Both the position numbers and the translations under genes were made by a program. Positions 1-64,000 of a DNA stretch of 64,000 bases are shown piece after piece (positions within the stretch are counted from its first letter, which is position 1; the number at the start of each line of letters is the position of its first letter). The notes under the pieces are model-generated. The model did not search any database. It was not told the origin of the DNA and saw only the letters and a program-made list of their open reading frames with translations. Location: assembly GCF_009765975.1 (NCBI RefSeq), contig NZ_LMUJ01000101.1:62685-126684 (forward strand), written 5' to 3'. The DNA is from Acidisphaera sp. S103 (GTDB lineage: Bacteria; Pseudomonadota; Alphaproteobacteria; Acetobacterales; Acetobacteraceae).

Positions 1-367
1 AGACTCTAAGTTGGGTGTTGTTCGTGTGGCCCGGGGCTTTTCTTTTCGGGGGACGATCGCGGTTCGTGGCGCGTTCGGCACCGCTTTTGACACAGAGGTC
101 GCCGAGACCGTTGAGGACGCAGAGAAACGAGGGTGCTTCGTGGGCGCGCGTTGGTTTTGATCAGTTCAAGTTGGTATTGCGGCCGGAACGGTCTGATTTC
201 CCGTTTCGATTTTATATCTTTGGTGTCCCGGATATGCTGAGCGACCGGCTTAGTGCTTTGGCTCTCCAAGGGCCGCCGTTTGTCTGCTTGAGGCGAGGTA
301 AGAATTGCAACGAAGATGAAGGCCTATTTACTGTAAGCGTCGGCCGAAGGCCGCATGGACTGGCAGG
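1..367. other. Stretch without a convincing gene
   Basis: I see no gene here. The open frames are arginine-rich readings of GC-rich DNA with no family resemblance and no clear ribosome binding site. Around 95-130 the minus strand reads like the degenerate phrase (CTCTGCGTCCTC...) common in bacterial intergenic DNA, and 29230-29285 has a similar flavour. No promoter or hairpin stands out. Confidence 0.5.
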
Positions 368-928
368 TCAGCGACGGCTGGAAATCTCATGCGGGATCTC
401 GTGATACCGAGCATTATTAATGCCATTACGTTGCTCAAGCGCGAGACGGGAAGCATCGTCTGGCATGAAGTTGATCGACGGACGGCTGCGCTGGTCTCGG
501 AACTGGATCAGAACTGGTGCCCCGAGCGTGTCGTTGCAATTTGGAAGAGCGTTCGCCAAGGTTCCAGCATGAGGCGGTTCCGCGGATCCGTCTTCGTTGT
601 ACAGTTTTAGATAGCGCTCAAATGTAGGCCAGCGCACTTCGGTCCACACCCCCCAGCGGAAATCGCCTTCTGCGTCGGAAAGTGGCACATGCAGTACCCC
701 GCGGATAAAGTGGCGCTTATCACGCCGACAGAGGTCAGAGGAAAACTTGGCCCGTATTGTTCGTTCTGCCTCAGGGATCCTCCATGCGTCATCGGGCAGC
801 TTGTTTGCATAATCTGTGGAAAGGCCCATATGCTCGCTGCCACAAATGCTACATATGAAATGATTACTCAAAGCTCTCTCCGGAAGTCCAGTTGTAATGC
901 TCGGCTGAACGTCAATCCGCAAGTTCAT
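368..928 (-). CDS. DUF2199 domain-containing protein
   Basis: A 186-aa soluble protein of unknown function. Residues about 24-120 carry the DUF2199 pattern: a CxxCGxxH segment (FICSICGSEH) near the start, a conserved DLC, then FIRGVLHVPL and a WGVWTEV segment. The paired cysteines and the histidine suggest a small metal-binding knuckle, which is inference. No signal peptide or membrane segment is visible. The ATG at 928 is used because the domain starts about 20 residues later; no good Shine-Dalgarno sequence is seen in front of it. It stands alone, with about 270 bases of apparently empty DNA between it and the next gene, which is on the same strand. The family assignment is fairly sure; the role is not known. 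Confidence 0.7.
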   Translation of the reverse strand: MNLRIDVQPSITTGLPERALSNHFICSICGSEHMGLSTDYANKLPDDAWRIPEAERTIRAKFSSDLCRRDKRHFIRGVLHVPLSDAEGDFRWGVWTEVRWPTFERYLKLYNEDGSAEPPHAGTLANALPNCNDTLGAPVLIQFRDQRSRPSINFMPDDASRLALEQRNGINNARYHEIPHEISSRR

Positions 929-1202
929 AGCATGAACTTAGCAATACGGTTGATAGGCGGCTGCTCCCTTCCGCGTCTGCACTTGTCGCGAGACACCAGC
1001 GTAGAACTCCATAGCGGCTTGTCTTACCTCGGTGACACACCGCGCGGCCTTCGCAAACTCCGCGATCCGCTTGATTATTTTGCATTCCACCGCACGCACC
1101 GTTGCTTGATCGCACGATGCACACGCTTGCGTTTTGGCAGACTATCAGCTGTCGAACGCGGTCCAGCGATACGCTGGCCGCGCGGCGCAGTCACGTCTCG
1201 CT

Positions 1203-2285
1203 TTAGCAATCCAGCCGGTACACCCGCCTCGCCGTCCCGGCGAAGATCGTTGCCTTCTCATCAGCGGAACAGCCCGAGGCCATTCGTTTCAAAGCATTGA
1301 ACAACGCCGCGAAGCCGATGCCCATCTTCTCCACCGGGAAATTGCTCTCGGCGATGCAACGATCCGCACCGAACAGCTCCACGCACGTCTCGACATAAGG
1401 CCGCCAATGCGCGGCGAGTTGCTCCGACGACGGCGGGGCGTCCAGGCCCATATAATCGTAAGCGGCGAGACGCATCATCATGCCCCCCAACTTCATCGTC
1501 ACGTTCGGGCATTTGGCCAACTCGGTGACCGATTTCTTCCAATCGGCGAACACCTCATCCTTCTTGCCCGTATATCGGCCGTAACCGAGCGGGCCACCGC
1601 AATGGCCGACGATGATGTTGCTGCCGGGAAACGCTCGGGCCAGGTCGGTGATGTCGGGGATCTGCGGATGGAAGCCCCACGCGTCCAGCGACAATCCCAG
1701 CGCCGACAACCGCGCCATTCCCGCTCGGAAATCGGGGCGCAGATACAGGCCGGGTTGGATATCGGGCGCGCTGTTGCCGATCACCGGATCGGCGTCATAC
1801 CCCGCCGAGTGCCGCACGCCGCGGAACCGGCCACCGCCGGCGCGGATATGCGCCTCCAGCACCGGGGTTACCCAGTCGCCCGCGGTCAGGTCGGCATAGC
1901 CGACGATGCCAGCGGCAACGCGGGTCTTGCCGTAGCCGCCGCTGTCGCTCATGGCGGCGATGCCGGCGACGAACTCGGTTTCGCCCACCGGACGCATCGG
2001 CACCGGACCGGTGGCGCGATACATCGAGTGGCACTGCAGGAACACGCTGCCGACAATATTGTGGCCGGTGGCGCAGTCGGCGAGGAACTCGGGCAGCAGG
2101 TAGCGGAAGGCCGGGACTTCCCACGACTCGCCGGTGGCGCCGCCGGCGCGGTGCCACAGATGGTGATGGGTATCGATGATCGGCAGGCCGGGATCGATGA
2201 TCGGCTCCGGCGGCGCCTTGGCCAACCAGGCGTCGCGGGGCGGGGAAATCCGGCCAAATGCCGTTTTAGTCTGTGTCGCGCTCAT
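1203..2285 (-). CDS. Amidohydrolase family protein (amidohydrolase_2, TIM barrel)
   Basis: A metal-dependent hydrolase of the amidohydrolase_2 group, about 360 aa, probably cytoplasmic. The metal-binding HxH lies in IIDTHHHLW near residue 45. A further histidine (VGHCGGPLG) and the late IAESNFPVEK segment, with its acidic residue in ESNFP, complete the usual barrel pattern. Relatives act on lactones or decarboxylate aromatic acids; the substrate here cannot be read from sequence. I place the start at 2285 because GGGGGAAA lies about 7 bases upstream of that ATG; an in-frame ATG at 2348 would add 21 unlikely residues. The gene is 71 bases from a same-strand secreted protein gene (stop at 2357) and may be transcribed with it. 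Confidence 0.82.
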   Translation of the reverse strand: MSATQTKTAFGRISPPRDAWLAKAPPEPIIDPGLPIIDTHHHLWHRAGGATGESWEVPAFRYLLPEFLADCATGHNIVGSVFLQCHSMYRATGPVPMRPVGETEFVAGIAAMSDSGGYGKTRVAAGIVGYADLTAGDWVTPVLEAHIRAGGGRFRGVRHSAGYDADPVIGNSAPDIQPGLYLRPDFRAGMARLSALGLSLDAWGFHPQIPDITDLARAFPGSNIIVGHCGGPLGYGRYTGKKDEVFADWKKSVTELAKCPNVTMKLGGMMMRLAAYDYMGLDAPPSSEQLAAHWRPYVETCVELFGADRCIAESNFPVEKMGIGFAALFNALKRMASGCSADEKATIFAGTARRVYRLDC

Positions 2286-2356
2286 CCGTGTTTCCCCCAT
2301 CTTGTTCGTCCGATGGGGGATTACCGCACGACATTGGCCAGCGCTCAAGCCGCGCC

Positions 2357-3097
2357 TTAGTGAGCCGGTTGCGTTCCGCCGGTTTGGGTTCCCCCGGTTG
2401 GCTGGGTGCCGGCCGGTTGATTACCCGTCGTTTGACTGCCGGACGGCTGGGCCGCCGGGGCCGTGGTATCGGTCGACGGTTGTGCGCCGCTGGCGGGCGC
2501 GCTGAACGGCTGCGTCGCTGCCTGGGTTTGCTGTGGGGCCGCCGGTTTGGTGGCGCCGGCTGCCTGCGCGGCCTGCACCTGACGGGTCAGGTCGGTGATG
2601 CAGCGGCTGAAGGTGGCGCTGATCGCCGAGGACCCGATCAGGGGTACCGTCCAGGGCGGCTCGTTGCCATCCGGAAAGGTCAGCGTCATCGAGGACGCAC
2701 CGCGAAACTGCTGCTCGAACGTCTGCGTCGAAGCCGGGTCCAACGCCCAGTCGATGTTGTTGCCGTATCCGGTGGCCGACCGGGTCCAGGGTGTGTTCAG
2801 GCCGATCTGCATCACCACCGTGATGCGGGTGCCGTCCGGGATCGTCCAGTCGGGCTTGCTCGCGGACAACACCGTCTCCGAACCGCCGATATCGAAGCGA
2901 ATCGACATGCGGCGGTTGTCCGTCGGGTTGGTGTTGTCGACGCCGCACACCGCACCGCCCTTGTCGTTCCGGCCGCTGAAGGCCTCCCACGTTCCGGCGC
3001 GGTAATAGGTCTGTATCTGCGCCATGGCCGCCGTGGGCGCCAGCATGGCCGCGAGCGCGGCAACGCCCAACGTCTTGTAATAGGGAAGATGCTTCAT
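2357..3097 (-). CDS. Secreted protein with Pro/Thr/Gln-rich tail, function unknown
   Basis: About 246 aa. An N-terminal signal peptide is clear: basic start MKHLPYYK, hydrophobic core, and an AMA|Q-type cleavage site near residue 26. The mature part to about residue 165 is a compact domain with two cysteines and many short hydrophobic strands, which suggests a periplasmic beta-rich fold. The last 75 residues are low-complexity Ala/Pro/Gln/Thr/Gly with repeated TQPxGGTQ-like units and end in PAH. I prefer the ATG at 3097 over 3139 because it begins the signal peptide directly. I recognise no family. It is divergent from enolase, and the shared upstream region contains a structured repeat. Confidence 0.62.
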   Translation of the reverse strand: MKHLPYYKTLGVAALAAMLAPTAAMAQIQTYYRAGTWEAFSGRNDKGGAVCGVDNTNPTDNRRMSIRFDIGGSETVLSASKPDWTIPDGTRITVVMQIGLNTPWTRSATGYGNNIDWALDPASTQTFEQQFRGASSMTLTFPDGNEPPWTVPLIGSSAISATFSRCITDLTRQVQAAQAAGATKPAAPQQTQAATQPFSAPASGAQPSTDTTAPAAQPSGSQTTGNQPAGTQPTGGTQTGGTQPAH

Positions 3098-3125
3098 GTG
3101 ACACTCCAAGGCGGTCATCGTGAAC

Positions 3126-3173
3126 CTGGTGGATATCATCCGACGGCAAGAGCGGTCGCATGATATCCACCAG
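3126..3173. repeat. 14-bp perfect inverted repeat upstream of the secreted protein gene
   Basis: The arm CTGGTGGATATCAT at 3126-3139 is exactly complementary to 3160-3173, with a 20-nt loop that holds a further short CGAC/GTCG stem. It overlaps the left end of the 101-nt dispersed repeat. There is no U-tract on either strand, so an operator or a processing hairpin is as likely as a terminator. Confidence 0.6.
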
Positions 3174-3240
3174 CATTGATTTGGCGAGCCGATTCGCCCA
3201 ACGCCCGGGGACCAGGCGTCGGGATCGGACCACTAGAGCG
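3140..3240 (+). repeat. 101-nt dispersed structured repeat, copy 1
   Basis: This segment matches 11858-11958 over its whole length without gaps, roughly 80% identical by eye, in the same orientation. It can fold into three successive hairpins. In the second and third stems several differences between copies are compensatory: GGCG/CGCC here against GGTG/CACC there, and a C-G pair here where the other copy has T-A. It lies in the divergent region between the secreted protein gene and enolase. It is not coding in any sensible frame. Confidence 0.65.
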
Positions 3241-3251
3241 GTGTATCCTGG

Positions 3252-3362
3252 ACGGAAACGATTCCGTTCTCAAATGGGGGTGATCGGCATATCTCGCCGC
3301 GCGGTCCTCGCCGCCCGAAGCCGGGTCTTGGCGCCGCCCATACTGGCAACCTCGGCGCCAAG
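3252..3362 (+). promoter_or_regulatory. Two hairpins in the enolase upstream region
   Basis: ACGGAA at 3252-3257 pairs with TTCCGT at 3262-3267 around a 4-nt loop. A stronger stem follows: CTTGGCGCCG at 3327-3336 pairs exactly with 3353-3362 across 16 nt. The second hairpin ends 40 bases before the enolase ATG and would lie in the 5' leader if transcription starts upstream. Its function is unknown. Confidence 0.45.
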
Positions 3363-3384
3363 GTGATACGCAGCCACGGATTGA

Positions 3385-4674
<1,290 letters not shown>

Positions 4675-4684
4675 GGCCGGCTGG

Positions 4685-4735
4685 GAACCCTTGCGGGGTT
4701 CACTCGTTCAGGATGGGCGGCCCGGTTTGGCCGCC
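4685..4735 (+). terminator. Paired stem-loops after enolase
   Basis: GAACCC at 4685-4690 pairs with GGGTTC at 4696-4701, and GGCGGCC at 4716-4722 pairs with GGCCGCC at 4729-4735. Both stems are perfect but neither has a U-run. They may mark the 3' end of the enolase transcript or protect it, upstream of csbD. Confidence 0.4.
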
Positions 4736-4755
4736 TGACAATCAGGAGCGAGATT

Positions 4756-4938
4756 ATGGATAAGGATCGGGTCGAAGGCGTCGGACATCAGATCAAGGGC
4801 GGCGTCAAAGAAGCCGCCGGCAAGATGATGGGCGACAAGAAGACTCAGGCGGAGGGTGCCGCCGAGAAGGCGGCCGGCAAGGTGCAGAACGCCGTTGGCG
4901 GCGCGAAGGATGCGGCGAAGGATTGGACTAACCGCTAG
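4756..4938 (+). CDS. CsbD family stress-response protein
   Basis: A 60-aa hydrophilic protein of the CsbD/YjbJ family. The signature is a start MDKDRVEGVGHQIKGGVKEAAGKMMGD followed by the repeating KAAGKVQNAxGxAKD pattern. These proteins are general stress proteins (sigma-B dependent in Bacillus) of unknown biochemical action, thought to be flexible and hydrated. Length and composition are typical. AGGAGCGAG lies about 8 bases upstream of the ATG. It has its own position after the enolase stem-loops, and a palindromic repeat begins directly after its stop codon. Confidence 0.9.
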   Translation: MDKDRVEGVGHQIKGGVKEAAGKMMGDKKTQAEGAAEKAAGKVQNAVGGAKDAAKDWTNR

Positions 4939-4940
4939 AG

Positions 4941-5072
4941 CGGCAGCAATCGCCCGTCATGCCGATGCAGATCGGCATCCATGCCTTTACGTGCGAAAAC
5001 AAAGACATGGATGGCGGGCCTTCGCCCACCATGACGGTTGCCCGGCGATGCCGGAAGATCAACATCAGCGGC
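4941..5072 (+). repeat. Palindromic dispersed repeat, copy A
   Basis: The core at 4954-5037 starts CCGTCATG and ends CATGACGG, so the ends form an outer stem. Inside is a hairpin TGCCGAT-gca-ATCGGCA and a second GGGC-rich hairpin around CCTTCG, giving a cruciform or three-way junction. Copies B (6316-6447) and C (25959-26079, inverted) share the core and a right-hand shoulder of about 35 nt beginning GACGG(T/A)TGC. Left shoulders of A and B also agree (GGCAGC.AT). Stem differences among copies are largely compensatory. Confidence 0.75.
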
Positions 5073-5095
5073 TACCGGTATGAGTTGGCTGCCTC

Positions 5096-5115
5096 GGGGG
5101 CGCTGCGGCGCCCCC
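5096..5115. terminator. GC-rich hairpin downstream of the bicupin gene
   Basis: GGGGGCGC at 5096-5103 and GCGCCCCC at 5108-5115 form an 8-bp perfect stem with a TGCG loop, 16 bases beyond the bicupin stop codon on the minus strand. No U-tract follows, so it is a possible terminator or stabilising hairpin only. Confidence 0.4.
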
Positions 5116-5131
5116 GGTTCGGCTTGCGCAG

Positions 5132-5689
5132 CTAGTTGACGGATACCCGGCGGCTCGCCTTGCCGACAACGTAGGCGACGCCTTCCGGTCCCACCTGCGT
5201 GGTGTGCTGACATCCCTCGGGTATTTCGCAGTTGTCGCCGGCTTTGAACGTTACACAGTTTCCGTCTCGCGCGACGCTGATCTCACCACCCAGCACCATG
5301 ATCCGCACGTCGAAATCATGGGCGTGGAGTTCTTCCGCGAAGCAGGGCTTCTGTCCACCATGGATCACGTCGAAACCCTCGCGGCGGAGGTCGCTTTCGA
5401 ACGCCTCGACGGTCAGCGGCCCGGTGCGGCGGCGGCCCGATAGCAGCGCGACGCCTTCCGGCCCGACATGTTCGGCGTGCATGCGGCCCGCGGGCACCTC
5501 GAAGCATTGGCCTGTACGATAGGTGACCGGCGTGTTGTCGCAAGTGATGGTGATATCGCCGCCCAGCACCAATGCCTTGGCGTCGAAGTCATGGCAGTGG
5601 TTCGGCGCCACCAGGTTCGGCTTCACGGCGCTGTTCACGACCCGATAGCCCTCGGAACGCAGTGCCGTTTCGAATTCGGTCTTGTCCAT
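5132..5689 (-). CDS. Bicupin (two tandem cupin domains)
   Basis: A 185-aa cytoplasmic protein made of two near-repeats. Each half has a start of the form FxxxLRxEGxxV, a cupin metal motif with HxHDFD (NHCHDFDAKALVLGG and LHAHDFDVRIMVLGG), a GD(I/N)ITxxxD strand, and a second motif ending GPEGVA. It is therefore an internally duplicated cupin that probably binds one metal per half. The start is placed at the ATG at 5689, 8 bases after AAGGAG; a GTG at 5698 overlaps that site. Substrate unknown. It is divergent from an XRE-cupin regulator 39 bases away, which probably controls it, and the pair is bracketed by two palindromic repeats. Confidence 0.75.
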   Translation of the reverse strand: MDKTEFETALRSEGYRVVNSAVKPNLVAPNHCHDFDAKALVLGGDITITCDNTPVTYRTGQCFEVPAGRMHAEHVGPEGVALLSGRRRTGPLTVEAFESDLRREGFDVIHGGQKPCFAEELHAHDFDVRIMVLGGEISVARDGNCVTFKAGDNCEIPEGCQHTTQVGPEGVAYVVGKASRRVSVN

Positions 5690-5728
5690 TGCCCCCACTC
5701 CTTGCTTGAGATAGCCTGCGTGTACGCT

Positions 5729-6310
5729 ATGGAGTGCATATTGTCAACTTTAGAGGACGAAATCAGCCTCCGTACCGGCCGCGCCGTCAAGCAGCGGCGA
5801 GAGGCCGCCGGCTTCAGTTTACGGGCGCTGGCCGCGCGCAGCGGCATCTCGTCGTCGATGATTTCGGACATCGAGCGCGGCGTGAAGTCGCCGACCGTGG
5901 TCACCGTGGTACGGCTGGCCCAGGCGCTGGGGGTCAACGCGGCGGCCCTGGTCGACGGCGGCTCGGATTCGGCGCCGCGCATCCGCGTCTTGCGCCGCGA
6001 CGAGGCCGCCGGCGGTGAAGAGCCTGCCCGCTGGCAAAGCCTGGGGCCGGCCTCCCCCGACAGCCGCATCGATTTCGTGCGCTATCAGATTCCGCCGGCC
6101 ACCGTCCTGGGTCCGTCCGCCGCCCACGCCGCCGGGACGGTCGAGCATATGCACGTAGCGGCCGGCACTGTTCGCATTACCGTGGGCGAGGAAACGGCCG
6201 AACTGTCCGCTGGCGATAGTTGCAGTTGCCGCACCGATGCCCCGCATGGGGTCGAGAACCCCGACCCGTCGGCCGAGGCGCTGATCTACCTGATCGTCGA
6301 GCGGGGTTGA
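5729..6310 (+). CDS. XRE-family transcriptional regulator with C-terminal cupin
   Basis: A 193-aa regulator. Residues about 11-65 form a helix-turn-helix of the XRE type (RTGRAVKQRREAAGFSLRALAARSGISSSMISDIERG, then PTVVTVVRLAQALGV). Residues about 110-190 form a cupin sensor domain with HAAGTVEHMHV and a second strand GEETAELSAGDSC. Such HTH-cupin proteins (PuuR-like) usually repress neighbouring catabolic genes and respond to a small metabolite. The ATG at 5729 is the most upstream sensible start; a TTG at 5741 is an alternative. The gene is divergent from the bicupin gene and the two share only 39 bases, so it likely regulates both. Confidence 0.82.
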   Translation: MECILSTLEDEISLRTGRAVKQRREAAGFSLRALAARSGISSSMISDIERGVKSPTVVTVVRLAQALGVNAAALVDGGSDSAPRIRVLRRDEAAGGEEPARWQSLGPASPDSRIDFVRYQIPPATVLGPSAAHAAGTVEHMHVAAGTVRITVGEETAELSAGDSCSCRTDAPHGVENPDPSAEALIYLIVERG

Positions 6311-6315
6311 CTCGT

Positions 6316-6447
6316 TGGCAGCCATCCGCCCGTCACGCCGATGAAGATCGGCGTCCACGCGTTTTTTGCTAAAACAAAGGCTTGGATGGTGAGCCTGCGC
6401 TCACCATGACGGATGCACAGCGTTACCACGAATCAATGACAAGGCCG
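6316..6447 (+). repeat. Palindromic dispersed repeat, copy B
   Basis: The core at 6330-6412 runs CCGTCACG to CATGACGG, with inner hairpins CGCCGAT-gaa-ATCGGCG and GGTGAGC-ctg-cGCTCACC. Relative to copy A, a T-A pair in the first hairpin is a C-G pair here, which keeps the stem. The right shoulder (GACGGATGCAC and on) matches copies A and C. It lies just after the stop codon of the XRE regulator and in the same orientation as copy A. Confidence 0.75.
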
Positions 6448-6465
6448 GTATTGAAGCCTCGGTCG

Positions 6466-6927
6466 TTAGCCCGCCCCCAGGAATCGGGCGATCGCGGGGG
6501 TCGATTTCAGGCGGGCGAGTTCCGCCTCATCCGGCAGTTGCGGCCGGTCCCGCACCACGTTGACCATGCATAAAAACCCCAGCGGCTCGGCGTCGGTGGC
6601 GCGGAATTGGTGCCAGGTCCAGGACGGGATGGTCACCAGGTCGAACTGTTTCACCGAACGGACCTCGTCGCCCACCAGGCAGTCGCCGTGGCCGCGCAGG
6701 ATCATCACCGCGTGGGCGTGTTCGTGCCGCTCCAGCGTCGAATAGCCGCCGGCGTCCATCTCGAAATAGCGGAGTTCGCAGGCCAGGTTGTCCTCATGGA
6801 ACAGCACCTGACGGGAGATGTCCTTAAACGGAGCGCTGCCATCCTGTTTGTAGGGTTGGTGCGCGACGGCTTCCCAGCGGAAATCCGCGGTGGTGGGACG
6901 GAAATTGGGTTGCTGTTCGGTGTCCAT
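6466..6927 (-). CDS. Cupin domain protein at the end of the RuBisCO-like operon
   Basis: A 153-aa single-domain cupin. Metal motif 1 is recognisable as LERHEHAHAVMILRGHGDCLVG (His-rich, with H67, H69 and H71 roughly) and motif 2 as IPSWTWHQFRA. Its length fits a small sugar- or acid-binding isomerase or dioxygenase, but the substrate cannot be named. It begins 11 bases after the stop of the RuBisCO-like gene on the same strand and is surely cotranscribed with it, so it probably acts on the same pathway. It has no signal peptide. It is not closely related to the bicupin nearby. Confidence 0.8.
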   Translation of the reverse strand: MDTEQQPNFRPTTADFRWEAVAHQPYKQDGSAPFKDISRQVLFHEDNLACELRYFEMDAGGYSTLERHEHAHAVMILRGHGDCLVGDEVRSVKQFDLVTIPSWTWHQFRATDAEPLGFLCMVNVVRDRPQLPDEAELARLKSTPAIARFLGAG

Positions 6928-6938
6928 GGGCGGTGGTC

Positions 6939-8042
6939 CTAGGCAAACGTGTGATCGGCGACGGCACGGGTGAAGCGTTCGGTTTCCCGCGTGATCTGGT
7001 CGCGCGCCATCAGCAGGTTGCCGCCGATCAGCAACATCGTGTCGGCACCGTAGAAATCAAGAATTTCCCTTGTCCGTTCCAAGGTCATGCCGCCGGCAGG
7101 CACGGGCAGCGCGGCTTTCATGCCGTCGTCGGTGCGGCGGGCATTGTCCGCCAACTGCCGGCAAGTGTCGTGGGAATAGCCGAAGCGGCCGCCGAAGCTG
7201 GGGAAAATCACCGCGTCCGCGCCCATCAGCCGGAACAGGCCGCCAATCAGCAGTTCGGGGGCAATCCGAGCGGCGCCGCCCAGGCTGGGGTGGGCGAAGA
7301 ACGCCATGTCGGGGAATTCGCGCACCAGCGCCTGCATCGCGGGGAAGCCGCAGATCATGGGGGCCAGCATGACGCAATCCACGCCGACATCGCGGGCGAG
7401 TGCCGCCTGTGTTCGGAGTTGGTCCAGGTTGCCGGTCAGGCTGGGCACATAGCGTGTCGGATGGCCGGTGGAGCGGACGCCGCGGGCCACGCCCTCGGCA
7501 CAGGCGGCGACGCGTTCGGCGAACCGAGAGTAATGCTGGTCTGCCAGACCGTGGTCGTCCTTGATGAAGTCCAGCCCACCGCGCGCCAGATGTTCGGCGA
7601 GCGTGGCCAGGCCCTCGGTCGGCAGGCCTTGCGGCTTCAGCGCCGAACCGGTCAAGGCCCGGCCGTGCAGTTTCAGCCGGAACCGCAGTTCGGCGATGCC
7701 GTGCCGAGGGCCCCCGAACATCTGGACGAGGGTCTCGGGGACCGCGATGTCCTTCAACACCACGTCGTCGTGCAGCGAGGTGTTGCCGAACACCATGTTC
7801 AGCAACTGCCCCGCATCCTGGCCGACAGTCGCCGTGGCCAGGCCGATGCGGACCGAGAACATACTCCCACCAAGGTCGTCGATGCCCTCGACGGCACCGA
7901 CGATGTCGGACAGCACGGCTGGATCATCGATCGCAGCCAGGGGCATCTCGACGCTTTGCTCCACCGCGATACCCTGCGCCCGGGCATCGATATCGGCGGC
8001 GGTGCTGCGGACGTGATAGGTGACGGTGAAGCGCCCGGTCAT
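6939..8042 (-). CDS. RuBisCO-like protein (form IV large-subunit homologue)
   Basis: A 367-aa homologue of the RuBisCO large subunit, shorter than true RuBisCO (about 470). Seen: SALKPQG (K136, equivalent of the first active-site lysine; the second is Gln), GGLDFIKDDH (K161 D162 D163 with His in place of the usual Glu), AHPSLGG (H251), and FPSFGGRF where RuBisCO has HxGT around its second key histidine. CO2 fixation is therefore not expected; known form IV proteins are enolases or isomerases in methionine salvage, or decarboxylase-type enzymes in apionate breakdown. Which applies here is unknown. Its ATG overlaps the acyl-CoA synthetase stop by 4 bases, indicating tight translational coupling. 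Confidence 0.85.
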   Translation of the reverse strand: MTGRFTVTYHVRSTAADIDARAQGIAVEQSVEMPLAAIDDPAVLSDIVGAVEGIDDLGGSMFSVRIGLATATVGQDAGQLLNMVFGNTSLHDDVVLKDIAVPETLVQMFGGPRHGIAELRFRLKLHGRALTGSALKPQGLPTEGLATLAEHLARGGLDFIKDDHGLADQHYSRFAERVAACAEGVARGVRSTGHPTRYVPSLTGNLDQLRTQAALARDVGVDCVMLAPMICGFPAMQALVREFPDMAFFAHPSLGGAARIAPELLIGGLFRLMGADAVIFPSFGGRFGYSHDTCRQLADNARRTDDGMKAALPVPAGGMTLERTREILDFYGADTMLLIGGNLLMARDQITRETERFTRAVADHTFA

Positions 8043-10084
8043 GACGTGGGCACCACGAGCGCATCGACGGCGATGGCGCCAGAGCTGCCCAGGATGACCG
8101 GATTGATGTCGATCGCCTGCAGCCTGTCGCCCAGCGACAGCGCGGCATTCTGCAACGACATCAGCACGTCGACGAACGCGCTGAAACAGCCAGGATGTTT
8201 CCAGCGCGGGCTGGTCAGGATCCGGCCCAACGTTCCCTTGGCCAGTTCGGCTTCAACAAACCCGCGATCGACGGGTAGCGGGAAGGTCGAGACATCGTGC
8301 AGCGCCTCGGCGAAGATGCCGCCCAGGCCGGCGATCAGCACCAGCCCGACCCCGTCCGCTCGGGTTACCCCGGCGATGGCCTCCAGGCTGCCACTGACCA
8401 TGGCCTGGATGATGACCTTGGGGCAGTCGATGGCGGCGTAGGTCCTGGCCACCGCGTCGGCATCGCTCAGGCCGACATGCACCAGCCCGAGATCGCTTTT
8501 ATGAGCGACACCGTCGGCGACGCCTTTCAGCACCACTGGGAAGCCGATGCGTGTGGCGGCGGCGACCGCCGCGGATGCGGACTCGCATTCGACGGTCTGC
8601 ACGGCGGGCACCCCGAACGACACCAGCAGGCGCAGGCTCTCCGGTTCGGTAAGCTGCCGAGCGGGCAGGGTGGTGGCGACGGGCAACGCGGCGGAGGGGA
8701 TCGGCTGGGGCGGGGCCGTCATCAAGGCACCGATGCCCTCCAACAGGATATCGGTGTCGGTGAACACGTCGATGCCACGCTGACGGTAGGTTTCGCGTTC
8801 GGCAGCAGGCATCCCGCCGGGGGTGACGACCAGCAGCGGCTTGCCCGACTTTTCTCGTGCCGCGCCCATCGCCGCTCGGTACGGATCTCCCTGCCAGGGA
8901 TTCATCGAATGCACCAACGCCAGCCCGACCGACACGCCTGCGTCGGCCATCAGCAGACGGGGCACGTCGGCTGAACGCCGCATGCCGCCGAAGATGCCCA
9001 TGTCGAGCGGGTTGCCGATCCGGGAAAACATCTTTTGGGAATCGATCGCGGCGTGGGTCTCCGGGGTCAGCGTCGCCAGCGGAACACCGAGCGCCTCGCA
9101 ACGGTCGGCGATCAGGGAGGCGCCGGCGCCGGAGGTGGACAGCGACCCCAGCTTGCCCGGACGACTACCGTACTTGTCCAGTAACGCGGCGGCAGTCATC
9201 AGACCTTCCAGGGTCTTTACTGTTGCCACGCCGCTGACCTTGAACAGGGCGTGGTAGGACGCGTCATCGCCGGCCATGCGGGATGAATGCGCCACGGCAG
9301 CGGCGGCCCCTGCCTCCGACCCGCCGATCTTCAGGGCCACCACGTGCTTGCCGGCGGCGTGCGCGGCCAAGGCCAGGCGACGGAACCGTGGGCCGTCGTC
9401 GAGGCTGTCGATCAGCATGGCGATGACGCGGGTCGGTGCGTGGCTGATGCCGTATTCCATGTAGTCCAGCACCGACATGTCGGCTTCGTTGCCGGCCGAG
9501 GCGAACAGCGACAGCCCGGCGCCCAGCATCGCCAGCCGCCCCGCCATCGCATCGAACAGCGCGCCGCTGTGGGAGAAGATGGCGATGCCGCCCGGCGTCT
9601 GCCGCTTGGCGTGCGACGTGTTGAATCCCACCGACAGTGGTAGATGCGCGTTGTAGATACCGTTGCAGTTCGGCCCGACGATGCGGATGCCTTCCTCCTG
9701 GGCAATGCGCTGCAGTTCGTGCTGGCGTTCCTCGCCGCCGGCATCAAGGCTTTCGGCATAACCGGCGGAGCCCACGATCACCGCTTTCATGCCGGCACGC
9801 GCGCATTCCCGCACAGCCTGCACGGCGGCCTCGGCCGGGATGGCCAGGAACGCGGTGTCCACAGGTTCCGGCAGAGCGGTCAGATCGGGGAAACAGGGGA
9901 TTCCGTCGACGTCCTTCAGGCGCCGGCTGATGCCGTAGATACCGCCCTGGAACCCGGTGTCGCGCACGTTGGTCAGCACGATGTAGCCATGCTTCGTGGT
10001 GTCGTCGGACGCCCCGATCACGGCCACCGCGCGGGGATGAAACAGGGCGTGCAGCGCCTCCTGCGTGGCGATCTGGGTGGGCAT
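8039..10084 (-). CDS. NDP-forming acyl-CoA synthetase (fused alpha/beta acetate-CoA ligase type)
   Basis: About 681 aa with the full ACD/SucCD-like order: CoA-binding Rossmann domain (FHPRAVAVIGASDDTTKHGYIV near residue 12), succinyl-CoA-ligase-like domains, a region where AVAHSSRMAG matches the SHTG-type phosphohistidine motif, and a C-terminal ATP-grasp domain (FPVVLKGVADGVAHKSDLGLV). Such enzymes interconvert an acyl-CoA and ADP/GDP with an acid, CoA and ATP/GTP. The start at 10084 follows AGGAG by 10 bases and begins MPTQIATQEALHALFHPRA. It is the first gene of an operon with the RuBisCO-like protein and a cupin, which suggests that the pathway ends in, or begins from, an acyl-CoA. Confidence 0.88.
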   Translation of the reverse strand: MPTQIATQEALHALFHPRAVAVIGASDDTTKHGYIVLTNVRDTGFQGGIYGISRRLKDVDGIPCFPDLTALPEPVDTAFLAIPAEAAVQAVRECARAGMKAVIVGSAGYAESLDAGGEERQHELQRIAQEEGIRIVGPNCNGIYNAHLPLSVGFNTSHAKRQTPGGIAIFSHSGALFDAMAGRLAMLGAGLSLFASAGNEADMSVLDYMEYGISHAPTRVIAMLIDSLDDGPRFRRLALAAHAAGKHVVALKIGGSEAGAAAAVAHSSRMAGDDASYHALFKVSGVATVKTLEGLMTAAALLDKYGSRPGKLGSLSTSGAGASLIADRCEALGVPLATLTPETHAAIDSQKMFSRIGNPLDMGIFGGMRRSADVPRLLMADAGVSVGLALVHSMNPWQGDPYRAAMGAAREKSGKPLLVVTPGGMPAAERETYRQRGIDVFTDTDILLEGIGALMTAPPQPIPSAALPVATTLPARQLTEPESLRLLVSFGVPAVQTVECESASAAVAAATRIGFPVVLKGVADGVAHKSDLGLVHVGLSDADAVARTYAAIDCPKVIIQAMVSGSLEAIAGVTRADGVGLVLIAGLGGIFAEALHDVSTFPLPVDRGFVEAELAKGTLGRILTSPRWKHPGCFSAFVDVLMSLQNAALSLGDRLQAIDINPVILGSSGAIAVDALVVPTS

Positions 10085-10221
10085 CCGGTGGTGTCTCCTG
10101 TCTCGATAAACGGCGCGCATACTGTCCATCGGGCGCCATCCTGTCCATGCGTTCGGCGACGGACGGGCCCGGTTAACCGTTCGGTCATGTTTACGGGATA
10201 CGCTGCGTCCGGGAGGCCACC

Positions 10222-10989
10222 ATGTCGAATGCGATTTCATCGTCAGCCGGTCTGGGCGCATTGCTGTCCGGGGTTGGTTCGGGGAAGACTGCCGCCGACA
10301 AGGCGGCACAGACCCGGGAAAGCCAGGAAACCGCCATCGTGGATGCGATCAGCATGAACACCGTGCCGATCGATATCGCCTCCTACGGCGCGATCGTCGG
10401 CAGCGTCACCGCGGCGGGGGGTGTCGCTTCCCACGGTGCCGGCGAAGCCGCGGCGGTGCAGGACGTCATGTCGATGATCGGCAAGACCCTGTCGCAGGGG
10501 CAGGGTGCCTATTACCTCGCGATCAACGTGCCGGGCGACACGCTGGCGACCGCGATGACCCCGGGGCAGTTGCAGGCCTATATGCAAAGCGGCGGAACGC
10601 TGTATCCCGATACCGTAACGTCGAGCGATGGGCAGACGTATTCGCTGCAAGGCCTGTTGAAGCAGGCGTTCGCGGCGAACGAGCGAGCTGAACAAATGCG
10701 GGCGGCGGACCCGGCGATGGACAATCCCTATATGGACGGTGCCGAGGCGCTGCTGGACCAGATGCGGGCGGACAGTTCGCCGCCTGGCAGCCAGCGGTCG
10801 GTGCTGTTCGGGTCGAACGCCCACGATCCCGATACCGCGAAGACGATCCGGACCCTTGTGTTGCAAATGGGCGGCGGCGGTGCGGATTCGGTGCAATTGA
10901 CCATCGTTTACTTTCCCCCTGGCTCCGGTTCGCTCGCGGCGGCCCCGTCCGCACAGCAGGCCCCATCCCGGTTGCAGTTGACGGCGTAG
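10222..10989 (+). CDS. Hypothetical protein
   Basis: 255 aa, no recognised family. The sequence is Ala/Gly/Ser-rich at both ends, with a mid part (residues 75-150) that looks folded: MSMIGKTLSQGQGAYYLAINVPGDT and a LKQAFAANERAEQM helix. There is no cleavable signal peptide and no strong membrane segment; the first 20 residues (ISSSAGLGALLSGVGS) are only weakly hydrophobic. GGGAGG lies 5 bases before the ATG, and base use is like its neighbours, so it is very probably a real gene. It is divergent from the acyl-CoA synthetase operon and is followed by an enoyl-CoA hydratase 66 bases on. Confidence 0.6.
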   Translation: MSNAISSSAGLGALLSGVGSGKTAADKAAQTRESQETAIVDAISMNTVPIDIASYGAIVGSVTAAGGVASHGAGEAAAVQDVMSMIGKTLSQGQGAYYLAINVPGDTLATAMTPGQLQAYMQSGGTLYPDTVTSSDGQTYSLQGLLKQAFAANERAEQMRAADPAMDNPYMDGAEALLDQMRADSSPPGSQRSVLFGSNAHDPDTAKTIRTLVLQMGGGGADSVQLTIVYFPPGSGSLAAAPSAQQAPSRLQLTA

Positions 10990-11055
10990 GACCGGGCGAT
11001 TGGCTTAATCCGGATTGCCGCCTTACCTTGTGCTCATCACGCAAGGAGGAAACCC

Positions 11056-11844
11056 ATGACCGAACCCAGCGATATCCTGCTGTCGGAGATGCGCGGCCAC
11101 ATCCGGATCCTGACGATCAACCGGCCGGAGCGGATGAACGCGCTGTCCCCTGAATTGTCGGAGGCGCTGATCGAGGCGTTTGTCGAATCCGGCGCCGACC
11201 CGGACATCAGGGCAATCGTCCTGACATCCGTCGGTGACCGAGCGTTCTGCGCCGGCGCCGACCTGAAGGCTCGGGCGCAGGAGGATGCGGCGGGAAAGCC
11301 GTTTCAACCGCTACTGTCCCGGGTGCAGCGCTATGTGTTCGAAGTTGTTTATGAAACCATCAAGCCGACCATTGCCGCATTGAACGGATCGGCCGTCGCC
11401 GGCGGGCTGGAATTGGCACTGGCCTGCGATATGCGGGTCGCGGCGGAGCATGCGCTGTTCGGCTTGCCGGAAGCCAAGCGCGGCAAGGGCGCGCATTTCG
11501 CCAACGTCATGCTGCCGCGCATGATTCCGTCCGGAATCGCTTACGAGATGCTCTATCTGGGCGAATACATCAACGCCGAGGATGCCAGGCGCTGGGGCCT
11601 GGTAAACCGCATCGTCCCGCGCGGCGAGGCGCTGGCGGAGGCGCTGCGCATGGCCGAGGCGATCTGCGAAAACGCACCGGTGTCGTTGCGGCGGATGAAG
11701 GAAACCGCGATCAGGTCCAACGGCCTGCCGGTGCCCGCCGCGCTGCGGCTGAACGAAGGCATCAGTCCCTACAGCAGTGAGGACCGGGTCGAAGGCATCC
11801 GTGCTTATGTCGAGAAGCGGAAACCGGTCTGGCGGGGGCGCTAG
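11056..11844 (+). CDS. Enoyl-CoA hydratase/isomerase (crotonase) family protein
   Basis: 262 aa, typical crotonase length. The oxyanion-hole segment is FCAGADLKAR (about residue 57), the second is AVAGGLELALACDMRVAAEHALFGLPEAKRG, which keeps both acidic positions used by hydratases. Family members hydrate trans-2-enoyl-CoA or isomerise related CoA esters in fatty acid or aromatic acid breakdown; the exact substrate is not clear. AAGGAGG lies 6 bases upstream of the ATG. It is monocistronic by position. A structured 101-nt repeat lies 13 bases after its stop codon. Confidence 0.87.
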   Translation: MTEPSDILLSEMRGHIRILTINRPERMNALSPELSEALIEAFVESGADPDIRAIVLTSVGDRAFCAGADLKARAQEDAAGKPFQPLLSRVQRYVFEVVYETIKPTIAALNGSAVAGGLELALACDMRVAAEHALFGLPEAKRGKGAHFANVMLPRMIPSGIAYEMLYLGEYINAEDARRWGLVNRIVPRGEALAEALRMAEAICENAPVSLRRMKETAIRSNGLPVPAALRLNEGISPYSSEDRVEGIRAYVEKRKPVWRGR

Positions 11845-11857
11845 ATCTGCATATAGG

Positions 11858-11958
11858 CCGACGGAAAGAACCGTCGGATTATAGCCATCAGCATTGATTT
11901 GGTGGGTCGAGTCACCCAATGCTTGGGAACCAGGCATTGGGATCGGACCACTGGAGCG
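11858..11958 (+). repeat. 101-nt dispersed structured repeat, copy 2
   Basis: Gapless match to 3140-3240. It begins with a clean hairpin CCGACGG-aaagaa-CCGTCGG (11858-11877), then a TTGGTG/CACCCAA stem, then CCCAATGC at 11915-11922 pairing exactly with GCATTGGG at 11934-11941. It lies between the enoyl-CoA hydratase and a small repeat protein, and could serve as a terminator-like or RNA-processing element. Confidence 0.65.
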
Positions 11959-12133
11959 ACTTTTATCAATAATTCGGCGCAATCCGAACCATTGGCCGCA
12001 TCGATGGGCGGCGTCGGGGCGAAGTGCATCGTTGTCGCGCCGGCATGCAAATGAAATTAACAAAAAACAGCGAAAACCTTGTTGCCTGATGGCGCTCCAA
12101 TGCCGATAAATGCGCGTAATCATGGAGGCCCTG

Positions 12134-12529
12134 ATGAAGTATCTGCCGCCGTTCGAGGTGCTCAAATCCCTTCTCACCATTTCGAACGTCAAGGGCGAAC
12201 TGATGGTAAGTTGCACTTACGAGAACATGGTGCAGATGATCAGGCAGGTGATCATCGGTGTCGAAGTGGACGAACCGTGGTATCTGGAGCATTATCCGGA
12301 CATCGCGGATGCGATCGACAAGGGCCTGGTCCAATCCGCTCGGCTTCATTTCGTGAACGACGGTTATTTCGAAGGCCGCATGCCGTTCCCGATCCATGTC
12401 GATGAACGCTATTACCTGTCGCAAAATACCGGCGTTGCCGAATACGTGCGCAAGGGTATGCTGGAATCGGGCCAGCAACATTTCGATGAGAACGGCTACC
12501 AGGAAGGGCGGCTGCCGTTCGGCCTGTAA
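12134..12529 (+). CDS. Small protein with two PDIADAI/EGR repeats
   Basis: 131 aa. GGAGG lies 5 bases before the ATG at 12134, which fixes the start; other in-frame ATGs lie upstream at 12110 and 12122. Two repeats are visible: YLEHYPDIADAIDKGLVQSARLHFVNDGYFEGRMPF and YLSQNTGVAEYVRKGMLESGQQHFDENGYQEGRLPF. This aromatic-G-EGR-P repeat resembles modules often found attached to glycosyltransferases and other polysaccharide proteins, here standing alone. No signal peptide. The function is unknown; a protein-interaction or substrate-docking module is a guess. It is convergent with the Lin0512 pair, whose stop codon lies 3 bases away. Confidence 0.6.
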   Translation: MKYLPPFEVLKSLLTISNVKGELMVSCTYENMVQMIRQVIIGVEVDEPWYLEHYPDIADAIDKGLVQSARLHFVNDGYFEGRMPFPIHVDERYYLSQNTGVAEYVRKGMLESGQQHFDENGYQEGRLPFGL

Positions 12530-12532
12530 TCG

Positions 12533-12877
12533 TTACGGCAGCTCCAGCCGCACGGCGACGGCGGCATTGGCGATCACCGCGTTGTCGCCTCGTTCCCGGT
12601 CAATCACGTCCAGCCCGCCCTTGGTCGCACGAACTGTAACGATACCATGCGGCAGGGTGGCTTTCACTGCCTCGGTATCCACCTTGTCGGGCTGTTGAAC
12701 GCCGATCGTGACCTCGACGAACATTTGGGTTTTCGAATCGATGCCCAAAGAACGGATCATCGACAGCGAGGAATGGTGGAGGGCGTCCTGCACTGCGCGC
12801 AGGGCGGCTTTGGTGTAGTCTCCGCCATGCAGGTCGTTGCCGGTGCCGAGTTCGAGAATAACGCGCTTGCGTGCCAT
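12533..12877 (-). CDS. Lin0512 family protein (second of a tandem pair)
   Basis: 114 aa, cytoplasmic. It matches the conserved Lin0512 hypothetical family: start RVILELGTGNDLHGGDYTKAALRAVQDALHHSSL, then the VEVTIGVQQPDKVD segment and LPHGIVTV. The family has no established function. It is paralogous to the upstream gene (12926-13267), with the same motifs in the same order, so the pair arose by tandem duplication. The two are 48 bases apart on the same strand and probably form one transcript; a hetero-oligomer is possible. The start ATG at 12877 follows AAGGGAAC closely. Confidence 0.8.
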   Translation of the reverse strand: MARKRVILELGTGNDLHGGDYTKAALRAVQDALHHSSLSMIRSLGIDSKTQMFVEVTIGVQQPDKVDTEAVKATLPHGIVTVRATKGGLDVIDRERGDNAVIANAAVAVRLELP

Positions 12878-12925
12878 GTGTGGGGTTCCCTTAAAGCGTG
12901 ATCGCCTGAGGCCGAAGGCCGGTAT

Positions 12926-13267
12926 TTAGGCCACGTCGAGCCAGACCACCGCGGCGGCGCTGGCGACCAGGGTGGAATTGGTGCCTTCGTCGTTCGGGAT
13001 CTCCAGGCCGCCATCCACCACGGTGACGGTCCCGGTGCCGTGCGGCAGGATGGCCAACACGTCCTGTTTGTTCACTTTCTCGGGGTGAGGGACACCGATG
13101 GTGACCTCCACCTGCATCGAATCCGTATCGAGACCAAGCGCGTTGGCGACGCCGAGGGAGTTGTGCCAAAGGGCGTCGCGCAGGGCGCGCACCGCGGCCT
13201 TGGTCGGGTCGGCGTCCCTGATGTCGGTGCCCATGCCGATTTCCAGCACCATGCGTTTCAGCGCCAT
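12926..13267 (-). CDS. Lin0512 family protein (first of a tandem pair)
   Basis: 113 aa. Same layout as its downstream paralogue: LEIGMGTDIRDADPTKAAVRALRDALWHNSL, VEVTIGVPHPEKVN and LPHGTGTVTVVDGGLEIP. The ATG at 13267 is preferred because GAGGGA lies 8 bases upstream; an ATG at 13273 would leave almost no spacing. The function is unknown for the family. It is transcribed away from the LLM flavin oxidoreductase gene, with about 115 bases between them that must contain both promoters. Confidence 0.8.
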   Translation of the reverse strand: MALKRMVLEIGMGTDIRDADPTKAAVRALRDALWHNSLGVANALGLDTDSMQVEVTIGVPHPEKVNKQDVLAILPHGTGTVTVVDGGLEIPNDEGTNSTLVASAAAVVWLDVA

Positions 13268-13381
13268 GCCCATATTCCCTCTGTCTGCGTGGGCAGCTTA
13301 GCGACAGGTGCGGGCCACGCCAAATTTGCGGGTTGGCCGGGTCCGTGAAACGATGCGGGAGGAACGAACCAGGAGGACGCA

Positions 13382-14476
13382 ATGGACGTCGGCTTGCAGA
13401 TGGTCTTCGCCAGCTATGGTTGGAGCGGCGTGTCGGACGAACAGGTCTGGGACGAGGAAATCCGGCTGGCCCGGGTCGCGGCGGACGCCGGGTTCGATGC
13501 GTTGTGGTCGGTGGAGCACCACTTCAACGATTACTCGTTCTGCCCCGACAATCTGCAACTGATGGCGTATCTGGCGGCGGTGTGCCCGAATATCGACCTG
13601 GGCACCGCGGCGGTCATCCTGCCGTGGAACGATCCGCTGCGGGTGGCGGAACGGGCGATCATGGTCGACCTGCTCAGCAAAGGCCGGCTTCGCCTGGGCA
13701 TGGGGCGAGGCCTGGCTCGGCGCGAATTCCATGCCTTCCGCGGCACCATGGACGAATCACGCGAGCGTTTCGATGAGGCGGCGGCGATGATCGTGGGCGC
13801 GCTGCGCACCGGATTCATTGAAGGCGATGGGAAGTTCTACAAGCAGCCGCGCACCGAACTGCGGCCACGGCCCTACAAACCGATTGACGGACGTATCTAC
13901 GCAGTGGCATCGTCGGACGATTCCGTCGTCTCGGCTGCGAAATTGAATGCGCGTATGGTGATGTTCGCCGACCGGCCGTGGCCGATGCGCATGCCGGCGA
14001 TCCAGAAGCACCGCGAGCTGACGCGTCAATTGCATGGCGGGCCGGAACTGCCGCCGCTGCTGGCGGATTTCTGTATCTGTACGCCCACGATGGACGGCGC
14101 CGAGGACAAGGCACGTCAATACATGGGAAAATTCGTCGAGAGCAATTTTTATCATTACGAATTGTTGGGGGAGCATTTCAGTACTGTGAAAGGCTACGAC
14201 GCTTACGCGCAGAAAATCGCGCTGGCGAAAGAGATCGGCATGGACGGGATCGTTTCGGCCTTCCTGAAAGCTGCGGTGTGGGGCACGCCGGACCACATCT
14301 TGCGCATGTTCGAGGAACGGCGGGCGGTCGTCGGCGAATTCGAACTGGCGACGTCGTTCCGGTTCGGTGGTACACCCTATGACCTGGCCGAGGACGGGCT
14401 GAAGCTTTACGCGAAGGAGGTATTGCCGGTGTTGCATTCCTGGAAAAAGACCGAAGCGGCGCGGGCGGCGGAGTAG
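13382..14476 (+). CDS. LLM class flavin-dependent oxidoreductase
   Basis: 364 aa, bacterial-luciferase-like TIM barrel. The start GLQMVFASYGWSG, the FDALWSVEHHFNDYSF segment, DLGTAAVILPWNDPLRVAERAIMVDLLSKGRLRLGMGRG and the late AVWGTPDHILRMFEERR are typical. These enzymes use reduced FMN, or F420 in some lineages, to oxidise or monooxygenate a substrate that cannot be predicted here. AGGAGG ends 6 bases before the ATG. The next gene, an AhpD-like protein, begins 4 bases after its stop, so the two are cotranscribed and probably act together. Confidence 0.87.
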   Translation: MDVGLQMVFASYGWSGVSDEQVWDEEIRLARVAADAGFDALWSVEHHFNDYSFCPDNLQLMAYLAAVCPNIDLGTAAVILPWNDPLRVAERAIMVDLLSKGRLRLGMGRGLARREFHAFRGTMDESRERFDEAAAMIVGALRTGFIEGDGKFYKQPRTELRPRPYKPIDGRIYAVASSDDSVVSAAKLNARMVMFADRPWPMRMPAIQKHRELTRQLHGGPELPPLLADFCICTPTMDGAEDKARQYMGKFVESNFYHYELLGEHFSTVKGYDAYAQKIALAKEIGMDGIVSAFLKAAVWGTPDHILRMFEERRAVVGEFELATSFRFGGTPYDLAEDGLKLYAKEVLPVLHSWKKTEAARAAE

Positions 14477-14480
14477 AATC

Positions 14481-15056
14481 ATGCCGCAACCCGATCATAT
14501 CTCGGCGCTTGGGGTTCCCGATACGGCCGGACTCGACGATGACCTGCGGGCCATCTGGACGAAATGCGTGGAAAAACTCGGCTTTGTGCCGAATGTGTTC
14601 AGCACCTACAGCCTGCGGCCGCAACGGCTGCGCAACTTCATGGCTCTGTACAATGAGGTGATGCTGTCGCCATCCGGCCTGTCGAAGCTGGAGCGGGAGA
14701 TGGTGGCGGTCGTCGTGTCCTCGGCCAACCGGTGCTACTACTGTCTGGTGGCGCATGGCGCGGCGGTGCGGGCACTGTCCGGCGACCCCGAACTGGGGGA
14801 GATGATGGCGCTGAACTACCGGATGGCGCGTCTGGATCCGCGGCAGACGGCGATGCTGGATTTCGCCTGGAAGCTGACGGCGACGCCGCACCTGGTGGAC
14901 GACGCCGATCGGGACGGGCTGTCGCAGCAGGGGTTGAGCGAGGAAGACATCTTCGACCTGTCGGAGACGGTGGCGTTCTTCAACCTGTCGAACCGGATGG
15001 CTTCGGCGACGGATATGATGCCGAACAAGGAGTATCACCGGCAAACGCGGGGGTGA
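14481..15056 (+). CDS. Peroxidase-related AhpD-like (carboxymuconolactone decarboxylase family) protein
   Basis: 191 aa, alpha-helical AhpD fold. The redox motif is CYYC in SANRCYYCLVAHGAAVRAL (about residue 88), followed by the histidine that completes the CxxCxxxH active site. The C-terminal half (LSEEDIFDLSETVAFFNLSNRMASATDMMPNKEYH) matches the peroxidase-related enzyme subfamily. It probably reduces peroxides or forms disulfides in the cytoplasm. Its tight coupling to the LLM oxidoreductase suggests that it removes peroxide made by that flavoenzyme, which is inference. Confidence 0.82.
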   Translation: MPQPDHISALGVPDTAGLDDDLRAIWTKCVEKLGFVPNVFSTYSLRPQRLRNFMALYNEVMLSPSGLSKLEREMVAVVVSSANRCYYCLVAHGAAVRALSGDPELGEMMALNYRMARLDPRQTAMLDFAWKLTATPHLVDDADRDGLSQQGLSEEDIFDLSETVAFFNLSNRMASATDMMPNKEYHRQTRG

Positions 15057-15176
15057 CGGTCGAAAACGCCGGAGCGGCGTGCTGGCAGCGACGGGGATGG
15101 CATCGCATCGTCGTGGCCAGCGGTATCCGGTTGAACGACTCGACGGAATTATCCGTGCTGATATCGTTGCCCGCAC

Positions 15177-16436
15177 ATGGGCTCCTCCGCCAACCTGATC
15201 GCTATACTGCTGTTCCTCGCGGCATTTGTCGCGACGGTCAACCAGCGCTTCGTCCATCTGCCACGGGCGATCGCGCTGCTGCTGGGCTCGCTCGGTATCT
15301 CCGCCACGATCGCGGTCATTGATCCCTTCGTAACGCCTGACCTCTCCGGCTGGGTGCGGGGGATGCTCGGCCAGGCCGCGCTGCCGCAGGTTCTGCTGGA
15401 GATCGTGCTGGGTCTGCTGCTGTTCGCGGCCAGCCTGCATGTCGATCTGACGGAACTGCGCCGGCAGAAATGGACGGTGCTGGTCCTGGCGACCGCCAGC
15501 GTGATCATCGCGACGGTGGTGTTCGGCGGCGGGATATGGGTGCTGTTCCGCGTCGCCGGATCGCCGGTACCTTTGGGTTGGTGCATGGTGTTGGGTGCGG
15601 TACTGGCACCGACGGACGCCGTCGTGGTCGACGCGCTGCTGCGCAGAGCGCCACTGCCAACAGCGTTGAAGACCGCGATTTCAGGGGAAAGCCTGTTCAA
15701 CGATGGTGCCGGTGTTGTCTTGTTCCAGATCATGCTCCGGCTTGCGCAAGGCGAGCATGGGCTGATCGGGCACGGACGGGTCACCATCGCCCTGGCCATC
15801 GCGGGCATCGGTGGCGGTGCGTTTGGCTGCGTGACCGGGTTTCTCGCAGTCCGCGTGATACGCTGGACGGATGATCCCGGCCTTCGGCTGATGATCTCGC
15901 TGGCCCTGGTCACGGGGACGTATCGTTTGGCCGATCTGATCGGGGTGTCAGGCCCTACGGCCGTGGTCGCCTGCGGGCTGGTTTTGCGCATGCAGTACCC
16001 GCGCGATGACGAGGGCGCCTCGATGATCGGCGAGATCACCGGGTTCTGGCATGTCATCGATGAACTGCTGAACGCGATGCTGTTTGTGCTGATCGGTTTC
16101 GAATTGTTCGCCATCGAATTCGCCCGTGCGTTTTTCGTTCCTGTCATCGGCGCCCTGCCGCTGTCTTTGGTTTCGCGGTTTGTGGGCGTGGTCGTGCCGA
16201 TGTTTGTGCTGCGCGGGACCGGGCAGCAGCAGCGGCGGGGCATGGCGATGCTGACCTGGGCGGGGCTGCGCGGCGGTGTGTCGATCGCCCTCGCGCTGAC
16301 TGTGCCGGCAAGCGCGTATCGCGGGCGGCTCTTGCTCGTGTGTTATGCGGTCGTGGTATTTTCGATGGTGATACAGGGGTTGAGCATGGGCCGGGTTATC
16401 CGGTGGCTTTACGGCGACCAACACCGTGGTGCCTGA
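15177..16436 (+). CDS. Cation/proton antiporter (NhaP/CPA1 type)
   Basis: 419 aa, an inner-membrane protein with about 12 hydrophobic segments. The CPA1 signature is complete: LGAVLAPTDAVVVDALL (the TDA/TD ion-binding region near residue 142), then SGESLFNDGAGVVLF with the essential aspartate, and the late WAGLRGGVSIALALTVP segment. It should exchange Na+ or K+ for H+ and serve pH and salt balance. There is no long cytosolic tail after the transport domain. No strong ribosome binding site precedes the ATG. The direct downstream neighbour is a separately promoted secreted protein. Confidence 0.9.
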   Translation: MGSSANLIAILLFLAAFVATVNQRFVHLPRAIALLLGSLGISATIAVIDPFVTPDLSGWVRGMLGQAALPQVLLEIVLGLLLFAASLHVDLTELRRQKWTVLVLATASVIIATVVFGGGIWVLFRVAGSPVPLGWCMVLGAVLAPTDAVVVDALLRRAPLPTALKTAISGESLFNDGAGVVLFQIMLRLAQGEHGLIGHGRVTIALAIAGIGGGAFGCVTGFLAVRVIRWTDDPGLRLMISLALVTGTYRLADLIGVSGPTAVVACGLVLRMQYPRDDEGASMIGEITGFWHVIDELLNAMLFVLIGFELFAIEFARAFFVPVIGALPLSLVSRFVGVVVPMFVLRGTGQQQRRGMAMLTWAGLRGGVSIALALTVPASAYRGRLLLVCYAVVVFSMVIQGLSMGRVIRWLYGDQHRGA

Positions 16437-16540
16437 AGCACGGCGCTCCGCCGCTTCAGGCGCGCGCCATAGCCGAAAGGTTATGTTGACGGGCCAACCT
16501 TCGCACGGTCATGGGTTACCTGTTTTGCAACGCCGGGAAG

Positions 16541-16570
16541 TTGAAAGGTCCGCCCGGAAACGGCTATACT
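16541..16570 (+). promoter_or_regulatory. Sigma70-type promoter for the exported-protein cluster
   Basis: TTGAAA at 16541-16546 and TATACT at 16565-16570 are separated by 18 bases, close to the housekeeping consensus. The gene start at 16659 lies about 80 bases downstream of the expected transcription start. It fits transcription of the three exported-protein genes through 20441. Confidence 0.55.
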
Positions 16571-16658
16571 GCCGTGACGAGCGCGACCGCGGTGCTTCAC
16601 GGCCAAGTCGACCTTAATAAGCGAGGCTCCGCGACTGCGGCGTACTTGGGGGGGCATC

Positions 16659-19163
16659 ATGCGGCGTGGGCCATCGTCTGTCGTTCTGCTTGCATGTCTA
16701 TTGGGAGTGGGCTTGCTCGGGATCGACTCGCCGGTCCACGGCCAGACAGCGCCGCCATCGCCCCCCTGGCCGCATACGCTGACGATCAATGGCAACCAGG
16801 TGGTTGTCTACCAGCCGCAGGCCATCGACTGGCCCGACCATGGGATCCTCAGCACACGCGAAGCCATCGCGATCACGCCGCCAGGCCAAACAACACCGAT
16901 CCTGGGAACGACGGAGATCGACTTCGCGACCCAGACCGATGCGGCAACCGGGAACGTCATCCTGTCTGACCCGCAGCTTAAGGCATCGCATTTCCCCGCG
17001 CTTGATACGGCGCGGGCGGCTCAGGTCGAACAGCAGATCAAGGCGGCGTTGCCGGACGTTCATCCGCAACCCGTTGCCCTGCAGTCGGTGCTGCTGAGTC
17101 TGAAGGACTCTGGGCAGCCGCAGAATGTCGCCATCAACAACGATCCGCCGGCCATATTCTACAGCGCGAAACCCGCGTCGCTGGTGGTGTTCGATGGTGA
17201 GCCGGTGCTGGCGCCGATCGGCACGACGGGACTGTCGTCTGTGGTCAATACCAATTGGGATGTCTTCACCGACGGCAAGGACTGGTATTTGCTGAACAAC
17301 GGTTTGTGGATGGCGGCGCCGGCCGCCAGCGGCCCGTATCAGCCGGTCGCGAAATTGCCGCCCGTCTTTGCCTCGCTGCCGGCCGATGCCAATTTCGCCG
17401 GGGTGCGCAAGGAAATCCCGCCGAAACCGGCCAAGCCGGGCCAGGCGCCCGTCGTTTTCGTCAGCACCAAGCCGGCCGACATCATCGTCACCAATGGGCC
17501 ACCGCAGTTCGTTCCGGTCAAGGGAACGGGGCTGCAGGCCGTGAAGAATACCACCAGCACCGTGTTCTTCGAGCCAACGAGCGGCCGGTATTTCGTGCTG
17601 GTTTCGGGTCGCTGGTTCGCATCCCACGGTTTCGACGGGCCGTGGACCTTCGCCACGAACGATCTGCCGCCGGATTTCGCACTGATCCCGCCTAACGATC
17701 CCCAGGCCGCGGTGCTCGCGTCCGTGCCTGGGACCACGCAGGCGCAGCAGGCTTTGCTGCAGGCCCAGGTGCCACGCCAGGCGACGCTGAAGAAAGATGC
17801 GGCGAAGCTGACGGTCGTTTACGCCGGGCCGCCACAGTTCAAGCCGATCCCCGGCACGCCGATGACCTATGCCGTGAACACATCGTTCCAGGTGATCGGA
17901 CTCAACGGGCGTTACTACGTCTGTCATCAAGGGGCGTGGTTTGAGGGGCCGTCGCCGAACGGCCCGTGGGTGCTCGCGTCCAGCGTCCCGAAGGAGATTT
18001 ACGCGATCCCGCCAACCAGCCCGATGTACAACGTCACCTATGTGAAGGTGTACGGGGCTTCGCCGACAACCGTTACCTACGGCTATACCGCCGGCTACAT
18101 GATGGGTTTCGTCACCGCTGGGGTCCTGGTCTACGGGACGGGTTACTACTATCCGCCCGTGGTCATTCCTGGACCTGTGCCAGTCTATTATCCCTATCCG
18201 TACTCATATGTCGGCCCCGTCGCCTATAACACCGCCAACGGCGCATGGGTGCAGGGCGGCGCGGTCTACGGACCCTATGGTGGCGTCGCCAAAGGCGGCA
18301 CCTACTACAACCCGAACAATGGCGCCTATGGGGCCGGCGGTGCGATCTATGGGCCGAACGGGGGTGCCGGCGCGTTCTCCTATTACAACCCGTCGACGGG
18401 TGGCTATGCCCATGGCAGTGCGTCCTGGTCGAACGGTTATGGGTCCGCCAATGCCAGCTACTACAATCCACGCACCGGCGTGAGCGGCAGCACCAACCAG
18501 AACGTCAACCCGTACGAACGGTATGGCTCCAGCACCTTCAGCGGACCCAACCAGACGGTCAACACCGCCAGCGGCAGCAACAGCCGGGGATCGGCGGGCG
18601 GCTTCCAATCGTCCACCGGGGCCGAGGGCGCCGGATACCGGGGTGCCAACGGCAACAGCGGCGGCGCGGTCAAGACCCAGAACGGCGATGTCTACGCCGG
18701 CCACGACGGCAATGCCTACAAGCACACCTCGGACGGCTGGTCGAAATGGGACAATGGCGGTTGGCAGCAGGTCAACCCGCCGACGAATAACAACAACAAT
18801 AGAAACAATAATCCCGGTGGATCTCAGTCCACGAATACCAGCAACAGAAACAACAACCTCGGTGGGTCCCAGTCAACAAATACCAACAACAGAAACAACA
18901 ACCTGGGTGGATCCCAGTCCACCAGTCCTTCGGCAAACCGGAACGCTTACACAGGCCAGACATCCAACCAGCGCACCGCACAGACGCAACGGTCGTCGCG
19001 CCCGAGCATGGAAAATTCGTCCTATCAGCAACTGGAGCAGGATCGGCGGGCAAGAACCGCCGGGAACGGCCAGTTTGGTAGCTTCCGCGGCGGTGGTTAT
19101 GGCGGAGGCGGTTACGGCGGCGGACGCTTCGGCGGCGGTGGCGGCGGCCGGTTCAGGCGCTAA
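16659..19163 (+). CDS. Large secreted Gly/Tyr/Asn-rich repeat protein
   Basis: 834 aa. A signal peptide is visible (RRGPSSVVLLACLLGVGLLGIDSPVHGQ|T). Residues about 30-450 contain several copies of a beta-type module with WYLLNNGLWMAAP, YFVLVSGRWFAS and YYVCHQGAWFEG segments, each followed by GP-W/Y and LPPxF, resembling a carbohydrate-binding-type or WW-like strand repeat. A Tyr/Pro-rich hydrophobic stretch (470-530) follows, then Gly/Tyr/Asn repeats, three 15-residue Asn/Gly/Ser/Thr units, and a C-terminal GGGYGGGRFGGGGGGRF tail. Related large proteins occur in alphaproteobacteria with no assigned role; a surface or matrix protein is likely. It is the first gene of an exported-protein cluster. 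Confidence 0.7.
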   Translation: MRRGPSSVVLLACLLGVGLLGIDSPVHGQTAPPSPPWPHTLTINGNQVVVYQPQAIDWPDHGILSTREAIAITPPGQTTPILGTTEIDFATQTDAATGNVILSDPQLKASHFPALDTARAAQVEQQIKAALPDVHPQPVALQSVLLSLKDSGQPQNVAINNDPPAIFYSAKPASLVVFDGEPVLAPIGTTGLSSVVNTNWDVFTDGKDWYLLNNGLWMAAPAASGPYQPVAKLPPVFASLPADANFAGVRKEIPPKPAKPGQAPVVFVSTKPADIIVTNGPPQFVPVKGTGLQAVKNTTSTVFFEPTSGRYFVLVSGRWFASHGFDGPWTFATNDLPPDFALIPPNDPQAAVLASVPGTTQAQQALLQAQVPRQATLKKDAAKLTVVYAGPPQFKPIPGTPMTYAVNTSFQVIGLNGRYYVCHQGAWFEGPSPNGPWVLASSVPKEIYAIPPTSPMYNVTYVKVYGASPTTVTYGYTAGYMMGFVTAGVLVYGTGYYYPPVVIPGPVPVYYPYPYSYVGPVAYNTANGAWVQGGAVYGPYGGVAKGGTYYNPNNGAYGAGGAIYGPNGGAGAFSYYNPSTGGYAHGSASWSNGYGSANASYYNPRTGVSGSTNQNVNPYERYGSSTFSGPNQTVNTASGSNSRGSAGGFQSSTGAEGAGYRGANGNSGGAVKTQNGDVYAGHDGNAYKHTSDGWSKWDNGGWQQVNPPTNNNNNRNNNPGGSQSTNTSNRNNNLGGSQSTNTNNRNNNLGGSQSTSPSANRNAYTGQTSNQRTAQTQRSSRPSMENSSYQQLEQDRRARTAGNGQFGSFRGGGYGGGGYGGGRFGGGGGGRFRR
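18798..18923 (+). repeat. 45-bp tandem repeats inside the large secreted protein gene
   Basis: Three consecutive units begin at 18798, 18843 and 18888, the last one truncated, each encoding N-R-N-N-N-(P/L)-G-G-S-Q-S-T and a short linker. The nucleotide units are nearly identical and AT-richer than the flanks because of AAC/AAT runs, so unit number probably varies between strains by slippage. Confidence 0.75.
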
Positions 19164-19190
19164 ACGAAATCATCATCGGGGGAAATCAAC

Positions 19191-19688
19191 ATGACATTAC
19201 AACGGCTCCGGAGGGCGGCAGGCATCCTGGTCGGCCTTGCCGCGCTGCTGCTTCCAGCTATAGCCGCCGCGCAACAGCCCACCCAGGCGCAGGCGAACGC
19301 GATCCGTCAATCGTGCCGATCGGATTACCAATCTTATTGTTCGAGCGTGCCCACCGGCGGCAGCGCGTCGCTGCAGTGCCTGCAAAGCCATTTGAGCCAG
19401 TTGTCATCATCCTGCCAGACCGCCGTGAGCAACGCGACCGGCGGTGGGGGCGCCGCCTCATCGTCGTCCCCGGCCGCCCAGTCCGCTCCGCCCCCGCAGG
19501 CCGCGCCAGCGATGGCACCCCGCGAAAAGCTGGCCATGATGCGCCGGTCCTGCGGTCCTGACTTCCGTGCCTTCTGCCGCGGTGTTCCGTTTGGTGGCGG
19601 CGATGCTGTCAGATGCCTGGAAGCGAATCAGGCACGCCTGTCGCCATCCTGCCGAGCCGTCATGGCTCAGGCGGGCGGGGCGCGGTGA
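19191..19688 (+). CDS. Exported cysteine-rich repeat protein
   Basis: 165 aa with a signal peptide (LVGLAALLLPAIAAAQQ). Two copies of a cysteine-rich repeat follow: IRQSCRSDYQSYCSSVPTGGSASLQCLQSHLSQLSSSC and MRRSCGPDFRAFCRGVPFGGGDAVRCLEANQARLSPSC, each with four cysteines, joined by an Ala/Ser/Pro linker. This is the bacterial form of the Golgi-apparatus/FGFR cysteine-rich repeat; in bacteria its role is unknown. The cysteines should be disulfide bonded in the periplasm. It starts 27 bases after the large secreted protein gene and is cotranscribed with it. Confidence 0.8.
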   Translation: MTLQRLRRAAGILVGLAALLLPAIAAAQQPTQAQANAIRQSCRSDYQSYCSSVPTGGSASLQCLQSHLSQLSSSCQTAVSNATGGGGAASSSSPAAQSAPPPQAAPAMAPREKLAMMRRSCGPDFRAFCRGVPFGGGDAVRCLEANQARLSPSCRAVMAQAGGAR

Positions 19689-19712
19689 GGCATCGGGGCG
19701 GAGCGCAAGACA

Positions 19713-20441
19713 ATGAAACATGCCGCCCGGTTCCTTAGCTTCGCTTGCGCCCTTGGACTGGCCGCTTGCAACCACGCCCGTGTGCAGACCACGGAATCGT
19801 ATCTCGGGCCGATGATGCCCCGGCCTGACCATATTTACGTCGCTTATTTCTCCATCACCCCCGAGCAGGTCCGCCTCGACCAGGGGATCGGCGCTCGTAT
19901 CACGCGTGCAGCCGATGATCAGCCGCTGGAAGCGCAGGAGCTGCAAGCCGCGCAGGCCGCTCAGGCAGCCCTCGCCGAACAGCTCGTCGACCGCTTACGG
20001 AAATACGGCCTGCCGGCGGAAATCGCTCCGACGGAGCCGATGGGCGGTAACGACCTGCTGGTGCAAGGCCAGATCGTTGGCATCGATCAGGGTAACCGGA
20101 CCCGCCGGATCCTGATCGGCCTCGGGGCCGGAAAAAGCACGGTCAGCGCCGATGCTCAGGTCTATCGTCTGACCGCGATGGCCCCGCCGCGCTTTGTCAG
20201 CGCGTTTGAGGGGAAGGCCGACAGCGGTCACATGCCGGGCGCGGCCGAAACGATGGGCGCCGGGGCGGCCGCGCAACGGATCGGCACGTCGGCGGCGCTG
20301 ACCGGAGCGGCCCATGCCGGGATGGAAACCCGGCGCACGAGTGACACTGCCGAAGCCGGCGGAATCGCTGATGAGATCGCCTTGCGCGTCGGCCAACTTG
20401 CCGTGGCCCAGCAATGGATTCCGCCATCAGCCCTGCAATGA
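19713..20441 (+). CDS. DUF4410 domain lipoprotein
   Basis: 242 aa. The N-terminus is a lipoprotein signal with lipobox LAAC (cysteine at residue 19). The remainder matches DUF4410: MPRPDHIYVAYFSITPEQVRLD, LVDRLRKYGLPAEI, LLVQGQIVGIDQGNRTRRILIGLGAGKSTVSADAQVY and a late IADEIALRVGQLAVAQQW helix. Family members are outer-envelope lipoproteins with a fold resembling envelope assembly proteins, but no assigned activity. It is the third gene of the exported cluster, 24 bases after the cysteine-rich protein, which suggests that the three work on the same envelope structure. Confidence 0.8.
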   Translation: MKHAARFLSFACALGLAACNHARVQTTESYLGPMMPRPDHIYVAYFSITPEQVRLDQGIGARITRAADDQPLEAQELQAAQAAQAALAEQLVDRLRKYGLPAEIAPTEPMGGNDLLVQGQIVGIDQGNRTRRILIGLGAGKSTVSADAQVYRLTAMAPPRFVSAFEGKADSGHMPGAAETMGAGAAAQRIGTSAALTGAAHAGMETRRTSDTAEAGGIADEIALRVGQLAVAQQWIPPSALQ

Positions 20442-20473
20442 TCTTGTGGGAGAGGCTGAGTGACGGTTTCCGC

Positions 20474-21778
20474 CTACATCCGCCCCGGCAGCCACAGCGC
20501 GATCGCCGGAAACGCGATCAGGATCGCCAGGCGGCAAATGTCCGTCACCACGAACGGCAGCACGCCCTTGAAGATCGTGCTGAATGAAACGTCCTGCACC
20601 ACGGTCTTGATCACGAACACATTCATCCCGACCGGCGGGTGAATCAGGCCCAGTTCCACCGTCATGACGATGATGATGCCGAACCAGATCGGATCGAAGC
20701 CCATTGCCGTCACGGCGGGGAAGATGATCGGCACGGTCAGGATCACCATCGCCATGGCGTCCATCAGGCAGCCCAGCACGAGGTACATCAGCATGATCAC
20801 CACCAAGGCGCCGATCGGGCTCAGGCCGAGGCCGGTGATGAACTCGGTGACTTTTTGCGGGGTCTGGGTGACGGTCAGGAAGTAGCCGAACAGGATGGCG
20901 CCGATCAGCACGGTGAACACCGCTGCCGCCGTGCGTGTTGCCTGTAGGAGTGATTCCAGCAGGTCGGCGCGCGACAGGCGGCCTCGGGCCATGCTGATCA
21001 GGGCGGCGCCGCCGGCGCCCATGCCCCCGGCCTCGGTGGGGGTGAACAGGCCGCCGTAGAGGCCGCCGATGACGAACACGAACAACAGCAGCGGCGCCCA
21101 GACGTCCTTCACCGCCTGCCAGCGGTCGTGCCAGGAGGCGACACGGGCCGCGGGCAGCCAGCCGGGACGGACTCGGCCGATGATGGCGATGGTACCGATA
21201 TACATGCAGACGGCGAGCAGCCCGGGCAGGATGCCGGCGATGAACAGCTTGCCGATATCCTGTTGGGTGATCAGCCCGTACACCGCCAGCACGATGGATG
21301 GCGGGAACATCGCGCCCAGGGTGCCGCCGGCGGCGATCACGCCGGTGGCGAACGACTTCGGGTAGCCGAAACGTCGCATCTCGGGGTAGGCGACGGTGGA
21401 AAATGTGGCGGCGGTGGCGACCGACGACCCGCTGATGGCGGCGAAGCCGGCGCAGGCGGCGATGGTGGCGATCCCCAGGCCGCCGCGCCAATGGCCGACG
21501 AAGCGATTGGCGGCCTGGAACAGTTCGCGACTCATGCCGGTGCGTGACGCGATGGCGCCCATCAGCAGGAACATCGGGATGACGCCGAAGGTGTAGTCGG
21601 TGACGATGCGCATGCTGGTCTGGCCGACCATTTTCAGTGCTGGCTCGCCGCCGACGAGGTAGCCGAAGCCGGTGACTCCGACCAGGCCCATCGCCATGCC
21701 CACAGGCACGCGCAGCAGCATCAGGGTGAACAGCACCACGAAGCCGATGATGGCGACGGTGTCGGGCGAGAAATCCAT
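20474..21778 (-). CDS. dctM: TRAP transporter large permease (DctM)
   Basis: 434 aa, about 12 membrane segments, standard length for DctM. Recognisable segments include LRVPVGMAMGLVG, GSSVATAATFSTVAYPEMRRFGYPKSFATGVIAAGGTLGAMFPPSIVLAVYG and the C-terminal IHPPVGMNVFVIKT. It forms the sodium-driven translocation channel of a tripartite uptake system for a carboxylate-type solute. The gene starts 2 bases after the DctQ stop and is the last of the three. It is convergent with the DUF4410 lipoprotein gene; only 32 bases separate their stop codons. The solute is not predictable from the permease. Confidence 0.92.
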   Translation of the reverse strand: MDFSPDTVAIIGFVVLFTLMLLRVPVGMAMGLVGVTGFGYLVGGEPALKMVGQTSMRIVTDYTFGVIPMFLLMGAIASRTGMSRELFQAANRFVGHWRGGLGIATIAACAGFAAISGSSVATAATFSTVAYPEMRRFGYPKSFATGVIAAGGTLGAMFPPSIVLAVYGLITQQDIGKLFIAGILPGLLAVCMYIGTIAIIGRVRPGWLPAARVASWHDRWQAVKDVWAPLLLFVFVIGGLYGGLFTPTEAGGMGAGGAALISMARGRLSRADLLESLLQATRTAAAVFTVLIGAILFGYFLTVTQTPQKVTEFITGLGLSPIGALVVIMLMYLVLGCLMDAMAMVILTVPIIFPAVTAMGFDPIWFGIIIVMTVELGLIHPPVGMNVFVIKTVVQDVSFSTIFKGVLPFVVTDICRLAILIAFPAIALWLPGRM

Positions 21779-21780
21779 CG

Positions 21781-22296
21781 CTATTCGACCGCACGCGGCG
21801 TGTGCGCCTCTTGGATGCTGTCGGGACGGAAGATCAGCCGCCAGGTGCGAATGGCGATCAGCAGCACGGCCGAGACGTCACCCAGCCACGCCACCAGCGC
21901 GAACGGCCAGGTGGGGATGCGCAAGTCGTAGGTCAGCACGTTCTCCTGCATCGTCAGCCTGACTTTGTCGAACAGCATGATGGTCTGCACCGTCACGACG
22001 AACAGCAGCACCAGGGTGGCGAACACATCGATCCAGCGCTTGCCGCGTGGCCCGGCTGCCGACCACACCAGGTCGACGGTGATGTGGGTGCCGCGATAGC
22101 TGGTCGCCGCGATCCCCCAGAAGATCAGGATCCCCAGCAGCAGTTTGCCGAAATCGTAGCTGTCGGGGATCGACACGGCGAAGAAATACCGCAGCAGCAC
22201 GCTGACGAAAATGTCGACAGCGACGATGCCGACGAAGGCCGCGGCGAGCCACTCGATGGTGTCGATGAAGCGATCCATCAGGCTGACCGGCGGCAT
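21781..22296 (-). CDS. dctQ: TRAP transporter small permease (DctQ)
   Basis: 171 aa with four membrane segments, as expected. The DctQ features are the FIDTIEWLAAAFVGIVAVDIFVSVLLRYFF start, GKLLLGILIFWGIAATSYRGTHITVDLV (the SYRGxHIxVDL motif) and a last segment LVAWLGDVSAVLLIAIRTWR. It supports the large subunit and docks the binding protein. The start at 22296 was chosen because it begins just 5 bases after the DctP stop codon; further upstream frame extension is arginine-rich and implausible. It sits in the middle of a dctP-dctQ-dctM operon. Confidence 0.88.
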   Translation of the reverse strand: MPPVSLMDRFIDTIEWLAAAFVGIVAVDIFVSVLLRYFFAVSIPDSYDFGKLLLGILIFWGIAATSYRGTHITVDLVWSAAGPRGKRWIDVFATLVLLFVVTVQTIMLFDKVRLTMQENVLTYDLRIPTWPFALVAWLGDVSAVLLIAIRTWRLIFRPDSIQEAHTPRAVE

Positions 22297-22301
22297 GGTG
22301 C

Positions 22302-23327
22302 TTACTCGGCGAGGGCGTCGTGTTTCTTCAGGTCGGCCTTGAGGTCGGACAGCACCTTGTCGGCGTTCGGCACCTTGGACGCCCATTGCGCGACCAGCGG
22401 TTCGGCCGCCTTGCGCCAGGCGGCGATCTGGTCCGGCGTCAGCGTATAGACGTCGTGGCCGGATTCGGCGGCGATCTTGGCGCGACCGCCATGCTCGAAA
22501 TCGGCCCAGGGGCTGGCGACTTTCTCGGCCCATTCGCTGGTGCAATGGTGGTCGATCACCGTGCGCTGGGCTGGTGACAGGGACTCATACTTCGCCTTGT
22601 TCATCGCCCAGACGAAGGTGGTGGTGAACATCGGCGCATCCATGTCGTATTTCAGCACCTTGTCGATGCCGAACAGCGACAGCGAGCCCCAGGGGAAGAT
22701 GATGGTGTTGGCGACGCCGCGTTCCAGCACCTCGCGCGCCTCGGGGGCGGAGGATTGGACGTTGGTGCCGCCCAGCAAAGTCACGAACGCGCCTTGGGTA
22801 GCATCGCCCGGACGCACCTTGTCGCCCTTGATGTCGGTGGGCAGCAGGATCTTGTGGCGGGAGTGGAACGCCTCGGGGTCCAGCAGGAAGGCGAAGCAGA
22901 AATGGGTGTCCGCCATCTCCTTGGCGGCGTAGGGGCGGTACCATTCGTCGAAGGCGGCCGATCCGCCCTTGGCGTTGGCCACCAGGAACGGCAGTTCGCC
23001 GGCGGCGACGATGGGGAAGCGGCCGGGCTGGTAGCCGGGGTTGACGTAGGCCAGGTCGGCGATGCCGTCGCGCGCCATGTCGTAGTGGTCCATGGCTTTG
23101 CCGAGTTGTTCCGATGGAAACAGGATGGCCTTGATGGTGCCGCCGGATTCCTTCGTGATGTCGGCGGCCCAGGCGACCAAAGCGGGGTTGAGCGGATGCG
23201 CCGGCGGCACCCATGACGACATTTTCAGGGTGACGGTCTTGTCCTGCGCCTGGGCGGGCCTCAGGGCAGGGGACGCGACCAGCAGCAGCGCGGCGGCGGA
23301 CATGGCCATCAGGCGACGGATCGACAT
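22302..23327 (-). CDS. dctP: TRAP transporter solute-binding protein (DctP)
   Basis: 341 aa, periplasmic. A Sec signal peptide ends AQAQ|D near residue 28. The mature part has the DctP pattern: VTLKMSSWVPPAHPLNPALVAWAADITKESGG, DIADLAYVNPGYQPGRFP, the central VRPGDATQGAFVTLLGGTNV region carrying the position for the carboxylate-binding arginine, and the ANTIIFPWGSLSLFG hinge. It captures the solute and delivers it to DctQM. It is the first gene of the operon. The ligand is unknown; family members bind C4-dicarboxylates, 2-oxoacids, aromatic acids or sugar acids. Confidence 0.9.
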   Translation of the reverse strand: MSIRRLMAMSAAALLLVASPALRPAQAQDKTVTLKMSSWVPPAHPLNPALVAWAADITKESGGTIKAILFPSEQLGKAMDHYDMARDGIADLAYVNPGYQPGRFPIVAAGELPFLVANAKGGSAAFDEWYRPYAAKEMADTHFCFAFLLDPEAFHSRHKILLPTDIKGDKVRPGDATQGAFVTLLGGTNVQSSAPEAREVLERGVANTIIFPWGSLSLFGIDKVLKYDMDAPMFTTTFVWAMNKAKYESLSPAQRTVIDHHCTSEWAEKVASPWADFEHGGRAKIAAESGHDVYTLTPDQIAAWRKAAEPLVAQWASKVPNADKVLSDLKADLKKHDALAE

Positions 23328-23487
23328 ACGCGTTTCTCCCGTTCGCCGGTCCGGCCGGCGGTTGTGCCGGCCCTGATAGCGTGGCCGGCGGTCGGTTGGC
23401 TACCGATCTGTTTACCGCCTTGCGGCGACGCCGCCACGACAGCACAATCACGCCCAGGGGAACGGTATCACTGTCAGGGATTAACCC

Positions 23488-24996
23488 ATGCGCCTTCGTC
23501 TACTGACCGTCTTGTGCGGTCTGACCATCCTCGCGTCCGTGCCGGCACCGGCACAGACCCTGCACGTCGCGCTGCGGGAGGACGCCGACATCCTCGACCC
23601 GACCCTGGCGCGATCCTATGTCGGGCGCATCGTCTTCGCAGGGCTGTGCGATAAGCTGTTCGACATCGATGAAAACCTGCACATCGTGCCGCAACTGGCG
23701 CTGTCCTACGAATGGACGGACCCGAAAACCCTGCTCATCCATCTGCGCCCGAACGTCACCTTCCAGGACGGCGAACCGTTCGACGCCGCCGCGGTGAAAT
23801 ACGGGCTGGAGCGTCATCTGACGATGCAGGGCAGCTTCCGCCGAGCCGAAATCGGCGCCATCGACCATGTGGAGGCGGTTGATCCGCTGACCGTGCGGCT
23901 GGTGCTGAAGTCGCCGTCCTCGCCGCTGCTGGCGATTTTGACCGACCGGGCCGGGATGATCGTCGCCCCCAAGGTGGCGCAGCAGGAGGGCAAGGATTTC
24001 GGCCTGCATCCGGTCTGCAACGGCCCGTTCAAGTTCACCGAACGGGTGGCGCAGGACCGTATCGTGCTCGATCGCTTCCCGGGATATTGGGACGCGAAGG
24101 ACATCCATTTCGACCGGGTGGTCTACCAGCCGATGCCGGACAGCGCGGTGCAGGATGCCAATCTGCGGGCCGGCAGCATCGACCTGGCGGAGCGTGTGCT
24201 GCCGACGGATGTCGCCGAACTGAAGAAAGACCCGAAGCTGCGCATCGTGACCGGCCCGTCGATGTGGTACGACGGTATCACCTTCAACCTGGGGAACGGC
24301 GATCAGTCCAAAGCGCCGATCGGCCAAAGCGCGCTGTTGCGGCAGGCGTTCGAGGCCGCCATCGACCGCCAGGCCCTGAGTCAGGTGGTGTTCAACGGCC
24401 TGTACCCGCCGACCGTCCAGGCGGTTCCACCATCCTCGCCATTTTATGCGCCTGGCTTCGAGGCGCCGCCGCGCGACCTGGCCAAGGCCATCGCGCTGGT
24501 CAAGCAGTCGGGCGTGCCGACGCCGATCCAGGTGACGATGAACGTGCCGAACACGTCGGAAAATTCGCAGGAAGCGGAGGTGATCCAGTCGATGGTGCGC
24601 GACGCCGGCTTCGACCTGAAGATCAACCTGATCGAGTTCGCGTCCTCGCTGGCCGCCGCCACCCGGGGTGATTTCCAGTCCTATCTGATCGGCTGGTCGG
24701 GCCGAGCGGACGCGGATGGGGATTTGTATGTGTTTTTGCATACCGGCGCGGGGCAGAATGACGGGCGTTATTCCAACCCGATCGTCGACAAGGCTTTGGA
24801 TACCGCCCGCACGCTGACGGACACGGCCGCTCGGCGCGCGCAATACACGACGATGCTGGAGCAGGAGCGCAAGGACCTGCCGATCATCTATCTGTTCCAC
24901 CCCGTCAACATCGTTGCGTTGTCCACGAAGATCTCGGGGTTCCGGTCGGTTCCCGACGGCATGATCCGGCTGCAAGGGCTGTCGGAGTCGAAATGA
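23488..24996 (+). CDS. ABC transporter substrate-binding protein, family 5 (peptide/nickel type)
   Basis: 502 aa, periplasmic. A signal peptide ends near PAPAQ|T. The SBP_bac_5 pattern is clear: LHVALREDADILDPTLARSYVGRIVFAGLCDKLFDID, LVPQLALSYEW-like and LIHLRPNVTFQDGEPFDAAAVKYGLERHL. Such proteins bind oligopeptides, glutathione, opines or nickel. The following permease gene overlaps its stop by 4 bases, so the two are translationally coupled. No ATPase genes follow in this window, so the importer must use ATPases encoded elsewhere or be incomplete. Confidence 0.9.
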   Translation: MRLRLLTVLCGLTILASVPAPAQTLHVALREDADILDPTLARSYVGRIVFAGLCDKLFDIDENLHIVPQLALSYEWTDPKTLLIHLRPNVTFQDGEPFDAAAVKYGLERHLTMQGSFRRAEIGAIDHVEAVDPLTVRLVLKSPSSPLLAILTDRAGMIVAPKVAQQEGKDFGLHPVCNGPFKFTERVAQDRIVLDRFPGYWDAKDIHFDRVVYQPMPDSAVQDANLRAGSIDLAERVLPTDVAELKKDPKLRIVTGPSMWYDGITFNLGNGDQSKAPIGQSALLRQAFEAAIDRQALSQVVFNGLYPPTVQAVPPSSPFYAPGFEAPPRDLAKAIALVKQSGVPTPIQVTMNVPNTSENSQEAEVIQSMVRDAGFDLKINLIEFASSLAAATRGDFQSYLIGWSGRADADGDLYVFLHTGAGQNDGRYSNPIVDKALDTARTLTDTAARRAQYTTMLEQERKDLPIIYLFHPVNIVALSTKISGFRSVPDGMIRLQGLSESK

Positions 24997-25934
24997 GGCT
25001 GGGCCGGCGCCTCGCGCAGATTATTCCGACGCTGATCCTGGTCAGCGTGCTGGTGTTCGGCCTGCAGCAGTTGATGCCGGGCGACCCCGCGTTGGTGCTG
25101 GCTGGGGAGGACAGGGGCGATCCACGCGTGCTGGCGCAGATCCGGTCGGAGTTGTGGCTGGATCGGTCATTGCCCGTGCAATACCTGCACTGGGTCGGCA
25201 ACGTAGTGCAGGGCAATCTGGGCTATTCGTGGCACACACGCGAACCGGTCGCCACATTGATCGAGGAGAAGCTGCCGGTGACCGCTCAGTTGGCGGTCAT
25301 GGCGTTCATCATCGCGGTGCTGATCGGGGTGCCGGCGGGCGTGTTGGCGGCGGTCAAGCGCAACGGGCCGTGGGATTATATCGCCAACGCGATCGGGCTG
25401 GCGGGACTGTCGCTGCCGAATTTCTGGCTGGGGATCATGCTGATCCTGCTGGTGTCGGTCGATCTGGGGTGGTTGCCGCCGTCGGGCTATGTGCCGTTGA
25501 CCCAGGATGTCTGGCGGTCGCTGGCGACCACGATCATGCCGGCGTTCGTGCTGGGGAATGCCATCGCGGCGATCCTGATGCGGCATACCCGTAGTGCTAT
25601 GCTATCCGTTCTGGATCAGGATTATGTCCGCACCGCTCGGGCCAAGGGGCTGTCGAAATCGCGCGTCATCCTGCGGCATGCGCTGCGCAACGCGCTGATC
25701 CCGGTGGTGACGCTGGGGGCGCTGGAACTGGGGACGCTGCTGTCGGGGGCGGTGCTGACGGAGCAGGTGTTCTCCATACCGGGCTTCGGCAAGATGGTGG
25801 TGGATGCGGTGTTCAACCGGGATTATCCGGTGGTGCAGGGGGTGGTGCTGGTGACGGCGTTCCTGTTCATCCTGCTGAACCTGCTGGCCGACATTCTGTA
25901 TGTGCTGATCAATCCGCGGCTGAGGCGTGCCTGA
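24993..25934 (+). CDS. ABC transporter permease, DppB type
   Basis: 313 aa with six membrane segments. Start RLAQIIPTLILVSVLVFGLQQLMPGDPA, the DRSLPVQYLHWVGNVVQGNLGYSW periplasmic segment and the EAA loop (RTARAKGLSKSRVILRHALRNALIP) are typical of DppB. The loop contacts the ATPase. C-terminus VFNRDYPVVQGVVLVTAFLFILLNLLADILYVLINPRLRRA is complete. It pairs with the DppC-type permease at 26203, from which it is separated by 268 bases that hold a palindromic repeat, an unusual interruption for such an operon. Confidence 0.92.
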   Translation: MRLGRRLAQIIPTLILVSVLVFGLQQLMPGDPALVLAGEDRGDPRVLAQIRSELWLDRSLPVQYLHWVGNVVQGNLGYSWHTREPVATLIEEKLPVTAQLAVMAFIIAVLIGVPAGVLAAVKRNGPWDYIANAIGLAGLSLPNFWLGIMLILLVSVDLGWLPPSGYVPLTQDVWRSLATTIMPAFVLGNAIAAILMRHTRSAMLSVLDQDYVRTARAKGLSKSRVILRHALRNALIPVVTLGALELGTLLSGAVLTEQVFSIPGFGKMVVDAVFNRDYPVVQGVVLVTAFLFILLNLLADILYVLINPRLRRA

Positions 25935-25958
25935 TGAGCGCATGCGAGTTGGACCAGG

Positions 25959-26093
25959 CGGCCTTGTCGTTGACCTCTTGGCACTGCCGTGCAACCGTCA
26001 TGGCGTGCGAAGGTACGCCATCCACGCCTTTGTTTTTACGAGTAAAAGGCATAGATGCCGACCTCCCTCGGCATGACGGACGGGGACGATCGA
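25959..26093 (-). repeat. Palindromic dispersed repeat, copy C (inverted), between two permease genes
   Basis: Read on the minus strand, the core at 26079 down to 25995 runs CCGTCATG to CATGACGG like copies A and B. Its inner hairpins are GCCGA-gggagg-TCGGC and GGCGTACC-ttcg-GCACGCC; the conserved spacer AAACAAAGGC is also present. The right shoulder GACGGTTGCAC, then GCCAAGAGGTCAACGACAAGGCC matches copies A and B. An AT-rich run of about 85 nt (26118-26202) lies between it and the next gene. Confidence 0.75.
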
Positions 26094-26202
26094 GAGGTCA
26101 CCAACGCCGCCGGTTGTTGTTGAATCATATTTCTTCCTTCAAAGTAGTATTACCCGAACCTTTCAAAGAACAATTCACGGAACTTTCAAGTAAAGTATTA
26201 TC

Positions 26203-27075
26203 ATGACGGTGCAGGCCACCCTGGCGGTGCCGAAGGGGCGCACACCGGGCCGGGTCGCGGTCGGCCGCTTCCTGTGCCGCCCCGCCGCGGTGGCCGGGCT
26301 GGTGGTGATCGTGCTGTTCGCCGCGGCCGCCATCCTCGCACCGCTGATCGCGCCGTTCGATCCGATCGCGACGTCATGGAGCGCGATCCGCAAGGCACCG
26401 TCGGCCGCGCATTGGATGGGTACCGATGAAAACGGCCGGGACGTGCTGTCCCGCGTGCTGTTCGGTGCCAGGGCCAGCCTGCTGGCGGGCGTGGTGTCGG
26501 TGCTGATCGCCGCCGGGATCGGCGTGCCGGCTGGACTGCTGGCGGGGTTCGCCGGCGGCTGGATCGACGCGGTGCTGTCGCGGGTGGTGGATGCGATGCT
26601 GGCCTGCCCGTTCCTGATCCTGGCGATCGCGCTGACTGCATTCCTCGGGCCCGACCTGGCCAACGCGATGATCGCCATCGGGGTGTCGACGGCGCCCCGG
26701 TTCATGCGGGTGGCCAGGGCCGCGACGCTGGAGGTGGGCAGCGCCGACTATGTGCAGGCGGCGTGGTCGCTGGGCGCCCGCGGGCTGCGGGTGGCGGTGC
26801 GGCACGTGGCGCCGAACATCGTGCCGCCGGTGCTGGTGCAGGCCAGCCTGTCGCTGGCCGCGGCGATCATCGCCGAGGCGTCGCTGTCGTTCCTGGGCCT
26901 GGGACAGCAGCCGCCGGATCCGTCCTGGGGGTCGATGCTGAACTCGGCGCAGCGATTTCTGACTCAGGCGCCGTGGCTGGCGGTGTTTCCGGGGATCGCG
27001 ATCTTCCTGTGCGTGCTGTCGTTCAACCTGGTGGGCGACGGGCTGCGGGACGCGCTGGATCCGAGGGGGCGGTAA
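26203..27075 (+). CDS. ABC transporter permease, DppC type
   Basis: 290 aa with six membrane segments. Recognisable parts: APLIAPFDPIATSWSAIRKAPSAAHWMGTDENGRDVLSRVLFGARASL (the HxxGTDxxGRDxxSRxxxGxRxSL motif), the EAA loop LEVGSADYVQAAWSLGARGLRVAVRHVAPNIVPP and the C-terminal SFNLVGDGLRDALDPR. It completes the permease pair of a peptide-type importer. The upstream AT-rich leader lacks a strong ribosome binding site (AAGTAAAG only). No ATP-binding subunits follow; the next gene is an unrelated TMEM43 protein. Confidence 0.92.
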   Translation: MTVQATLAVPKGRTPGRVAVGRFLCRPAAVAGLVVIVLFAAAAILAPLIAPFDPIATSWSAIRKAPSAAHWMGTDENGRDVLSRVLFGARASLLAGVVSVLIAAGIGVPAGLLAGFAGGWIDAVLSRVVDAMLACPFLILAIALTAFLGPDLANAMIAIGVSTAPRFMRVARAATLEVGSADYVQAAWSLGARGLRVAVRHVAPNIVPPVLVQASLSLAAAIIAEASLSFLGLGQQPPDPSWGSMLNSAQRFLTQAPWLAVFPGIAIFLCVLSFNLVGDGLRDALDPRGR

Positions 27076-27251
27076 GCTGTCCGTTATTCTTCTTGCGGGC
27101 GAATAATAACTCGGCGTAGCGTGATGTAACCGGCCGACCCGGCTGTGATTCCGGCGGAGCGCGGCAGAAAAGAAAAAGCGTCTCCTGCCACTGTCACGCG
27201 GTACAAATGTACGCCGGACAGCGGATTAGATCGCCAATACTGGGCAACGTC

Positions 27252-28388
27252 ATGTCGGACCAATTCACCGAGGTTACCACCGAAGGCTGGCTGCAACGTC
27301 TCGGCGGCAGTCTGATCGCCGCGTTGATCGGATTTATCCTTGTACCCGCCAGCATCGTGCTGTTGTACTGGAACGAGGGCAGGGCGGTGAGCGCGATACG
27401 AGCGCTGGACCGGGGCGCGTCGGCGATCGTCGAGATCAGCCCCGAACCGGTCGATCCGCAGGCCAACGGCAAGCTGGTGCATGTGTCGGGGATGATGCAG
27501 CCCGGGACATCGGCGCGCGATCCGCTGTTCGGTGTTACCGGCGACGGGGTTTTGCGCCTGTCCCGGTCGGTGGAGATGTATCAGTGGCAACAGGAGTCCC
27601 ATTCGGAGTCGCAGCAATCCGTGGGTGGCTCGAAGACCACGGTCACGACCTATACCTATAAGCATGTCTGGTCGGACCAGCCGATCGTTTCGGCCAACTT
27701 CAAGGTGCGCGGCGGCCATGAAAACCCGCCGATGGACCCGCGATCGGCGACATTCGACGGGACCGGGGTCAAGCTGGGCGCCTACCGGGTCGATCCGTCG
27801 CTGCTGAACAAGGTGGCCGCGTTCACGCCGCTGCACGCGCAGGCGCCCCCGCCATCGGGTTATCAGGGTTCGGGGGACGGATATTATCGTGGTCCGGATC
27901 CCAATCAGCCGGCGATCGGCGATCTCCGGGTCAGCTTCGCCGCGGTGCCGGCGCAGACCATCTCGGTGGTCGCCGCCAATGCCGGCGGTGTGTTGACGGG
28001 GTATCGCGACAGCAACGGTTATACGATTGCGCTGGCCGAACCGGGGGCCGTGACCGCGTCGGGGCTGTTCCATGACGAATTGAAATCGGCGGGCCGCCTG
28101 ACATGGATCCTGCGTGGTGTCGGGTTCGTCGCGATGCTGATCGGGTTCATCTGCATGACCCGGCCGCTGACGATGCTGTTCGCGGTCCTGCCGTTCCTGG
28201 AATCGCTGGTGGGTGCCGGCGCCTTCCTGGTGGCGATCACGCTGGCGGTGCCGATCACCCTGCTGACGATCTCGGTCGCCTGGATCGCGCATCGGCCGTT
28301 GATCGGCGGTGGGCTGCTGGTGGCCTCGGTGGTCGCATGGCTGCTACTGCGCCAGGTTTTGCCGCGGCGGCAGGTGGTTCGGGTGTAG
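27252..28388 (+). CDS. TMEM43 family membrane protein
   Basis: 378 aa. Matches bacterial TMEM43 homologues: an N-terminal anchor (SLIAALIGFILVPASIVLLYWNEGRAV), a large extracytoplasmic domain (residues about 50-280) with DPLFGVTGDGVLRLSRSVEMYQWQQ and the Y.Y...W segment TYTYKHVWSDQPI, and three C-terminal membrane segments ending LLLRQVLP. The GRAV motif after the first segment is typical. The role in bacteria is unknown; in eukaryotes the protein is in the inner nuclear membrane/ER. I start at the ATG at 27252, since the preceding 15 in-frame residues have no family likeness. It is followed 58 bases on by another membrane protein. Confidence 0.82.
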   Translation: MSDQFTEVTTEGWLQRLGGSLIAALIGFILVPASIVLLYWNEGRAVSAIRALDRGASAIVEISPEPVDPQANGKLVHVSGMMQPGTSARDPLFGVTGDGVLRLSRSVEMYQWQQESHSESQQSVGGSKTTVTTYTYKHVWSDQPIVSANFKVRGGHENPPMDPRSATFDGTGVKLGAYRVDPSLLNKVAAFTPLHAQAPPPSGYQGSGDGYYRGPDPNQPAIGDLRVSFAAVPAQTISVVAANAGGVLTGYRDSNGYTIALAEPGAVTASGLFHDELKSAGRLTWILRGVGFVAMLIGFICMTRPLTMLFAVLPFLESLVGAGAFLVAITLAVPITLLTISVAWIAHRPLIGGGLLVASVVAWLLLRQVLPRRQVVRV

Positions 28389-28446
28389 CATCGCGCACGG
28401 CGTTCGTGCTTTAAGGCCGCCACCGCGACAATTTGGAGAGGGAACG

Positions 28447-29073
28447 ATGCTGCACCGCCTGATCGGTGTGATCCGATGGGTGATCGCGGGATTCGGCCCC
28501 CTGATCGTGTTCTGGGGGCTGGACCTGACGGTGAGCCTGAAAGCAGCGATCGCCGGTTCGGTGGTCCTCATCATCATCGACAGCCTGTGGCGCTGGTGGC
28601 GCGGCCTGGAATTCTCCCGCCTGTATATCCTGATCAGCGGGTTGACCGTGGGGTTCGGTGCGATCGACCTGGTGTCCGCAACGCCGTTCATGCTGAAATA
28701 TGAGGCTGTAATCACCAACATCGTCATTGGCGGGATGCTGGTGGCGGGTGCGCGTGGGTCTCGGCCGCTCGCGCTGGAGGTCGTCGAGCAGCAGCACGGG
28801 GCGCCGTTTCCCAAGCGGCCCGATATCATTCGGTTCTATCAGCTTTTTACCTTGATGTGGGCGGTGTATTTCTTCGCCAAGGCGGGATTGTACCTGGTCC
28901 TCGGGCAGATGATGCCAATGACCCAGGCGATGGCCGTGCGGTCGGTCGTTGGCACGGTCAGCATGCTGCTGTTGATGGCATTCAGCGTGCTGCGGGGGCG
29001 GTGGCTGTTCCTGACGCTGCGGCGCAGGCGCTGGCTGCCGCCCGCTCGGCCGGTTGCGGGGACCGTGGTTTAG
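28447..29073 (+). CDS. Membrane protein resembling YciB/intracellular septation protein A
   Basis: 208 aa with five or six hydrophobic segments. The overall plan (IAGFGPLIVFWGLDLTVSLKAAIAGSVVLIIIDSLWRWWRGLEFSRLYILISGLTVGFG, then FYQLFTLMWAVYFFAKAGLYLVL) resembles the YciB/IspZ septation-protein group, but the match is by general layout, not a diagnostic motif. The ATG at 28447 follows GAGAGGGAACG. It lies 58 bases after the TMEM43 gene on the same strand and may share its transcript. An arginine-rich cytoplasmic tail (RRRRWLPPARP) ends the protein. Confidence 0.5.
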   Translation: MLHRLIGVIRWVIAGFGPLIVFWGLDLTVSLKAAIAGSVVLIIIDSLWRWWRGLEFSRLYILISGLTVGFGAIDLVSATPFMLKYEAVITNIVIGGMLVAGARGSRPLALEVVEQQHGAPFPKRPDIIRFYQLFTLMWAVYFFAKAGLYLVLGQMMPMTQAMAVRSVVGTVSMLLLMAFSVLRGRWLFLTLRRRRWLPPARPVAGTVV

Positions 29074-29421
29074 GGCGGTTCGGGCGTGGAACGTGGTCGT
29101 TGTAGCGCTGCCTGGCGTGTGGCCACGAAGAAGATCGTTGTGTTATCTGACGAAGCGCTACGGGCATCATGTCAGAGTAACTCAATCGCCGGTCCAATCA
29201 CCCGTTCGGTCAAAGGCCGATGTCGTGACTTGGCACATCTCCGTGGCGCTTCGCGGCCCTCCGTCTGTCTCCGTGCATGAAAATGAAGGAGGAGCGAACG
29301 CACACGCGGGTCGCACCCTGCCCATGCCGTTGAAACCATTCTTACCGCGGCACTGGGATCGAGCTGTCGATAGGCGACCGGGTTCCCTCATCATCCGATC
29401 GTGGATTCCTGCTCAAACATC
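29074..29421. other. Gap before the ArsR operon, no gene seen
   Basis: About 350 bases without a credible coding frame. The piece near 29230-29285 (CTCCGTGGCGCTTCGCGGCCCTCCG...) resembles the degenerate intergenic phrase also hinted at near 100 in this window. No tRNA-like fold or strong terminator was found after the upstream membrane protein. Confidence 0.45.
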
Positions 29422-29466
29422 TTGACCGGCGGGCCGTCGCCTACTATTTAACTAATAGGTTAAATA
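29422..29466 (+). promoter_or_regulatory. Promoter with overlapping ArsR palindromic operator
   Basis: A -35 box TTGACC at 29422-29427 and a -10 box TATTTA at 29445-29450 are 17 bases apart. The -10 box lies inside a perfect palindrome TATTTAAC-n6-GTTAAATA (29445-29466), the usual form of operator for ArsR regulators paired with SRPBCC proteins. The regulator gene starts 10 to 22 bases downstream, so repression of its own operon is expected. Confidence 0.7.
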
Positions 29467-29475
29467 ACAGATCGA

Positions 29476-29835
29476 TTGACCCATCCGATGCCACCGGACG
29501 CCCTCAGGACCACCTTCGCGGCCCTGGCCGACCCGACAAGGCGGGCCATTCTGGCTCGCTTGGCTGGCGGCGAGGTCTCGGTGACCGCATTGGCACAGCC
29601 GTTCGCGATGAGTCTGCCGGCAATTTCGAAGCACCTGAAAGTCCTGGAGCAGGCCGGCTTGATCACGCGTGGCCGATCCGCGCAAATGCGTCCATGCCGC
29701 CTGGATGCCGCCAGGATGAAGGACGTGGCGGATTGGCTGGAACCCTATCGCCGTTACTGGGAGCAGAGTTTCGATCGGTTGGACGGTTATTTGGTTCAAC
29801 TGCAATCCGAGGGAGAGGACAGTGGATCCAACTGA
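29476..29835 (+). CDS. ArsR-family winged-helix repressor
   Basis: 119 aa. The winged helix spans about residues 8-90: TFAALADPTRRAILARLAGGEVSVTALAQPFAMSLPAISKHLKVLEQAGLITRGRSAQMRPCRLD. There is no cysteine pair for metal binding (only one Cys), so it belongs to the non-metal subgroup usually linked to SRPBCC proteins. Start codon is either TTG at 29476 or ATG at 29488; neither has a strong ribosome binding site, and the promoter geometry leaves a very short leader. Its 3' end overlaps the SRPBCC gene by 14 bases. It is likely autoregulated through the palindrome just upstream. Confidence 0.85.
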   Translation: MTHPMPPDALRTTFAALADPTRRAILARLAGGEVSVTALAQPFAMSLPAISKHLKVLEQAGLITRGRSAQMRPCRLDAARMKDVADWLEPYRRYWEQSFDRLDGYLVQLQSEGEDSGSN

Positions 29836-30280
29836 CCTTGCCGACGATCAAACCTTGATCCTGACCAGGGTTTTCAAGGCACCCCGGCCGCTGGTGTTCG
29901 AGGCGTGGACAAATCCCCAGCGGGCCGGGGTTTGGTGGGGACCGGCGGGGTTTGCGATCGTATCGTGTGAAATGGATGTCCGTCCCGGCGGGGCATACCA
30001 CCTCCGCATGCGTGCATCGGACGGCACCACTCACATCAAACGCGGGGTCTACCAGGCCATCGTGCCGCCCGAGCGTCTGGTGTTCACATGGGCCTGGGAC
30101 GACCCGGACGGCCCGCCAGGCCGCGAAACCCTGGTGACGGTTCAGTTCGAGGACCTGGGGAATGAGACGAAACTGACGCTGCGCCAGGCGCCCTTCGAGT
30201 CAACGGCCTCGCGTGACGGCAACCGCGGCGGCTGGTCGGGCTGCTTCGACCGTTTCGCCGCCTATCTGGCTGAAACCTGA
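29822..30280 (+). CDS. SRPBCC (AHSA1-like) domain protein
   Basis: 152 aa, one START/Bet v1-like domain: LILTRVFKAPRPLVFEAWTNPQRAGVWWGPAGFAIVSCEMDVRPGGAYHLRMR, then GVYQAIVPPERLVFTWAWDD and a C-terminal GGWSGCFDRFAAYLAE helix. Such domains hold a hydrophobic ligand in a cavity; those encoded with ArsR repressors have unknown ligands. The start is a GTG at 29822 inside the end of the ArsR gene. It is followed 18 bases later by a DUF899 gene, so three genes form one operon. Confidence 0.85.
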   Translation: MDPTDLADDQTLILTRVFKAPRPLVFEAWTNPQRAGVWWGPAGFAIVSCEMDVRPGGAYHLRMRASDGTTHIKRGVYQAIVPPERLVFTWAWDDPDGPPGRETLVTVQFEDLGNETKLTLRQAPFESTASRDGNRGGWSGCFDRFAAYLAET

Positions 30281-30298
30281 CATCAAGGAGGATCCGCC

Positions 30299-31030
30299 AT
30301 GCCGACCAATCCGATCGTTTCGCGTGAAGAGTGGACAGAAGCCCGCAAGCGGCATCTGGTGCGGGAGAAGCAACTGACCCGGCTGCGTGACGAACTCAGC
30401 GCCGAACGCCGAACGCTGCCTTGGGTGGAGGTGACGGAACGCTACGAATTCGACGGACCGAACGGGCGCGAGACGTTGTCGGACCTGTTTGGCGAGCATA
30501 GCCAACTGATTGTCCGGCACTTCATGTTTGCGCCGGGATGGGGTGAGGGCTGCGTCGGCTGTTCGTTCCTCGCCGATCACATCGATGGTGCGAACCTGCA
30601 TCTTGGCCAGCGCGACGTGACCCTGGTCTGCGTGTCGCGCGCGCCTCTGGGCGAAATCCAGGCGTTCAAGCAACGAATGGGCTGGCGCTTCAAATGGGTG
30701 TCGTCGTATGGCAGCGATTTCAACCATGACTTCCACGTGTCGTTCACGCCGGAGGAAGCCGCCGCCGGCCGGGTTTACTACAACTATGAAATGCAGGACT
30801 TCCAGTGCGATGAGCTGCCCGGGATCAGCGTGTTCTACAAGGATGCGGGCGGCCGGGTGTTCCACACCTACTCGTCATTCGCTCGGGGCAACGAGATCCT
30901 GCTGGGTACTTATGGCTTCCTGGACATGGTGCCGAAGGGGCGCGACGAGACGGGACCGCGGGGCAACCTGACCGAATGGGTTCGCCACCACGATCGCTAT
31001 GACAGCGGTAGCGGGGATTGCTGCCACTAG
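30299..31030 (+). CDS. DUF899 family thioredoxin-like protein
   Basis: 243 aa, cytoplasmic. DUF899 features: IVSREEWTEARKRHLVREKQLTRLRDELSAERRTLPWVEV at the start, FMFAPGWGEGCVGCSFLADHIDG with a CxxC pair in the thioredoxin-like position, SSYGSDFNHDFHVSF and VFHTYSSFARGNEILLGTYGFLDMVPKGRDE. The function is unknown, though the fold and CxxC suggest redox or peroxide chemistry. AAGGAGG precedes the ATG by 9 bases. It is the last gene of the ArsR/SRPBCC operon, an arrangement common in proteobacteria. Confidence 0.87.
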   Translation: MPTNPIVSREEWTEARKRHLVREKQLTRLRDELSAERRTLPWVEVTERYEFDGPNGRETLSDLFGEHSQLIVRHFMFAPGWGEGCVGCSFLADHIDGANLHLGQRDVTLVCVSRAPLGEIQAFKQRMGWRFKWVSSYGSDFNHDFHVSFTPEEAAAGRVYYNYEMQDFQCDELPGISVFYKDAGGRVFHTYSSFARGNEILLGTYGFLDMVPKGRDETGPRGNLTEWVRHHDRYDSGSGDCCH

Positions 31031-31094
31031 CGGCCGGTTGCATCCGGTGATGGGGTCTGGCTAAACCGCCGCCTCATCAGCCGGAGAGCCCGCC

Positions 31095-32438
31095 ATGCCC
31101 GTCAATCCCGCCGACAGCCCGATCCTCGGCACGCTTTACGGCAGCGATGCCATGCGCTCGGTGTTCGACGAAACCGCCTATTTCCAACGCATGCTGGATG
31201 TCGAGGCCGCGCTCGCCCGCGTCCAGGGCAGGCTGGGCATCATCCCCGCCGAGGCAGCGGCCACCATCGTCGCGGCGGCGAAAGTCGAGAACCTGCGGAC
31301 CGAGGACCTCGCCGCCAGCGCCCGCAATGTCGGCTATCCCGTGGTCGGGCTGGTCGCCGGGCTGTCGAAGGCCGCGGGGGACGCCGGCGCGTGGACGCAT
31401 TGGGGCGCCACCACGCAGGACATCATGGACACCGCCACGGTCCTGCAGGTGCGGGAAGGGCTGGACCTGGTCGAGGCCGAACTGTCGCATATCCTGAAAG
31501 CGCTGGCGGCGCAGGCGGACAGGCACCGCACCACCGTGATGGCCGGCCGGACGCATCTGCAGCAGGCGCTTCCCGTCACCTTCGGACTGAAATGCGCCGT
31601 TTGGGCGATGCCGTTCCTCGCCCATCTGGAGCGTCTGAAGCAGATCCGATCCCGCGTCCAAATGGTGGAATTCGCCGGCGCGGCGGGCACGCTGGCGTCA
31701 CTGGGCGACCAGGGGCTGCCGGTCATGGAAGCATTGGCGGCGGAACTGGGCCTGGGTGCGCCGCTCGCCCCCTGGCATGTCTGCCGCGACGCGGTGGCGG
31801 AGGTCGTCGGTTTCCTCGGCCTGGTGTCCGGGACACTGGCAAAAATCGCCACCGACATCATCCTGCTGGCACAGACCGAGGTGGGCGAAGTCGCCGAACC
31901 CTACGTCGCCGGACGCGGTGCGTCCTCCACCATGCCGCAAAAGCGTAACCCGATCGCCTCCGAATACATCCTGGCCGCGGCGCGCATGGTGCAGGGGCTG
32001 GTGCCGGTAATGCTGGGCGCCATGGCGCAGGATCATGAGCGGGCGACCGGGCCGTGGCAGGCAGAGGCGCTGGCATTGCCGCAGGCCTTCGTGTTGACCC
32101 ACGGCGCGTTGCTGCACACGAAATCCATCGCCGAGGGCATGGTTGTGGACGCTGCTCGTATGCGTGCGAACCTGGATATCACCCATGGGCTGATCGTGTC
32201 GGAGGCGGTGATGATGGGCCTGGCGCCGGTCATCGGCCGTGGTGAGGCGCATCACGTGGTCAAGCACGCCTGCGACATCGCGCTGACGCAGAACATTCCG
32301 CTGGCCGATGCGCTGGGCCGCGATCCGGTGGTGGCTGAACGGCTGGATCGGGCGGCGATCGAGCGGCTGATCGACCCCGGCAACTATCTGGGCAGTACGC
32401 AGGGGTTCATCGACCGAGTAGTCGCGGCCGCCGGTTAG
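31095..32438 (+). CDS. Fumarase/adenylosuccinate lyase superfamily lyase, PcaB-like
   Basis: 447 aa. The superfamily signature GRGASSTMPQKRNPIASEYIL is intact (about residue 275), with the other conserved regions THWGATTQDIMDTATVLQ and MAGRTHLQQALPVTFGLK. The layout and length best fit 3-carboxy-cis,cis-muconate cycloisomerase (PcaB) of protocatechuate breakdown or a close uncharacterised relative. No other protocatechuate genes are near, so I do not assign the symbol. It starts with an ATG preceded by GGAGAG and stands alone. Confidence 0.82.
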   Translation: MPVNPADSPILGTLYGSDAMRSVFDETAYFQRMLDVEAALARVQGRLGIIPAEAAATIVAAAKVENLRTEDLAASARNVGYPVVGLVAGLSKAAGDAGAWTHWGATTQDIMDTATVLQVREGLDLVEAELSHILKALAAQADRHRTTVMAGRTHLQQALPVTFGLKCAVWAMPFLAHLERLKQIRSRVQMVEFAGAAGTLASLGDQGLPVMEALAAELGLGAPLAPWHVCRDAVAEVVGFLGLVSGTLAKIATDIILLAQTEVGEVAEPYVAGRGASSTMPQKRNPIASEYILAAARMVQGLVPVMLGAMAQDHERATGPWQAEALALPQAFVLTHGALLHTKSIAEGMVVDAARMRANLDITHGLIVSEAVMMGLAPVIGRGEAHHVVKHACDIALTQNIPLADALGRDPVVAERLDRAAIERLIDPGNYLGSTQGFIDRVVAAAG

Positions 32439-32696
32439 ACCCGTTTTGTTCACAATCGTTATCTTTTGTTAGTGATTGGCTGTTGTGGTTTGCCTGCTCG
32501 CGGCCGGGATCGACCCGGCGGCGAAGTGTTTCGGCAATAGGCTGACATGTGCGCTTCTAGCCAGGGCGCACCTGTTTGCTGGCTGATCGTGTTGACCGAT
32601 CCGTGCGGTCACCGCGGCGAGCAGCGATCCCACCTATAGGGTGCTGACGGTACTCGACCGGGACGAATATACGGCGGGCGTCAGCGGCGCGAGCAG

Positions 32697-33155
32697 TCAT
32701 CCGATGGGCGTCGTCGGCCGTGTGGCTACATAGGCAAGCCGTAGCCCGGGCCTGAAACCCAGCCGTTCGTAAAACGCATGCACGCGGGAATCTGCTCGGC
32801 CACTTTGCATCAAGACGTGATGGCACTCAGCCGCCCACGCATGTTCCAGCGCGGCTTGAACCACGGCTTTGCCGTGACCCTGTCCTCTTGAGTCCGGGCG
32901 AGTAACGACATTTTCCAGGAAGCCGTGGCGTCTACCGCCGCGAAGCAAATTCGGCGCGGTGACGAGCATGCAGGTTGCGGCAATGCGACCTCGGTCATCG
33001 GACACGAAGACGCTGACACCCTGCTGTGCCAGGGTTTCCCGCCAGATGCTCTCGGCACGCTCACGCGGCTGCGCAACGGCGCTCACTTCCGACACGTCAA
33101 AGAGCGAGAGAAGTGACGGCAGATCAGAGGTTCGGGCGAGACGGGCGACGGGCAT
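32697..33155 (-). CDS. GNAT-family N-acetyltransferase
   Basis: 152 aa from the ATG at 33155; an upstream frame extension lacks family likeness. The GNAT core is LENVVTRPDSRGQGHGKAVVQAALEHAW (the acetyl-CoA binding RxxGxG/A motif as RGQGHG) and HAFYERLGFRPG near the C-terminus. It acetylates an amine that cannot be predicted. It is separated by about 260 empty bases from the lyase gene, which is convergent with it. Confidence 0.82.
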   Translation of the reverse strand: MPVARLARTSDLPSLLSLFDVSEVSAVAQPRERAESIWRETLAQQGVSVFVSDDRGRIAATCMLVTAPNLLRGGRRHGFLENVVTRPDSRGQGHGKAVVQAALEHAWAAECHHVLMQSGRADSRVHAFYERLGFRPGLRLAYVATRPTTPIG

Positions 33156-33246
33156 GGTCGGCGATCTTCGATGAAGGTGCGGCACGATGTTCGCACCGGA
33201 TCGGGGCGGTGTAATACAAACAGCTGTTGACGTCGACACATCAGCC

Positions 33247-33331
33247 TCGTCATGGCCTGGCGGCCGTCCGGACCATCTGCCACCGTAAGGTGCGGGATCA
33301 GACGGCCCGAAACACCGCTAGGCCATGACGA
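33247..33331. repeat. Nested inverted repeat, MITE-like
   Basis: TCGTCATGGCCT at 33247-33258 pairs perfectly with 33320-33331. Inside, GGCCGTC at 33262-33268 pairs with GACGGCC at 33301-33307, and CACC-gtaa-GGTG (33281-33292) closes the centre. The outer arm shares CGTCATG with the ends of the three palindromic repeats, but the interior differs. It sits just before a broken GFA gene. Confidence 0.55.
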
Positions 33332-33427
33332 ATCGAGAGTCGGCCTCAATGGCAGTTGGTATAAAAGGTGTCTTCACGCAAGATAGCCCCGAGCAATCGA
33401 CTGCCAACCGATAGGGGAGCAACAAAC

Positions 33428-33835
33428 ATGCCCGCACCTTATACTGGCGGATGCCAATGCGGCTCTGTGCATTACGTATTGTGAGCGGAACCAATACGCC
33501 TGGTCGCCTGTCACTGCAAGGAATGCCAGCGTCAATCCGGCAGCGCGTTCGGCATGTCCTTGCTGGTGAAGAAGGACAGCCTGACGGTAACCGGCCCGAC
33601 GAAACGATTCACGCGTATCGCGGACAGCGGCAACGAAAATACCGGCGTGTTCTGTCCTGACCGCGGCGTTCGTATCTACCAAATTCCGAAATACATACAG
33701 GACGTGCTCGTGCTCAAGCCCGGCACGCTTGATGACACAAGTTGGTTGCGGCCAGGTTACTTCGTATGGATGAAGAGTGCGCAGGGCTGGGTTCCTCTCC
33801 CTGGCGGCGTCAAAGCGCTTGAGGGACAAACATAA
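33428..33835 (+). pseudogene. Broken glutathione-dependent formaldehyde-activating (GFA) family gene
   Basis: Reading in one frame from the ATG at 33428 gives YTGGCQCGSVHYVL, a TGA stop at 33482-33484, then AEPIRLVACHCKECQRQSGSAFGMSLLVKKDSL and on to a stop at 33835. This is the GFA zinc-binding family, with the CxC and CxxCxxC ligands present. The third zinc site, normally FCPxCG, reads FCPDRG here, so one ligand cysteine is lost as well. Two independent lesions argue for real decay and not a single sequencing error. Length (about 135 codons) is otherwise normal, with no frameshift. Confidence 0.8.
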
Positions 33836-33956
33836 CGTGCCACGTAGCACGATTTGCATGGCGAATGTCGGGAGGCCATGGAAATCAGCCGGGTAATCCG
33901 GATCGAACGTCCTGCACTACCGTTGCCAAATCCGATACGTAGGGCCGCGATCGCCG

Positions 33957-34565
33957 TCACGCCGCGAGCAGCACCGCCGCCTTGGCGCTGACCGCCGCCG
34001 GGGTATCGCCGGGTTTGTAGATCGCCGAACCGATGCCGAACCCGGCGGCACCGGCCGCACGCCACGCGCCCATGTTGGATGCGTCGATTCCACCTACCGG
34101 CAGCACCATCGTTCCGGTGGGTAGCACCGCCCGCATCGCCCGCAGCATCGCCGGACTGGCGCCCTCGGCGGGGAACAGCTTCAGCGCATCGGCGCCAGCT
34201 GCCAGCATGGCAAACGCCTCGGCCGGGGTGAAGAAGCCCGGCACCGCCAGCAACCCCAACCGCTTCGCCGCCCGCACCACGGCGGGATCGGCGTGCGGGG
34301 TCACAATCAACCGGCCGCCGGCGGCGGCGATGTCGGCGACCTGCGCCTCGGTCATCACGGTGCCAGCGCCGATCAGCATCCGGTTGCCGAATTCGCGCGC
34401 CAGGGCGGCAATGCTGACCAGGGGATCGGGGGAATTCAGCGGCACCTCGACGATGGCGAAGCCAGCCGCCTCCAACGCCGCGGTCACCGGAATGGCTTCG
34501 TCCGACCGGATACCGCGCAGGATCGCCACCAGCGGACAGCGAGCCAGGAATCCGGTCAGGTCCAT
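33957..34565 (-). CDS. dgoA: 2-dehydro-3-deoxy-6-phosphogalactonate aldolase
   Basis: 202 aa, KDPG/KDPGal aldolase fold. The catalytic lysine is K129 in ALKLFPAE, and the conserved glutamate is E40 in IVEVPLNSPDPLVSI; the VPLNSP form (not TLRTP) points to the galactonate enzyme. It splits 2-dehydro-3-deoxy-6-phosphogalactonate into pyruvate and glyceraldehyde 3-phosphate. It overlaps the 3' end of dgoK by 10 bases, and the two together give the lower De Ley-Doudoroff route of galactose. The upstream dehydrogenase and dehydratase are not in this window. Confidence 0.9.
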   Translation of the reverse strand: MDLTGFLARCPLVAILRGIRSDEAIPVTAALEAAGFAIVEVPLNSPDPLVSIAALAREFGNRMLIGAGTVMTEAQVADIAAAGGRLIVTPHADPAVVRAAKRLGLLAVPGFFTPAEAFAMLAAGADALKLFPAEGASPAMLRAMRAVLPTGTMVLPVGGIDASNMGAWRAAGAAGFGIGSAIYKPGDTPAAVSAKAAVLLAA

Positions 34566-35440
34566 TGCGCGTGCTCCGCCACCAAAGCGAGGCCACGCGC
34601 CGCGGCTTCGCCGTCATGGCGTTCGGCGTAGCCGCCGCAAGCCGCGATGGTCCTGGCATACAGTGCCGTCAGCTCCGGCGCGCCAATCACCTGAACCACC
34701 GCGCCGGCCGCCTGTGCCAAGGCGGCCCGCACCTCATGCCCGATCAGGATGCCGGACAGATAGGCCGGAGAGTCGGCCTCCGCCAGCCGATCGGCCAGCG
34801 CCAGGGCCCGCACGCCAAACAGATGATGCAGCAGCCCACCCGGATCGGCCGACCGAGTGACGCCGGCGTCGAAGGAAGGGCCGTCGGCGGGACCGTCGCG
34901 CATCATCCGCCCGAGGATGGTGTGGCCGCGCAAGGCGCCAAAGGTTTCGCCGGTCATGTGCGTGGTGAAGCCGACGATGCGCCCATCGACGACCCGCACC
35001 CATTTGGAGTGTGTGCCCGGCAGGCAGGCGATGCCACCGTCGCGCAGCAACGGGGCAACGCCCAGGACCTGGGTTTCCTCACCGCGCATCACCTCGGCGA
35101 CACCGGCTTCGTCGGTGCCGGACAGGCCGGGAACCAGTTTCACCCGCGCCCAGTCGAAGCCGATATCCACCAGCGCGCCGGCCAGTTCGGCGGGGCCGGC
35201 GGGGCAGGGCAGGTAAGGCGCCTCTATCCATCCCTGGCGGCTGCCGATCATGCCGGACAGGATCACCCGGTCTTCCCCAGCGGCGAGCCAAGGGCCGATT
35301 TCCTCCCGCAGCGTATCGCCGAACCGCCCGTCCGGCACATTCAGGATGCCCTTCGGGGCGGCCCGCCTGTCACGGATCGTCCCGTCCCGCCCGACTCGAA
35401 ATGCTCGGAAACTGGTGGTGCCCCAATCGATGCCGATCAT
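34556..35440 (-). CDS. dgoK: 2-dehydro-3-deoxygalactonokinase
   Basis: 294 aa. The start MIGIDWGTTSFRAFRV at 35440 gives the ASKHA-type phosphate loop; an extension upstream to 35512 lacks likeness. Further marks are GMIGSRQGWIEAPYLPCPA, LPGTHSKWVRV (conserved GTHSKW) and IGHEVRAAL. It phosphorylates 2-dehydro-3-deoxygalactonate with ATP ahead of the DgoA aldolase. The gene order kinase then aldolase, with a 10-base overlap, is the standard dgoKA arrangement. It is divergent from pgeF. Confidence 0.92.
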   Translation of the reverse strand: MIGIDWGTTSFRAFRVGRDGTIRDRRAAPKGILNVPDGRFGDTLREEIGPWLAAGEDRVILSGMIGSRQGWIEAPYLPCPAGPAELAGALVDIGFDWARVKLVPGLSGTDEAGVAEVMRGEETQVLGVAPLLRDGGIACLPGTHSKWVRVVDGRIVGFTTHMTGETFGALRGHTILGRMMRDGPADGPSFDAGVTRSADPGGLLHHLFGVRALALADRLAEADSPAYLSGILIGHEVRAALAQAAGAVVQVIGAPELTALYARTIAACGGYAERHDGEAAARGLALVAEHAQWT

Positions 35441-35547
35441 CGCGTTACCCCTCCCGGCCTTGTCTCGGGTGACAGCGTAACACCGGTTGACCCAATCAGG
35501 CACATTGCGCACACCGGGACGCCAATCTTTTTCCGGAGTCGCTCTCG

Positions 35548-36333
35548 ATGGCGGAAGCCCTGACCGCGGACGCGCTGCCGGCGCCGCACGGATTTTTCAC
35601 GCGTCGCGGCGGGGTGTCCAACGGCCCGTTCAGCAGCCTTAACTGCAGCCTGTCCAGTCGGGACGATCCCGCCGCCGTGATGGAAAATCGCGGCCTTGTG
35701 GCCCGATCCCTGGGAATCGAGCCCGCTGGCCTGCTGGGATTGACCCAGGTGCATGGGACCCATGTCGTCACCGCGACCACGCCGTGGGCCGCGGGCCAGG
35801 GCGAGAAAGCCGACGCCATGGTCACCGACCGGCCCGGTCTGGCGCTGGGGATCGTCACCGCCGACTGCGCACCAGTGCTGTTCGCCGATGCCGGCGGACG
35901 CATCGTCGGCGCCGCACATGCCGGCTGGCGCGGCGCGGTGGCTGGCGTGCTGGACGCAACGGTCGCCGCGATGATCGCCCTGGGCGCATCCGCCGCCGAC
36001 ATCACAGCCGCCGTGGGCCCGTGCATCGGGCAGGCATCGTATGAGGTCGGGGCCGATCTGCGCGATACCGTGCTGGCCCGTTCGGCGGGAGACTCGGCGT
36101 TTTTCGCGCCGGGCCAACGGGATGGCCACTGGCAGTTCGACCTGCCAGGCTACTGCGCCGCCCGTTTGACCGACGCCGGGGTCGGCCACGTCATTGTGAC
36201 CGGCTTCGACACCCTGGCCGACGAGGCGCGCTTTTTCAGCCATCGACGCCGGACACTCGCCCAGGCACGCGGCCAGACAGGCGCCACGCTGCAACCGATC
36301 GGGCATCAGATTTCGGTCATCCGGCCGGCGTGA
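35548..36333 (+). CDS. pgeF: Peptidoglycan editing factor PgeF (YfiH, laccase domain)
   Basis: 261 aa, single multicopper-oxidase-like laccase domain of the YfiH type. Marks: GFFTRRGGVSNGPFSSLNCSLSSRDDPAAVMENR, LTQVHGTHVV, GIVTADCAPVLFAD and GAAHAGWRGAVAGVL, which provide the two His and one Cys of the metal site, then GPCIGQASYEVG. E. coli PgeF removes wrongly inserted L-Ser from muropeptides and such proteins also show purine nucleoside phosphorylase activity. Length and motifs are complete. It is followed 85 bases later by a lipoprotein gene. Confidence 0.92.
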   Translation: MAEALTADALPAPHGFFTRRGGVSNGPFSSLNCSLSSRDDPAAVMENRGLVARSLGIEPAGLLGLTQVHGTHVVTATTPWAAGQGEKADAMVTDRPGLALGIVTADCAPVLFADAGGRIVGAAHAGWRGAVAGVLDATVAAMIALGASAADITAAVGPCIGQASYEVGADLRDTVLARSAGDSAFFAPGQRDGHWQFDLPGYCAARLTDAGVGHVIVTGFDTLADEARFFSHRRRTLAQARGQTGATLQPIGHQISVIRPA

Positions 36334-36418
36334 CCGCACCGGGGACGCAGGGCCGGTTGGTGCCGCGTAAAACGATACCCTCTTTCGGCGCTCGGCCGCA
36401 TCTGCTTGAAACCGCCGC

Positions 36419-37390
36419 ATGATTGCTCGTTTTGGCCGTTTGGCCCTGCTGCTGTGTCTGTCCCTGGCCGCGTGCGGCGACCTGCCGGAGCCCTTCCTCG
36501 GTAATCCCGGAGCCACCGCTCGCCGATTGGCGCAGCCGCTGACGCCGGTGCTGGCAGTCCCGCCCGGCACCGACACGCTGCTGCCGGACGCCGCCAATCA
36601 GGAGCTGGCGAAACAGGTCGCCGCCGCGCTGGTGGCGACCGAAGTGCCGGCGATCGTGCGGACGCCGGAGAAGACCGATTGGCGGGTGATCACCAAAGCC
36701 CAGCAACAGGGCGACTCGATCACGCCGGTGTTCAGCGTGGAGGATCCGAAAGGCAAGGAACAGGGCAGCGCGGAGGGCGAGAAAGTGCCCCTGCAGGAAT
36801 GGGCCAACGCCGATCCGGCATTGATGCAACAGGTCGCCGCCGAGGCCGGGCCGCGGATCGGGGCGGTGCTGACCAGCATCCGGATCGCGCATGACAAGGC
36901 CGATCCCCACAGCCTGTACAACCGGCCGGCCAAGGTGCTGGTCGCCGACGTCACCGGCGCGCCCGGCGATGGCGATGATGCCCTGACCCGGCAGATGCGG
37001 GCCAGGCTCGCGGTGTTGGGGCCTGTGGTGTTGACCTCACCCACCGGGGCGGATTTCGTCGTCCAGGGGCAGGTCAAGATGGTGCCGATCCCCAAGGATC
37101 AGCAGCGGGTGGAGATCCAGTGGATCGTGAAAACCGCGTCGGGCGACGAACGCGGCCGCGTGGTGCAGTTGAACAATATTCCGGCCGGAACCCTGGATCA
37201 CTACTGGGGCGATGTCGCGGTCGTGGTCGCCTCGGAGGCATCCAACGGCGTGAACGACGTCGTCCTGCGTCAATCCGGGCACGATCCCAATGCGGCAAGA
37301 CCGAACGCAACCAAGCCGGCCGCGGCCGTGCCGGCGGACACCCGGCAGAGCGAAGCCAAACCAGGCGACGGCAAGCAGGCCGGCAAATAG
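36419..37390 (+). CDS. Lipoprotein of unknown function
   Basis: 323 aa. The signal LALLLCLSLAAC ends in a lipobox cysteine at residue 19, so an envelope-anchored protein is expected. The mature part has a mixed alpha/beta look: ELAKQVAAALVATEVPAIVRTPEKTDWRVITKAQQ, GAVLTSIRIAHDKADPHSLYNRPAKVLVADVTGAPGDGDDALTRQMRARL and DFVVQGQVKMVPIPKDQQRVEIQWIV. A disordered Pro/Lys/Ala tail follows from about residue 290. I do not recognise a named family. It follows pgeF on the same strand and may be cotranscribed. Confidence 0.7.
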   Translation: MIARFGRLALLLCLSLAACGDLPEPFLGNPGATARRLAQPLTPVLAVPPGTDTLLPDAANQELAKQVAAALVATEVPAIVRTPEKTDWRVITKAQQQGDSITPVFSVEDPKGKEQGSAEGEKVPLQEWANADPALMQQVAAEAGPRIGAVLTSIRIAHDKADPHSLYNRPAKVLVADVTGAPGDGDDALTRQMRARLAVLGPVVLTSPTGADFVVQGQVKMVPIPKDQQRVEIQWIVKTASGDERGRVVQLNNIPAGTLDHYWGDVAVVVASEASNGVNDVVLRQSGHDPNAARPNATKPAAAVPADTRQSEAKPGDGKQAGK

Positions 37391-37396
37391 GCGGTA

Positions 37397-37759
37397 TCAG
37401 GACGAGGGCGGTGACGCCAGCACGGTCTCGACCAGCGCCATCAGGCTGCCAAGCGAGAACGGTTTAAGCAGAAATGGCCGAGGCTGATCGGACAGCCGCG
37501 CCGCGCGCGCCGGATCGCCGGACATCAGGACGACCGCCGAACCCAGCCGGTCGGCTTCGGGGATCAGGTCGGCGCCGATGCCGCCGGGCAGGGTGCAGTC
37601 CAGCAGCATAAGCCGGATGTCACCGCCCTGAAGCCGAGCGATCGCTGCCTCGGCGGTCTCGACGACGGTGGTGGGGTAGGTATCGCCCAGCGCCGCGGCG
37701 ATGATTTCCGACACCAACGGGTCGTCTTCGACAACCAGGATTTGATGGGTTTCGGTCAT
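37397..37759 (-). CDS. Single-domain response regulator
   Basis: 120 aa, only a receiver domain. Acidic pocket E11-D12-D13, phosphorylation site D54 in LMLLDCTLPGG, the Ser/Thr position in VVLMSGDP and the lysine in PRPFLLKPFSL are all present. With no output domain it acts by protein contact, like CheY or as a phosphorelay intermediate. No histidine kinase is nearby, so its partner is unknown. It is convergent with the lipoprotein gene, with 6 bases between their stop codons. Confidence 0.88.
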   Translation of the reverse strand: MTETHQILVVEDDPLVSEIIAAALGDTYPTTVVETAEAAIARLQGGDIRLMLLDCTLPGGIGADLIPEADRLGSAVVLMSGDPARAARLSDQPRPFLLKPFSLGSLMALVETVLASPPSS

Positions 37760-37903
37760 AGCGCCGCTCCGGTTAAAGGTCTGTGCGGAAGTTGAACGAG
37801 ATTCGCAGCGATGGGAATGATGCCTGTCGTGAAAGATCGGACGGGTGGAATGGGGTCGTTTGTCCCGCCGGCCGATCGCGGCCGGCGGGGTATGGCATTC
37901 TGG

Positions 37904-38791
37904 TCAGGCGCGCACCTCCTCGCCCAGGGCTTTTTCGTACACCCGGATCACCGACGCCGAATCGGAAGACCCCAGGCCCATGCCGCGCGCCATCCGCATC
38001 AGGTTCATCACCTGTGGTGCGATCATCCCCGGCACGCCGAGTTCGTCCGCCATTTCCAGGGCCAGACGCAGGTCTTTGTGGGCGAGATCGAGGGCGAAGG
38101 TGGGCTGGAAGTTACCGGCCAGCGCCTTGGTCGACATGCCGGCGTAACCGCTGGACATACCGCTGGCGTTGCGGATCACCGCGTCCAGCTTCTTCAGGTC
38201 GATGCCCGACCGCTTGCCGATCATCAGCGCCTCGGCGGCGGCGGCGGCGTTGCAGAACGCCAGCATGTTGTTGATCAGCTTGGCGGTGGAGCCGTAGCCG
38301 ATCTCGCCGACATGGACGACCTCGCCGCTGAAGGATTTCAGCAGCGGCAGGTTCTGTTCGACCACCTTGTCGTCGCCGCCGACCATGATGACGATGGTGC
38401 CATCGGTGGCGCGCGCGGTGCCGCCGGAGACCGGGGCTTCCAGCATGGCGATGCCCTTGGCCTGCATGCCGGCGGCGACCCGCTTGGCGGTGGCGGGGGA
38501 ATTGGTGGACAAGTCGATGAACACCGAACCGGCCTTGGCGTTCTCGGCGATGCCGCCGGCGCCGAGGGTGACTTCCTCCACGACGCGCGGGATGGGCAGG
38601 GAGGTGATCACTACGTCGCAACGCGACGCCAGGTCGGCGACCGAGGGGGCGGCGGAGGCGCCGAGGTCGGTGCAGGCTTTCACCGCGTCGGCGCTGAGGT
38701 CGAAGACGATGACCTCGTGGTTGGTATTGCGGATGATGTTGCGGCACATCGGGCCACCCATGTTGCCCACGCCGATGAAGCCAACTTTCAT
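37904..38791 (-). CDS. 3-hydroxyisobutyrate dehydrogenase-family NAD(P)-dependent oxidoreductase
   Basis: 295 aa. The dinucleotide fold starts VGFIGVGNMGGPMCRNI (GxGxxG). The substrate loop VSGGTARATDGTIVIMVGG and the catalytic lysine in GYGSTAKLINNMLAFCNAAAAAEAL are present, and the C-terminal helical domain ends with HKDLRLALEMADELGVP. Family members reduce tartronate semialdehyde or oxidise 3-hydroxyisobutyrate and related beta-hydroxyacids; the choice cannot be made from sequence. It stands alone, divergent from the PadR regulator. Confidence 0.87.
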   Translation of the reverse strand: MKVGFIGVGNMGGPMCRNIIRNTNHEVIVFDLSADAVKACTDLGASAAPSVADLASRCDVVITSLPIPRVVEEVTLGAGGIAENAKAGSVFIDLSTNSPATAKRVAAGMQAKGIAMLEAPVSGGTARATDGTIVIMVGGDDKVVEQNLPLLKSFSGEVVHVGEIGYGSTAKLINNMLAFCNAAAAAEALMIGKRSGIDLKKLDAVIRNASGMSSGYAGMSTKALAGNFQPTFALDLAHKDLRLALEMADELGVPGMIAPQVMNLMRMARGMGLGSSDSASVIRVYEKALGEEVRA

Positions 38792-38900
38792 GTCTTGGTT
38801 TCCCCTGGTTTTACCGGATCACCCGGCGCCGTGAACAGCATGGCGGAACTTGACGGGCCTGTCAGGAGGCAGGGACCAACGCTCCATCAGATAGGTTTTA

Positions 38901-38925
38901 GATATATCTTGTATTTCGATATATC
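38901..38925 (+). promoter_or_regulatory. Operator-like GATATATC pair upstream of the PadR regulator
   Basis: GATATATC occurs at 38901-38908 and again at 38918-38925, nine bases apart; each half is itself palindromic. The AT-rich block contrasts sharply with the surroundings and overlaps the best -10 candidate. This spacing and sequence fit a binding site for the PadR regulator encoded immediately downstream, so autoregulation is likely. Confidence 0.6.
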
Positions 38926-38943
38926 GTGATCTATATCGGCTAC

Positions 38944-39522
38944 ATGAGACACGAATACAGAGACGGTTCAGACCGTCGTTTCGCTCTTCCCGATGACCTG
39001 GCGGATCGCCGTCACGGGGGGCATCACCATCGGTATCATGGCCATCACATGGGCGGCCGCCGTGGCAGCCGGCTGTTCGACTATGGCGAGCTTCGGCTGC
39101 TGGTCCTGGCGATGATCGCGGAGCAGCCGCGCTACGGCTACGAGCTGATGAAAGCCATCGAGGAACGGATGGGCGGCAGCTATAGCCCCAGCCCAGGCGT
39201 GATCTATCCGACGCTCTCCTGGCTGGAGGACATGGGATACACCGCCGCCGAGACCGAGGAAGCCGGCCGCAAGCGCTATCGCATCACGCCAGAAGGCGAG
39301 GCATTCCTGGCCGCCAATCGCGCTGCTGTCGACGATCTGCTGGCACGGGTCGGATCGGTGGGTGGGGCGCCGGACGGTGTGCCGGCCCCGATCCTGCGCG
39401 GCATGGAAAACCTGAAGCTGGCGTTGCGTCTGCGCCATCGACGTGGGCCGATCGACCGAACGGCGGCCGAAGCAATCGCCGCCGCGTTGGATGCGGCAGC
39501 CCTGGCGGTGGAGCGCACCTGA
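38944..39522 (+). CDS. nfeR: PadR-family metal-responsive regulator, NfeR/YqjI-like
   Basis: About 192 aa from the ATG at 38944; a GTG at 38926 would add six residues. The first 40 residues include a His-rich stretch (RHGGHHHRYHGHHMGGRR), as in E. coli YqjI/NfeR, where such a tail binds nickel. The PadR winged helix follows: GELRLLVLAMIAEQPRYGYELMKAIEERMGGSYSPSPGVIYPTLSWLEDMGY, matching YqjI closely. It likely represses its own operon through the GATATATC repeats and lets metal stress turn on the downstream ferric reductase. It overlaps that gene by one base. Confidence 0.82.
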   Translation: MRHEYRDGSDRRFALPDDLADRRHGGHHHRYHGHHMGGRRGSRLFDYGELRLLVLAMIAEQPRYGYELMKAIEERMGGSYSPSPGVIYPTLSWLEDMGYTAAETEEAGRKRYRITPEGEAFLAANRAAVDDLLARVGSVGGAPDGVPAPILRGMENLKLALRLRHRRGPIDRTAAEAIAAALDAAALAVERT

Positions 39523-40289
39523 TGAGCCAGCACGTCGCAACCGCTCCGCGCCACCACATCCTGCGGATCCGCCGAGAGACCCGCCGGCGCCTGGTCAGCG
39601 TAACAGCAACCGAACGGATCACGCCGAACATGCTGCGGATCCGGTTCGCATCGCCCGACCTGCACGACTTCGAAAGCCTCGCACCCGACGACCACGTAAA
39701 ACTGTTCGTTCCCAATCCGCTGGGGGACGAACCTTGCCGGCGGGACTACACGCCGCGTGCCTTCGATGCCGACCGCGGCCTGCTGACGATCGATTTCGCG
39801 CTGCATGAGGCCGGACCGGCCACCGCGTGGGCCTTGGCGGTTCGGCTGGGCGACCGGATCGAGATCGGCGGTCCGCGCGGTTCGATCCTCGTGGCGGATG
39901 ATTTCGACTGGTACCTTCTGATTGGCGACGAGACGGCGCTGCCGGCGATCGGACGGTGGGTTGAGTCGCGCCGTGCCGGTGTGCCGGTGAAGACGATCGT
40001 CGTGGTTGGCGGCGATGCCGAGCGTCAGGATTTCGCAACGCGGGCGGATTGGGACGCGATGTGGGTTTCGCGGTCAGGAGACGATGCCGCGTTGCTGCAA
40101 GCCGCGGTGGCGGCGTGCGGACCGTTGCCCCAAGGCGATGGCTACGTCTGGATCGCCGCGGAGGCACGCGTCGCTCGGGTGCTGCGGACCTACGTGGGGG
40201 AAACGCTTGGGCACCCCAAGGCGTGGATGAAGGCGTCGGGATATTGGATGATGGGACAGGCGGATGCGCATGTCAGTCTCGACGATTGA
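39522..40289 (+). CDS. nfeF: Siderophore-interacting protein / NADPH-dependent ferric reductase, NfeF/YqjH-like
   Basis: 255 aa. It has the FAD-binding domain (CRRDYTPRAFD, the RxYTxR flavin motif near residue 70; DFALHEAGPATAWALAVRLGDRIEIGGPRGS) and the SIP C-terminal domain (YLLIGDETALPAIGRWVESR, EARVARVLRTYVGETLGHPKAWMKASGYWMMGQADAH). It reduces ferric siderophore chelates in the cytoplasm using NAD(P)H. In E. coli the yqjH gene is divergent from its regulator; here both are in one operon with overlapping ends. A decayed copy of its last 37 residues lies 900 bases downstream. Confidence 0.88.
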   Translation: MSQHVATAPRHHILRIRRETRRRLVSVTATERITPNMLRIRFASPDLHDFESLAPDDHVKLFVPNPLGDEPCRRDYTPRAFDADRGLLTIDFALHEAGPATAWALAVRLGDRIEIGGPRGSILVADDFDWYLLIGDETALPAIGRWVESRRAGVPVKTIVVVGGDAERQDFATRADWDAMWVSRSGDDAALLQAAVAACGPLPQGDGYVWIAAEARVARVLRTYVGETLGHPKAWMKASGYWMMGQADAHVSLDD

Positions 40290-40360
40290 CGGCGCCGGGA
40301 CGCAGGCTTGTGCCACCGCCGCCCGGTGGGCGACAATAATGGGCCGGCCGCGACATCGAG

Positions 40361-41164
40361 ATGCGCATGACCCTTCGCCTGCCGATTTTCATTCTGATCG
40401 CCGGCGTCTTGCTGTTCGCCGCCACGGCAAGCGCGCAGGATGATCCTGCGCTCTACCAGGCCACCGCCGTGGTCACCGGCACCGACATGCGGCAGCGGCC
40501 ACTGGGTTTTGCCGAATGCCTGACCGAGGTGCTGGTCAAGGTTTCCGGCGTGCCGCGGCTGCGCGACGACAAGGCGGTGGCTCAGCTTGCGGAGAATGCC
40601 AATACATTTGTCGATACGTTCGGTTATGTCGATCCCCGGGCGTGGTTCCTGCATCATGATGATCAAGGAACGTACGACCGATCCTATGAACTGACGGTCC
40701 ATTTCGACCCCGCCAAGATCGACGCCGCGCTGGCCGGACTGGGTGTCGCGCCGTGGCGTGGTCCCCGGCCGCTGCTGGTGCCGGTGATCATCGTGCGCCG
40801 CGACTGGTCGCCGTTCCTGCTGTCGGCCGAAACGCCGCGCGGCGTGGAGATGCGCCAGACCATCGTCCGCGTGGCCGCCGAATACGGGATGGGGGTGCAT
40901 TTCCCGACCGATGACGACCTCGACGCCTGGGGTGTGGGCCTGATCGGCGTCCCGGCGCCGCTGGGCGCGCTGGACCCCGCGCATCTGCGGATCACCGGGT
41001 CGCTCTCACTGGACGTCAAGGCGATGGGCTGGGTCGGCGTCTGGCATGTGCGGCAGGATGGCGTCGAGCACACGTGGCAACTCAGCGGGGTCGACTTCGA
41101 CAAGGCATTTGCCGACATGGTGCGCGGCGCCGTCATGCTGGCGCATGGCGCCGGCACGCCCTGA
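40361..41164 (+). CDS. DUF2066 domain protein, exported
   Basis: 267 aa with a signal peptide (LRLPIFILIAGVLLFAATASAQ|D). It fits DUF2066: LYQATAVVTGTDMRQRPLGFAECLTEVLVKVSGVPRLRDD, AQLAENANTFVDTFGYVD and SYELTVHFDPAKIDAALAGLGVAPWRGPRPLLVPVIIVR. The family has no assigned function; a periplasmic role is likely. It lies between nfeF and a decayed copy of the nfeF 3' end, so its arrival may be tied to that rearrangement. Another in-frame ATG at 40367 is an equally possible start. Confidence 0.75.
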   Translation: MRMTLRLPIFILIAGVLLFAATASAQDDPALYQATAVVTGTDMRQRPLGFAECLTEVLVKVSGVPRLRDDKAVAQLAENANTFVDTFGYVDPRAWFLHHDDQGTYDRSYELTVHFDPAKIDAALAGLGVAPWRGPRPLLVPVIIVRRDWSPFLLSAETPRGVEMRQTIVRVAAEYGMGVHFPTDDDLDAWGVGLIGVPAPLGALDPAHLRITGSLSLDVKAMGWVGVWHVRQDGVEHTWQLSGVDFDKAFADMVRGAVMLAHGAGTP

Positions 41165-41274
41165 CCTGCGTGACACGGGCGTATGTCAGCGGGGCGTTTG
41201 GACATCGGAAGACGTGGATCAAGGCGCCGGGATACTAGATGATGAGGCAGGCGGATGCGCATGTCGACGATTGA
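41164..41274 (+). pseudogene. Decayed 3' end of a second siderophore-interacting protein gene
   Basis: The segment reads AYVSGAFGHRKTWIKAPGY, a TAG stop, then MMRQADAHVDD and a TGA stop. It aligns with the last 37 residues of the NfeF-like protein (TYVGETLGHPKAWMKASGYW, MMGQADAHVSLDD). The tryptophan codon TGG has become TAG and a two-residue deletion is present near the end. Nothing of the upstream part of such a gene is left, since the DUF2066 stop lies at its start. Confidence 0.8.
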
Positions 41275-41285
41275 TGGGTAGACCG

Positions 41286-42179
41286 ATGCGGTTGCTTATT
41301 GGCTTGGCCCTACTGAGTGCCGCTCTTGGATTTGGCCTGTGCGCAGCGGTGCTTGTCGTGGGCCTGCGGCTATCCTCGCCCGCACGCGCCACGATCGGAC
41401 CGCCTCCATCCGGCTGGCTGGGTGCGGAGGCGGTGAAGATATCGTCCGGATCCGGTTCCGAACTCCGGGGATGGTGGTTTCCGAACACGGAGCCCGGCGG
41501 TGGCGCGGTCGTGCTGATCCACGGTGTGCGGGCCAATCGACTGCAAATGGCCGCCCGTGCCCAGGTGCTGCACGCGCGGGGTTTTTCCGTCCTGCTGTTC
41601 GACCTTCAGGCGCATGGCGAGAGTCCCGGACGACGCATCACCTATGGCAAACGCGAAAGCATGGATGCAGCCGCCGCGATCCGCTTCGTCCGGAACCGTC
41701 AGCCTGGCGGTCGTGTCGGGGTTATTGGTGTTTCGCTTGGCGGCGCCGCCGCATTGCTTGGCGCGGAGCCGCTGCCGGCCGATGCCATCGTGCTGGAGTC
41801 GGTCTATCCCGACATAGATGCCGCGCTGTCCAACCGCTTGCGGGCAAATTTGGGCGGCGTCCTGGGGCCCTTGTTCACACCCGTGCTGACGCCGGTGTTC
41901 GAATGGCTGCTGCCGCCTATCCTAGGGGTGGCCCCGAACGAATTGCGGCCCATCGACGCGATCGGCACGGCGCGGGCTCCGCTGCTGATCGCCTCCGGTA
42001 CAGCCGATGCCTACACACCCCTGAAGGAAGCGAAGGCCTTGTTTGATCGGGCGGGCGAGCCGAAGCAATTCTGGGCGGTGGAAGGGGCGGGGCATGTCGA
42101 CCTGGAGCGGTATAACCCGGCCCGATACTGGGACATCGTCTTGCCATTCTTGAACCATTACGTGAGGCAAGAAGGATAG
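41286..42179 (+). CDS. Alpha/beta hydrolase, membrane-anchored
   Basis: 297 aa. An N-terminal hydrophobic segment (LLIGLALLSAALGFGLCAAVLVVGLRL) acts as anchor or signal. The hydrolase core has VVLIHGVRANRLQMAARAQVL (oxyanion hole HG), the nucleophile elbow GVSLGG (serine in GVIGVSLGGAAALL), an acidic residue in IASGTADAYTP and the late histidine in VEGAGHVDLERY. It is therefore an active serine hydrolase, probably an esterase or peptidase of the envelope. The start is the ATG at 41286, right after the decayed reductase tail. Confidence 0.82.
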   Translation: MRLLIGLALLSAALGFGLCAAVLVVGLRLSSPARATIGPPPSGWLGAEAVKISSGSGSELRGWWFPNTEPGGGAVVLIHGVRANRLQMAARAQVLHARGFSVLLFDLQAHGESPGRRITYGKRESMDAAAAIRFVRNRQPGGRVGVIGVSLGGAAALLGAEPLPADAIVLESVYPDIDAALSNRLRANLGGVLGPLFTPVLTPVFEWLLPPILGVAPNELRPIDAIGTARAPLLIASGTADAYTPLKEAKALFDRAGEPKQFWAVEGAGHVDLERYNPARYWDIVLPFLNHYVRQEG

Positions 42180-42254
42180 TCATCGATGTTCTTGGTATGT
42201 GCCGAGAGATATGTTATCCTCCCTGCTTCGTGGTGTATGCCATCAGGTGGATGA

Positions 42255-42902
42255 ATGCGTGACTTGCTTGCCGAACTGCCGGCCGTTCCTGGTTCGGAAC
42301 CGATCGGTGACGGAGCCATGGTGTTGCGCGCGGCGGCTCGGCCGATGGCGGACGCTCTGGTCGCCGCCGTCGACCAGATACGCGCCGCCGCGCCGTTTCG
42401 CCACCTGATCACCCCCGGCGGCCGACGGATGTCCGTCGCAATGACCAATTGCGGACCGTTCGGCTGGGTCAGCAGTCACACCGGCTATCGGTATCAAGGC
42501 ACCGACCCGGATAGCGGGGCACGCTGGCCGGCAATGCCCACGGTGTTTCGTGACCTGGCCGGTCAGGCGGCCGCCGACGCCGGTTATCCTGGCTTCCAGC
42601 CGGATGCCTGCCTCATCAATCTCTACGAACCGGGTGCCCGGCTGACGCTGCACCAGGACCGGGATGAACGAGACCTGGACAGTCCAATCGTCTCCGTCTC
42701 ATTGGGTTTGCCGGCGGTGTTCCTGTTTGGCGGGCTGCGCCGGACCGACAGGCCGCGTCGCATCCGCCTCGAACACGGCGACGTGGTGGTGTGGGGCGGG
42801 CCGTCGCGGCTGGCATTCCATGGGGTGGAAGCGCTGGCCGACGGGTCGCATCCGCTGACCGGGCGGTCGCGGATCAACCTGACATTCCGCCGAGCAGGCT
42901 AA
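42255..42902 (+). CDS. alkB: AlkB-type DNA oxidative demethylase
   Basis: 215 aa, Fe(II)/2-oxoglutarate dioxygenase. The iron triad is H133-D135 (LTLHQDRDE) with H189 (AFHGVEAL); the 2-oxoglutarate contacts are R206 and R212 in RINLTFR. The substrate region MTNCGPFGWVSSHTGYRY matches E. coli AlkB. It removes 1-methyladenine and 3-methylcytosine lesions. It is complete. Its stop codon overlaps that of the convergent mazG gene (CTAA shared at 42899-42902), so read-through antisense transcription is possible. No Ada box was recognised upstream. Confidence 0.92.
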   Translation: MRDLLAELPAVPGSEPIGDGAMVLRAAARPMADALVAAVDQIRAAAPFRHLITPGGRRMSVAMTNCGPFGWVSSHTGYRYQGTDPDSGARWPAMPTVFRDLAGQAAADAGYPGFQPDACLINLYEPGARLTLHQDRDERDLDSPIVSVSLGLPAVFLFGGLRRTDRPRRIRLEHGDVVVWGGPSRLAFHGVEALADGSHPLTGRSRINLTFRRAG

Positions 42903-43702
42903 CGTTCGCCGCGCTTCACCTTCTGCCAGCCGGCTTCCATCTCCGTCAGCGACAGTTCGGTCAGGCTCTTCGCTTGCACCTCAAATTCGCTTTCCATTGC
43001 ATTGAATCTACGGGAAAATTTCTCATTCGCGTGGCGCAGGCAGGTTTCCGGATCCAGGTTCAGCTTGCGCGCCAAATTGGCCAGCACGAACAGCAGATCG
43101 CCCACCTCATCCGTCAGCCGCGCTGGATCGGCGCCTGAGAGTTCGGCCCGAAGCTCCTGAATTTCCTCATCCAGCTTGGCCAGAACCTGCTCGGCATCCG
43201 GCCAATCGAAGCCAACCCGAGCGGCTCGGTTCGTCAGCTTCAGGGCTCGGGTCAGGGCAGGGAGGCCGACAGGGACCCCGGCCAGTGCCCCGGACTGCTT
43301 GCGGGCCGCGCGTTCGGCGGATTTTTGGGCCTCCCAGGCTGCGGTCTGGGCGGCGGCGTCGCGGGACGCGGCATCACCAAACACATGAGGATGACGGCGT
43401 ATCATCTTGTCACTGATGCATTTCGCGATATCGGCGAAGGCGAACTGGCCAGCTTCCTCGGCCATGCGCGCGTGGTAGACGACCTGGAACAGCAGGTCGC
43501 CAAGCTCATCAGGCAGCGCCGAAAAATCGCGCTGGGCGATGGCATCGGCGACCTCGTAGGCTTCCTCGATCGTGTAGGGCGCGATGGTGTCGAAGGTCTG
43601 GGTCTTGTCCCAGGGGCAGCCGGTGTCCGGGTCGCGCAGCGCGGCCATGATGTCGAGCAGGCGGCGGAGTTCGGCTTCGGCCGAGGCGGCTGGATCGGGC
43701 AT
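42899..43702 (-). CDS. mazG: Nucleoside triphosphate pyrophosphohydrolase MazG
   Basis: 267 aa, the two-domain MazG. First domain: LRDPDTGCPWDKTQTFDTIAPYTIEEAYEVADAI with the EExxE-type metal site and DELGDLLFQVVYHARMAEE. Second domain: WPDAEQVLAKLDEEIQELRAEL, then DEVGDLLFVLANLARKL. It cleaves abnormal nucleoside triphosphates and can lower ppGpp. The start at 43702 begins MPDPAASAEAELRRLLDIMAALRD; upstream in-frame sequence is proline/arginine-rich and unlikely to be coding. It is divergent from greB with 74 bases between them. Confidence 0.92.
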   Translation of the reverse strand: MPDPAASAEAELRRLLDIMAALRDPDTGCPWDKTQTFDTIAPYTIEEAYEVADAIAQRDFSALPDELGDLLFQVVYHARMAEEAGQFAFADIAKCISDKMIRRHPHVFGDAASRDAAAQTAAWEAQKSAERAARKQSGALAGVPVGLPALTRALKLTNRAARVGFDWPDAEQVLAKLDEEIQELRAELSGADPARLTDEVGDLLFVLANLARKLNLDPETCLRHANEKFSRRFNAMESEFEVQAKSLTELSLTEMEAGWQKVKRGER

Positions 43703-43776
43703 GGCACGCGGATAGGGGACGCGCCGGCCGCACGCAAGCCGTTTGCACCCGCCGCGCAAGCTGATATCGACGCGGG

Positions 43777-44304
43777 ATGGACGAAGACGATGACGGACCG
43801 CCCCGGCTGCCCGGGGGGAAGTTCTACATGACTCCGGCCGGTCACGACCGGCTGCGGGCCGAACTGGCGGACCAGCGCAGCGAGCGGCACCGGGTGGTGG
43901 AGATCGTCGCCTGGGCGGCGGGCAACGGCGACCGCAGCGAAAACGCCGACTACAAGGAAGGCAAGCGCCGGCTGCGGGAGATCGACCGGCGCCTGCGCTT
44001 CCTGATGAACCGGCTGTCGCATGCCGAGGTCGTGGACCCGGCCGAGCAGGCCCAACGCGACCGGGTGTTCTTCGGCGCGACCGTGACTTATGCAAACAAG
44101 CGTGACGAGGAGGTCACCGTGACCATCGTCGGCGTCGATGAGGCCGATATGGGGGCAGGGACCATCAGCATCGGCTCCCCGGTCGCACTGGCGCTGCTGC
44201 GGGCGAAGTGCGGCGACGAGGTCACCGTGCGCACGCCGCGCGGGCCGGAGGTGTTGGAGGTCGTGGGTATCCGCTATCCGGAGCGGTTGGATGGGATCGG
44301 ATAG
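43777..44304 (+). CDS. greB: Transcription elongation factor GreB
   Basis: 175 aa. Gre N-terminal coiled coil with the acidic tip (GNGDRSENADYKEGKRRLREIDRRLRFLMNRL) that reaches into the RNA polymerase secondary channel to trigger transcript cleavage, then the FKBP-like C-terminal domain (FFGATVTYANKRDEEVTVTIVG, ISIGSPVALALLRAKCGDEVTVRTPRG). The basic-patch spacing and the YxxGKRRLREIDRR form point to GreB and not GreA. An acidic N-terminal extension MDEDDDGPP is present. It is monocistronic, divergent from mazG. Confidence 0.92.
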   Translation: MDEDDDGPPRLPGGKFYMTPAGHDRLRAELADQRSERHRVVEIVAWAAGNGDRSENADYKEGKRRLREIDRRLRFLMNRLSHAEVVDPAEQAQRDRVFFGATVTYANKRDEEVTVTIVGVDEADMGAGTISIGSPVALALLRAKCGDEVTVRTPRGPEVLEVVGIRYPERLDGIG

Positions 44305-44355
44305 ACCGTTCCTGTTGGGATGGACATCCGACACCACCCATTTCGTTATCCGTGT

Positions 44356-45489
44356 TTAGCGGATGATGATCTCAACCCGGCGGTTCTGAGGTTCCCGGAC
44401 GCCGGCGCCGGTCGGCACCAACGGATGCGTCTCGCCAAAGCCCTGGATGCTGATCGCGGCCCGCGGCACGCCATCCTTCACCAATTCGGCGGCGACGGCC
44501 TGGCCTCGGCGGAGCGACAGGCCCTGGTTGTATTGCCGGGTGCCGGAGGTATCGGTGTAGCCGTTCACCTCGATCCGTGTGTGCTGCACTTTGGTCGAGG
44601 TGGAGGCAGCTTCGGCGACGATCTGCCGCGCTCGGTCGGTCAGGGTTGCCTTGTCCCAGTCGAAGAACACCAGGAACGAACGGGCTTGTGCGACCGCCGG
44701 GGCGGGGACGGCGGCGCCGATGGCCGGGACCGGGGCGGGCGGGGCGCCGAAGCTGTAGCGAAGACCGATCAGGACGGCGTGATCCAATGTCTCAAAGCCC
44801 GCTGAGGAATGCCCGCTCGGTGTGGCGCCATTGACAGTGTTACCGTTGGACCCGGTCAGATATTCTGGGACGTTGGCACGCGTGGTGCCAAAGAATCGAT
44901 ATTCCACCGTTGCGCTCAGCCCGGGCAGAATGCGGATCGGAATCGAGGTCCCGATCATCGCCTGGTAGGCGAAGGCGCCTGCCGAACCATAACTGAGAGT
45001 TGCCGGGGTCTCGAAAGTGTTGTGATTCGGCAGATGAAAGATCGCCGGTTCATTGCCTGTCGCATTACCCAGATCCAGCCAGGCGTAACCGACACCAGCG
45101 CCGACATAGGGCGTCAGGGGCAGCCCAAAGGGATGGAAAGGGATATCATACGCGATATTGGCCATGGCGGCGTAGGTTCGTGCGTCGCCCCCCGTATTGC
45201 CGACCGGCATCATCCGTCCGTCGATGCGCAGGGTCGATATCCCACTGATGCTGTTGGAGCGGACGCTGCCCTCGATTTCGGCGCGGAATCCGTTACCAAA
45301 CCCCCAACCAACAGCGGCGATGCCGACGGGACCGGGATCGGTGGTAATCTTCACATTGGTGTGGGAGGTTTGCAGCGGTTGGGCGAAATTCGCTCCGACA
45401 TCGCCACTGAGATAAAGGCCTTGAATCGGTTGAGCCAGCGCGGCCACCGGCAGCAACAACGCGCTGGTCAGCGCGAATGTCCGAAGCAT
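44356..45489 (-). CDS. Outer membrane OmpA-family protein with N-terminal beta-barrel
   Basis: 377 aa. Signal peptide MLRTFALTSALLLPVAALAQ|P. Residues about 25-250 form an Omp25/OprF-like 8-strand barrel (GLYLSGDVGANFA, IAAVGWGFGNGFRAEIEGSVRS, PYVGAGVGYAWLDLG, ATVEYRFFGTTRAN, HAVLIGLRYSFGAPP). An Ala/Pro linker leads to the OmpA peptidoglycan-binding domain (FLVFFDWDKATLTDRARQIV, IEVNGYTDTSGTRQYNQGLSLRRGQAVAAEL, QNRRVEIIIR). It anchors the outer membrane to the wall. It is convergent with greB and has an independent promoter region upstream. Confidence 0.9.
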   Translation of the reverse strand: MLRTFALTSALLLPVAALAQPIQGLYLSGDVGANFAQPLQTSHTNVKITTDPGPVGIAAVGWGFGNGFRAEIEGSVRSNSISGISTLRIDGRMMPVGNTGGDARTYAAMANIAYDIPFHPFGLPLTPYVGAGVGYAWLDLGNATGNEPAIFHLPNHNTFETPATLSYGSAGAFAYQAMIGTSIPIRILPGLSATVEYRFFGTTRANVPEYLTGSNGNTVNGATPSGHSSAGFETLDHAVLIGLRYSFGAPPAPVPAIGAAVPAPAVAQARSFLVFFDWDKATLTDRARQIVAEAASTSTKVQHTRIEVNGYTDTSGTRQYNQGLSLRRGQAVAAELVKDGVPRAAISIQGFGETHPLVPTGAGVREPQNRRVEIIIR

Positions 45490-45707
45490 TATGTTTCTCC
45501 AATAGACACGATTTTTATCTCATGTCATGCAATGGCTGACAGTTCAATCTCATGCCGGCATGATTTTGGTAACGGAATGCAACGCGGCCCGACGACGGCC
45601 ACATCCAACAGGCTAAGGACTGACCGACGGCGGAATGATTAATTTGACCGATGGCCCCGCGCCCCCGTAGTCAAGGCACGATCGAAAGACGGAGAGGACA
45701 GACATCT

Positions 45708-46700
45708 ATGGCGGTCGGGGACAAGTTGACGGTGGGGCTGGCCCAAATTGCCCCGGTGTGGTTGGACCGAAACGCCACGCTCGCAAAAGTCATCGACTGG
45801 ATCGATCGGGCGGCCGCCTCGGGCTGTGGCTTTGTCGTCTTCGGAGAGGCGCTGGTCCCCGGCTACCCATTCTGGATCGAGCACACAGACGGCGCACGCT
45901 TTGACTCCGACCTACAGAAGGACATCCACGCCCACTACCTCGACCAAGCCGTACAAATCGAGGCCAGGCATCTGGACCCAGTTTGCGCCGCCGCGGCCAG
46001 GCTCGGTATTGCCGTCATGCTGGGCATTATCGAACGCCCTGCCGACCGGGGTGGGCACAGCGTGTATTGCTCGCGCGTGCATATCGGCGCCGATGGTGTG
46101 ATTGCCTCGGTCCACCGCAAGCTGATGCCGACCTACGAGGAGCGATTGAGCTGGGCACCCGGCGATGGGCATGGCTTGCGAGTGCATCAGGTGGGTCCGT
46201 TCACCGTGGGGGGCCTGAACTGCTATGAGAATTGGATGCCCCTGTCTCGCGCTGCATTATATGCGCAAGGCGAGGACCTGCACGTGGCCCTGTGGCCAGG
46301 GAACCGCCGCAACACCGAAGACACGACACGCTTTCTGGCCAAGGAGGGGCGAAGCTACGTGCTGGCCGTGTCCGGCCTGATGCGGCGTGCGGACGTGCCG
46401 GCCGGCAGCCCGGCCGCTTCCATGTTGGACCGATGTCCGGACATGCTGACCGACGGAGGGTCCTGTATCGCCGGGCCTGACGGTTCCTGGGTAATCGCAC
46501 CGGTGACCGGACGAGAGGAGTTGCTCGTCGCGACAATTGATCACCGCGAAGTCCGGCGTGAGCGGCAGAATTTCGACCAGGCTGGGCATTACGCCCGCCC
46601 TGACGTGACCCGCCTGGTGGTGGACCGCAGGCGACAGGGCGTGGCGTCGTTTCAGGACGAGGCAAGTGCCTTTACGAAGACACCGGAAGGGGACCGGTAG
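45708..46700 (+). CDS. Nitrilase-family carbon-nitrogen hydrolase
   Basis: 330 aa from the ATG at 45708, which follows GGAGAGG by about 10 bases; an in-frame ATG at 45651 lacks such a site. The catalytic triad is E47 (VVFGEALVPGYPFW), K138 (HRKLMPTYEERLSW) and C172 (GGLNCYENWMPL). The KLMPTxxERxxW and NCWEN-like motifs are those of true nitrilases, which turn organic nitriles into acids plus ammonia; a cyanide dihydratase or aliphatic nitrilase is possible. It stands alone and starts about 220 bases from the divergent OmpA gene. Confidence 0.87.
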   Translation: MAVGDKLTVGLAQIAPVWLDRNATLAKVIDWIDRAAASGCGFVVFGEALVPGYPFWIEHTDGARFDSDLQKDIHAHYLDQAVQIEARHLDPVCAAAARLGIAVMLGIIERPADRGGHSVYCSRVHIGADGVIASVHRKLMPTYEERLSWAPGDGHGLRVHQVGPFTVGGLNCYENWMPLSRAALYAQGEDLHVALWPGNRRNTEDTTRFLAKEGRSYVLAVSGLMRRADVPAGSPAASMLDRCPDMLTDGGSCIAGPDGSWVIAPVTGREELLVATIDHREVRRERQNFDQAGHYARPDVTRLVVDRRRQGVASFQDEASAFTKTPEGDR

Positions 46701-46744
46701 CAGCGGAACCGAAAGTGCGGTTCACCGGGCTCGCCCCCAATGCG

Positions 46745-47128
46745 TCAGACGATGAGATTGCTGACTTCGACCAAATTCTCGTCAGGATCATAGAAATAGA
46801 CCGATAAGATCGGGCCTGTAGCGCCTGCTCTTTGCACAGGCCCGTTTATGATTTTTACATCTTGCTGCTCCAGGTGACTGACGACATCGGCCATCGGGAT
46901 GTCAGTCAGGAGACAGAAATCGCCTGCTCCGCGACTTGGGTGGCGTGTCTGCGGATCAACGCTTGCATGTAACTGTTGAAGGTTGATCTTCTGGTTTCCG
47001 AAAAACAGCGCCCAACGCCCCGGTGCTATTTCGCGCGCTTCAAGACCGAGCACACGGGTATAGAACTTGATCGTCGCTTCGATGTCGAGGACCACTAAAA
47101 CGAAGTGGTCAATGGCCCGTATTCGCAT
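46745..47128 (-). CDS. VOC family protein (glyoxalase/dioxygenase fold)
   Basis: 127 aa from the ATG at 47128; the 20 residues further upstream show no likeness. The start RAIDHFVLVVLDIEATIKFYTRVLGLE is typical for the VOC superfamily, with a metal-ligand histidine near the start, a second in the INLQQLH region and the acidic residue near VYFYDPDENLVEVSNL. The family includes glyoxalase I, fosfomycin resistance proteins and extradiol dioxygenases; length and pattern fit the small uncharacterised VOC group. It is convergent with the nitrilase gene. Confidence 0.85.
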   Translation of the reverse strand: MRIRAIDHFVLVVLDIEATIKFYTRVLGLEAREIAPGRWALFFGNQKINLQQLHASVDPQTRHPSRGAGDFCLLTDIPMADVVSHLEQQDVKIINGPVQRAGATGPILSVYFYDPDENLVEVSNLIV

Positions 47129-47233
47129 CTGGTTGCTCCAAACTGCATCTCTACTATCGCAGATTGGCAGAAGGCCGGCCCATGGCAAAGGCCGGCCTTC
47201 TCTGGCGATCTTTCGGTTCCGTTGCTTCCGGAA

Positions 47234-48823
47234 TCACGCCCGCCGGACGTTCCAGAACATCACGAAGCCATCCTGCATGTTGGTGATGTCCTTGCGAAAT
47301 GCCGTCGGCTGATAGGCGAAGCCCAGCGGGTAGTACGGCACGGTTTCGAACGCGTGCGCCTGCATCTCCACAGCGATCTTCTTCTGCGCGTCGAGGTCCG
47401 GGGCCTCGAACCAGGCATTCCGCAGATCCTCCATCTTCGGGTCAGTCGGCCAGCCGAACCACGCGCCCTTGCCGTTGCCGCGCAACGGCAGATCGGCCGC
47501 CGGCGTCGAGAAATCCAGCCCCGAGAAGCCGGTGATGAACATATTCCAGCCACCCTCGGCCGGCGATTTCTGCAGGGAGCGCCGCTGCACCACCGATCCC
47601 CAGTCGGTCGCCTGGTAGTCCAGGTTGATGCCCGCTCGTTTCAGCATGTCGGCCGCGACCTCATCCAACGCATTCAGCGTCGGGAAGTCGGTGGAGGCCA
47701 TCAGCGAGACTTTCTCGTTCTTGTAGCCCGCCGCGGCCAGCGCCGCCTTGACCTTGGCATAGTCCGGATCGCCGGACGGCAGCGGCGAACCCGCCGTACT
47801 GCTGGCGAGCGGGGTGCCCGGCGGGAAGAACCCGCACGGCGTCTTCCACAGCGACGGGTCGGTGCCCATCATCGCCGTCATGAAATCCTTCTGGTTGATC
47901 GCCCCCAACAGGGCACGCCGGATCGCCGGATTGTCGAACGGCGGGAACAAATGGTTGGGCCGCAGTAGCATGCACTCGCCGGTCGGGTCCTTGATGGCGA
48001 CGATGCAATCCTTGTGCTGTTTCAGCATCGGCATCAGGTCGCTGGTGGGATATTCCCACCAATCCATCTCGCCGGATTGCAAGGCGTTGGCGGCGGTGGC
48101 GGCATCGGGGACGGTGTGCCACTCGACCCGGTCGAAGTGGACGACTTTCGGCCCGGCGGTCCAATCCGGCTCACCACTCGGGCGAGGCTGGTATTTGTCG
48201 AATTTGGCATAGGCCGCCATCGAACCGGGCACCCGCTCCTTCGCCAGGAATTGATACGGGCCGCTGCCGACGACCTCGGTGATCTGCTTGAACGGATCGG
48301 TTTGCGCCACACGCTCCGGCATGATGGCGCACATGTTCGCCGCCGCGTGACCCAGCGCCTGGGGCAGCAAAGGGAAGGGGCGTTTGAGGCGGAATACGAT
48401 GGTGTTGTCGTCTTGCGCGGTCACGGCATCGGTCCGCTGCATCAGCGCCTGGCCGAAGGCGTCACGCGCCGACCAGCGCTGGATGCTGGCGATGCAATCC
48501 TTGGCCAGGACTTTCTCGCCAGTGTGGAACAGCAGGCCGTCGCGCAGGGTCAGCGTCCAGGTCTTGCCGTCAGCGCTGACAACATGGCCGTCGACCATCT
48601 GCGGTTCGGCCTTGAAGCCCGATTCCGGCCCGGATTGGCCGTACAGTGTGTCCCACACCATGAAGCCGTGGTTGCGGGTGACATAGGCCGTGGTCCAGAT
48701 CGGATCGATCACCGCGAGATCGGATTGCGGAATGAACTTCAGCACGCTCGCGCTGGCGGCTCCGGCAATGGCCGGCATCGCCAATTGGGCCGTGGCCGCG
48801 GCGAGGAATGTCCGTCTGCGCAT
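47234..48823 (-). CDS. ABC transporter substrate-binding protein, family 5, Tat-type signal
   Basis: 529 aa. The N-terminus MRRRTFLAAATAQLAMPAIAGAA has an RRxFL-like motif, so Tat export is likely. The SBP_bac_5 core is LKFIPQSDLAVIDPIWTTAYVTRNHGFMVWDTLYG, KTWTLTLRDGLLFHTGEKVLAKDCIASIQRW and LDYQATDWGSVVQRR. It should bind a peptide-like or small cationic solute in the periplasm. It has no permease or ATPase genes beside it, so it is an orphan binding protein that must dock on a transporter encoded elsewhere. Confidence 0.88.
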   Translation of the reverse strand: MRRRTFLAAATAQLAMPAIAGAASASVLKFIPQSDLAVIDPIWTTAYVTRNHGFMVWDTLYGQSGPESGFKAEPQMVDGHVVSADGKTWTLTLRDGLLFHTGEKVLAKDCIASIQRWSARDAFGQALMQRTDAVTAQDDNTIVFRLKRPFPLLPQALGHAAANMCAIMPERVAQTDPFKQITEVVGSGPYQFLAKERVPGSMAAYAKFDKYQPRPSGEPDWTAGPKVVHFDRVEWHTVPDAATAANALQSGEMDWWEYPTSDLMPMLKQHKDCIVAIKDPTGECMLLRPNHLFPPFDNPAIRRALLGAINQKDFMTAMMGTDPSLWKTPCGFFPPGTPLASSTAGSPLPSGDPDYAKVKAALAAAGYKNEKVSLMASTDFPTLNALDEVAADMLKRAGINLDYQATDWGSVVQRRSLQKSPAEGGWNMFITGFSGLDFSTPAADLPLRGNGKGAWFGWPTDPKMEDLRNAWFEAPDLDAQKKIAVEMQAHAFETVPYYPLGFAYQPTAFRKDITNMQDGFVMFWNVRRA

Positions 48824-48964
48824 GCGATTGTCTCCGTTAGCGTGTGCGGCGAGTTAATCCGATTATTCGCTGCCACGAAACGAAAATGGCGGCCGAGAAG
48901 GGCAGGGATTCTAAATTCTCTGTCACGTGCCATACTGTTGGATGCCTTGACGGCAGATCGTAAT

Positions 48965-48982
48965 TGTAGTAACGTTTCTACA
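48965..48982 (+). promoter_or_regulatory. Palindromic operator candidate of the toxin-antitoxin operon
   Basis: TGTAGTAACGTTTCTACA is symmetric at 16 of 18 positions around AACGTT. It lies just upstream of the antitoxin ribosome binding site (AGGAG at 48990-48994), where Phd-type antitoxins normally bind to repress their own operon. Confidence 0.5.
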
Positions 48983-49000
48983 TATCCATAGGAGTGTGAT

Positions 49001-49255
49001 CTGATAATCACCACGCTTTCCAGCCGGGAATTCAACCAGGACACCAGCCGAGCCAAGAAAGCTGCCTCGGAGGGGCCGGTGTTCATTACCGATCGGGGCA
49101 GACCCGCCCACGTCCTGCTGAGCATCGAGGAATACCGGAGACTCACCGGCGGCCGCGGAAACATCGCCAATCTGCTCGCCATGCCCGGTCTTTCGGATAT
49201 TGAAATGGAAATCCCGCCACGGACCGAACGGGCAGGGGCGGTCGATCTGTTCTGA
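49001..49255 (+). CDS. Phd/YefM-type antitoxin with a non-canonical start
   Basis: 84 aa if translated from CTG at 49001. The sequence after the start, IITTLSSREFNQDTSRAKKAASEGPVFITDRGRPAHVLLSIEEYRRLTG, is a standard Phd N-terminal DNA-binding fold, followed by a toxin-binding tail. There is no ATG, GTG or TTG in frame: the frame opens at 48992 after TAG, and only CTG (49001) or ATA (49004) fit. AGGAG is 6 bases from the CTG and 9 from the ATA. The usual ATG position of relatives matches the ATA. The stop overlaps the toxin start (TGATG). Confidence 0.78.
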   Translation: MIITTLSSREFNQDTSRAKKAASEGPVFITDRGRPAHVLLSIEEYRRLTGGRGNIANLLAMPGLSDIEMEIPPRTERAGAVDLF

Positions 49256-49671
49256 TGCTTCTTCTCGATACCAACGTCGTTTCCGAACTGCGGAAAGTCC
49301 GCTTCGGTAGAGCCGATCCAAACGTGGCCAAGTGGTCCGAGAGCCTCGACACAGCGGACCTGTTTGTCTCCGCCGTTACCATCCATGAGCTTGAAATCGG
49401 GGTCTTGCTGGCCGAACGGCGCGACCCGCCGCAAGGGGCGGTCTTCAGGGAGTGGCTGGAGACCCGCGTTCTGCCCGCGTTCGACGGCCGTATTCTGCCG
49501 GTGGATGCCGCCATTGCCAGGTGCGCCGCCAAGTTGCACGTGCCTGACCCGCGGCCGATCAATGACGCTTTCATCGCGGCCACCGCGCTCGCGCATGGCA
49601 TGACCGTGGCGACACGCAATCTGACCGACTTCGCGTCGATGGGCGTGAAGCTGGTCGACCCCTGGGGTTGA
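49255..49671 (+). CDS. vapC: VapC-type PIN-domain toxin (FitB-like)
   Basis: 138 aa PIN ribonuclease. Acidic active-site residues are D5 (LLLDTNVVSELRK), E45 (TIHELEIGV), D104 (INDAFIAATAL) and D125 (TRNLTDF), all present, so it should be active. Family members cut tRNA or rRNA and stop growth when free of antitoxin. It is translationally coupled to the antitoxin by a TGATG overlap. No frameshift or stop is seen. Because the antitoxin start is non-canonical, the balance of the pair is of interest. Confidence 0.88.
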   Translation: MLLLDTNVVSELRKVRFGRADPNVAKWSESLDTADLFVSAVTIHELEIGVLLAERRDPPQGAVFREWLETRVLPAFDGRILPVDAAIARCAAKLHVPDPRPINDAFIAATALAHGMTVATRNLTDFASMGVKLVDPWG

Positions 49672-49914
49672 AGGGCAAGGATGCGGCGATGTTCTGCCTG
49701 TCAGTGGAATGTCGTTGTCGGAGGGATTCCCCCCTTCTTGACAGGTACAGCTCTTTGTCCAACGCTGAAGCCCAATGAACTTCGCTCCCAGCACCGCTGA
49801 CCGACGCCGACGCCGTGAAGATCGCGGCGGCTTTGTCGTGTTCGGCGAAGTTCGGCGAGAGCCATGGGTCAAGCGCCCGACCTAAGCTCCGCCTTCTTCG
49901 ACAGTATGCTTCAG
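49672..49914. other. Gap after the toxin gene with a possible nitrilase-like scrap
   Basis: No complete gene. At 49820-49851 one frame reads GGFVVFGE, the same as the catalytic-glutamate region of the nitrilase at 45708 (18 of 21 bases agree over the key stretch), with stops soon after. It may be a remnant or chance. The end of this gap leads into an intrinsic terminator. Confidence 0.35.
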
Positions 49915-49943
49915 CCCCCGCAACACAAGTTGCGGGGGTTTTT
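49915..49943 (+). terminator. Strong intrinsic terminator, 30 bases upstream of argC
   Basis: CCCCCGCAA at 49915-49923 pairs exactly with TTGCGGGGG at 49930-49938 around a 6-nt loop, followed by TTTTT (49939-49943). This is a textbook rho-independent terminator on the plus strand. It probably ends the toxin-antitoxin transcript. Since argC starts at 49974 and no promoter is apparent between, it might instead act as an attenuator for argC. Confidence 0.85.
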
Positions 49944-49973
49944 CGTCGTTCACGCCAACAGTAGGACACCACC

Positions 49974-50948
49974 ATGACTATTCGCGTCGGCATTGTAGGG
50001 ATCAGCGGTTTTGGCGGCGGCGAGGCGATGCGCCTGATCGCGAGCCACCCGTCTTTCGAGCTGATCTACGCCGCGGGCGAGGGCAGCGCCGGCAGCCGTT
50101 TGATGGACCGCTTCCCCGGCGTGCCGGCCAGGCTGGCGGAACTGGTGATCGAGAAGTGGGACCCTGCGACCCTGCCGAAGCTCGACGTGCTGTTCGCGTC
50201 GCTGCCCACGGGCGCCTCAGCCGAGGCGCTGGCGCGCGTCTCCAAGGACGTGAAGATCGTCGACATCGGCGGCGACCACCGTTACGTCGAGGGTTGGGCG
50301 TACGGCCTGGCCGACGTCTGGCCGGCCCGGATCGAGGGTCAGACCCGCGTTGCCAACCCCGGCTGCTTCCCCGCGGCGACGCTGACCGCGCTGGCGCCGT
50401 TGCTGGTCAACAAGCTGATCGAGCCCGGCAACATCGTTATCGACGCCAAGACCGGCATCTCTGGCGCCGGCCGGGGCGGGGGCGGCACGTTCGGCTACGC
50501 CGAGAGCAACGAGAACCTGGTGCCCTACAGTCCGCTCAAGCACGTCCACATGCCCGAGATGGCCAAGACGATAGATCTTCTGAGCGGCGGCAGCGCGGCC
50601 GGGCTGGTGTTCACGCCACATCTGGTGCCGATGACCCGCGGTATACTCGCCACCATCTATTGCCGCGGCCGCGCCACCACGGGCCAATGCCTGGACGCGG
50701 CTCGGCGCTTCTATGCCGGACGGGCGTTTGTCCGCGTGACCGACCAGCCGCCACAGACCAAATGGGCGACCGGCTCGAACCTCGCGTTCGTCAGCTATGC
50801 GGCCGATCCGGAGCGCAACCTGGTGATCGCGATGGGCGTGGTCGACAATCTCGGCAAGGGAGCGGCCGGGCAGGCGGTGCAGAATGCGAACCTGATCTGC
50901 GGCCTGTCGGAAACCGCGGGGCTGGACGGCGTGCCTGTCTGGCCATGA
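49974..50948 (+). CDS. argC: N-acetyl-gamma-glutamyl-phosphate reductase
   Basis: 324 aa. The dinucleotide fold starts RVGIVGISGFGGGEAMRLIASHP, the catalytic cysteine is in VANPGCFPAATLTALAPL, and the substrate/histidine segment is VFTPHLVPMTRGILATIYCR. It reduces N-acetylglutamyl phosphate with NADPH in arginine synthesis. It follows a strong terminator by 30 bases and ends before an empty gap, so it is a separate unit. Length is slightly shorter than the usual 340-350 but the fold is complete. Confidence 0.93.
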   Translation: MTIRVGIVGISGFGGGEAMRLIASHPSFELIYAAGEGSAGSRLMDRFPGVPARLAELVIEKWDPATLPKLDVLFASLPTGASAEALARVSKDVKIVDIGGDHRYVEGWAYGLADVWPARIEGQTRVANPGCFPAATLTALAPLLVNKLIEPGNIVIDAKTGISGAGRGGGGTFGYAESNENLVPYSPLKHVHMPEMAKTIDLLSGGSAAGLVFTPHLVPMTRGILATIYCRGRATTGQCLDAARRFYAGRAFVRVTDQPPQTKWATGSNLAFVSYAADPERNLVIAMGVVDNLGKGAAGQAVQNANLICGLSETAGLDGVPVWP

Positions 50949-51243
50949 GGGCTTTTGTCTCGGGCGCTGTGGGTTCCAGGCGAAGTGCGACGGGTAGGGC
51001 GGAGCGGCGGACGGGCGCGGAGCCCTGCTGTCGCGCAGAGCCCGACCACCGCTCCGTGGTGCTCACCTCAACAGCCGCGGGTTTTCCGAAGCGTGCAGGC
51101 AGGCGAGCGAGGCACGTAGATCGGTCGCGCAGAGCGGACGTCGGGAGGTTCGGCTAGGGGTGGAAGACGCGCCTAAACCTCGAACAATTTGTAGAGCGAT
51201 GTCGGATGCCGATAAGCTCTGTCGTCGTTCCGACGAGACGGGC

Positions 51244-51696
51244 ATGAGGATCTTCGACGTGAACGTGCAGGCGCAAATCGACCGATATATCGACGCTCAG
51301 GACCCGCCAAAGCGGGACGATATCGAAGCCATACAACGGCTCATCCTCGCCGCGTCGCCGAACTGCAAGCTGTGGTTCCTGGATGGCAGGGACAGCGACA
51401 ACAAAATCGTCACCAACGAGAACATCGGATACGGGACGCAGACGCTGAAATACGCGGGCGGCGGAACCCGGGAATTCTACCGGGTCGGCCTAAGCTCAAA
51501 CGCAACCGGAATTTCCCTCTACCTCATGGGGATCGAGGACAAGAAATACCTGCCCGAAACCTATGGCGGGAAAATCGGCAAGGCGAAGGTCACCGCCTAT
51601 TGCGTCAGGTTCAGTCGCCTCAAGGACTTAAACCTCGACATATTGGAAGAGATGATCGCGACCCACATGACCCAGGGCGCGTCCAGCGTCGCCTAG
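51244..51696 (+). CDS. DUF1801 domain protein
   Basis: 150 aa from the ATG at 51244; ATG at 51199 or GTG at 51160 are alternatives, but the family begins near IFDVNVQAQIDRYIDAQ. DUF1801 marks are DDIEAIQRLILAASPNCKLWFLDGRD, a central NENIGYGTQTLKYAGGGTREFYRVGLSSNATGISLYLMG and LPETYGGKIGKAKVTAYCVRFSRLKDLN. The family (YdhG-like) has an unknown role and a two-domain alpha/beta look. The upstream gap of about 295 bases shows no gene. Confidence 0.78.
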   Translation: MRIFDVNVQAQIDRYIDAQDPPKRDDIEAIQRLILAASPNCKLWFLDGRDSDNKIVTNENIGYGTQTLKYAGGGTREFYRVGLSSNATGISLYLMGIEDKKYLPETYGGKIGKAKVTAYCVRFSRLKDLNLDILEEMIATHMTQGASSVA

Positions 51697-51739
51697 GAGG
51701 CACTTGCGTGGCCCGGCACAGCTACTTGTTTCGGTCGCC

Positions 51740-52399
51740 ATGGACGAACTGGTAGATGGTCTCGTGGCAGATCTGGCGTCGGCCGCCGGCCTCGAGCCGC
51801 TTACAATCAAAGACCGCATAATGAATATTATGTTAAATGAGAGATGGCCCTTGCGGCCGGTCCCGGGTCCGTGGCACCCCCGGCATATGTCCGATCGCCC
51901 CATGCCCGACCGGTTTATCATCGCCGCGACGGTCGATCGCCTGATCTACGGCGACGAAACCACGTTCGATCCCGATGACGCCCGACTGCTGTTGGACTCG
52001 CTGCCGCGCAAGCCGTCACCGTGGATCCAGATTGGCGTCGCCGGCAAGATGTCCGGCGGCTCCAGCCGAGGTTTCGCCGCCGGCGTCGGCGATGTGTCGA
52101 TCAAGGACGGCAAGGACCGGCAGTTCCATTACAACTCCGGCGGCGATGCCTATACCCGGGCTGGCCAATGGAAGCTGATGTGGGTCGGCAAGCGAACACG
52201 CCAGTACGTTGAGATTGAACAAGTCATGGCCGACGCCACCGACGACGGCCGCGGCGCTCTGATCTGCTATGACAGCGATGGCACGCCGGTCCGCATGGAT
52301 ATCCGTTTCAATCGATCGTTCAGGCTGTTCTGGTCGCCGGTGGTGCTGATGTTTCCCGGCTGGAAAGCCTGGAAAACGCCAGCCACCGGACTGCCATAA
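51740..52399 (+). CDS. Hypothetical protein, possible DUF2267-like start
   Basis: About 219 aa from ATG at 51740. The first 35 residues (MDELVDGLVADLASAAGLEPLTIKDR) look like the start of DUF2267-type helices, then the text changes to a proline-rich join (RWPLRPVPGPWHPRH). From about 51887 (MSDRPMPDRFIIAATVDRLI) a separate globular part begins, with WIQIGVAGKMSGGSSRGFAAGVGDVSIKDGKDRQFHYNSGG and LFWSPVVLMFPGW. It may be two genes fused, or the real start is 51887. An AT-rich palindrome CATAAT-gaat-ATTATG at 51812-51827 could be a promoter for the latter. No family identified for the main part. Confidence 0.45.
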   Translation: MDELVDGLVADLASAAGLEPLTIKDRIMNIMLNERWPLRPVPGPWHPRHMSDRPMPDRFIIAATVDRLIYGDETTFDPDDARLLLDSLPRKPSPWIQIGVAGKMSGGSSRGFAAGVGDVSIKDGKDRQFHYNSGGDAYTRAGQWKLMWVGKRTRQYVEIEQVMADATDDGRGALICYDSDGTPVRMDIRFNRSFRLFWSPVVLMFPGWKAWKTPATGLP

Positions 52400-52409
52400 C
52401 GTCAGAAGA

Positions 52410-52904
52410 TCATCCCACACTGCGCTGTAAAATCAGTAAATCCAGCGACGTTGGTTCCCGGATACCGGCGATCGTCAGGCCGGCATGCACCTGGCCCCGG
52501 TGATGGGCCTGATGGTTGAAGAAATGCGTCAGCGCCGGCCCGACCGCCTGCCGAAACGTCTTCCCGGTCGAGTTCTGATAGACGATCTCCCGATCATACG
52601 TCTCCAATCCGGTGACGAAGGCGAAAATCCGGTCGTCCTCCTGCTCGCGCGCCGCACGTAGTTCGGCAAAATCATCGTAGAGGATCTGGTTCAACCGCTC
52701 CGGTTGCGGCCCTTCGCCGGTAAACCGCCGCATCCAGATGTAATCCGCCACCAGCATATGGTTCAGCGTCCCGTGCAGGCTGCCGAAGAACAGCCCGGCG
52801 CCTTGCTTGCGCACCGCATCCGGCAAAGTTGCGGCGTCATCGTAGACCCGGCGGTTCGCCCAGTGGTTATACGCCGCCAGTTGGTCGAAATGGGATTTCA
52901 ACAT
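52410..52904 (-). CDS. DinB family protein
   Basis: 164 aa four-helix-bundle protein. The start at 52904 follows AGGAGG by 6 bases and begins MLKSHFDQLAAYNHWANRRVYDDAATLP. Conserved metal-site histidines lie in SLHGTLNHMLVADYIWMRRF and LTHFFNHQAHHRGQVHAGLTIAG. DinB-fold proteins often act as metal-dependent thiol transferases; here the substrate is unknown. It is divergent from a LysR regulator 90 bases away, which may control it. Confidence 0.87.
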   Translation of the reverse strand: MLKSHFDQLAAYNHWANRRVYDDAATLPDAVRKQGAGLFFGSLHGTLNHMLVADYIWMRRFTGEGPQPERLNQILYDDFAELRAAREQEDDRIFAFVTGLETYDREIVYQNSTGKTFRQAVGPALTHFFNHQAHHRGQVHAGLTIAGIREPTSLDLLILQRSVG

Positions 52905-52994
52905 CACGGCCTCCTGCCTGATAACGCGACGATCCTGGCGCAAATTGCTGATCAGAGGTAGTGAGAAGGTGGCCTTGCATCATGAGGATATCTC

Positions 52995-53834
52995 ATGCCC
53001 CTGCCCTCCCTACGCGCTTTGAAGGCCTTCGCCGAAACATCGCGCACCGGCAGTTTGGCGGCAGCGGCTCGGGTGCTGAATGTGACGCCCTCGGCGGTGT
53101 CGCACCTGCTGCGGGAACTCGAACAATCCCTTGCGATCAGTCTGTTCGCCGGTAAAGGTCAACTGACCGAGGTCGGCGGCAAACTGGGCCAGCGGCTGGC
53201 CGCCGCGTTCGACGCGATCGACGTGGCGGTCACCGAGGCTCGCCATCAGGCAGGTGACGTCCGGGTTTCTGCGCTGTCGAGTTTCCTCACCCTATGGCTG
53301 GTGCCGCGACTGGGTGGGTTTCAGTCGCTGCATCCGGACACGCGCCTGCTGCTCAGCACCGGCATGCGCCCGGTGGACCTGGCCGCCGAACCGTATGAGT
53401 GCGCCATCCGCTGGGGCCGCGGTGGCTGGCCAAACCTGGACGCGACGCTGCTGTTCCGGGACCGGCCGGTTGTCGTAACCAATCCCCGGCTGCTGCAATC
53501 GGACCCGAGGTCCCTGCCCCGCCTCGCCGCCGGCACGCGCCCGGATGACTGGCCGCTGGTCGCCGCCGCGCTGGGCTGGCCGGACGCGATGCCGGCCCTG
53601 ACGTTCGAAACCCGAGCACTGGCGGTGCAGGCGGCGGTGGCGGGCATGGGTTCGGCTGTCGTGGATCGCAACCTGGTGGCCGACATGCTGGCCGCCGGGA
53701 TGCTGGCGGAGATCGCGCCGGACCCAGCGGTCTACGCCGCCGAGGGCCACTGGTTCGTCGCCCTGCCCGATCGTTTGCGCAATCGTTCGGTGCGGCAATT
53801 CCGCGACTGGCTGGTTGGGGAGGCCGGGCGGTAG
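52995..53834 (+). CDS. LysR-family transcriptional regulator (GcvA-like)
   Basis: 279 aa. N-terminal winged helix: PLPSLRALKAFAETSRTGSLAAAARVLNVTPSAVSHLLRELEQSLAISLFAG, in the GcvA/AmpR subgroup style. The effector-binding domain (residues about 90-275) has VRVSALSSFLTLWLVPRLGGFQSLHPDTRLLLS and EPYECAIRWGRGGWP, then AVVDRNLVADMLAAGML. It likely regulates itself and the divergent DinB gene. The effector is unknown. Downstream, about 240 bases of empty DNA lead to the end of the convergent large regulator gene. Confidence 0.88.
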   Translation: MPLPSLRALKAFAETSRTGSLAAAARVLNVTPSAVSHLLRELEQSLAISLFAGKGQLTEVGGKLGQRLAAAFDAIDVAVTEARHQAGDVRVSALSSFLTLWLVPRLGGFQSLHPDTRLLLSTGMRPVDLAAEPYECAIRWGRGGWPNLDATLLFRDRPVVVTNPRLLQSDPRSLPRLAAGTRPDDWPLVAAALGWPDAMPALTFETRALAVQAAVAGMGSAVVDRNLVADMLAAGMLAEIAPDPAVYAAEGHWFVALPDRLRNRSVRQFRDWLVGEAGR

Positions 53835-54075
53835 GGATCGCGTACAAGCAAACGCTCGCATTTCGACAGCTTGGTTTTCCACCTTTCCACCACGATTTGT
53901 CCAAAATGGCCCAGTGACTGCGAAGCTGTGCCTTTTGGCCGAGGGCTTCGAGGCATCCGATCTGTGTGCTGCGAAAGCGCTTCTGGACAAACTGCCAGGA
54001 TGACGCGCGTTCACTGTGACCGACGAGCCACGCCGGTGTCGAGCTCACGGGCCGTCATCACGTCAGGGATGCCTG

Positions 54076-56967
54076 TTATCCAGCGCCTCTCGAGAGCGCA
54101 TCGAGCATGGTCCGGGCAGCCCGCAGGTCAGCCGTGGCAAAGCCTTCGGTGAACCGTTCGTAGACCGGCAGCAGAATTACTCTGGCTTCGTCTTCTCGCC
54201 TTTGCGTGACCCGAAACCGCGCAAGGCTAAGCGCGATCCGCAGTTCCCAGAATAAAGCGCCCTGGTCGCGGGCTATCTCACCCGCTTGGTTGAAGCAATC
54301 TTCGGCTGTGAAGCCCGACCGATCCGCGGCTTGCAGTAGCAATACCTCACCCTTGATGCGAAGAAGTTCGGGCAGATACCATACCTGGGCGTCCCGCTGA
54401 CTGGCGTTGGTGATCGCGTCATCCACGGCATTGAGTGCCTCGCCGAATCGTCCGACTCCGGCGAATGCTTGCGCGAGCGTGCCCTTGGCCTCCTGATCGT
54501 AGAAGTACTGCCGGGTCTGACCATCCACGTCGAACTCGCCGCGCAGTGTGCTCAAGGCTTCCGAGAACGCGCCGCGCTCGACCATCACCTGGCCTTCCAG
54601 GAAGCGCCCCATAGCCTGCAAAAATGGGGCGTTCAGCCTTGTCGAGAGATTGGTCAATCGTGCGATCTCCCGATCAGCGGTGACCAGATCGCCTGTCATG
54701 ATCGCGATCCGGCATATACCGAAAGTAAAGACCCGATGAAGGGATAGGTGGGGATCCGCGGCGTTTAACTCATCGAGGCTTGCCTGGGCTTCGTTGGACG
54801 CCCGTTCCGCGAAACCCCGCAGCAACAGCATCTCAGCCAGCAGTATCCGGGACATCGAAGGGTGATGGGCCGGGAAGGACCAGAACGTTGGATGTTGATC
54901 GTCGACGGCGAAGCGAAACCGAAGAGAGCGTTCAAAAGACCGCTGAGCTTCGTGAAGCCTGCCACGAAGAAACTGCAGATAACCCATACGCCGATCGGCA
55001 GCTGCGACCGTCGCCGGGTCGCCGATGCGATCGGCAGTTTGCCGGAGCTGTTCCACGGCTGTCCTCGCCGTACCGTAGTTCCGGCCTGTGTCAGTCAACG
55101 CTGCCAAAGTCACCAAGGCCCAGACCTGCGTATCAAGATCATCCAGGATTTCAGCGAACTCAAGGGCTTCGGCCGCCATGGTTTGGGTCCGCTCCGACAT
55201 TCCCTCGGTGATGTACAACACAGTTCCGAGCGCAACTTGCAACAACATCCGCCGCCACATGTTTTGCCGCGTATCCGGCTTCAGACCGAGCAGTGCGTGT
55301 TCGCAGCGCTCACGACACTCGCTGTTCAGCCCGCGATGCAGCCAGACCGGCGCATAAGCAGCAGTGAGGTCGCGGCCAATATCTGTGTCCCCGACGGGAG
55401 AGAAAGACCAGTCGAGCGCCGCGCGAACATTGTCGATTTCACGCATGCGGCTGATCAGGTCCGCGTTCGACAAGCGCATGTTCAAATCGGATTGGTGTGG
55501 CGCGAACAGATCGCGATAGAAGGCCGCGTGCCGCCGGGCAACCACGTTGACCTGGTCGTGCAATGCAAGCTTCTCGAGCGCGTAGGCTCGAACCGTCTCC
55601 AGCAGATACCAGCGGAACGTAGCTCCGTTGTTGTCCAGCGTGACCAACGATTTGATGACGAGATTTGCGACGCAATTCATGACCCCGGATGGACCGAGAT
55701 CGCTATCGTTCATGACCGCAACGACTGCATCAAAAGTAAACCCGGCCGAGAAGATAGCGAGCCGGTGAAACAGCGACCGTTCCGGCTCGGGCAGCAGCTC
55801 ATGACTCCAATCAAGTGTCGCGCGCAGCGTTTGTTGCCTGGGCATCGCAGTGCGACGCCCGCTGGTCAACAGCGCGAAGCGGTCACCCAGGCTGAGAGCC
55901 ACTTGTCTCACTCCAAGTGTGGCCGCACGCGCTGCGGCGAATTCAATGGCAAGTGGTATGCCGTCGAGATGCCGGCAGATCGCGCCGATCATCGGGAGAT
56001 TTTCGGCATGCGGCGAGAAATTCGAGTCCAGGGCTTTTACTCGCGCGATGAAAAGCTCGACTGCGCTGTGTTCAAGAATGTAGTGCGGCTCGTGCCGCTC
56101 TCGGGTCGGCACGTCGAGCGGCGGTACTTGATACACATGCTCGCCGTCGATCCGAAAAATTTCGCGGCTCGTTGTCAATAGAGTGACGTTTGGGCACTTT
56201 CGGAGGAGGGTTTCGGCGAACTCAGCCGCCGCGGCAATGACATGCTCGCAATTATCAAGGACTAAGAGAAGCTTCTGTGCACCGATGCCGCGCGCGACAA
56301 ACTCCGCTGACATCCGTTCCAGACCCACAGGAAGCCTGAGTGCATTGGCCGCCATGGATGGCAAGACTGCCGGGTCCGACAGTGACGCCAGCTCGACCAA
56401 CCAGGCGCCGTCGGGGAACTCCCCGACAACACCGCGAGCGGCTTGCATGGCAAGTCCGGTTTTGCCGATGCCACCGGGTCCGGTCAGGGTCACGACCCGA
56501 TAGGCGGACATGAGGTCGCGCAATCGGGCTATTGCCCTCGTTCGACCAATGAGGCGTGTGACGGCCGCAGGAAAATGGGTCACCGGGGATTCACGGTCGA
56601 CCCGCATCCGTTGCAAGCCGACCGGAGGCGCAGTCGCATCATGACGCCGGACCGTCCAATCGCCGAGCAAGCGATAGCCGCGGCCTGACTCGGTCTTCAG
56701 CAAGCGCCGGTTCGGCCCCAGCGCCTTACGAACCGCCGCCGCATGAACATGCAGCGTGTTTTCCGTGACGACCGCACCGGGCCAGATGCGATCCATCAGC
56801 TCGCTTTTGGTAACCAGTTCACCAGCCGATCGAGCGAGAAGCTCGATAATCTCGAAGGCGCGGCCGCCGACCGGCACAGGGGAACCAAGGACTCGGAGTT
56901 CGCGGCGGGCAAGGTCTATCTCGCAATCGCCCGAGGCGTGAGCCAACCAAATGTTCTCGTCAGGCAT
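54076..56967 (-). CDS. Winged-helix/STAND ATPase/TPR transcriptional regulator
   Basis: 963 aa. Residues about 10-105 form an OmpR/PhoB-type winged helix (RELRVLGSPVPVGGRAFEIIELLARSAGELVTKSELMDRIWPGAVVTENTLHVHAAAVRKALG). A STAND ATPase follows: Walker A GPGGIGKT at 163-170 and Walker B LLLVLDN at 233-239, then helical domains. The C-terminal half (about 560-963) is a long TPR-like superhelix that would sense a ligand or partner. There is no receiver domain. Such proteins are ATP-switched activators of nearby or distant genes; the target here is unknown. It is convergent with LysR and divergent from the IS6 remnant region. Confidence 0.82.
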   Translation of the reverse strand: MPDENIWLAHASGDCEIDLARRELRVLGSPVPVGGRAFEIIELLARSAGELVTKSELMDRIWPGAVVTENTLHVHAAAVRKALGPNRRLLKTESGRGYRLLGDWTVRRHDATAPPVGLQRMRVDRESPVTHFPAAVTRLIGRTRAIARLRDLMSAYRVVTLTGPGGIGKTGLAMQAARGVVGEFPDGAWLVELASLSDPAVLPSMAANALRLPVGLERMSAEFVARGIGAQKLLLVLDNCEHVIAAAAEFAETLLRKCPNVTLLTTSREIFRIDGEHVYQVPPLDVPTRERHEPHYILEHSAVELFIARVKALDSNFSPHAENLPMIGAICRHLDGIPLAIEFAAARAATLGVRQVALSLGDRFALLTSGRRTAMPRQQTLRATLDWSHELLPEPERSLFHRLAIFSAGFTFDAVVAVMNDSDLGPSGVMNCVANLVIKSLVTLDNNGATFRWYLLETVRAYALEKLALHDQVNVVARRHAAFYRDLFAPHQSDLNMRLSNADLISRMREIDNVRAALDWSFSPVGDTDIGRDLTAAYAPVWLHRGLNSECRERCEHALLGLKPDTRQNMWRRMLLQVALGTVLYITEGMSERTQTMAAEALEFAEILDDLDTQVWALVTLAALTDTGRNYGTARTAVEQLRQTADRIGDPATVAAADRRMGYLQFLRGRLHEAQRSFERSLRFRFAVDDQHPTFWSFPAHHPSMSRILLAEMLLLRGFAERASNEAQASLDELNAADPHLSLHRVFTFGICRIAIMTGDLVTADREIARLTNLSTRLNAPFLQAMGRFLEGQVMVERGAFSEALSTLRGEFDVDGQTRQYFYDQEAKGTLAQAFAGVGRFGEALNAVDDAITNASQRDAQVWYLPELLRIKGEVLLLQAADRSGFTAEDCFNQAGEIARDQGALFWELRIALSLARFRVTQRREDEARVILLPVYERFTEGFATADLRAARTMLDALSRGAG

Positions 56968-57127
56968 ATCTGCCGCCCGCTATGGGGTTGCTTCCAACTT
57001 GTTCGGCAGTCAGCCGACGACATGACGATTGCAGCACATCAGCCAGGGCCGGGAAAGCCGGCGGTTTGCCAGGGTTCGGCAGCAGAAATTCCATGTAACC
57101 ACCATTTCGGTGGTACGATGGTTCAGT

Positions 57128-57253
57128 CTGGATATCCTGGTGCAGGAGAAACGCGATGGCGGGGCCGCCAAGCGGTTCTTCAAGCGACTGCTTCAAGGAC
57201 TGCAATACAGACCGAAGCGCCTCGTCACTGACGGTCTGCGCTCAGCTAGCTGA
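57128..57253 (+). pseudogene. IS6-family transposase fragment
   Basis: One frame reads LDILVQEKRDGGAAKRFFKRLLQGLQYRPKRLVTDGLRSA before a stop. This is an internal piece of an IS6/IS26-type DDE transposase, including the second aspartate (VTDxLRS). No start region, no C-terminal part and no terminal inverted repeats are seen nearby, so it is a scrap of an old insertion. It lies between the STAND regulator and the second TRAP operon. Confidence 0.8.
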
Positions 57254-57477
57254 CCCAGCGATACGATGATACCTGTGACAAAGCCACGGAGCTATTTACA
57301 CAGACTTCCGGACACTCCCATCGAGGCGTAAAGATCGTCACGGTGCTCGACTTCCTTGTCCTGAGCAAAAGCATTCGCTGAAAGGCTGACACTCCCGGTT
57401 GACGCGCATCGCGCGGCGTGATTGTCGTCCCTCCGACACGACCGACACAGGCCGTGACCACCAGGAGGATTGATCCA
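57254..57477. other. Leader region of the second TRAP operon
   Basis: No gene is seen in this stretch. It joins the end of the IS6 scrap to the TRAP binding-protein gene, whose ribosome binding site AGGAGG (57464-57469) precedes the ATG at 57478. I see no confident promoter boxes or strong hairpins. Bases 56968-57127 on the other side of the scrap also appear non-coding. Confidence 0.4.
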
Positions 57478-58491
57478 ATGCCCGCGCTGATAACCCGCAA
57501 ACAGTTCCTGACCGGCGCGGCTGCCGCTACCAGTGTCCTGGCGACCCGCCCCGTTCGGGCCGCTCGTACCACCGTCATCCGCCTCGGAGTCGATCTGCCC
57601 ACCGACCATCCGACCACCATCAACGCCACCGCAGCAGCGAAAAAGATCAAGGATCAGACCGACGGCGCCGTCGACGTCCAGATCTTCCCCAACAACCAGT
57701 TGGGCAACGACACCCACATGCTGTCCAACCTGCGCTCCGGCGCGATCCAGATGATGGCGATCGGCGACAACATCCTGGCGACCCTGGTGCCCAGCGCGGC
57801 GATCGACAACATCGGTTTCGCCTTCAAGACCCCCGACATGGCCTGGAGCACGCTGGACGGTCCTGTGGGCGACATCGTCCGAACCGACATCGCCAAGACC
57901 GGCCTGGTGGCGATGCACCGCATCTGGGACGAGGGTTTCCGCCAGATCACCACCAGTACCAAGCAGATCAACACCCCCGAGGACCTGCACGGGTTCAAGA
58001 TCCGCGTCCCGCCCAGCCCGATCTCGCTGTCGCTGTTCCAGAGCCTCGGCGCCGCGCCGACCACGATGAACGTCTCGGAACTCTACACCGCCCTGCAAAC
58101 CCACGTCGTCGACGGCCAGGAAAACCCGCTCGGGAATATCGAGACGGAAAAGTTCTACCAGGTGCAGAAATACTGCTCGATGACCGGGCACATGTGGGTC
58201 GGCTACTGGGTGCTGGTCAACGCCACCTTCTGGAACACCATCCCGGCGAACTACCGCAAGATCATCGAGGACAATTTTGACGCCGCCGCCCTGCAGCAGC
58301 GCATCGACAACCAGAAGCTGGACGGCTCGCTGGAAGCGAAGCTGAAGGAACAGGGCATGACCTTCGCCACGCCTGATAAGTCGCTGTTCCAGGACGCGCT
58401 GGCGAAAGCCGGATTTTACAAGACCTGGAAGGCCAAGTTCACGCCGGAACTGTGGGCGGCGCTGCAGAAAGCCACCGGCCTGGCCGCCTGA
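57478..58491 (+). CDS. dctP: TRAP transporter solute-binding protein, Tat-like signal
   Basis: 337 aa. The start MPALITRKQFLTGAAAATSVLATRPVRAA resembles a Tat leader without the full twin arginine (TRKQFL). Mature part: VIRLGVDLPTDHPTTINATAAAKKIKDQTDGAVDVQIFPNNQLGNDTHMLSNLRSGAIQM, FKIRVPPSPISLSLFQSLGAAPTTMNVSELYTALQTHVVDGQENPLGNI, which are standard DctP segments with the carboxylate-binding arginine in KIRVP. It feeds the fused DctQM permease that begins 16 bases later. The ligand may be the GMC oxidoreductase's substrate or a related acid, which is inference. Confidence 0.9.
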   Translation: MPALITRKQFLTGAAAATSVLATRPVRAARTTVIRLGVDLPTDHPTTINATAAAKKIKDQTDGAVDVQIFPNNQLGNDTHMLSNLRSGAIQMMAIGDNILATLVPSAAIDNIGFAFKTPDMAWSTLDGPVGDIVRTDIAKTGLVAMHRIWDEGFRQITTSTKQINTPEDLHGFKIRVPPSPISLSLFQSLGAAPTTMNVSELYTALQTHVVDGQENPLGNIETEKFYQVQKYCSMTGHMWVGYWVLVNATFWNTIPANYRKIIEDNFDAAALQQRIDNQKLDGSLEAKLKEQGMTFATPDKSLFQDALAKAGFYKTWKAKFTPELWAALQKATGLAA

Positions 58492-58507
58492 TCCAAGGCC
58501 ACACACG

Positions 58508-60325
58508 ATGCTCCGCAAGCTGGACCGGCTGATCGACCTGCTGACGCAGGGCCTGGCGGCTCTGCTTGTGGTCATCGAGGTGGTGATTCTGTTCGTCGGC
58601 GTCCTGTGGCGCTATCTGCTGGACAACCCGCTGGTCTGGGTCGAGGAACTCGCCGCCATCCTGTTCCTGTGGCTGGTCAGCCTCGGTGCGGTGATCGCCC
58701 TGCGCCGCGGCGAGCACATGTGCATGACGGTGGTGATTGGCCGCGTCGGTGAGCGCACGCAGCGCCTCGCCACGCGGTTCTCGGCGCTGATCGTCGCGCT
58801 GGTGACCGCCGGGCTGGTGCTTCCCGGCATTTCCTACGCCGAACAGCAGCAGGCGATCCTGACGCCGGTGATGCAGATCCCCGGATCGTGGGAGATCGCC
58901 GGGCAGCTCTTCGCCCTGATCCTGATGTTCTACGTGGCGATCCGCCGGCTGTTCGACGACACGACGTGGCAGGAACTGGCGGCAGTGGTCGGGGTGACGG
59001 TCGCGGTCGGCCTTGCCCTCTACGCGCTGGAGCCGGCGTTCGACGCGCTGGGCAACGCCGATCTGCTGATCTTCTTCATCGGCATCGTCGGCGTCTGCAT
59101 CCTGATCGGCGTGCCGATCGCGTTCAGCTTCGGCATCGCCACCTTCGCCTACATCTATTTCACCACCACCATTCCCCTGGCAGTCGTCATCGGCCAGATG
59201 GACCAGGGCATGTCGTCCATCGAGCTACTCGCCGTCCCGATGTTCGTCGTGCTCGGCCTGCTGCTGGAAATGACTGGGGTCGCCCGCGCCATGGTCGATT
59301 TCCTGGCCGCGCTGGTCGGGCACCGCCGCGGCGGGCTGTCCTATGTGCTGATCGGGGCGATGTACCTGATCTCCGGGATTTCCGGGTCCAAGGCCGCCGA
59401 TCAGGCGGCGGTGGCGCCGGTGCTGCTGCCGGAGATGCGCCGCCGCGGATCGGCGCCGGGTGAACTGGTGGCGCAGTTGGCGGCCTCGGCGGCGATGTCG
59501 GAGACGATTCCGCCCAGCCTGGTGCTGATCATCGTTGGCGCGGTGACTGGCGTTTCGACCTCGGCGCTGTTCGATGGAGGATTGCTGCCGGCGGCGTTCG
59601 CGGCGCTGGGCCTGGCAGTGCTGGTGTTCTTCCGGACTCGGGATGAACGACCGAGCGGCGATCGGGCCGGGGCGCGGCAGGTGCTGCGACTGTTCGTGGT
59701 GTCGGTTCCGGCGCTGATCCTGCCGTTCGTCATCCGCTATGCCGTGCTGGCCGGCATCACCACGGCGACCGAGGTGGCGACGGTCGGCGTCGTCTACTCC
59801 ATCGGCGTCGGGATCGTGGTGTATCGCTGCTTCGACTGGCGCCGGCTGGTGCCGATCCTGGTGGAAACCGCGACATTGTCGGGCGCCATCCTGCTGATCA
59901 TCGGTCTGGCGAGTGCGATGGCCTGGGCGCTGACCCAGGCCGGCTTCGCGCAGACTTTGGCTGACATGATGACCGGGCTGCCGGGCGGCAAATACGGGTT
60001 CATGGCGGTCTCGATCGTGCTGTTCATCGTGTTGGGCAGCGTGCTGGAAGGGCTGCCGGCGATGGTGCTGTTCGGGCCCCTGCTGTTCCCCATCGCCGAC
60101 CAGCTTGGGATTCACCTCGTGCAATACGCGATCGTAGCGATATTCGCGATGGGCATCGGGCTGTTTTCGCCGCCCTTCGGCGTCGGATTCTACCAGACCT
60201 GCCTGATCGGCAAGGTGTCCAGCGACGAGGCATTCGGCCGGATCTGGCCGTATATGGGGGTGCTGGTCGTTGCACTGATCGTCGTTGCCGCCATACCCTG
60301 GATCTCGACAGGATTCTTGCAGTAG
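58508..60325 (+). CDS. dctM: Fused TRAP transporter permease (DctQ-DctM)
   Basis: 605 aa. Residues about 1-165 form the DctQ part (LDRLIDLLTQGLAALLVVIEVVILFVGVLWRYLLDNPLVWVEELAAILFLWLVSLGAVIALRRGEHM); residues about 180-605 form DctM (GVPIAFSFGIATFAYIYF, GISGSKAADQAAVAPVLLPEMRRRGSAPGELVAQLAASAAMSETIPPSLVLIIVG, FSPPFGVGFYQTCLIG). A natural Q-M fusion, unlike the separate dctQ/dctM at 20.5-22.3 kb. It is the second gene in a dctP-dctQM-GMC operon. Confidence 0.92.
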   Translation: MLRKLDRLIDLLTQGLAALLVVIEVVILFVGVLWRYLLDNPLVWVEELAAILFLWLVSLGAVIALRRGEHMCMTVVIGRVGERTQRLATRFSALIVALVTAGLVLPGISYAEQQQAILTPVMQIPGSWEIAGQLFALILMFYVAIRRLFDDTTWQELAAVVGVTVAVGLALYALEPAFDALGNADLLIFFIGIVGVCILIGVPIAFSFGIATFAYIYFTTTIPLAVVIGQMDQGMSSIELLAVPMFVVLGLLLEMTGVARAMVDFLAALVGHRRGGLSYVLIGAMYLISGISGSKAADQAAVAPVLLPEMRRRGSAPGELVAQLAASAAMSETIPPSLVLIIVGAVTGVSTSALFDGGLLPAAFAALGLAVLVFFRTRDERPSGDRAGARQVLRLFVVSVPALILPFVIRYAVLAGITTATEVATVGVVYSIGVGIVVYRCFDWRRLVPILVETATLSGAILLIIGLASAMAWALTQAGFAQTLADMMTGLPGGKYGFMAVSIVLFIVLGSVLEGLPAMVLFGPLLFPIADQLGIHLVQYAIVAIFAMGIGLFSPPFGVGFYQTCLIGKVSSDEAFGRIWPYMGVLVVALIVVAAIPWISTGFLQ

Positions 60326-60345
60326 CGGCTGGGGGTTGGAGCGGG

Positions 60346-61941
60346 ATGGAAACCTACGACTATATCGTTGTCGGCGCCGGGTCCGCCGGGGCGGTGGTCG
60401 CCAACCGGCTGTCGGCCGACCCGCGTAACAAGGTGCTGCTTCTGGAAGCCGGTTCGGCGAGCCACCCGTGGTCCCGCATCCCCATCGGCTTCGCCAAGCT
60501 GATCAACAACCCCGCCGCCAACTGGCTGTATGCGGCGGAGCCGGAGGCCAACACCAACGGCCGAGCGCTGCCGGTGCCGCGGGGAAAGCTGCTGGGCGGG
60601 TCGAGTTCGATCAACGGCATGGCGTTCGTGCGCGGCCAGGCGCAGGATTTCGACACCTGGGCGCAGATGGGCAACCAGGGCTGGAGCTACGACGACGTCC
60701 TGCCATTATTCAAGCGTATGGAACGCTACGAAGGCGGCGGCGACGACAAATTCCGTGGCCGAGACGGTCCCCTGCGGGTCACCGATCCGCAGCCGCTCGA
60801 TCCGCTGTATGTCGCGCTGATCAAGGCGGCGGAGCAGGTCGGGATCCGGCACAATCCAGACTACAACGGCGCCTCGCAGGATGGCATCGCCATGAGCCAG
60901 GCAACGATCGCGTCCCGCCGGCGGATGAGCACGGCGCATTGCTTCCTGGACCCGATCCGCAAGCGTCCGAATCTGCATATCGTTACGGATGCGCTGACCC
61001 AGGGTCTGGTGCTGGACGGCAAGCGCTGCGTCGGCGTCCGTTACGCCGTCGGCGGCGATGTGCGGCAGGCCGGGGCGGCGCGTGAGGTCGTCATCAGTGC
61101 CGGATCGATCAACTCGCCGCAGTTGCTGGAGCTTTCGGGCATTGGCCAGCCGGAACGGTTGCAGGCGCTGGGGATCGAGGTGCGGCACACCCTGCCCGGC
61201 GTCGGCGAAAACCTGCGCGACCATTTCGCGCCACGAACGCGCTGGGCGATCGGAGCAAAAGGTTACACATTCAACGACCGAGCGTTTGGGCTGGTGGGGC
61301 AGGCATTGCGGTATGCGGCGTCGGGGCGCGGGCTGCTGGGCATGGTGGCGGCGCCGATGCGGGCGTTCGTGCGGTCTCGCGAGGGGCTGGAGGCGCCGGA
61401 TCTGCTGCTGGGCTGGGTGCCGATGCTGACGGAACCGGGGCCGAAGGGTCCGAAGCTGTCCCGTCAGTCAGGCATGACCTGCTACGCGCACCCGATGCGG
61501 CCGGAGAGCAAGGGGCACATCCATGTGGTCTCGGCCGATCCGCGGCGGCAGCCGGCGATCAACTTCAACTTCCTGTCGTCGCCGATCGATGCGGAGCTGA
61601 CGGTGCGGGCGATCCGGATCGCCCAATCGGTGATGCGGGCGCCGGCGCTGGCGGATTTGCGGGTGACGGAGATCGCGCCGGGGACGGATTTGAAGACCGA
61701 CGATGAAATCATCGACTGGGTGAAACGCGCGGCGGAGACGACCTATCATCCTGTGGGCACGTGCAAGATGGGCGTGGATGCGATGGCGGTGGTCGATCCC
61801 AGGCTGCGCGTGCATGGGGTGGAGGGGCTGCGCGTGGCGGATGCGTCCATCATGCCGACCCTGACGTCGGGGAACACGAACGCGCCGTCGATCATGATCG
61901 GGGAGAAGGCCGCGGAGCTGGTGCTGCAAGGGGCAGGCTGA
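60346..61941 (+). CDS. GMC-family FAD oxidoreductase (choline dehydrogenase-like)
   Basis: 531 aa. The FAD fold begins TYDYIVVGAGSAGAVVANRLSADPRNKVLLLEAG; signature segments are RGKLLGGSSSINGMAFVRGQAQDFDTWA and VVISAGSINSPQLLELSGIGQP; the catalytic His pair lies in ETTYHPVGTCKMG and SGNTNAPSIMIGEKAA. It oxidises a primary alcohol, such as choline, a polyol or an aromatic alcohol, to the aldehyde. It is 20 bases after the TRAP permease, so the transported solute is probably its substrate or product. Confidence 0.9.
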   Translation: METYDYIVVGAGSAGAVVANRLSADPRNKVLLLEAGSASHPWSRIPIGFAKLINNPAANWLYAAEPEANTNGRALPVPRGKLLGGSSSINGMAFVRGQAQDFDTWAQMGNQGWSYDDVLPLFKRMERYEGGGDDKFRGRDGPLRVTDPQPLDPLYVALIKAAEQVGIRHNPDYNGASQDGIAMSQATIASRRRMSTAHCFLDPIRKRPNLHIVTDALTQGLVLDGKRCVGVRYAVGGDVRQAGAAREVVISAGSINSPQLLELSGIGQPERLQALGIEVRHTLPGVGENLRDHFAPRTRWAIGAKGYTFNDRAFGLVGQALRYAASGRGLLGMVAAPMRAFVRSREGLEAPDLLLGWVPMLTEPGPKGPKLSRQSGMTCYAHPMRPESKGHIHVVSADPRRQPAINFNFLSSPIDAELTVRAIRIAQSVMRAPALADLRVTEIAPGTDLKTDDEIIDWVKRAAETTYHPVGTCKMGVDAMAVVDPRLRVHGVEGLRVADASIMPTLTSGNTNAPSIMIGEKAAELVLQGAG

Positions 61942-61957
61942 GGCGGCGGCCATCGTC

Positions 61958-62767
61958 GTGACCTCGCCCTCGGAGGCTGGCCGGACCATCGCGGGACGCG
62001 CTGCGAGTGCGGACCCCGCGACCGTCATCGCGGCGGGCGTCCTCGCCGCAATCCTGGCCGCGATCTGTCATGAGACGTTGGGTCACGGCCTGGGTTGCGT
62101 CATCGACGGAGGCCGCATCACGCTGCTGACGTCCATCTGGTTCCGATGCGCGGGGGCGATGTCGATCACCGATGCGGGAGGGCCGGTTGGCAGTCTTATC
62201 GGTGGCGTGGCGGCGTTGACGTTCCTGTCGGTCCGGGCGCCGGGGTCGGTGCTGCGGCTGGTCATTCTGATGTTCGGTGGCTTCAGCCTGTTCTGGTTCG
62301 CGGGGCAGTTGATTACGCAGCCGCTGTTCAACCGGGACGATTTCTTTTTTGTCGCGCATCGGATGGGATGGTCGTGGGTCTGGCGCCCTGTGATGGGAAC
62401 GATTGGTGTCGTTGCGTATGCGGCGGCGATGCGGTGGGTTGTCGCGGTGCTTCGGTGGCAGCGTGCGCCGGGGTGGCATGCTATCCGATTGTCGTACGTG
62501 GCCGGCGTGGTCTCCGCAGTGGTCGCGGGCCTGATGTGGCAAGTCGAACCGGTCAGAAGTGCCATCGAGGGGTTTCAGACCTTAGGAATTGTGCCGCTCG
62601 GTTTGCTCGTCGCCGCGCGCAGGGGAAGCCGCGATGGGGTGGGCGATGTTGCCCCCGTCCCTCGCTCATGGGCGTGGATTGTTGGTTGTGCAGTTGTCTT
62701 TGGGCTTTTTCTGTTCGTGCAGTCCCGTGGGTTGGGCTCTTTGGCCGGAGCGGGTTTCGTACGTTAG
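61958..62767 (+). CDS. Membrane protein with HETLGHG motif (M50-like)
   Basis: 269 aa with about six hydrophobic segments. The first helix carries ICHETLGHGLGC (H38, E39, H43) and a later loop has DAGGPVGSLIGG, a layout recalling site-2 type zinc metalloproteases (HExxH plus the GP segment). Here the histidines are spaced HExxxH, not HExxH, so metal binding and activity are uncertain. The start is a GTG at 61958, 16 bases after the GMC gene, and it is likely the last gene of that operon. Its link to the transporter is unexplained. Confidence 0.6.
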   Translation: MTSPSEAGRTIAGRAASADPATVIAAGVLAAILAAICHETLGHGLGCVIDGGRITLLTSIWFRCAGAMSITDAGGPVGSLIGGVAALTFLSVRAPGSVLRLVILMFGGFSLFWFAGQLITQPLFNRDDFFFVAHRMGWSWVWRPVMGTIGVVAYAAAMRWVVAVLRWQRAPGWHAIRLSYVAGVVSAVVAGLMWQVEPVRSAIEGFQTLGIVPLGLLVAARRGSRDGVGDVAPVPRSWAWIVGCAVVFGLFLFVQSRGLGSLAGAGFVR

Positions 62768-63149
62768 TACCCTGCGCAGAGTATTTGACTGACGGGTTGA
62801 GGGGCTGGCTGCATTCGACCCTTCTCGGACATTCCCACCAGACTGCCGAATGCCAGGAGCGGGCCGAAAGCAGAGCGACAGCTTTGGAGCGAGCGTGGCA
62901 AATCGAAGACGCTGATTGTGGACGTGCAACCAGAGCGGCGTGGTCTTGTGCATAAAATGAACGCCGTCGAGCCACGCCTTCGGGCTGAGCCAAGGTGCCG
63001 GCTAAGTGCCCGCGATGGGCGTGAAGTAGCGGCACCTTGCCGACAGCAGCCTTTGTGCTTTGCGAGGCTGATGCGGAAAGTTGATTTATTGCGAGCCGCG
63101 AAGACCGAGCGATATTGGAACAACTGGTACAATTCTTACCCCGATGGCG
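62768..63149. other. Gap without a recognised gene
   Basis: About 380 bases. All open frames here are short and lack family likeness. No promoter, terminator or tRNA could be assigned. It separates the GMC/TRAP operon from the partial gene at the window edge, which is on the opposite strand. Confidence 0.4.
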
Positions 63150-64000
63150 CTATGCAACTGCATCCGTAGTCCCCATGTCAAACTCGAAAATAGGCTTTTC
63201 CAAGATCGTGTTGAACTCGGACGGAGTGTTGAGCCAGCGAAAGCCCCAAGGGCTGGCAAGGAGAACGTGTCCCTGGCTAGCACCGGGCTGGCGGTCATCC
63301 CAGATTCCAAGTTTCTCGATGTCGTCCACAAGATCAGCCAATTGACGCGAGTCCATCACCACAGTGTTCGGCTCGAACCCTTCCCTGCCAATGTGGTCAA
63401 GTATCTCTTGTGTCGCATCGGACGATCCTGTTGAGTAGGTAGCAAGCATCTTACCGCCCAGCCGATTGTTGATGCTGACCTGACGGTCATAGGTCGGGCT
63501 CGTAACGGGGCCGGGGGAAGAACCACTGATTCGAAACATTTGCTTCTGGGGGTCGCAGTGTACTGTCCATGACATCGGAAAATTCGCACTCAGACGCCCT
63601 ACGATCTCCTTCGCGGGATCGAAGGAGCGCATCGAAGCAGCGTTGTAGTCCCGCAGTATCTCGAAGAACCCCATTCCTCGAGTCAGCGCCTCGTTGATTT
63701 CTTCAATGGAAAGCTTGTCTGGGTGGCCTCCATTACGGTTGCGCAGACGAAGCTCGTCACCCCAGAGCACGTAATCGGCGTGAGAGACGCCGTTCCGAAT
63801 GTCGTCCCGGAAGGCATCTTCCAGCAGGAAGGATAGGCGGGACAACCCGATCGATTTGGCGGATGAGGCGAGGTCACGGAACGTTGCGTTTGCATTTGGC
63901 CCGGTAATCCGAGCGGACGTCTTCTTGACGCGCACGAGGTCCTTGAAGGGCCAAAGCAGATAGGGCTTCAACGTCACAACGCCCATGATGTTCTTCAGAC
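63150..64000 (-). CDS. Hypothetical protein, N-terminus beyond the window
   Basis: At least 282 codons; the frame stays open to the window edge (LKNI before the first in-window ATG at 63986), so the true start may lie outside. The visible part has a helical first half (FRDLASSAKSIGLSRLSFLLEDAFRDDIRNGVSHADYVLWGDELRLRNRNGGHPDKLSIEEINEAL) where NGVSHADY resembles the RNxxxH-type patch of HEPN-like domains, then a mixed alpha/beta C-terminal half. I recognise no family with confidence. Base use is a little less GC-rich than the core genes. Confidence 0.5.
   Translation of the reverse strand, partial: LKNIMGVVTLKPYLLWPFKDLVRVKKTSARITGPNANATFRDLASSAKSIGLSRLSFLLEDAFRDDIRNGVSHADYVLWGDELRLRNRNGGHPDKLSIEEINEALTRGMGFFEILRDYNAASMRSFDPAKEIVGRLSANFPMSWTVHCDPQKQMFRISGSSPGPVTSPTYDRQVSINNRLGGKMLATYSTGSSDATQEILDHIGREGFEPNTVVMDSRQLADLVDDIEKLGIWDDRQPGASQGHVLLASPWGFRWLNTPSEFNTILEKPIFEFDMGTTDAVA

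Follow-up and report, generated by a model that had tools for sequence, protein, structure and literature searches.

By a known bacterial route, an S-adenosylmethionine by-product yields a building block for isoprenoids and sulfur that can be recycled, and the portions of the literature drawn on here describe a RuBisCO-like protein (RLP) and a cupin whose roles in this route were established in R. rubrum and R. palustris by deletion and labelling (PMC4958253, PMC5893883; also PMC4334135). The two genes are Rru_A1998 and Rru_A2000 in R. rubrum (PMC4958253), and RPA2169 and RPA2170, encoding RLP1 and the cupin, in R. palustris (PMC5893883). In the same portions of these descriptions, neither an acyl-CoA synthetase nor a crotonase is counted as a gene of the 5'-methylthioadenosine (MTA)-isoprenoid shunt.

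Here we analyse a locus within a window of 64,000 nucleotides (the whole stretch of DNA under study) in which the same type of RLP lies beside the same cupin and in which, as in R. rubrum and R. palustris, mtnP, mtnA and the O-acetylhomoserine sulfhydrylase (OAHS) genes lie elsewhere in the genome. Unlike in those two organisms, an ADP-forming acyl-CoA synthetase (ACS) is coupled upstream of the pair, with a crotonase gene divergent from it. Our own evidence consists of homology, gene order, conservation and the presence of other pathway genes, while the reactions are taken from published homologues.

Results

Organisation of the locus

Translation and coordinates bore out the three minus-strand genes of the original prediction, with their 4-base overlap and 11-base gap (6928-6938), and all three reading frames are intact (Table 1). 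The ACS start, an ATG at 10084, is supported by relatives whose alignments begin at residue 1. Pfam matches comprise RuBisCO_large for the RLP (79 bits), CoA_binding_2, Succ_CoA_lig and ATP-grasp_5 for ACS, and Cupin_2 for the cupin. Of 80 related loci, 77 pair the RLP with the cupin, and 26 of the 27 that have an ACS match show the ATGA overlap; the arrangement is thus not due to chance, and a real co-directional operon is supported. The grouping is conserved across genomes for the RLP and cupin and, in one clade, for the ACS-RLP overlap; elsewhere ACS is absent. By gene layout, the RLP-cupin pair is translationally coupled behind ACS in this one clade of Acetobacteraceae. The host genome (8.37 Mb, 97% complete) encodes a single RLP, whose closest relatives come from Rhodopila metagenome-assembled genomes, also Acetobacteraceae.

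Table 1. Features of the ACS-RLP-cupin locus, in window coordinates.
Feature	Position	Strand	Basis
ACS, ADP-forming (ACD-type) acyl-CoA synthetase, 681 aa	8039-10084	minus	Pfam domains, PDB matches, invariant His
RLP, DeepYkr-type RuBisCO-like protein, predicted 5-methylthioribulose-1-phosphate 1,3-isomerase, 367 aa	6939-8042	minus	3qfw match, KPQ/KDDHG, tree
Cupin, predicted 1-methylthioxylulose-5-phosphate methylsulfurylase (Rru_A2000 homologue), 153 aa	6466-6927	minus	3jzv, 3kgz, invariant His
ATGA overlap, ACS stop / RLP start	8039-8042	minus	26/27 loci with ACS match
Promoter-like TGGACA-N17-CAGTAT upstream of ACS	10119-10147	minus	comparison of loci
Crotonase / enoyl-CoA hydratase family gene, divergent from ACS	11056-11844	plus	gene-order comparison
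ORF, 255 aa, without Pfam match, between crotonase and ACS	10222-10989	plus	Pfam, locus comparison

Upstream of ACS, ATGGACA occurs within at most 140 bases in 16 of 24 sequences, and a comparison of loci revealed that most ACS loci share the promoter-like element TGGACA-N17-CA(G/C)(T/C)AT. A consensus promoter scan returned no sigma-70 match, and an Rfam search of the window and nine related loci returned no riboswitch, SAM-type or other.

Adjoining the operon are a double-domain cupin gene and a divergent XRE-cupin regulator (5132-5698 and 5729-6310). We discarded these downstream genes (5132-6310) as operon partners, since related loci lack them at this place. They are flanked by a pair of similar intergenic repeats of about 90 bases, recognised by eye (4955-5060 and 6322-6412; cgcccgtca...tcaccatgacgg). 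A further intergenic repeat, of 111 bases, has two copies 79% identical and 8.7 kb apart (3130-3240 and 11848-11958), the second just downstream of the crotonase. Beyond it lies a tandem pair of Lin0512-family genes (12533-12877 and 12926-13273), which are recurrent neighbours in several Rhodopila loci.

The RLP and the cupin

The residues originally reported for the RLP were read correctly: K136, K161, D162 and D163 are present, with Gln (Q138) in place of the second lysine of KPK and His (H164) after the two aspartates. They had been taken as an oddity, but the KPQ and KDDHG motifs are invariant in 15 sequences of the RLP clade and occur also in 3qfw, which we take to be R. palustris RLP1; in this comparison Gln138 (KPQ) and His164 (KDDH) are signatures of the clade. 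The best PDB match of the window RLP is likewise 3qfw (366 bits, E 1.9e-108), as against at most 115 bits for MtnW-type proteins and RuBisCO, and with a clade profile the scores were 539 versus 173 bits. In the RLP tree, 3qfw falls inside a clade of 82 rows with MtnW and 4nas outside it (support 100). On homology and phylogeny, the window RLP belongs to the DeepYkr type, a characterised subgroup.

The cupin matches 3jzv, named Rru_A2000 in the PDB (E 3.7e-54), and 3kgz (E 7.7e-56), and its metal-site histidines H68, H70, H72 and H106 are invariant in 14 sequences. This homology leads us to expect a reductive methylsulfurylase and not the isomerase first proposed. Both proteins have published counterparts with the same neighbours, and with the R. 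rubrum cupin and the 3qfw protein as comparison sequences for the link to those enzymes, we consider the RLP and cupin very probably to be enzymes of the MTA-isoprenoid shunt. In place of an undescribed pathway, they would represent a known methionine-salvage pair, a DeepYkr-type RLP with an Rru_A2000 homologue.

The remaining genes of the shunt are found in the host genome, which encodes MtnA (409 bits, cut-off 279), MtnP (316 bits, cut-off 275) and three OAHS, all above curated cut-offs. Because these genes lie away from the window, the statement that no methionine-salvage gene is present was right for the window and wrong for the genome. In the proposed route, MtnP and MtnA would convert MTA to 5-methylthioribulose-1-phosphate, from which the RLP would form 1-methylthioxylulose-5-phosphate; the cupin, with glutathione, would then yield the isoprenoid precursor 1-deoxyxylulose-5-phosphate and methanethiol, and O-acetylhomoserine sulfhydrylase would turn the methanethiol into methionine.

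Distribution of the pair and of ACS

Among 385 sampled genomes of the class, an RLP was found at E 1e-40 in 17, and all close relatives whose sequence extends far enough to judge have an adjoining cupin. The three related loci without a cupin include two whose contigs end soon after the RLP (L027 and L083) and one with no cupin nearby (L034).

An ACS match lies directly upstream of the RLP in 27 of the 80 related loci, in one case (L034) as a remnant only. Among the genomes searched, ACS is confined to Rhodopila-like Acetobacteraceae; of 33 genomes of the genus, 26 carry it and 32 carry the RLP. Scoring two to three candidates per genome, we detected no unlinked ACS orthologue in 385 genomes of the class (E 1e-120) or 398 of the phylum (E 1e-90). 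The RLP tree contains one supported clade of 31 members, 27 with ACS and 4 without, and one further ACS case outside it (L039). The four members that lack ACS, Rhodopila globiformis and relatives, have kept the RLP and cupin, and in the tree their lack of ACS looks like a single loss. Since most genomes with the RLP-cupin pair have no ACS, the synthetase is dispensable for the shunt.

Two further observations concern single loci. Locus L034 (7762-9092) shows apparent decay, a 77-residue C-terminal remnant of ACS overlapping the RLP start with no adjacent cupin. Two remote RLPs from other genomes of the class (L017, 1489-2544, and L018, 1489-2592; 32-38% identity) have no cupin within 1.5 kb and possibly belong to a different RLP subgroup.

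We found no description of the ACS-RLP-cupin arrangement in the open-access literature, the part that is searchable. As far as we searched, the locus therefore represents an established pathway to which a single clade has added an acyl-CoA component not described before, the joining of ACS being the only new part.

ACS and its possible substrate

Like the acetate, 3-hydroxypropionate and 4-hydroxybutyrate CoA ligases of the ACD family, ACS combines CoA-binding, succinyl-CoA-ligase-like and ATP-grasp domains with both phospho-relay histidines (in AHSS and HKS), which are invariant in 28 sequences; by this domain set and both phosphorylated histidines, it is an ADP-forming acyl-CoA synthetase. 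Its nearest solved relatives are 8wzu and 9y43 (E about 1e-59), the latter an ADP-forming 3-hydroxypropionate--CoA ligase. Unlike the characterised members, however, ACS falls far under the cut-off of every ACD model and forms a separate orthologue group tied to the RLP and cupin. The best NCBIfam models are acetate--CoA ligases, and as both scores lie below cut-off (313 bits versus 1200, and 279 versus 567), we rejected curated membership as acetate--CoA ligase (ADP-forming). DddX, an ATP-dependent dimethylsulfoniopropionate (DMSP) lyase (7cm9), belongs to the same superfamily (E 1e-49) but matches ACS less well than do the hydroxy-acid CoA ligases, leaving DMSP unsupported as substrate.

ACS would form the CoA thioester of a small acid. 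For every methionine made, OAHS sulfhydrylase frees one acetate, which has to be turned back into acetyl-CoA to supply O-acetylhomoserine formation; an ADP-forming acetate--CoA ligase would thus complete the cycle. This acetate is the leading candidate, although we rate it as distinctly unlikely, and it leaves the crotonase unexplained. By analogy with 3-hydroxypropionate metabolism, the crotonase rather suggests an enoyl- or hydroxyacyl-CoA, and we make no choice between the two. The crotonase itself lies within the family of the EchA19 model but well below its cut-off (224 bits versus 400). The 255-aa ORF separates it from ACS in the window's genome only.

Discussion

We tentatively propose, while rating it clearly below an even chance, that the MTA-isoprenoid shunt gained a dedicated acyl-CoA branch in Rhodopila-like Acetobacteraceae, in which ACS and the crotonase would act on an acid that the shunt either makes or requires: acetate freed by OAHS, or a methylthio-acid from which methanethiol would likewise arise.

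Alternatively, ACS and the crotonase could form an acid-degrading module of their own whose only tie to the MTA shunt is shared regulation; the acid might be, for example, 3-hydroxypropionate/acrylate, a methylthio-acid or a hydroxycinnamate. In loci whose upstream sequence reaches 3.5 kb or more, the crotonase occurs in 16 of 18 with ACS and in none of 41 without, and across the genus the two are present or absent together in each of the 23 good genomes (the same 19 with both, the same 4 with neither), although these locus and genome counts share ancestry, are not independent and reflect few evolutionary events, the presence and absence of ACS needing only 3 changes on the RLP tree. Such a module is also suggested by the back-to-back placement of the two genes (61-252 bases apart in 19 loci), by the invariant active-site Glu residues of the crotonase and by solved relatives that include, besides 9y43 for ACS, the 3-hydroxypropionyl-CoA dehydratase 5zai for the crotonase. 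Against it, the ATGA overlap joins ACS to the RLP and not to the crotonase, and DmdD, the crotonase of DMSP demethylation, is missing from the 60 best PDB matches, for which reason we set aside a DmdD-like role. This explanation, which bears on ACS alone and leaves the RLP-cupin assignment intact, is quite plausible while falling a little short of an even chance.

It is less likely, in our estimate, that ACS merely rides along in the operon as a passenger, its function having nothing to do with MTA metabolism or the crotonase; this reading would equally be compatible with the RLP-cupin assignment. The restriction of ACS to one clade and its apparent single loss with retention of the RLP and cupin would fit a passenger, but the overlap with the RLP has been kept in nearly all ACS loci though flanking genes differ, and the class and phylum samples yielded ACS orthologues in linked form only.

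The original prediction had the RLP step feeding or using an acyl-CoA. An undescribed isomerase or decarboxylase with an acyl-CoA, or its acid, as product or substrate could draw on the strict conservation of the ACS-RLP overlap within the clade and on the finding of ACS orthologues only beside an RLP, but we regard such a reaction as very improbable because ACS is absent outside the clade, RLPs without ACS have the same active-site residues and cupin, R. globiformis and its relatives lack both ACS and the crotonase and still have the RLP-cupin pair, and the MTA-pathway genes are present in the host genome. That the RLP is instead an MtnW-type enolase of universal methionine salvage or an apionate-pathway enzyme, to which its remote homology to the MtnW and OiaX models might point, we consider a negligible prospect, having rejected both identities on scores far below cut-off (112.5 bits versus 513.6 for the MtnW-type model PRK09549, the top NCBIfam score, and 52.1 versus 700 for OiaX), on the fully supported separation of MtnW in the tree, and on the lack of any PF03079 match, and hence of the acireductone dioxygenase (MtnD) of universal methionine salvage, in the 97% complete host genome.

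Our analysis corrects the claim of a new pathway, in that the RLP and cupin are very probably known methionine-salvage enzymes that form a conserved pair. The question that remains is why an ACS subfamily that we found nowhere else is translationally coupled to the two genes and is present or absent together with the crotonase; an answer on the role of ACS could show the fate of the acetate or the methanethiol of the shunt.
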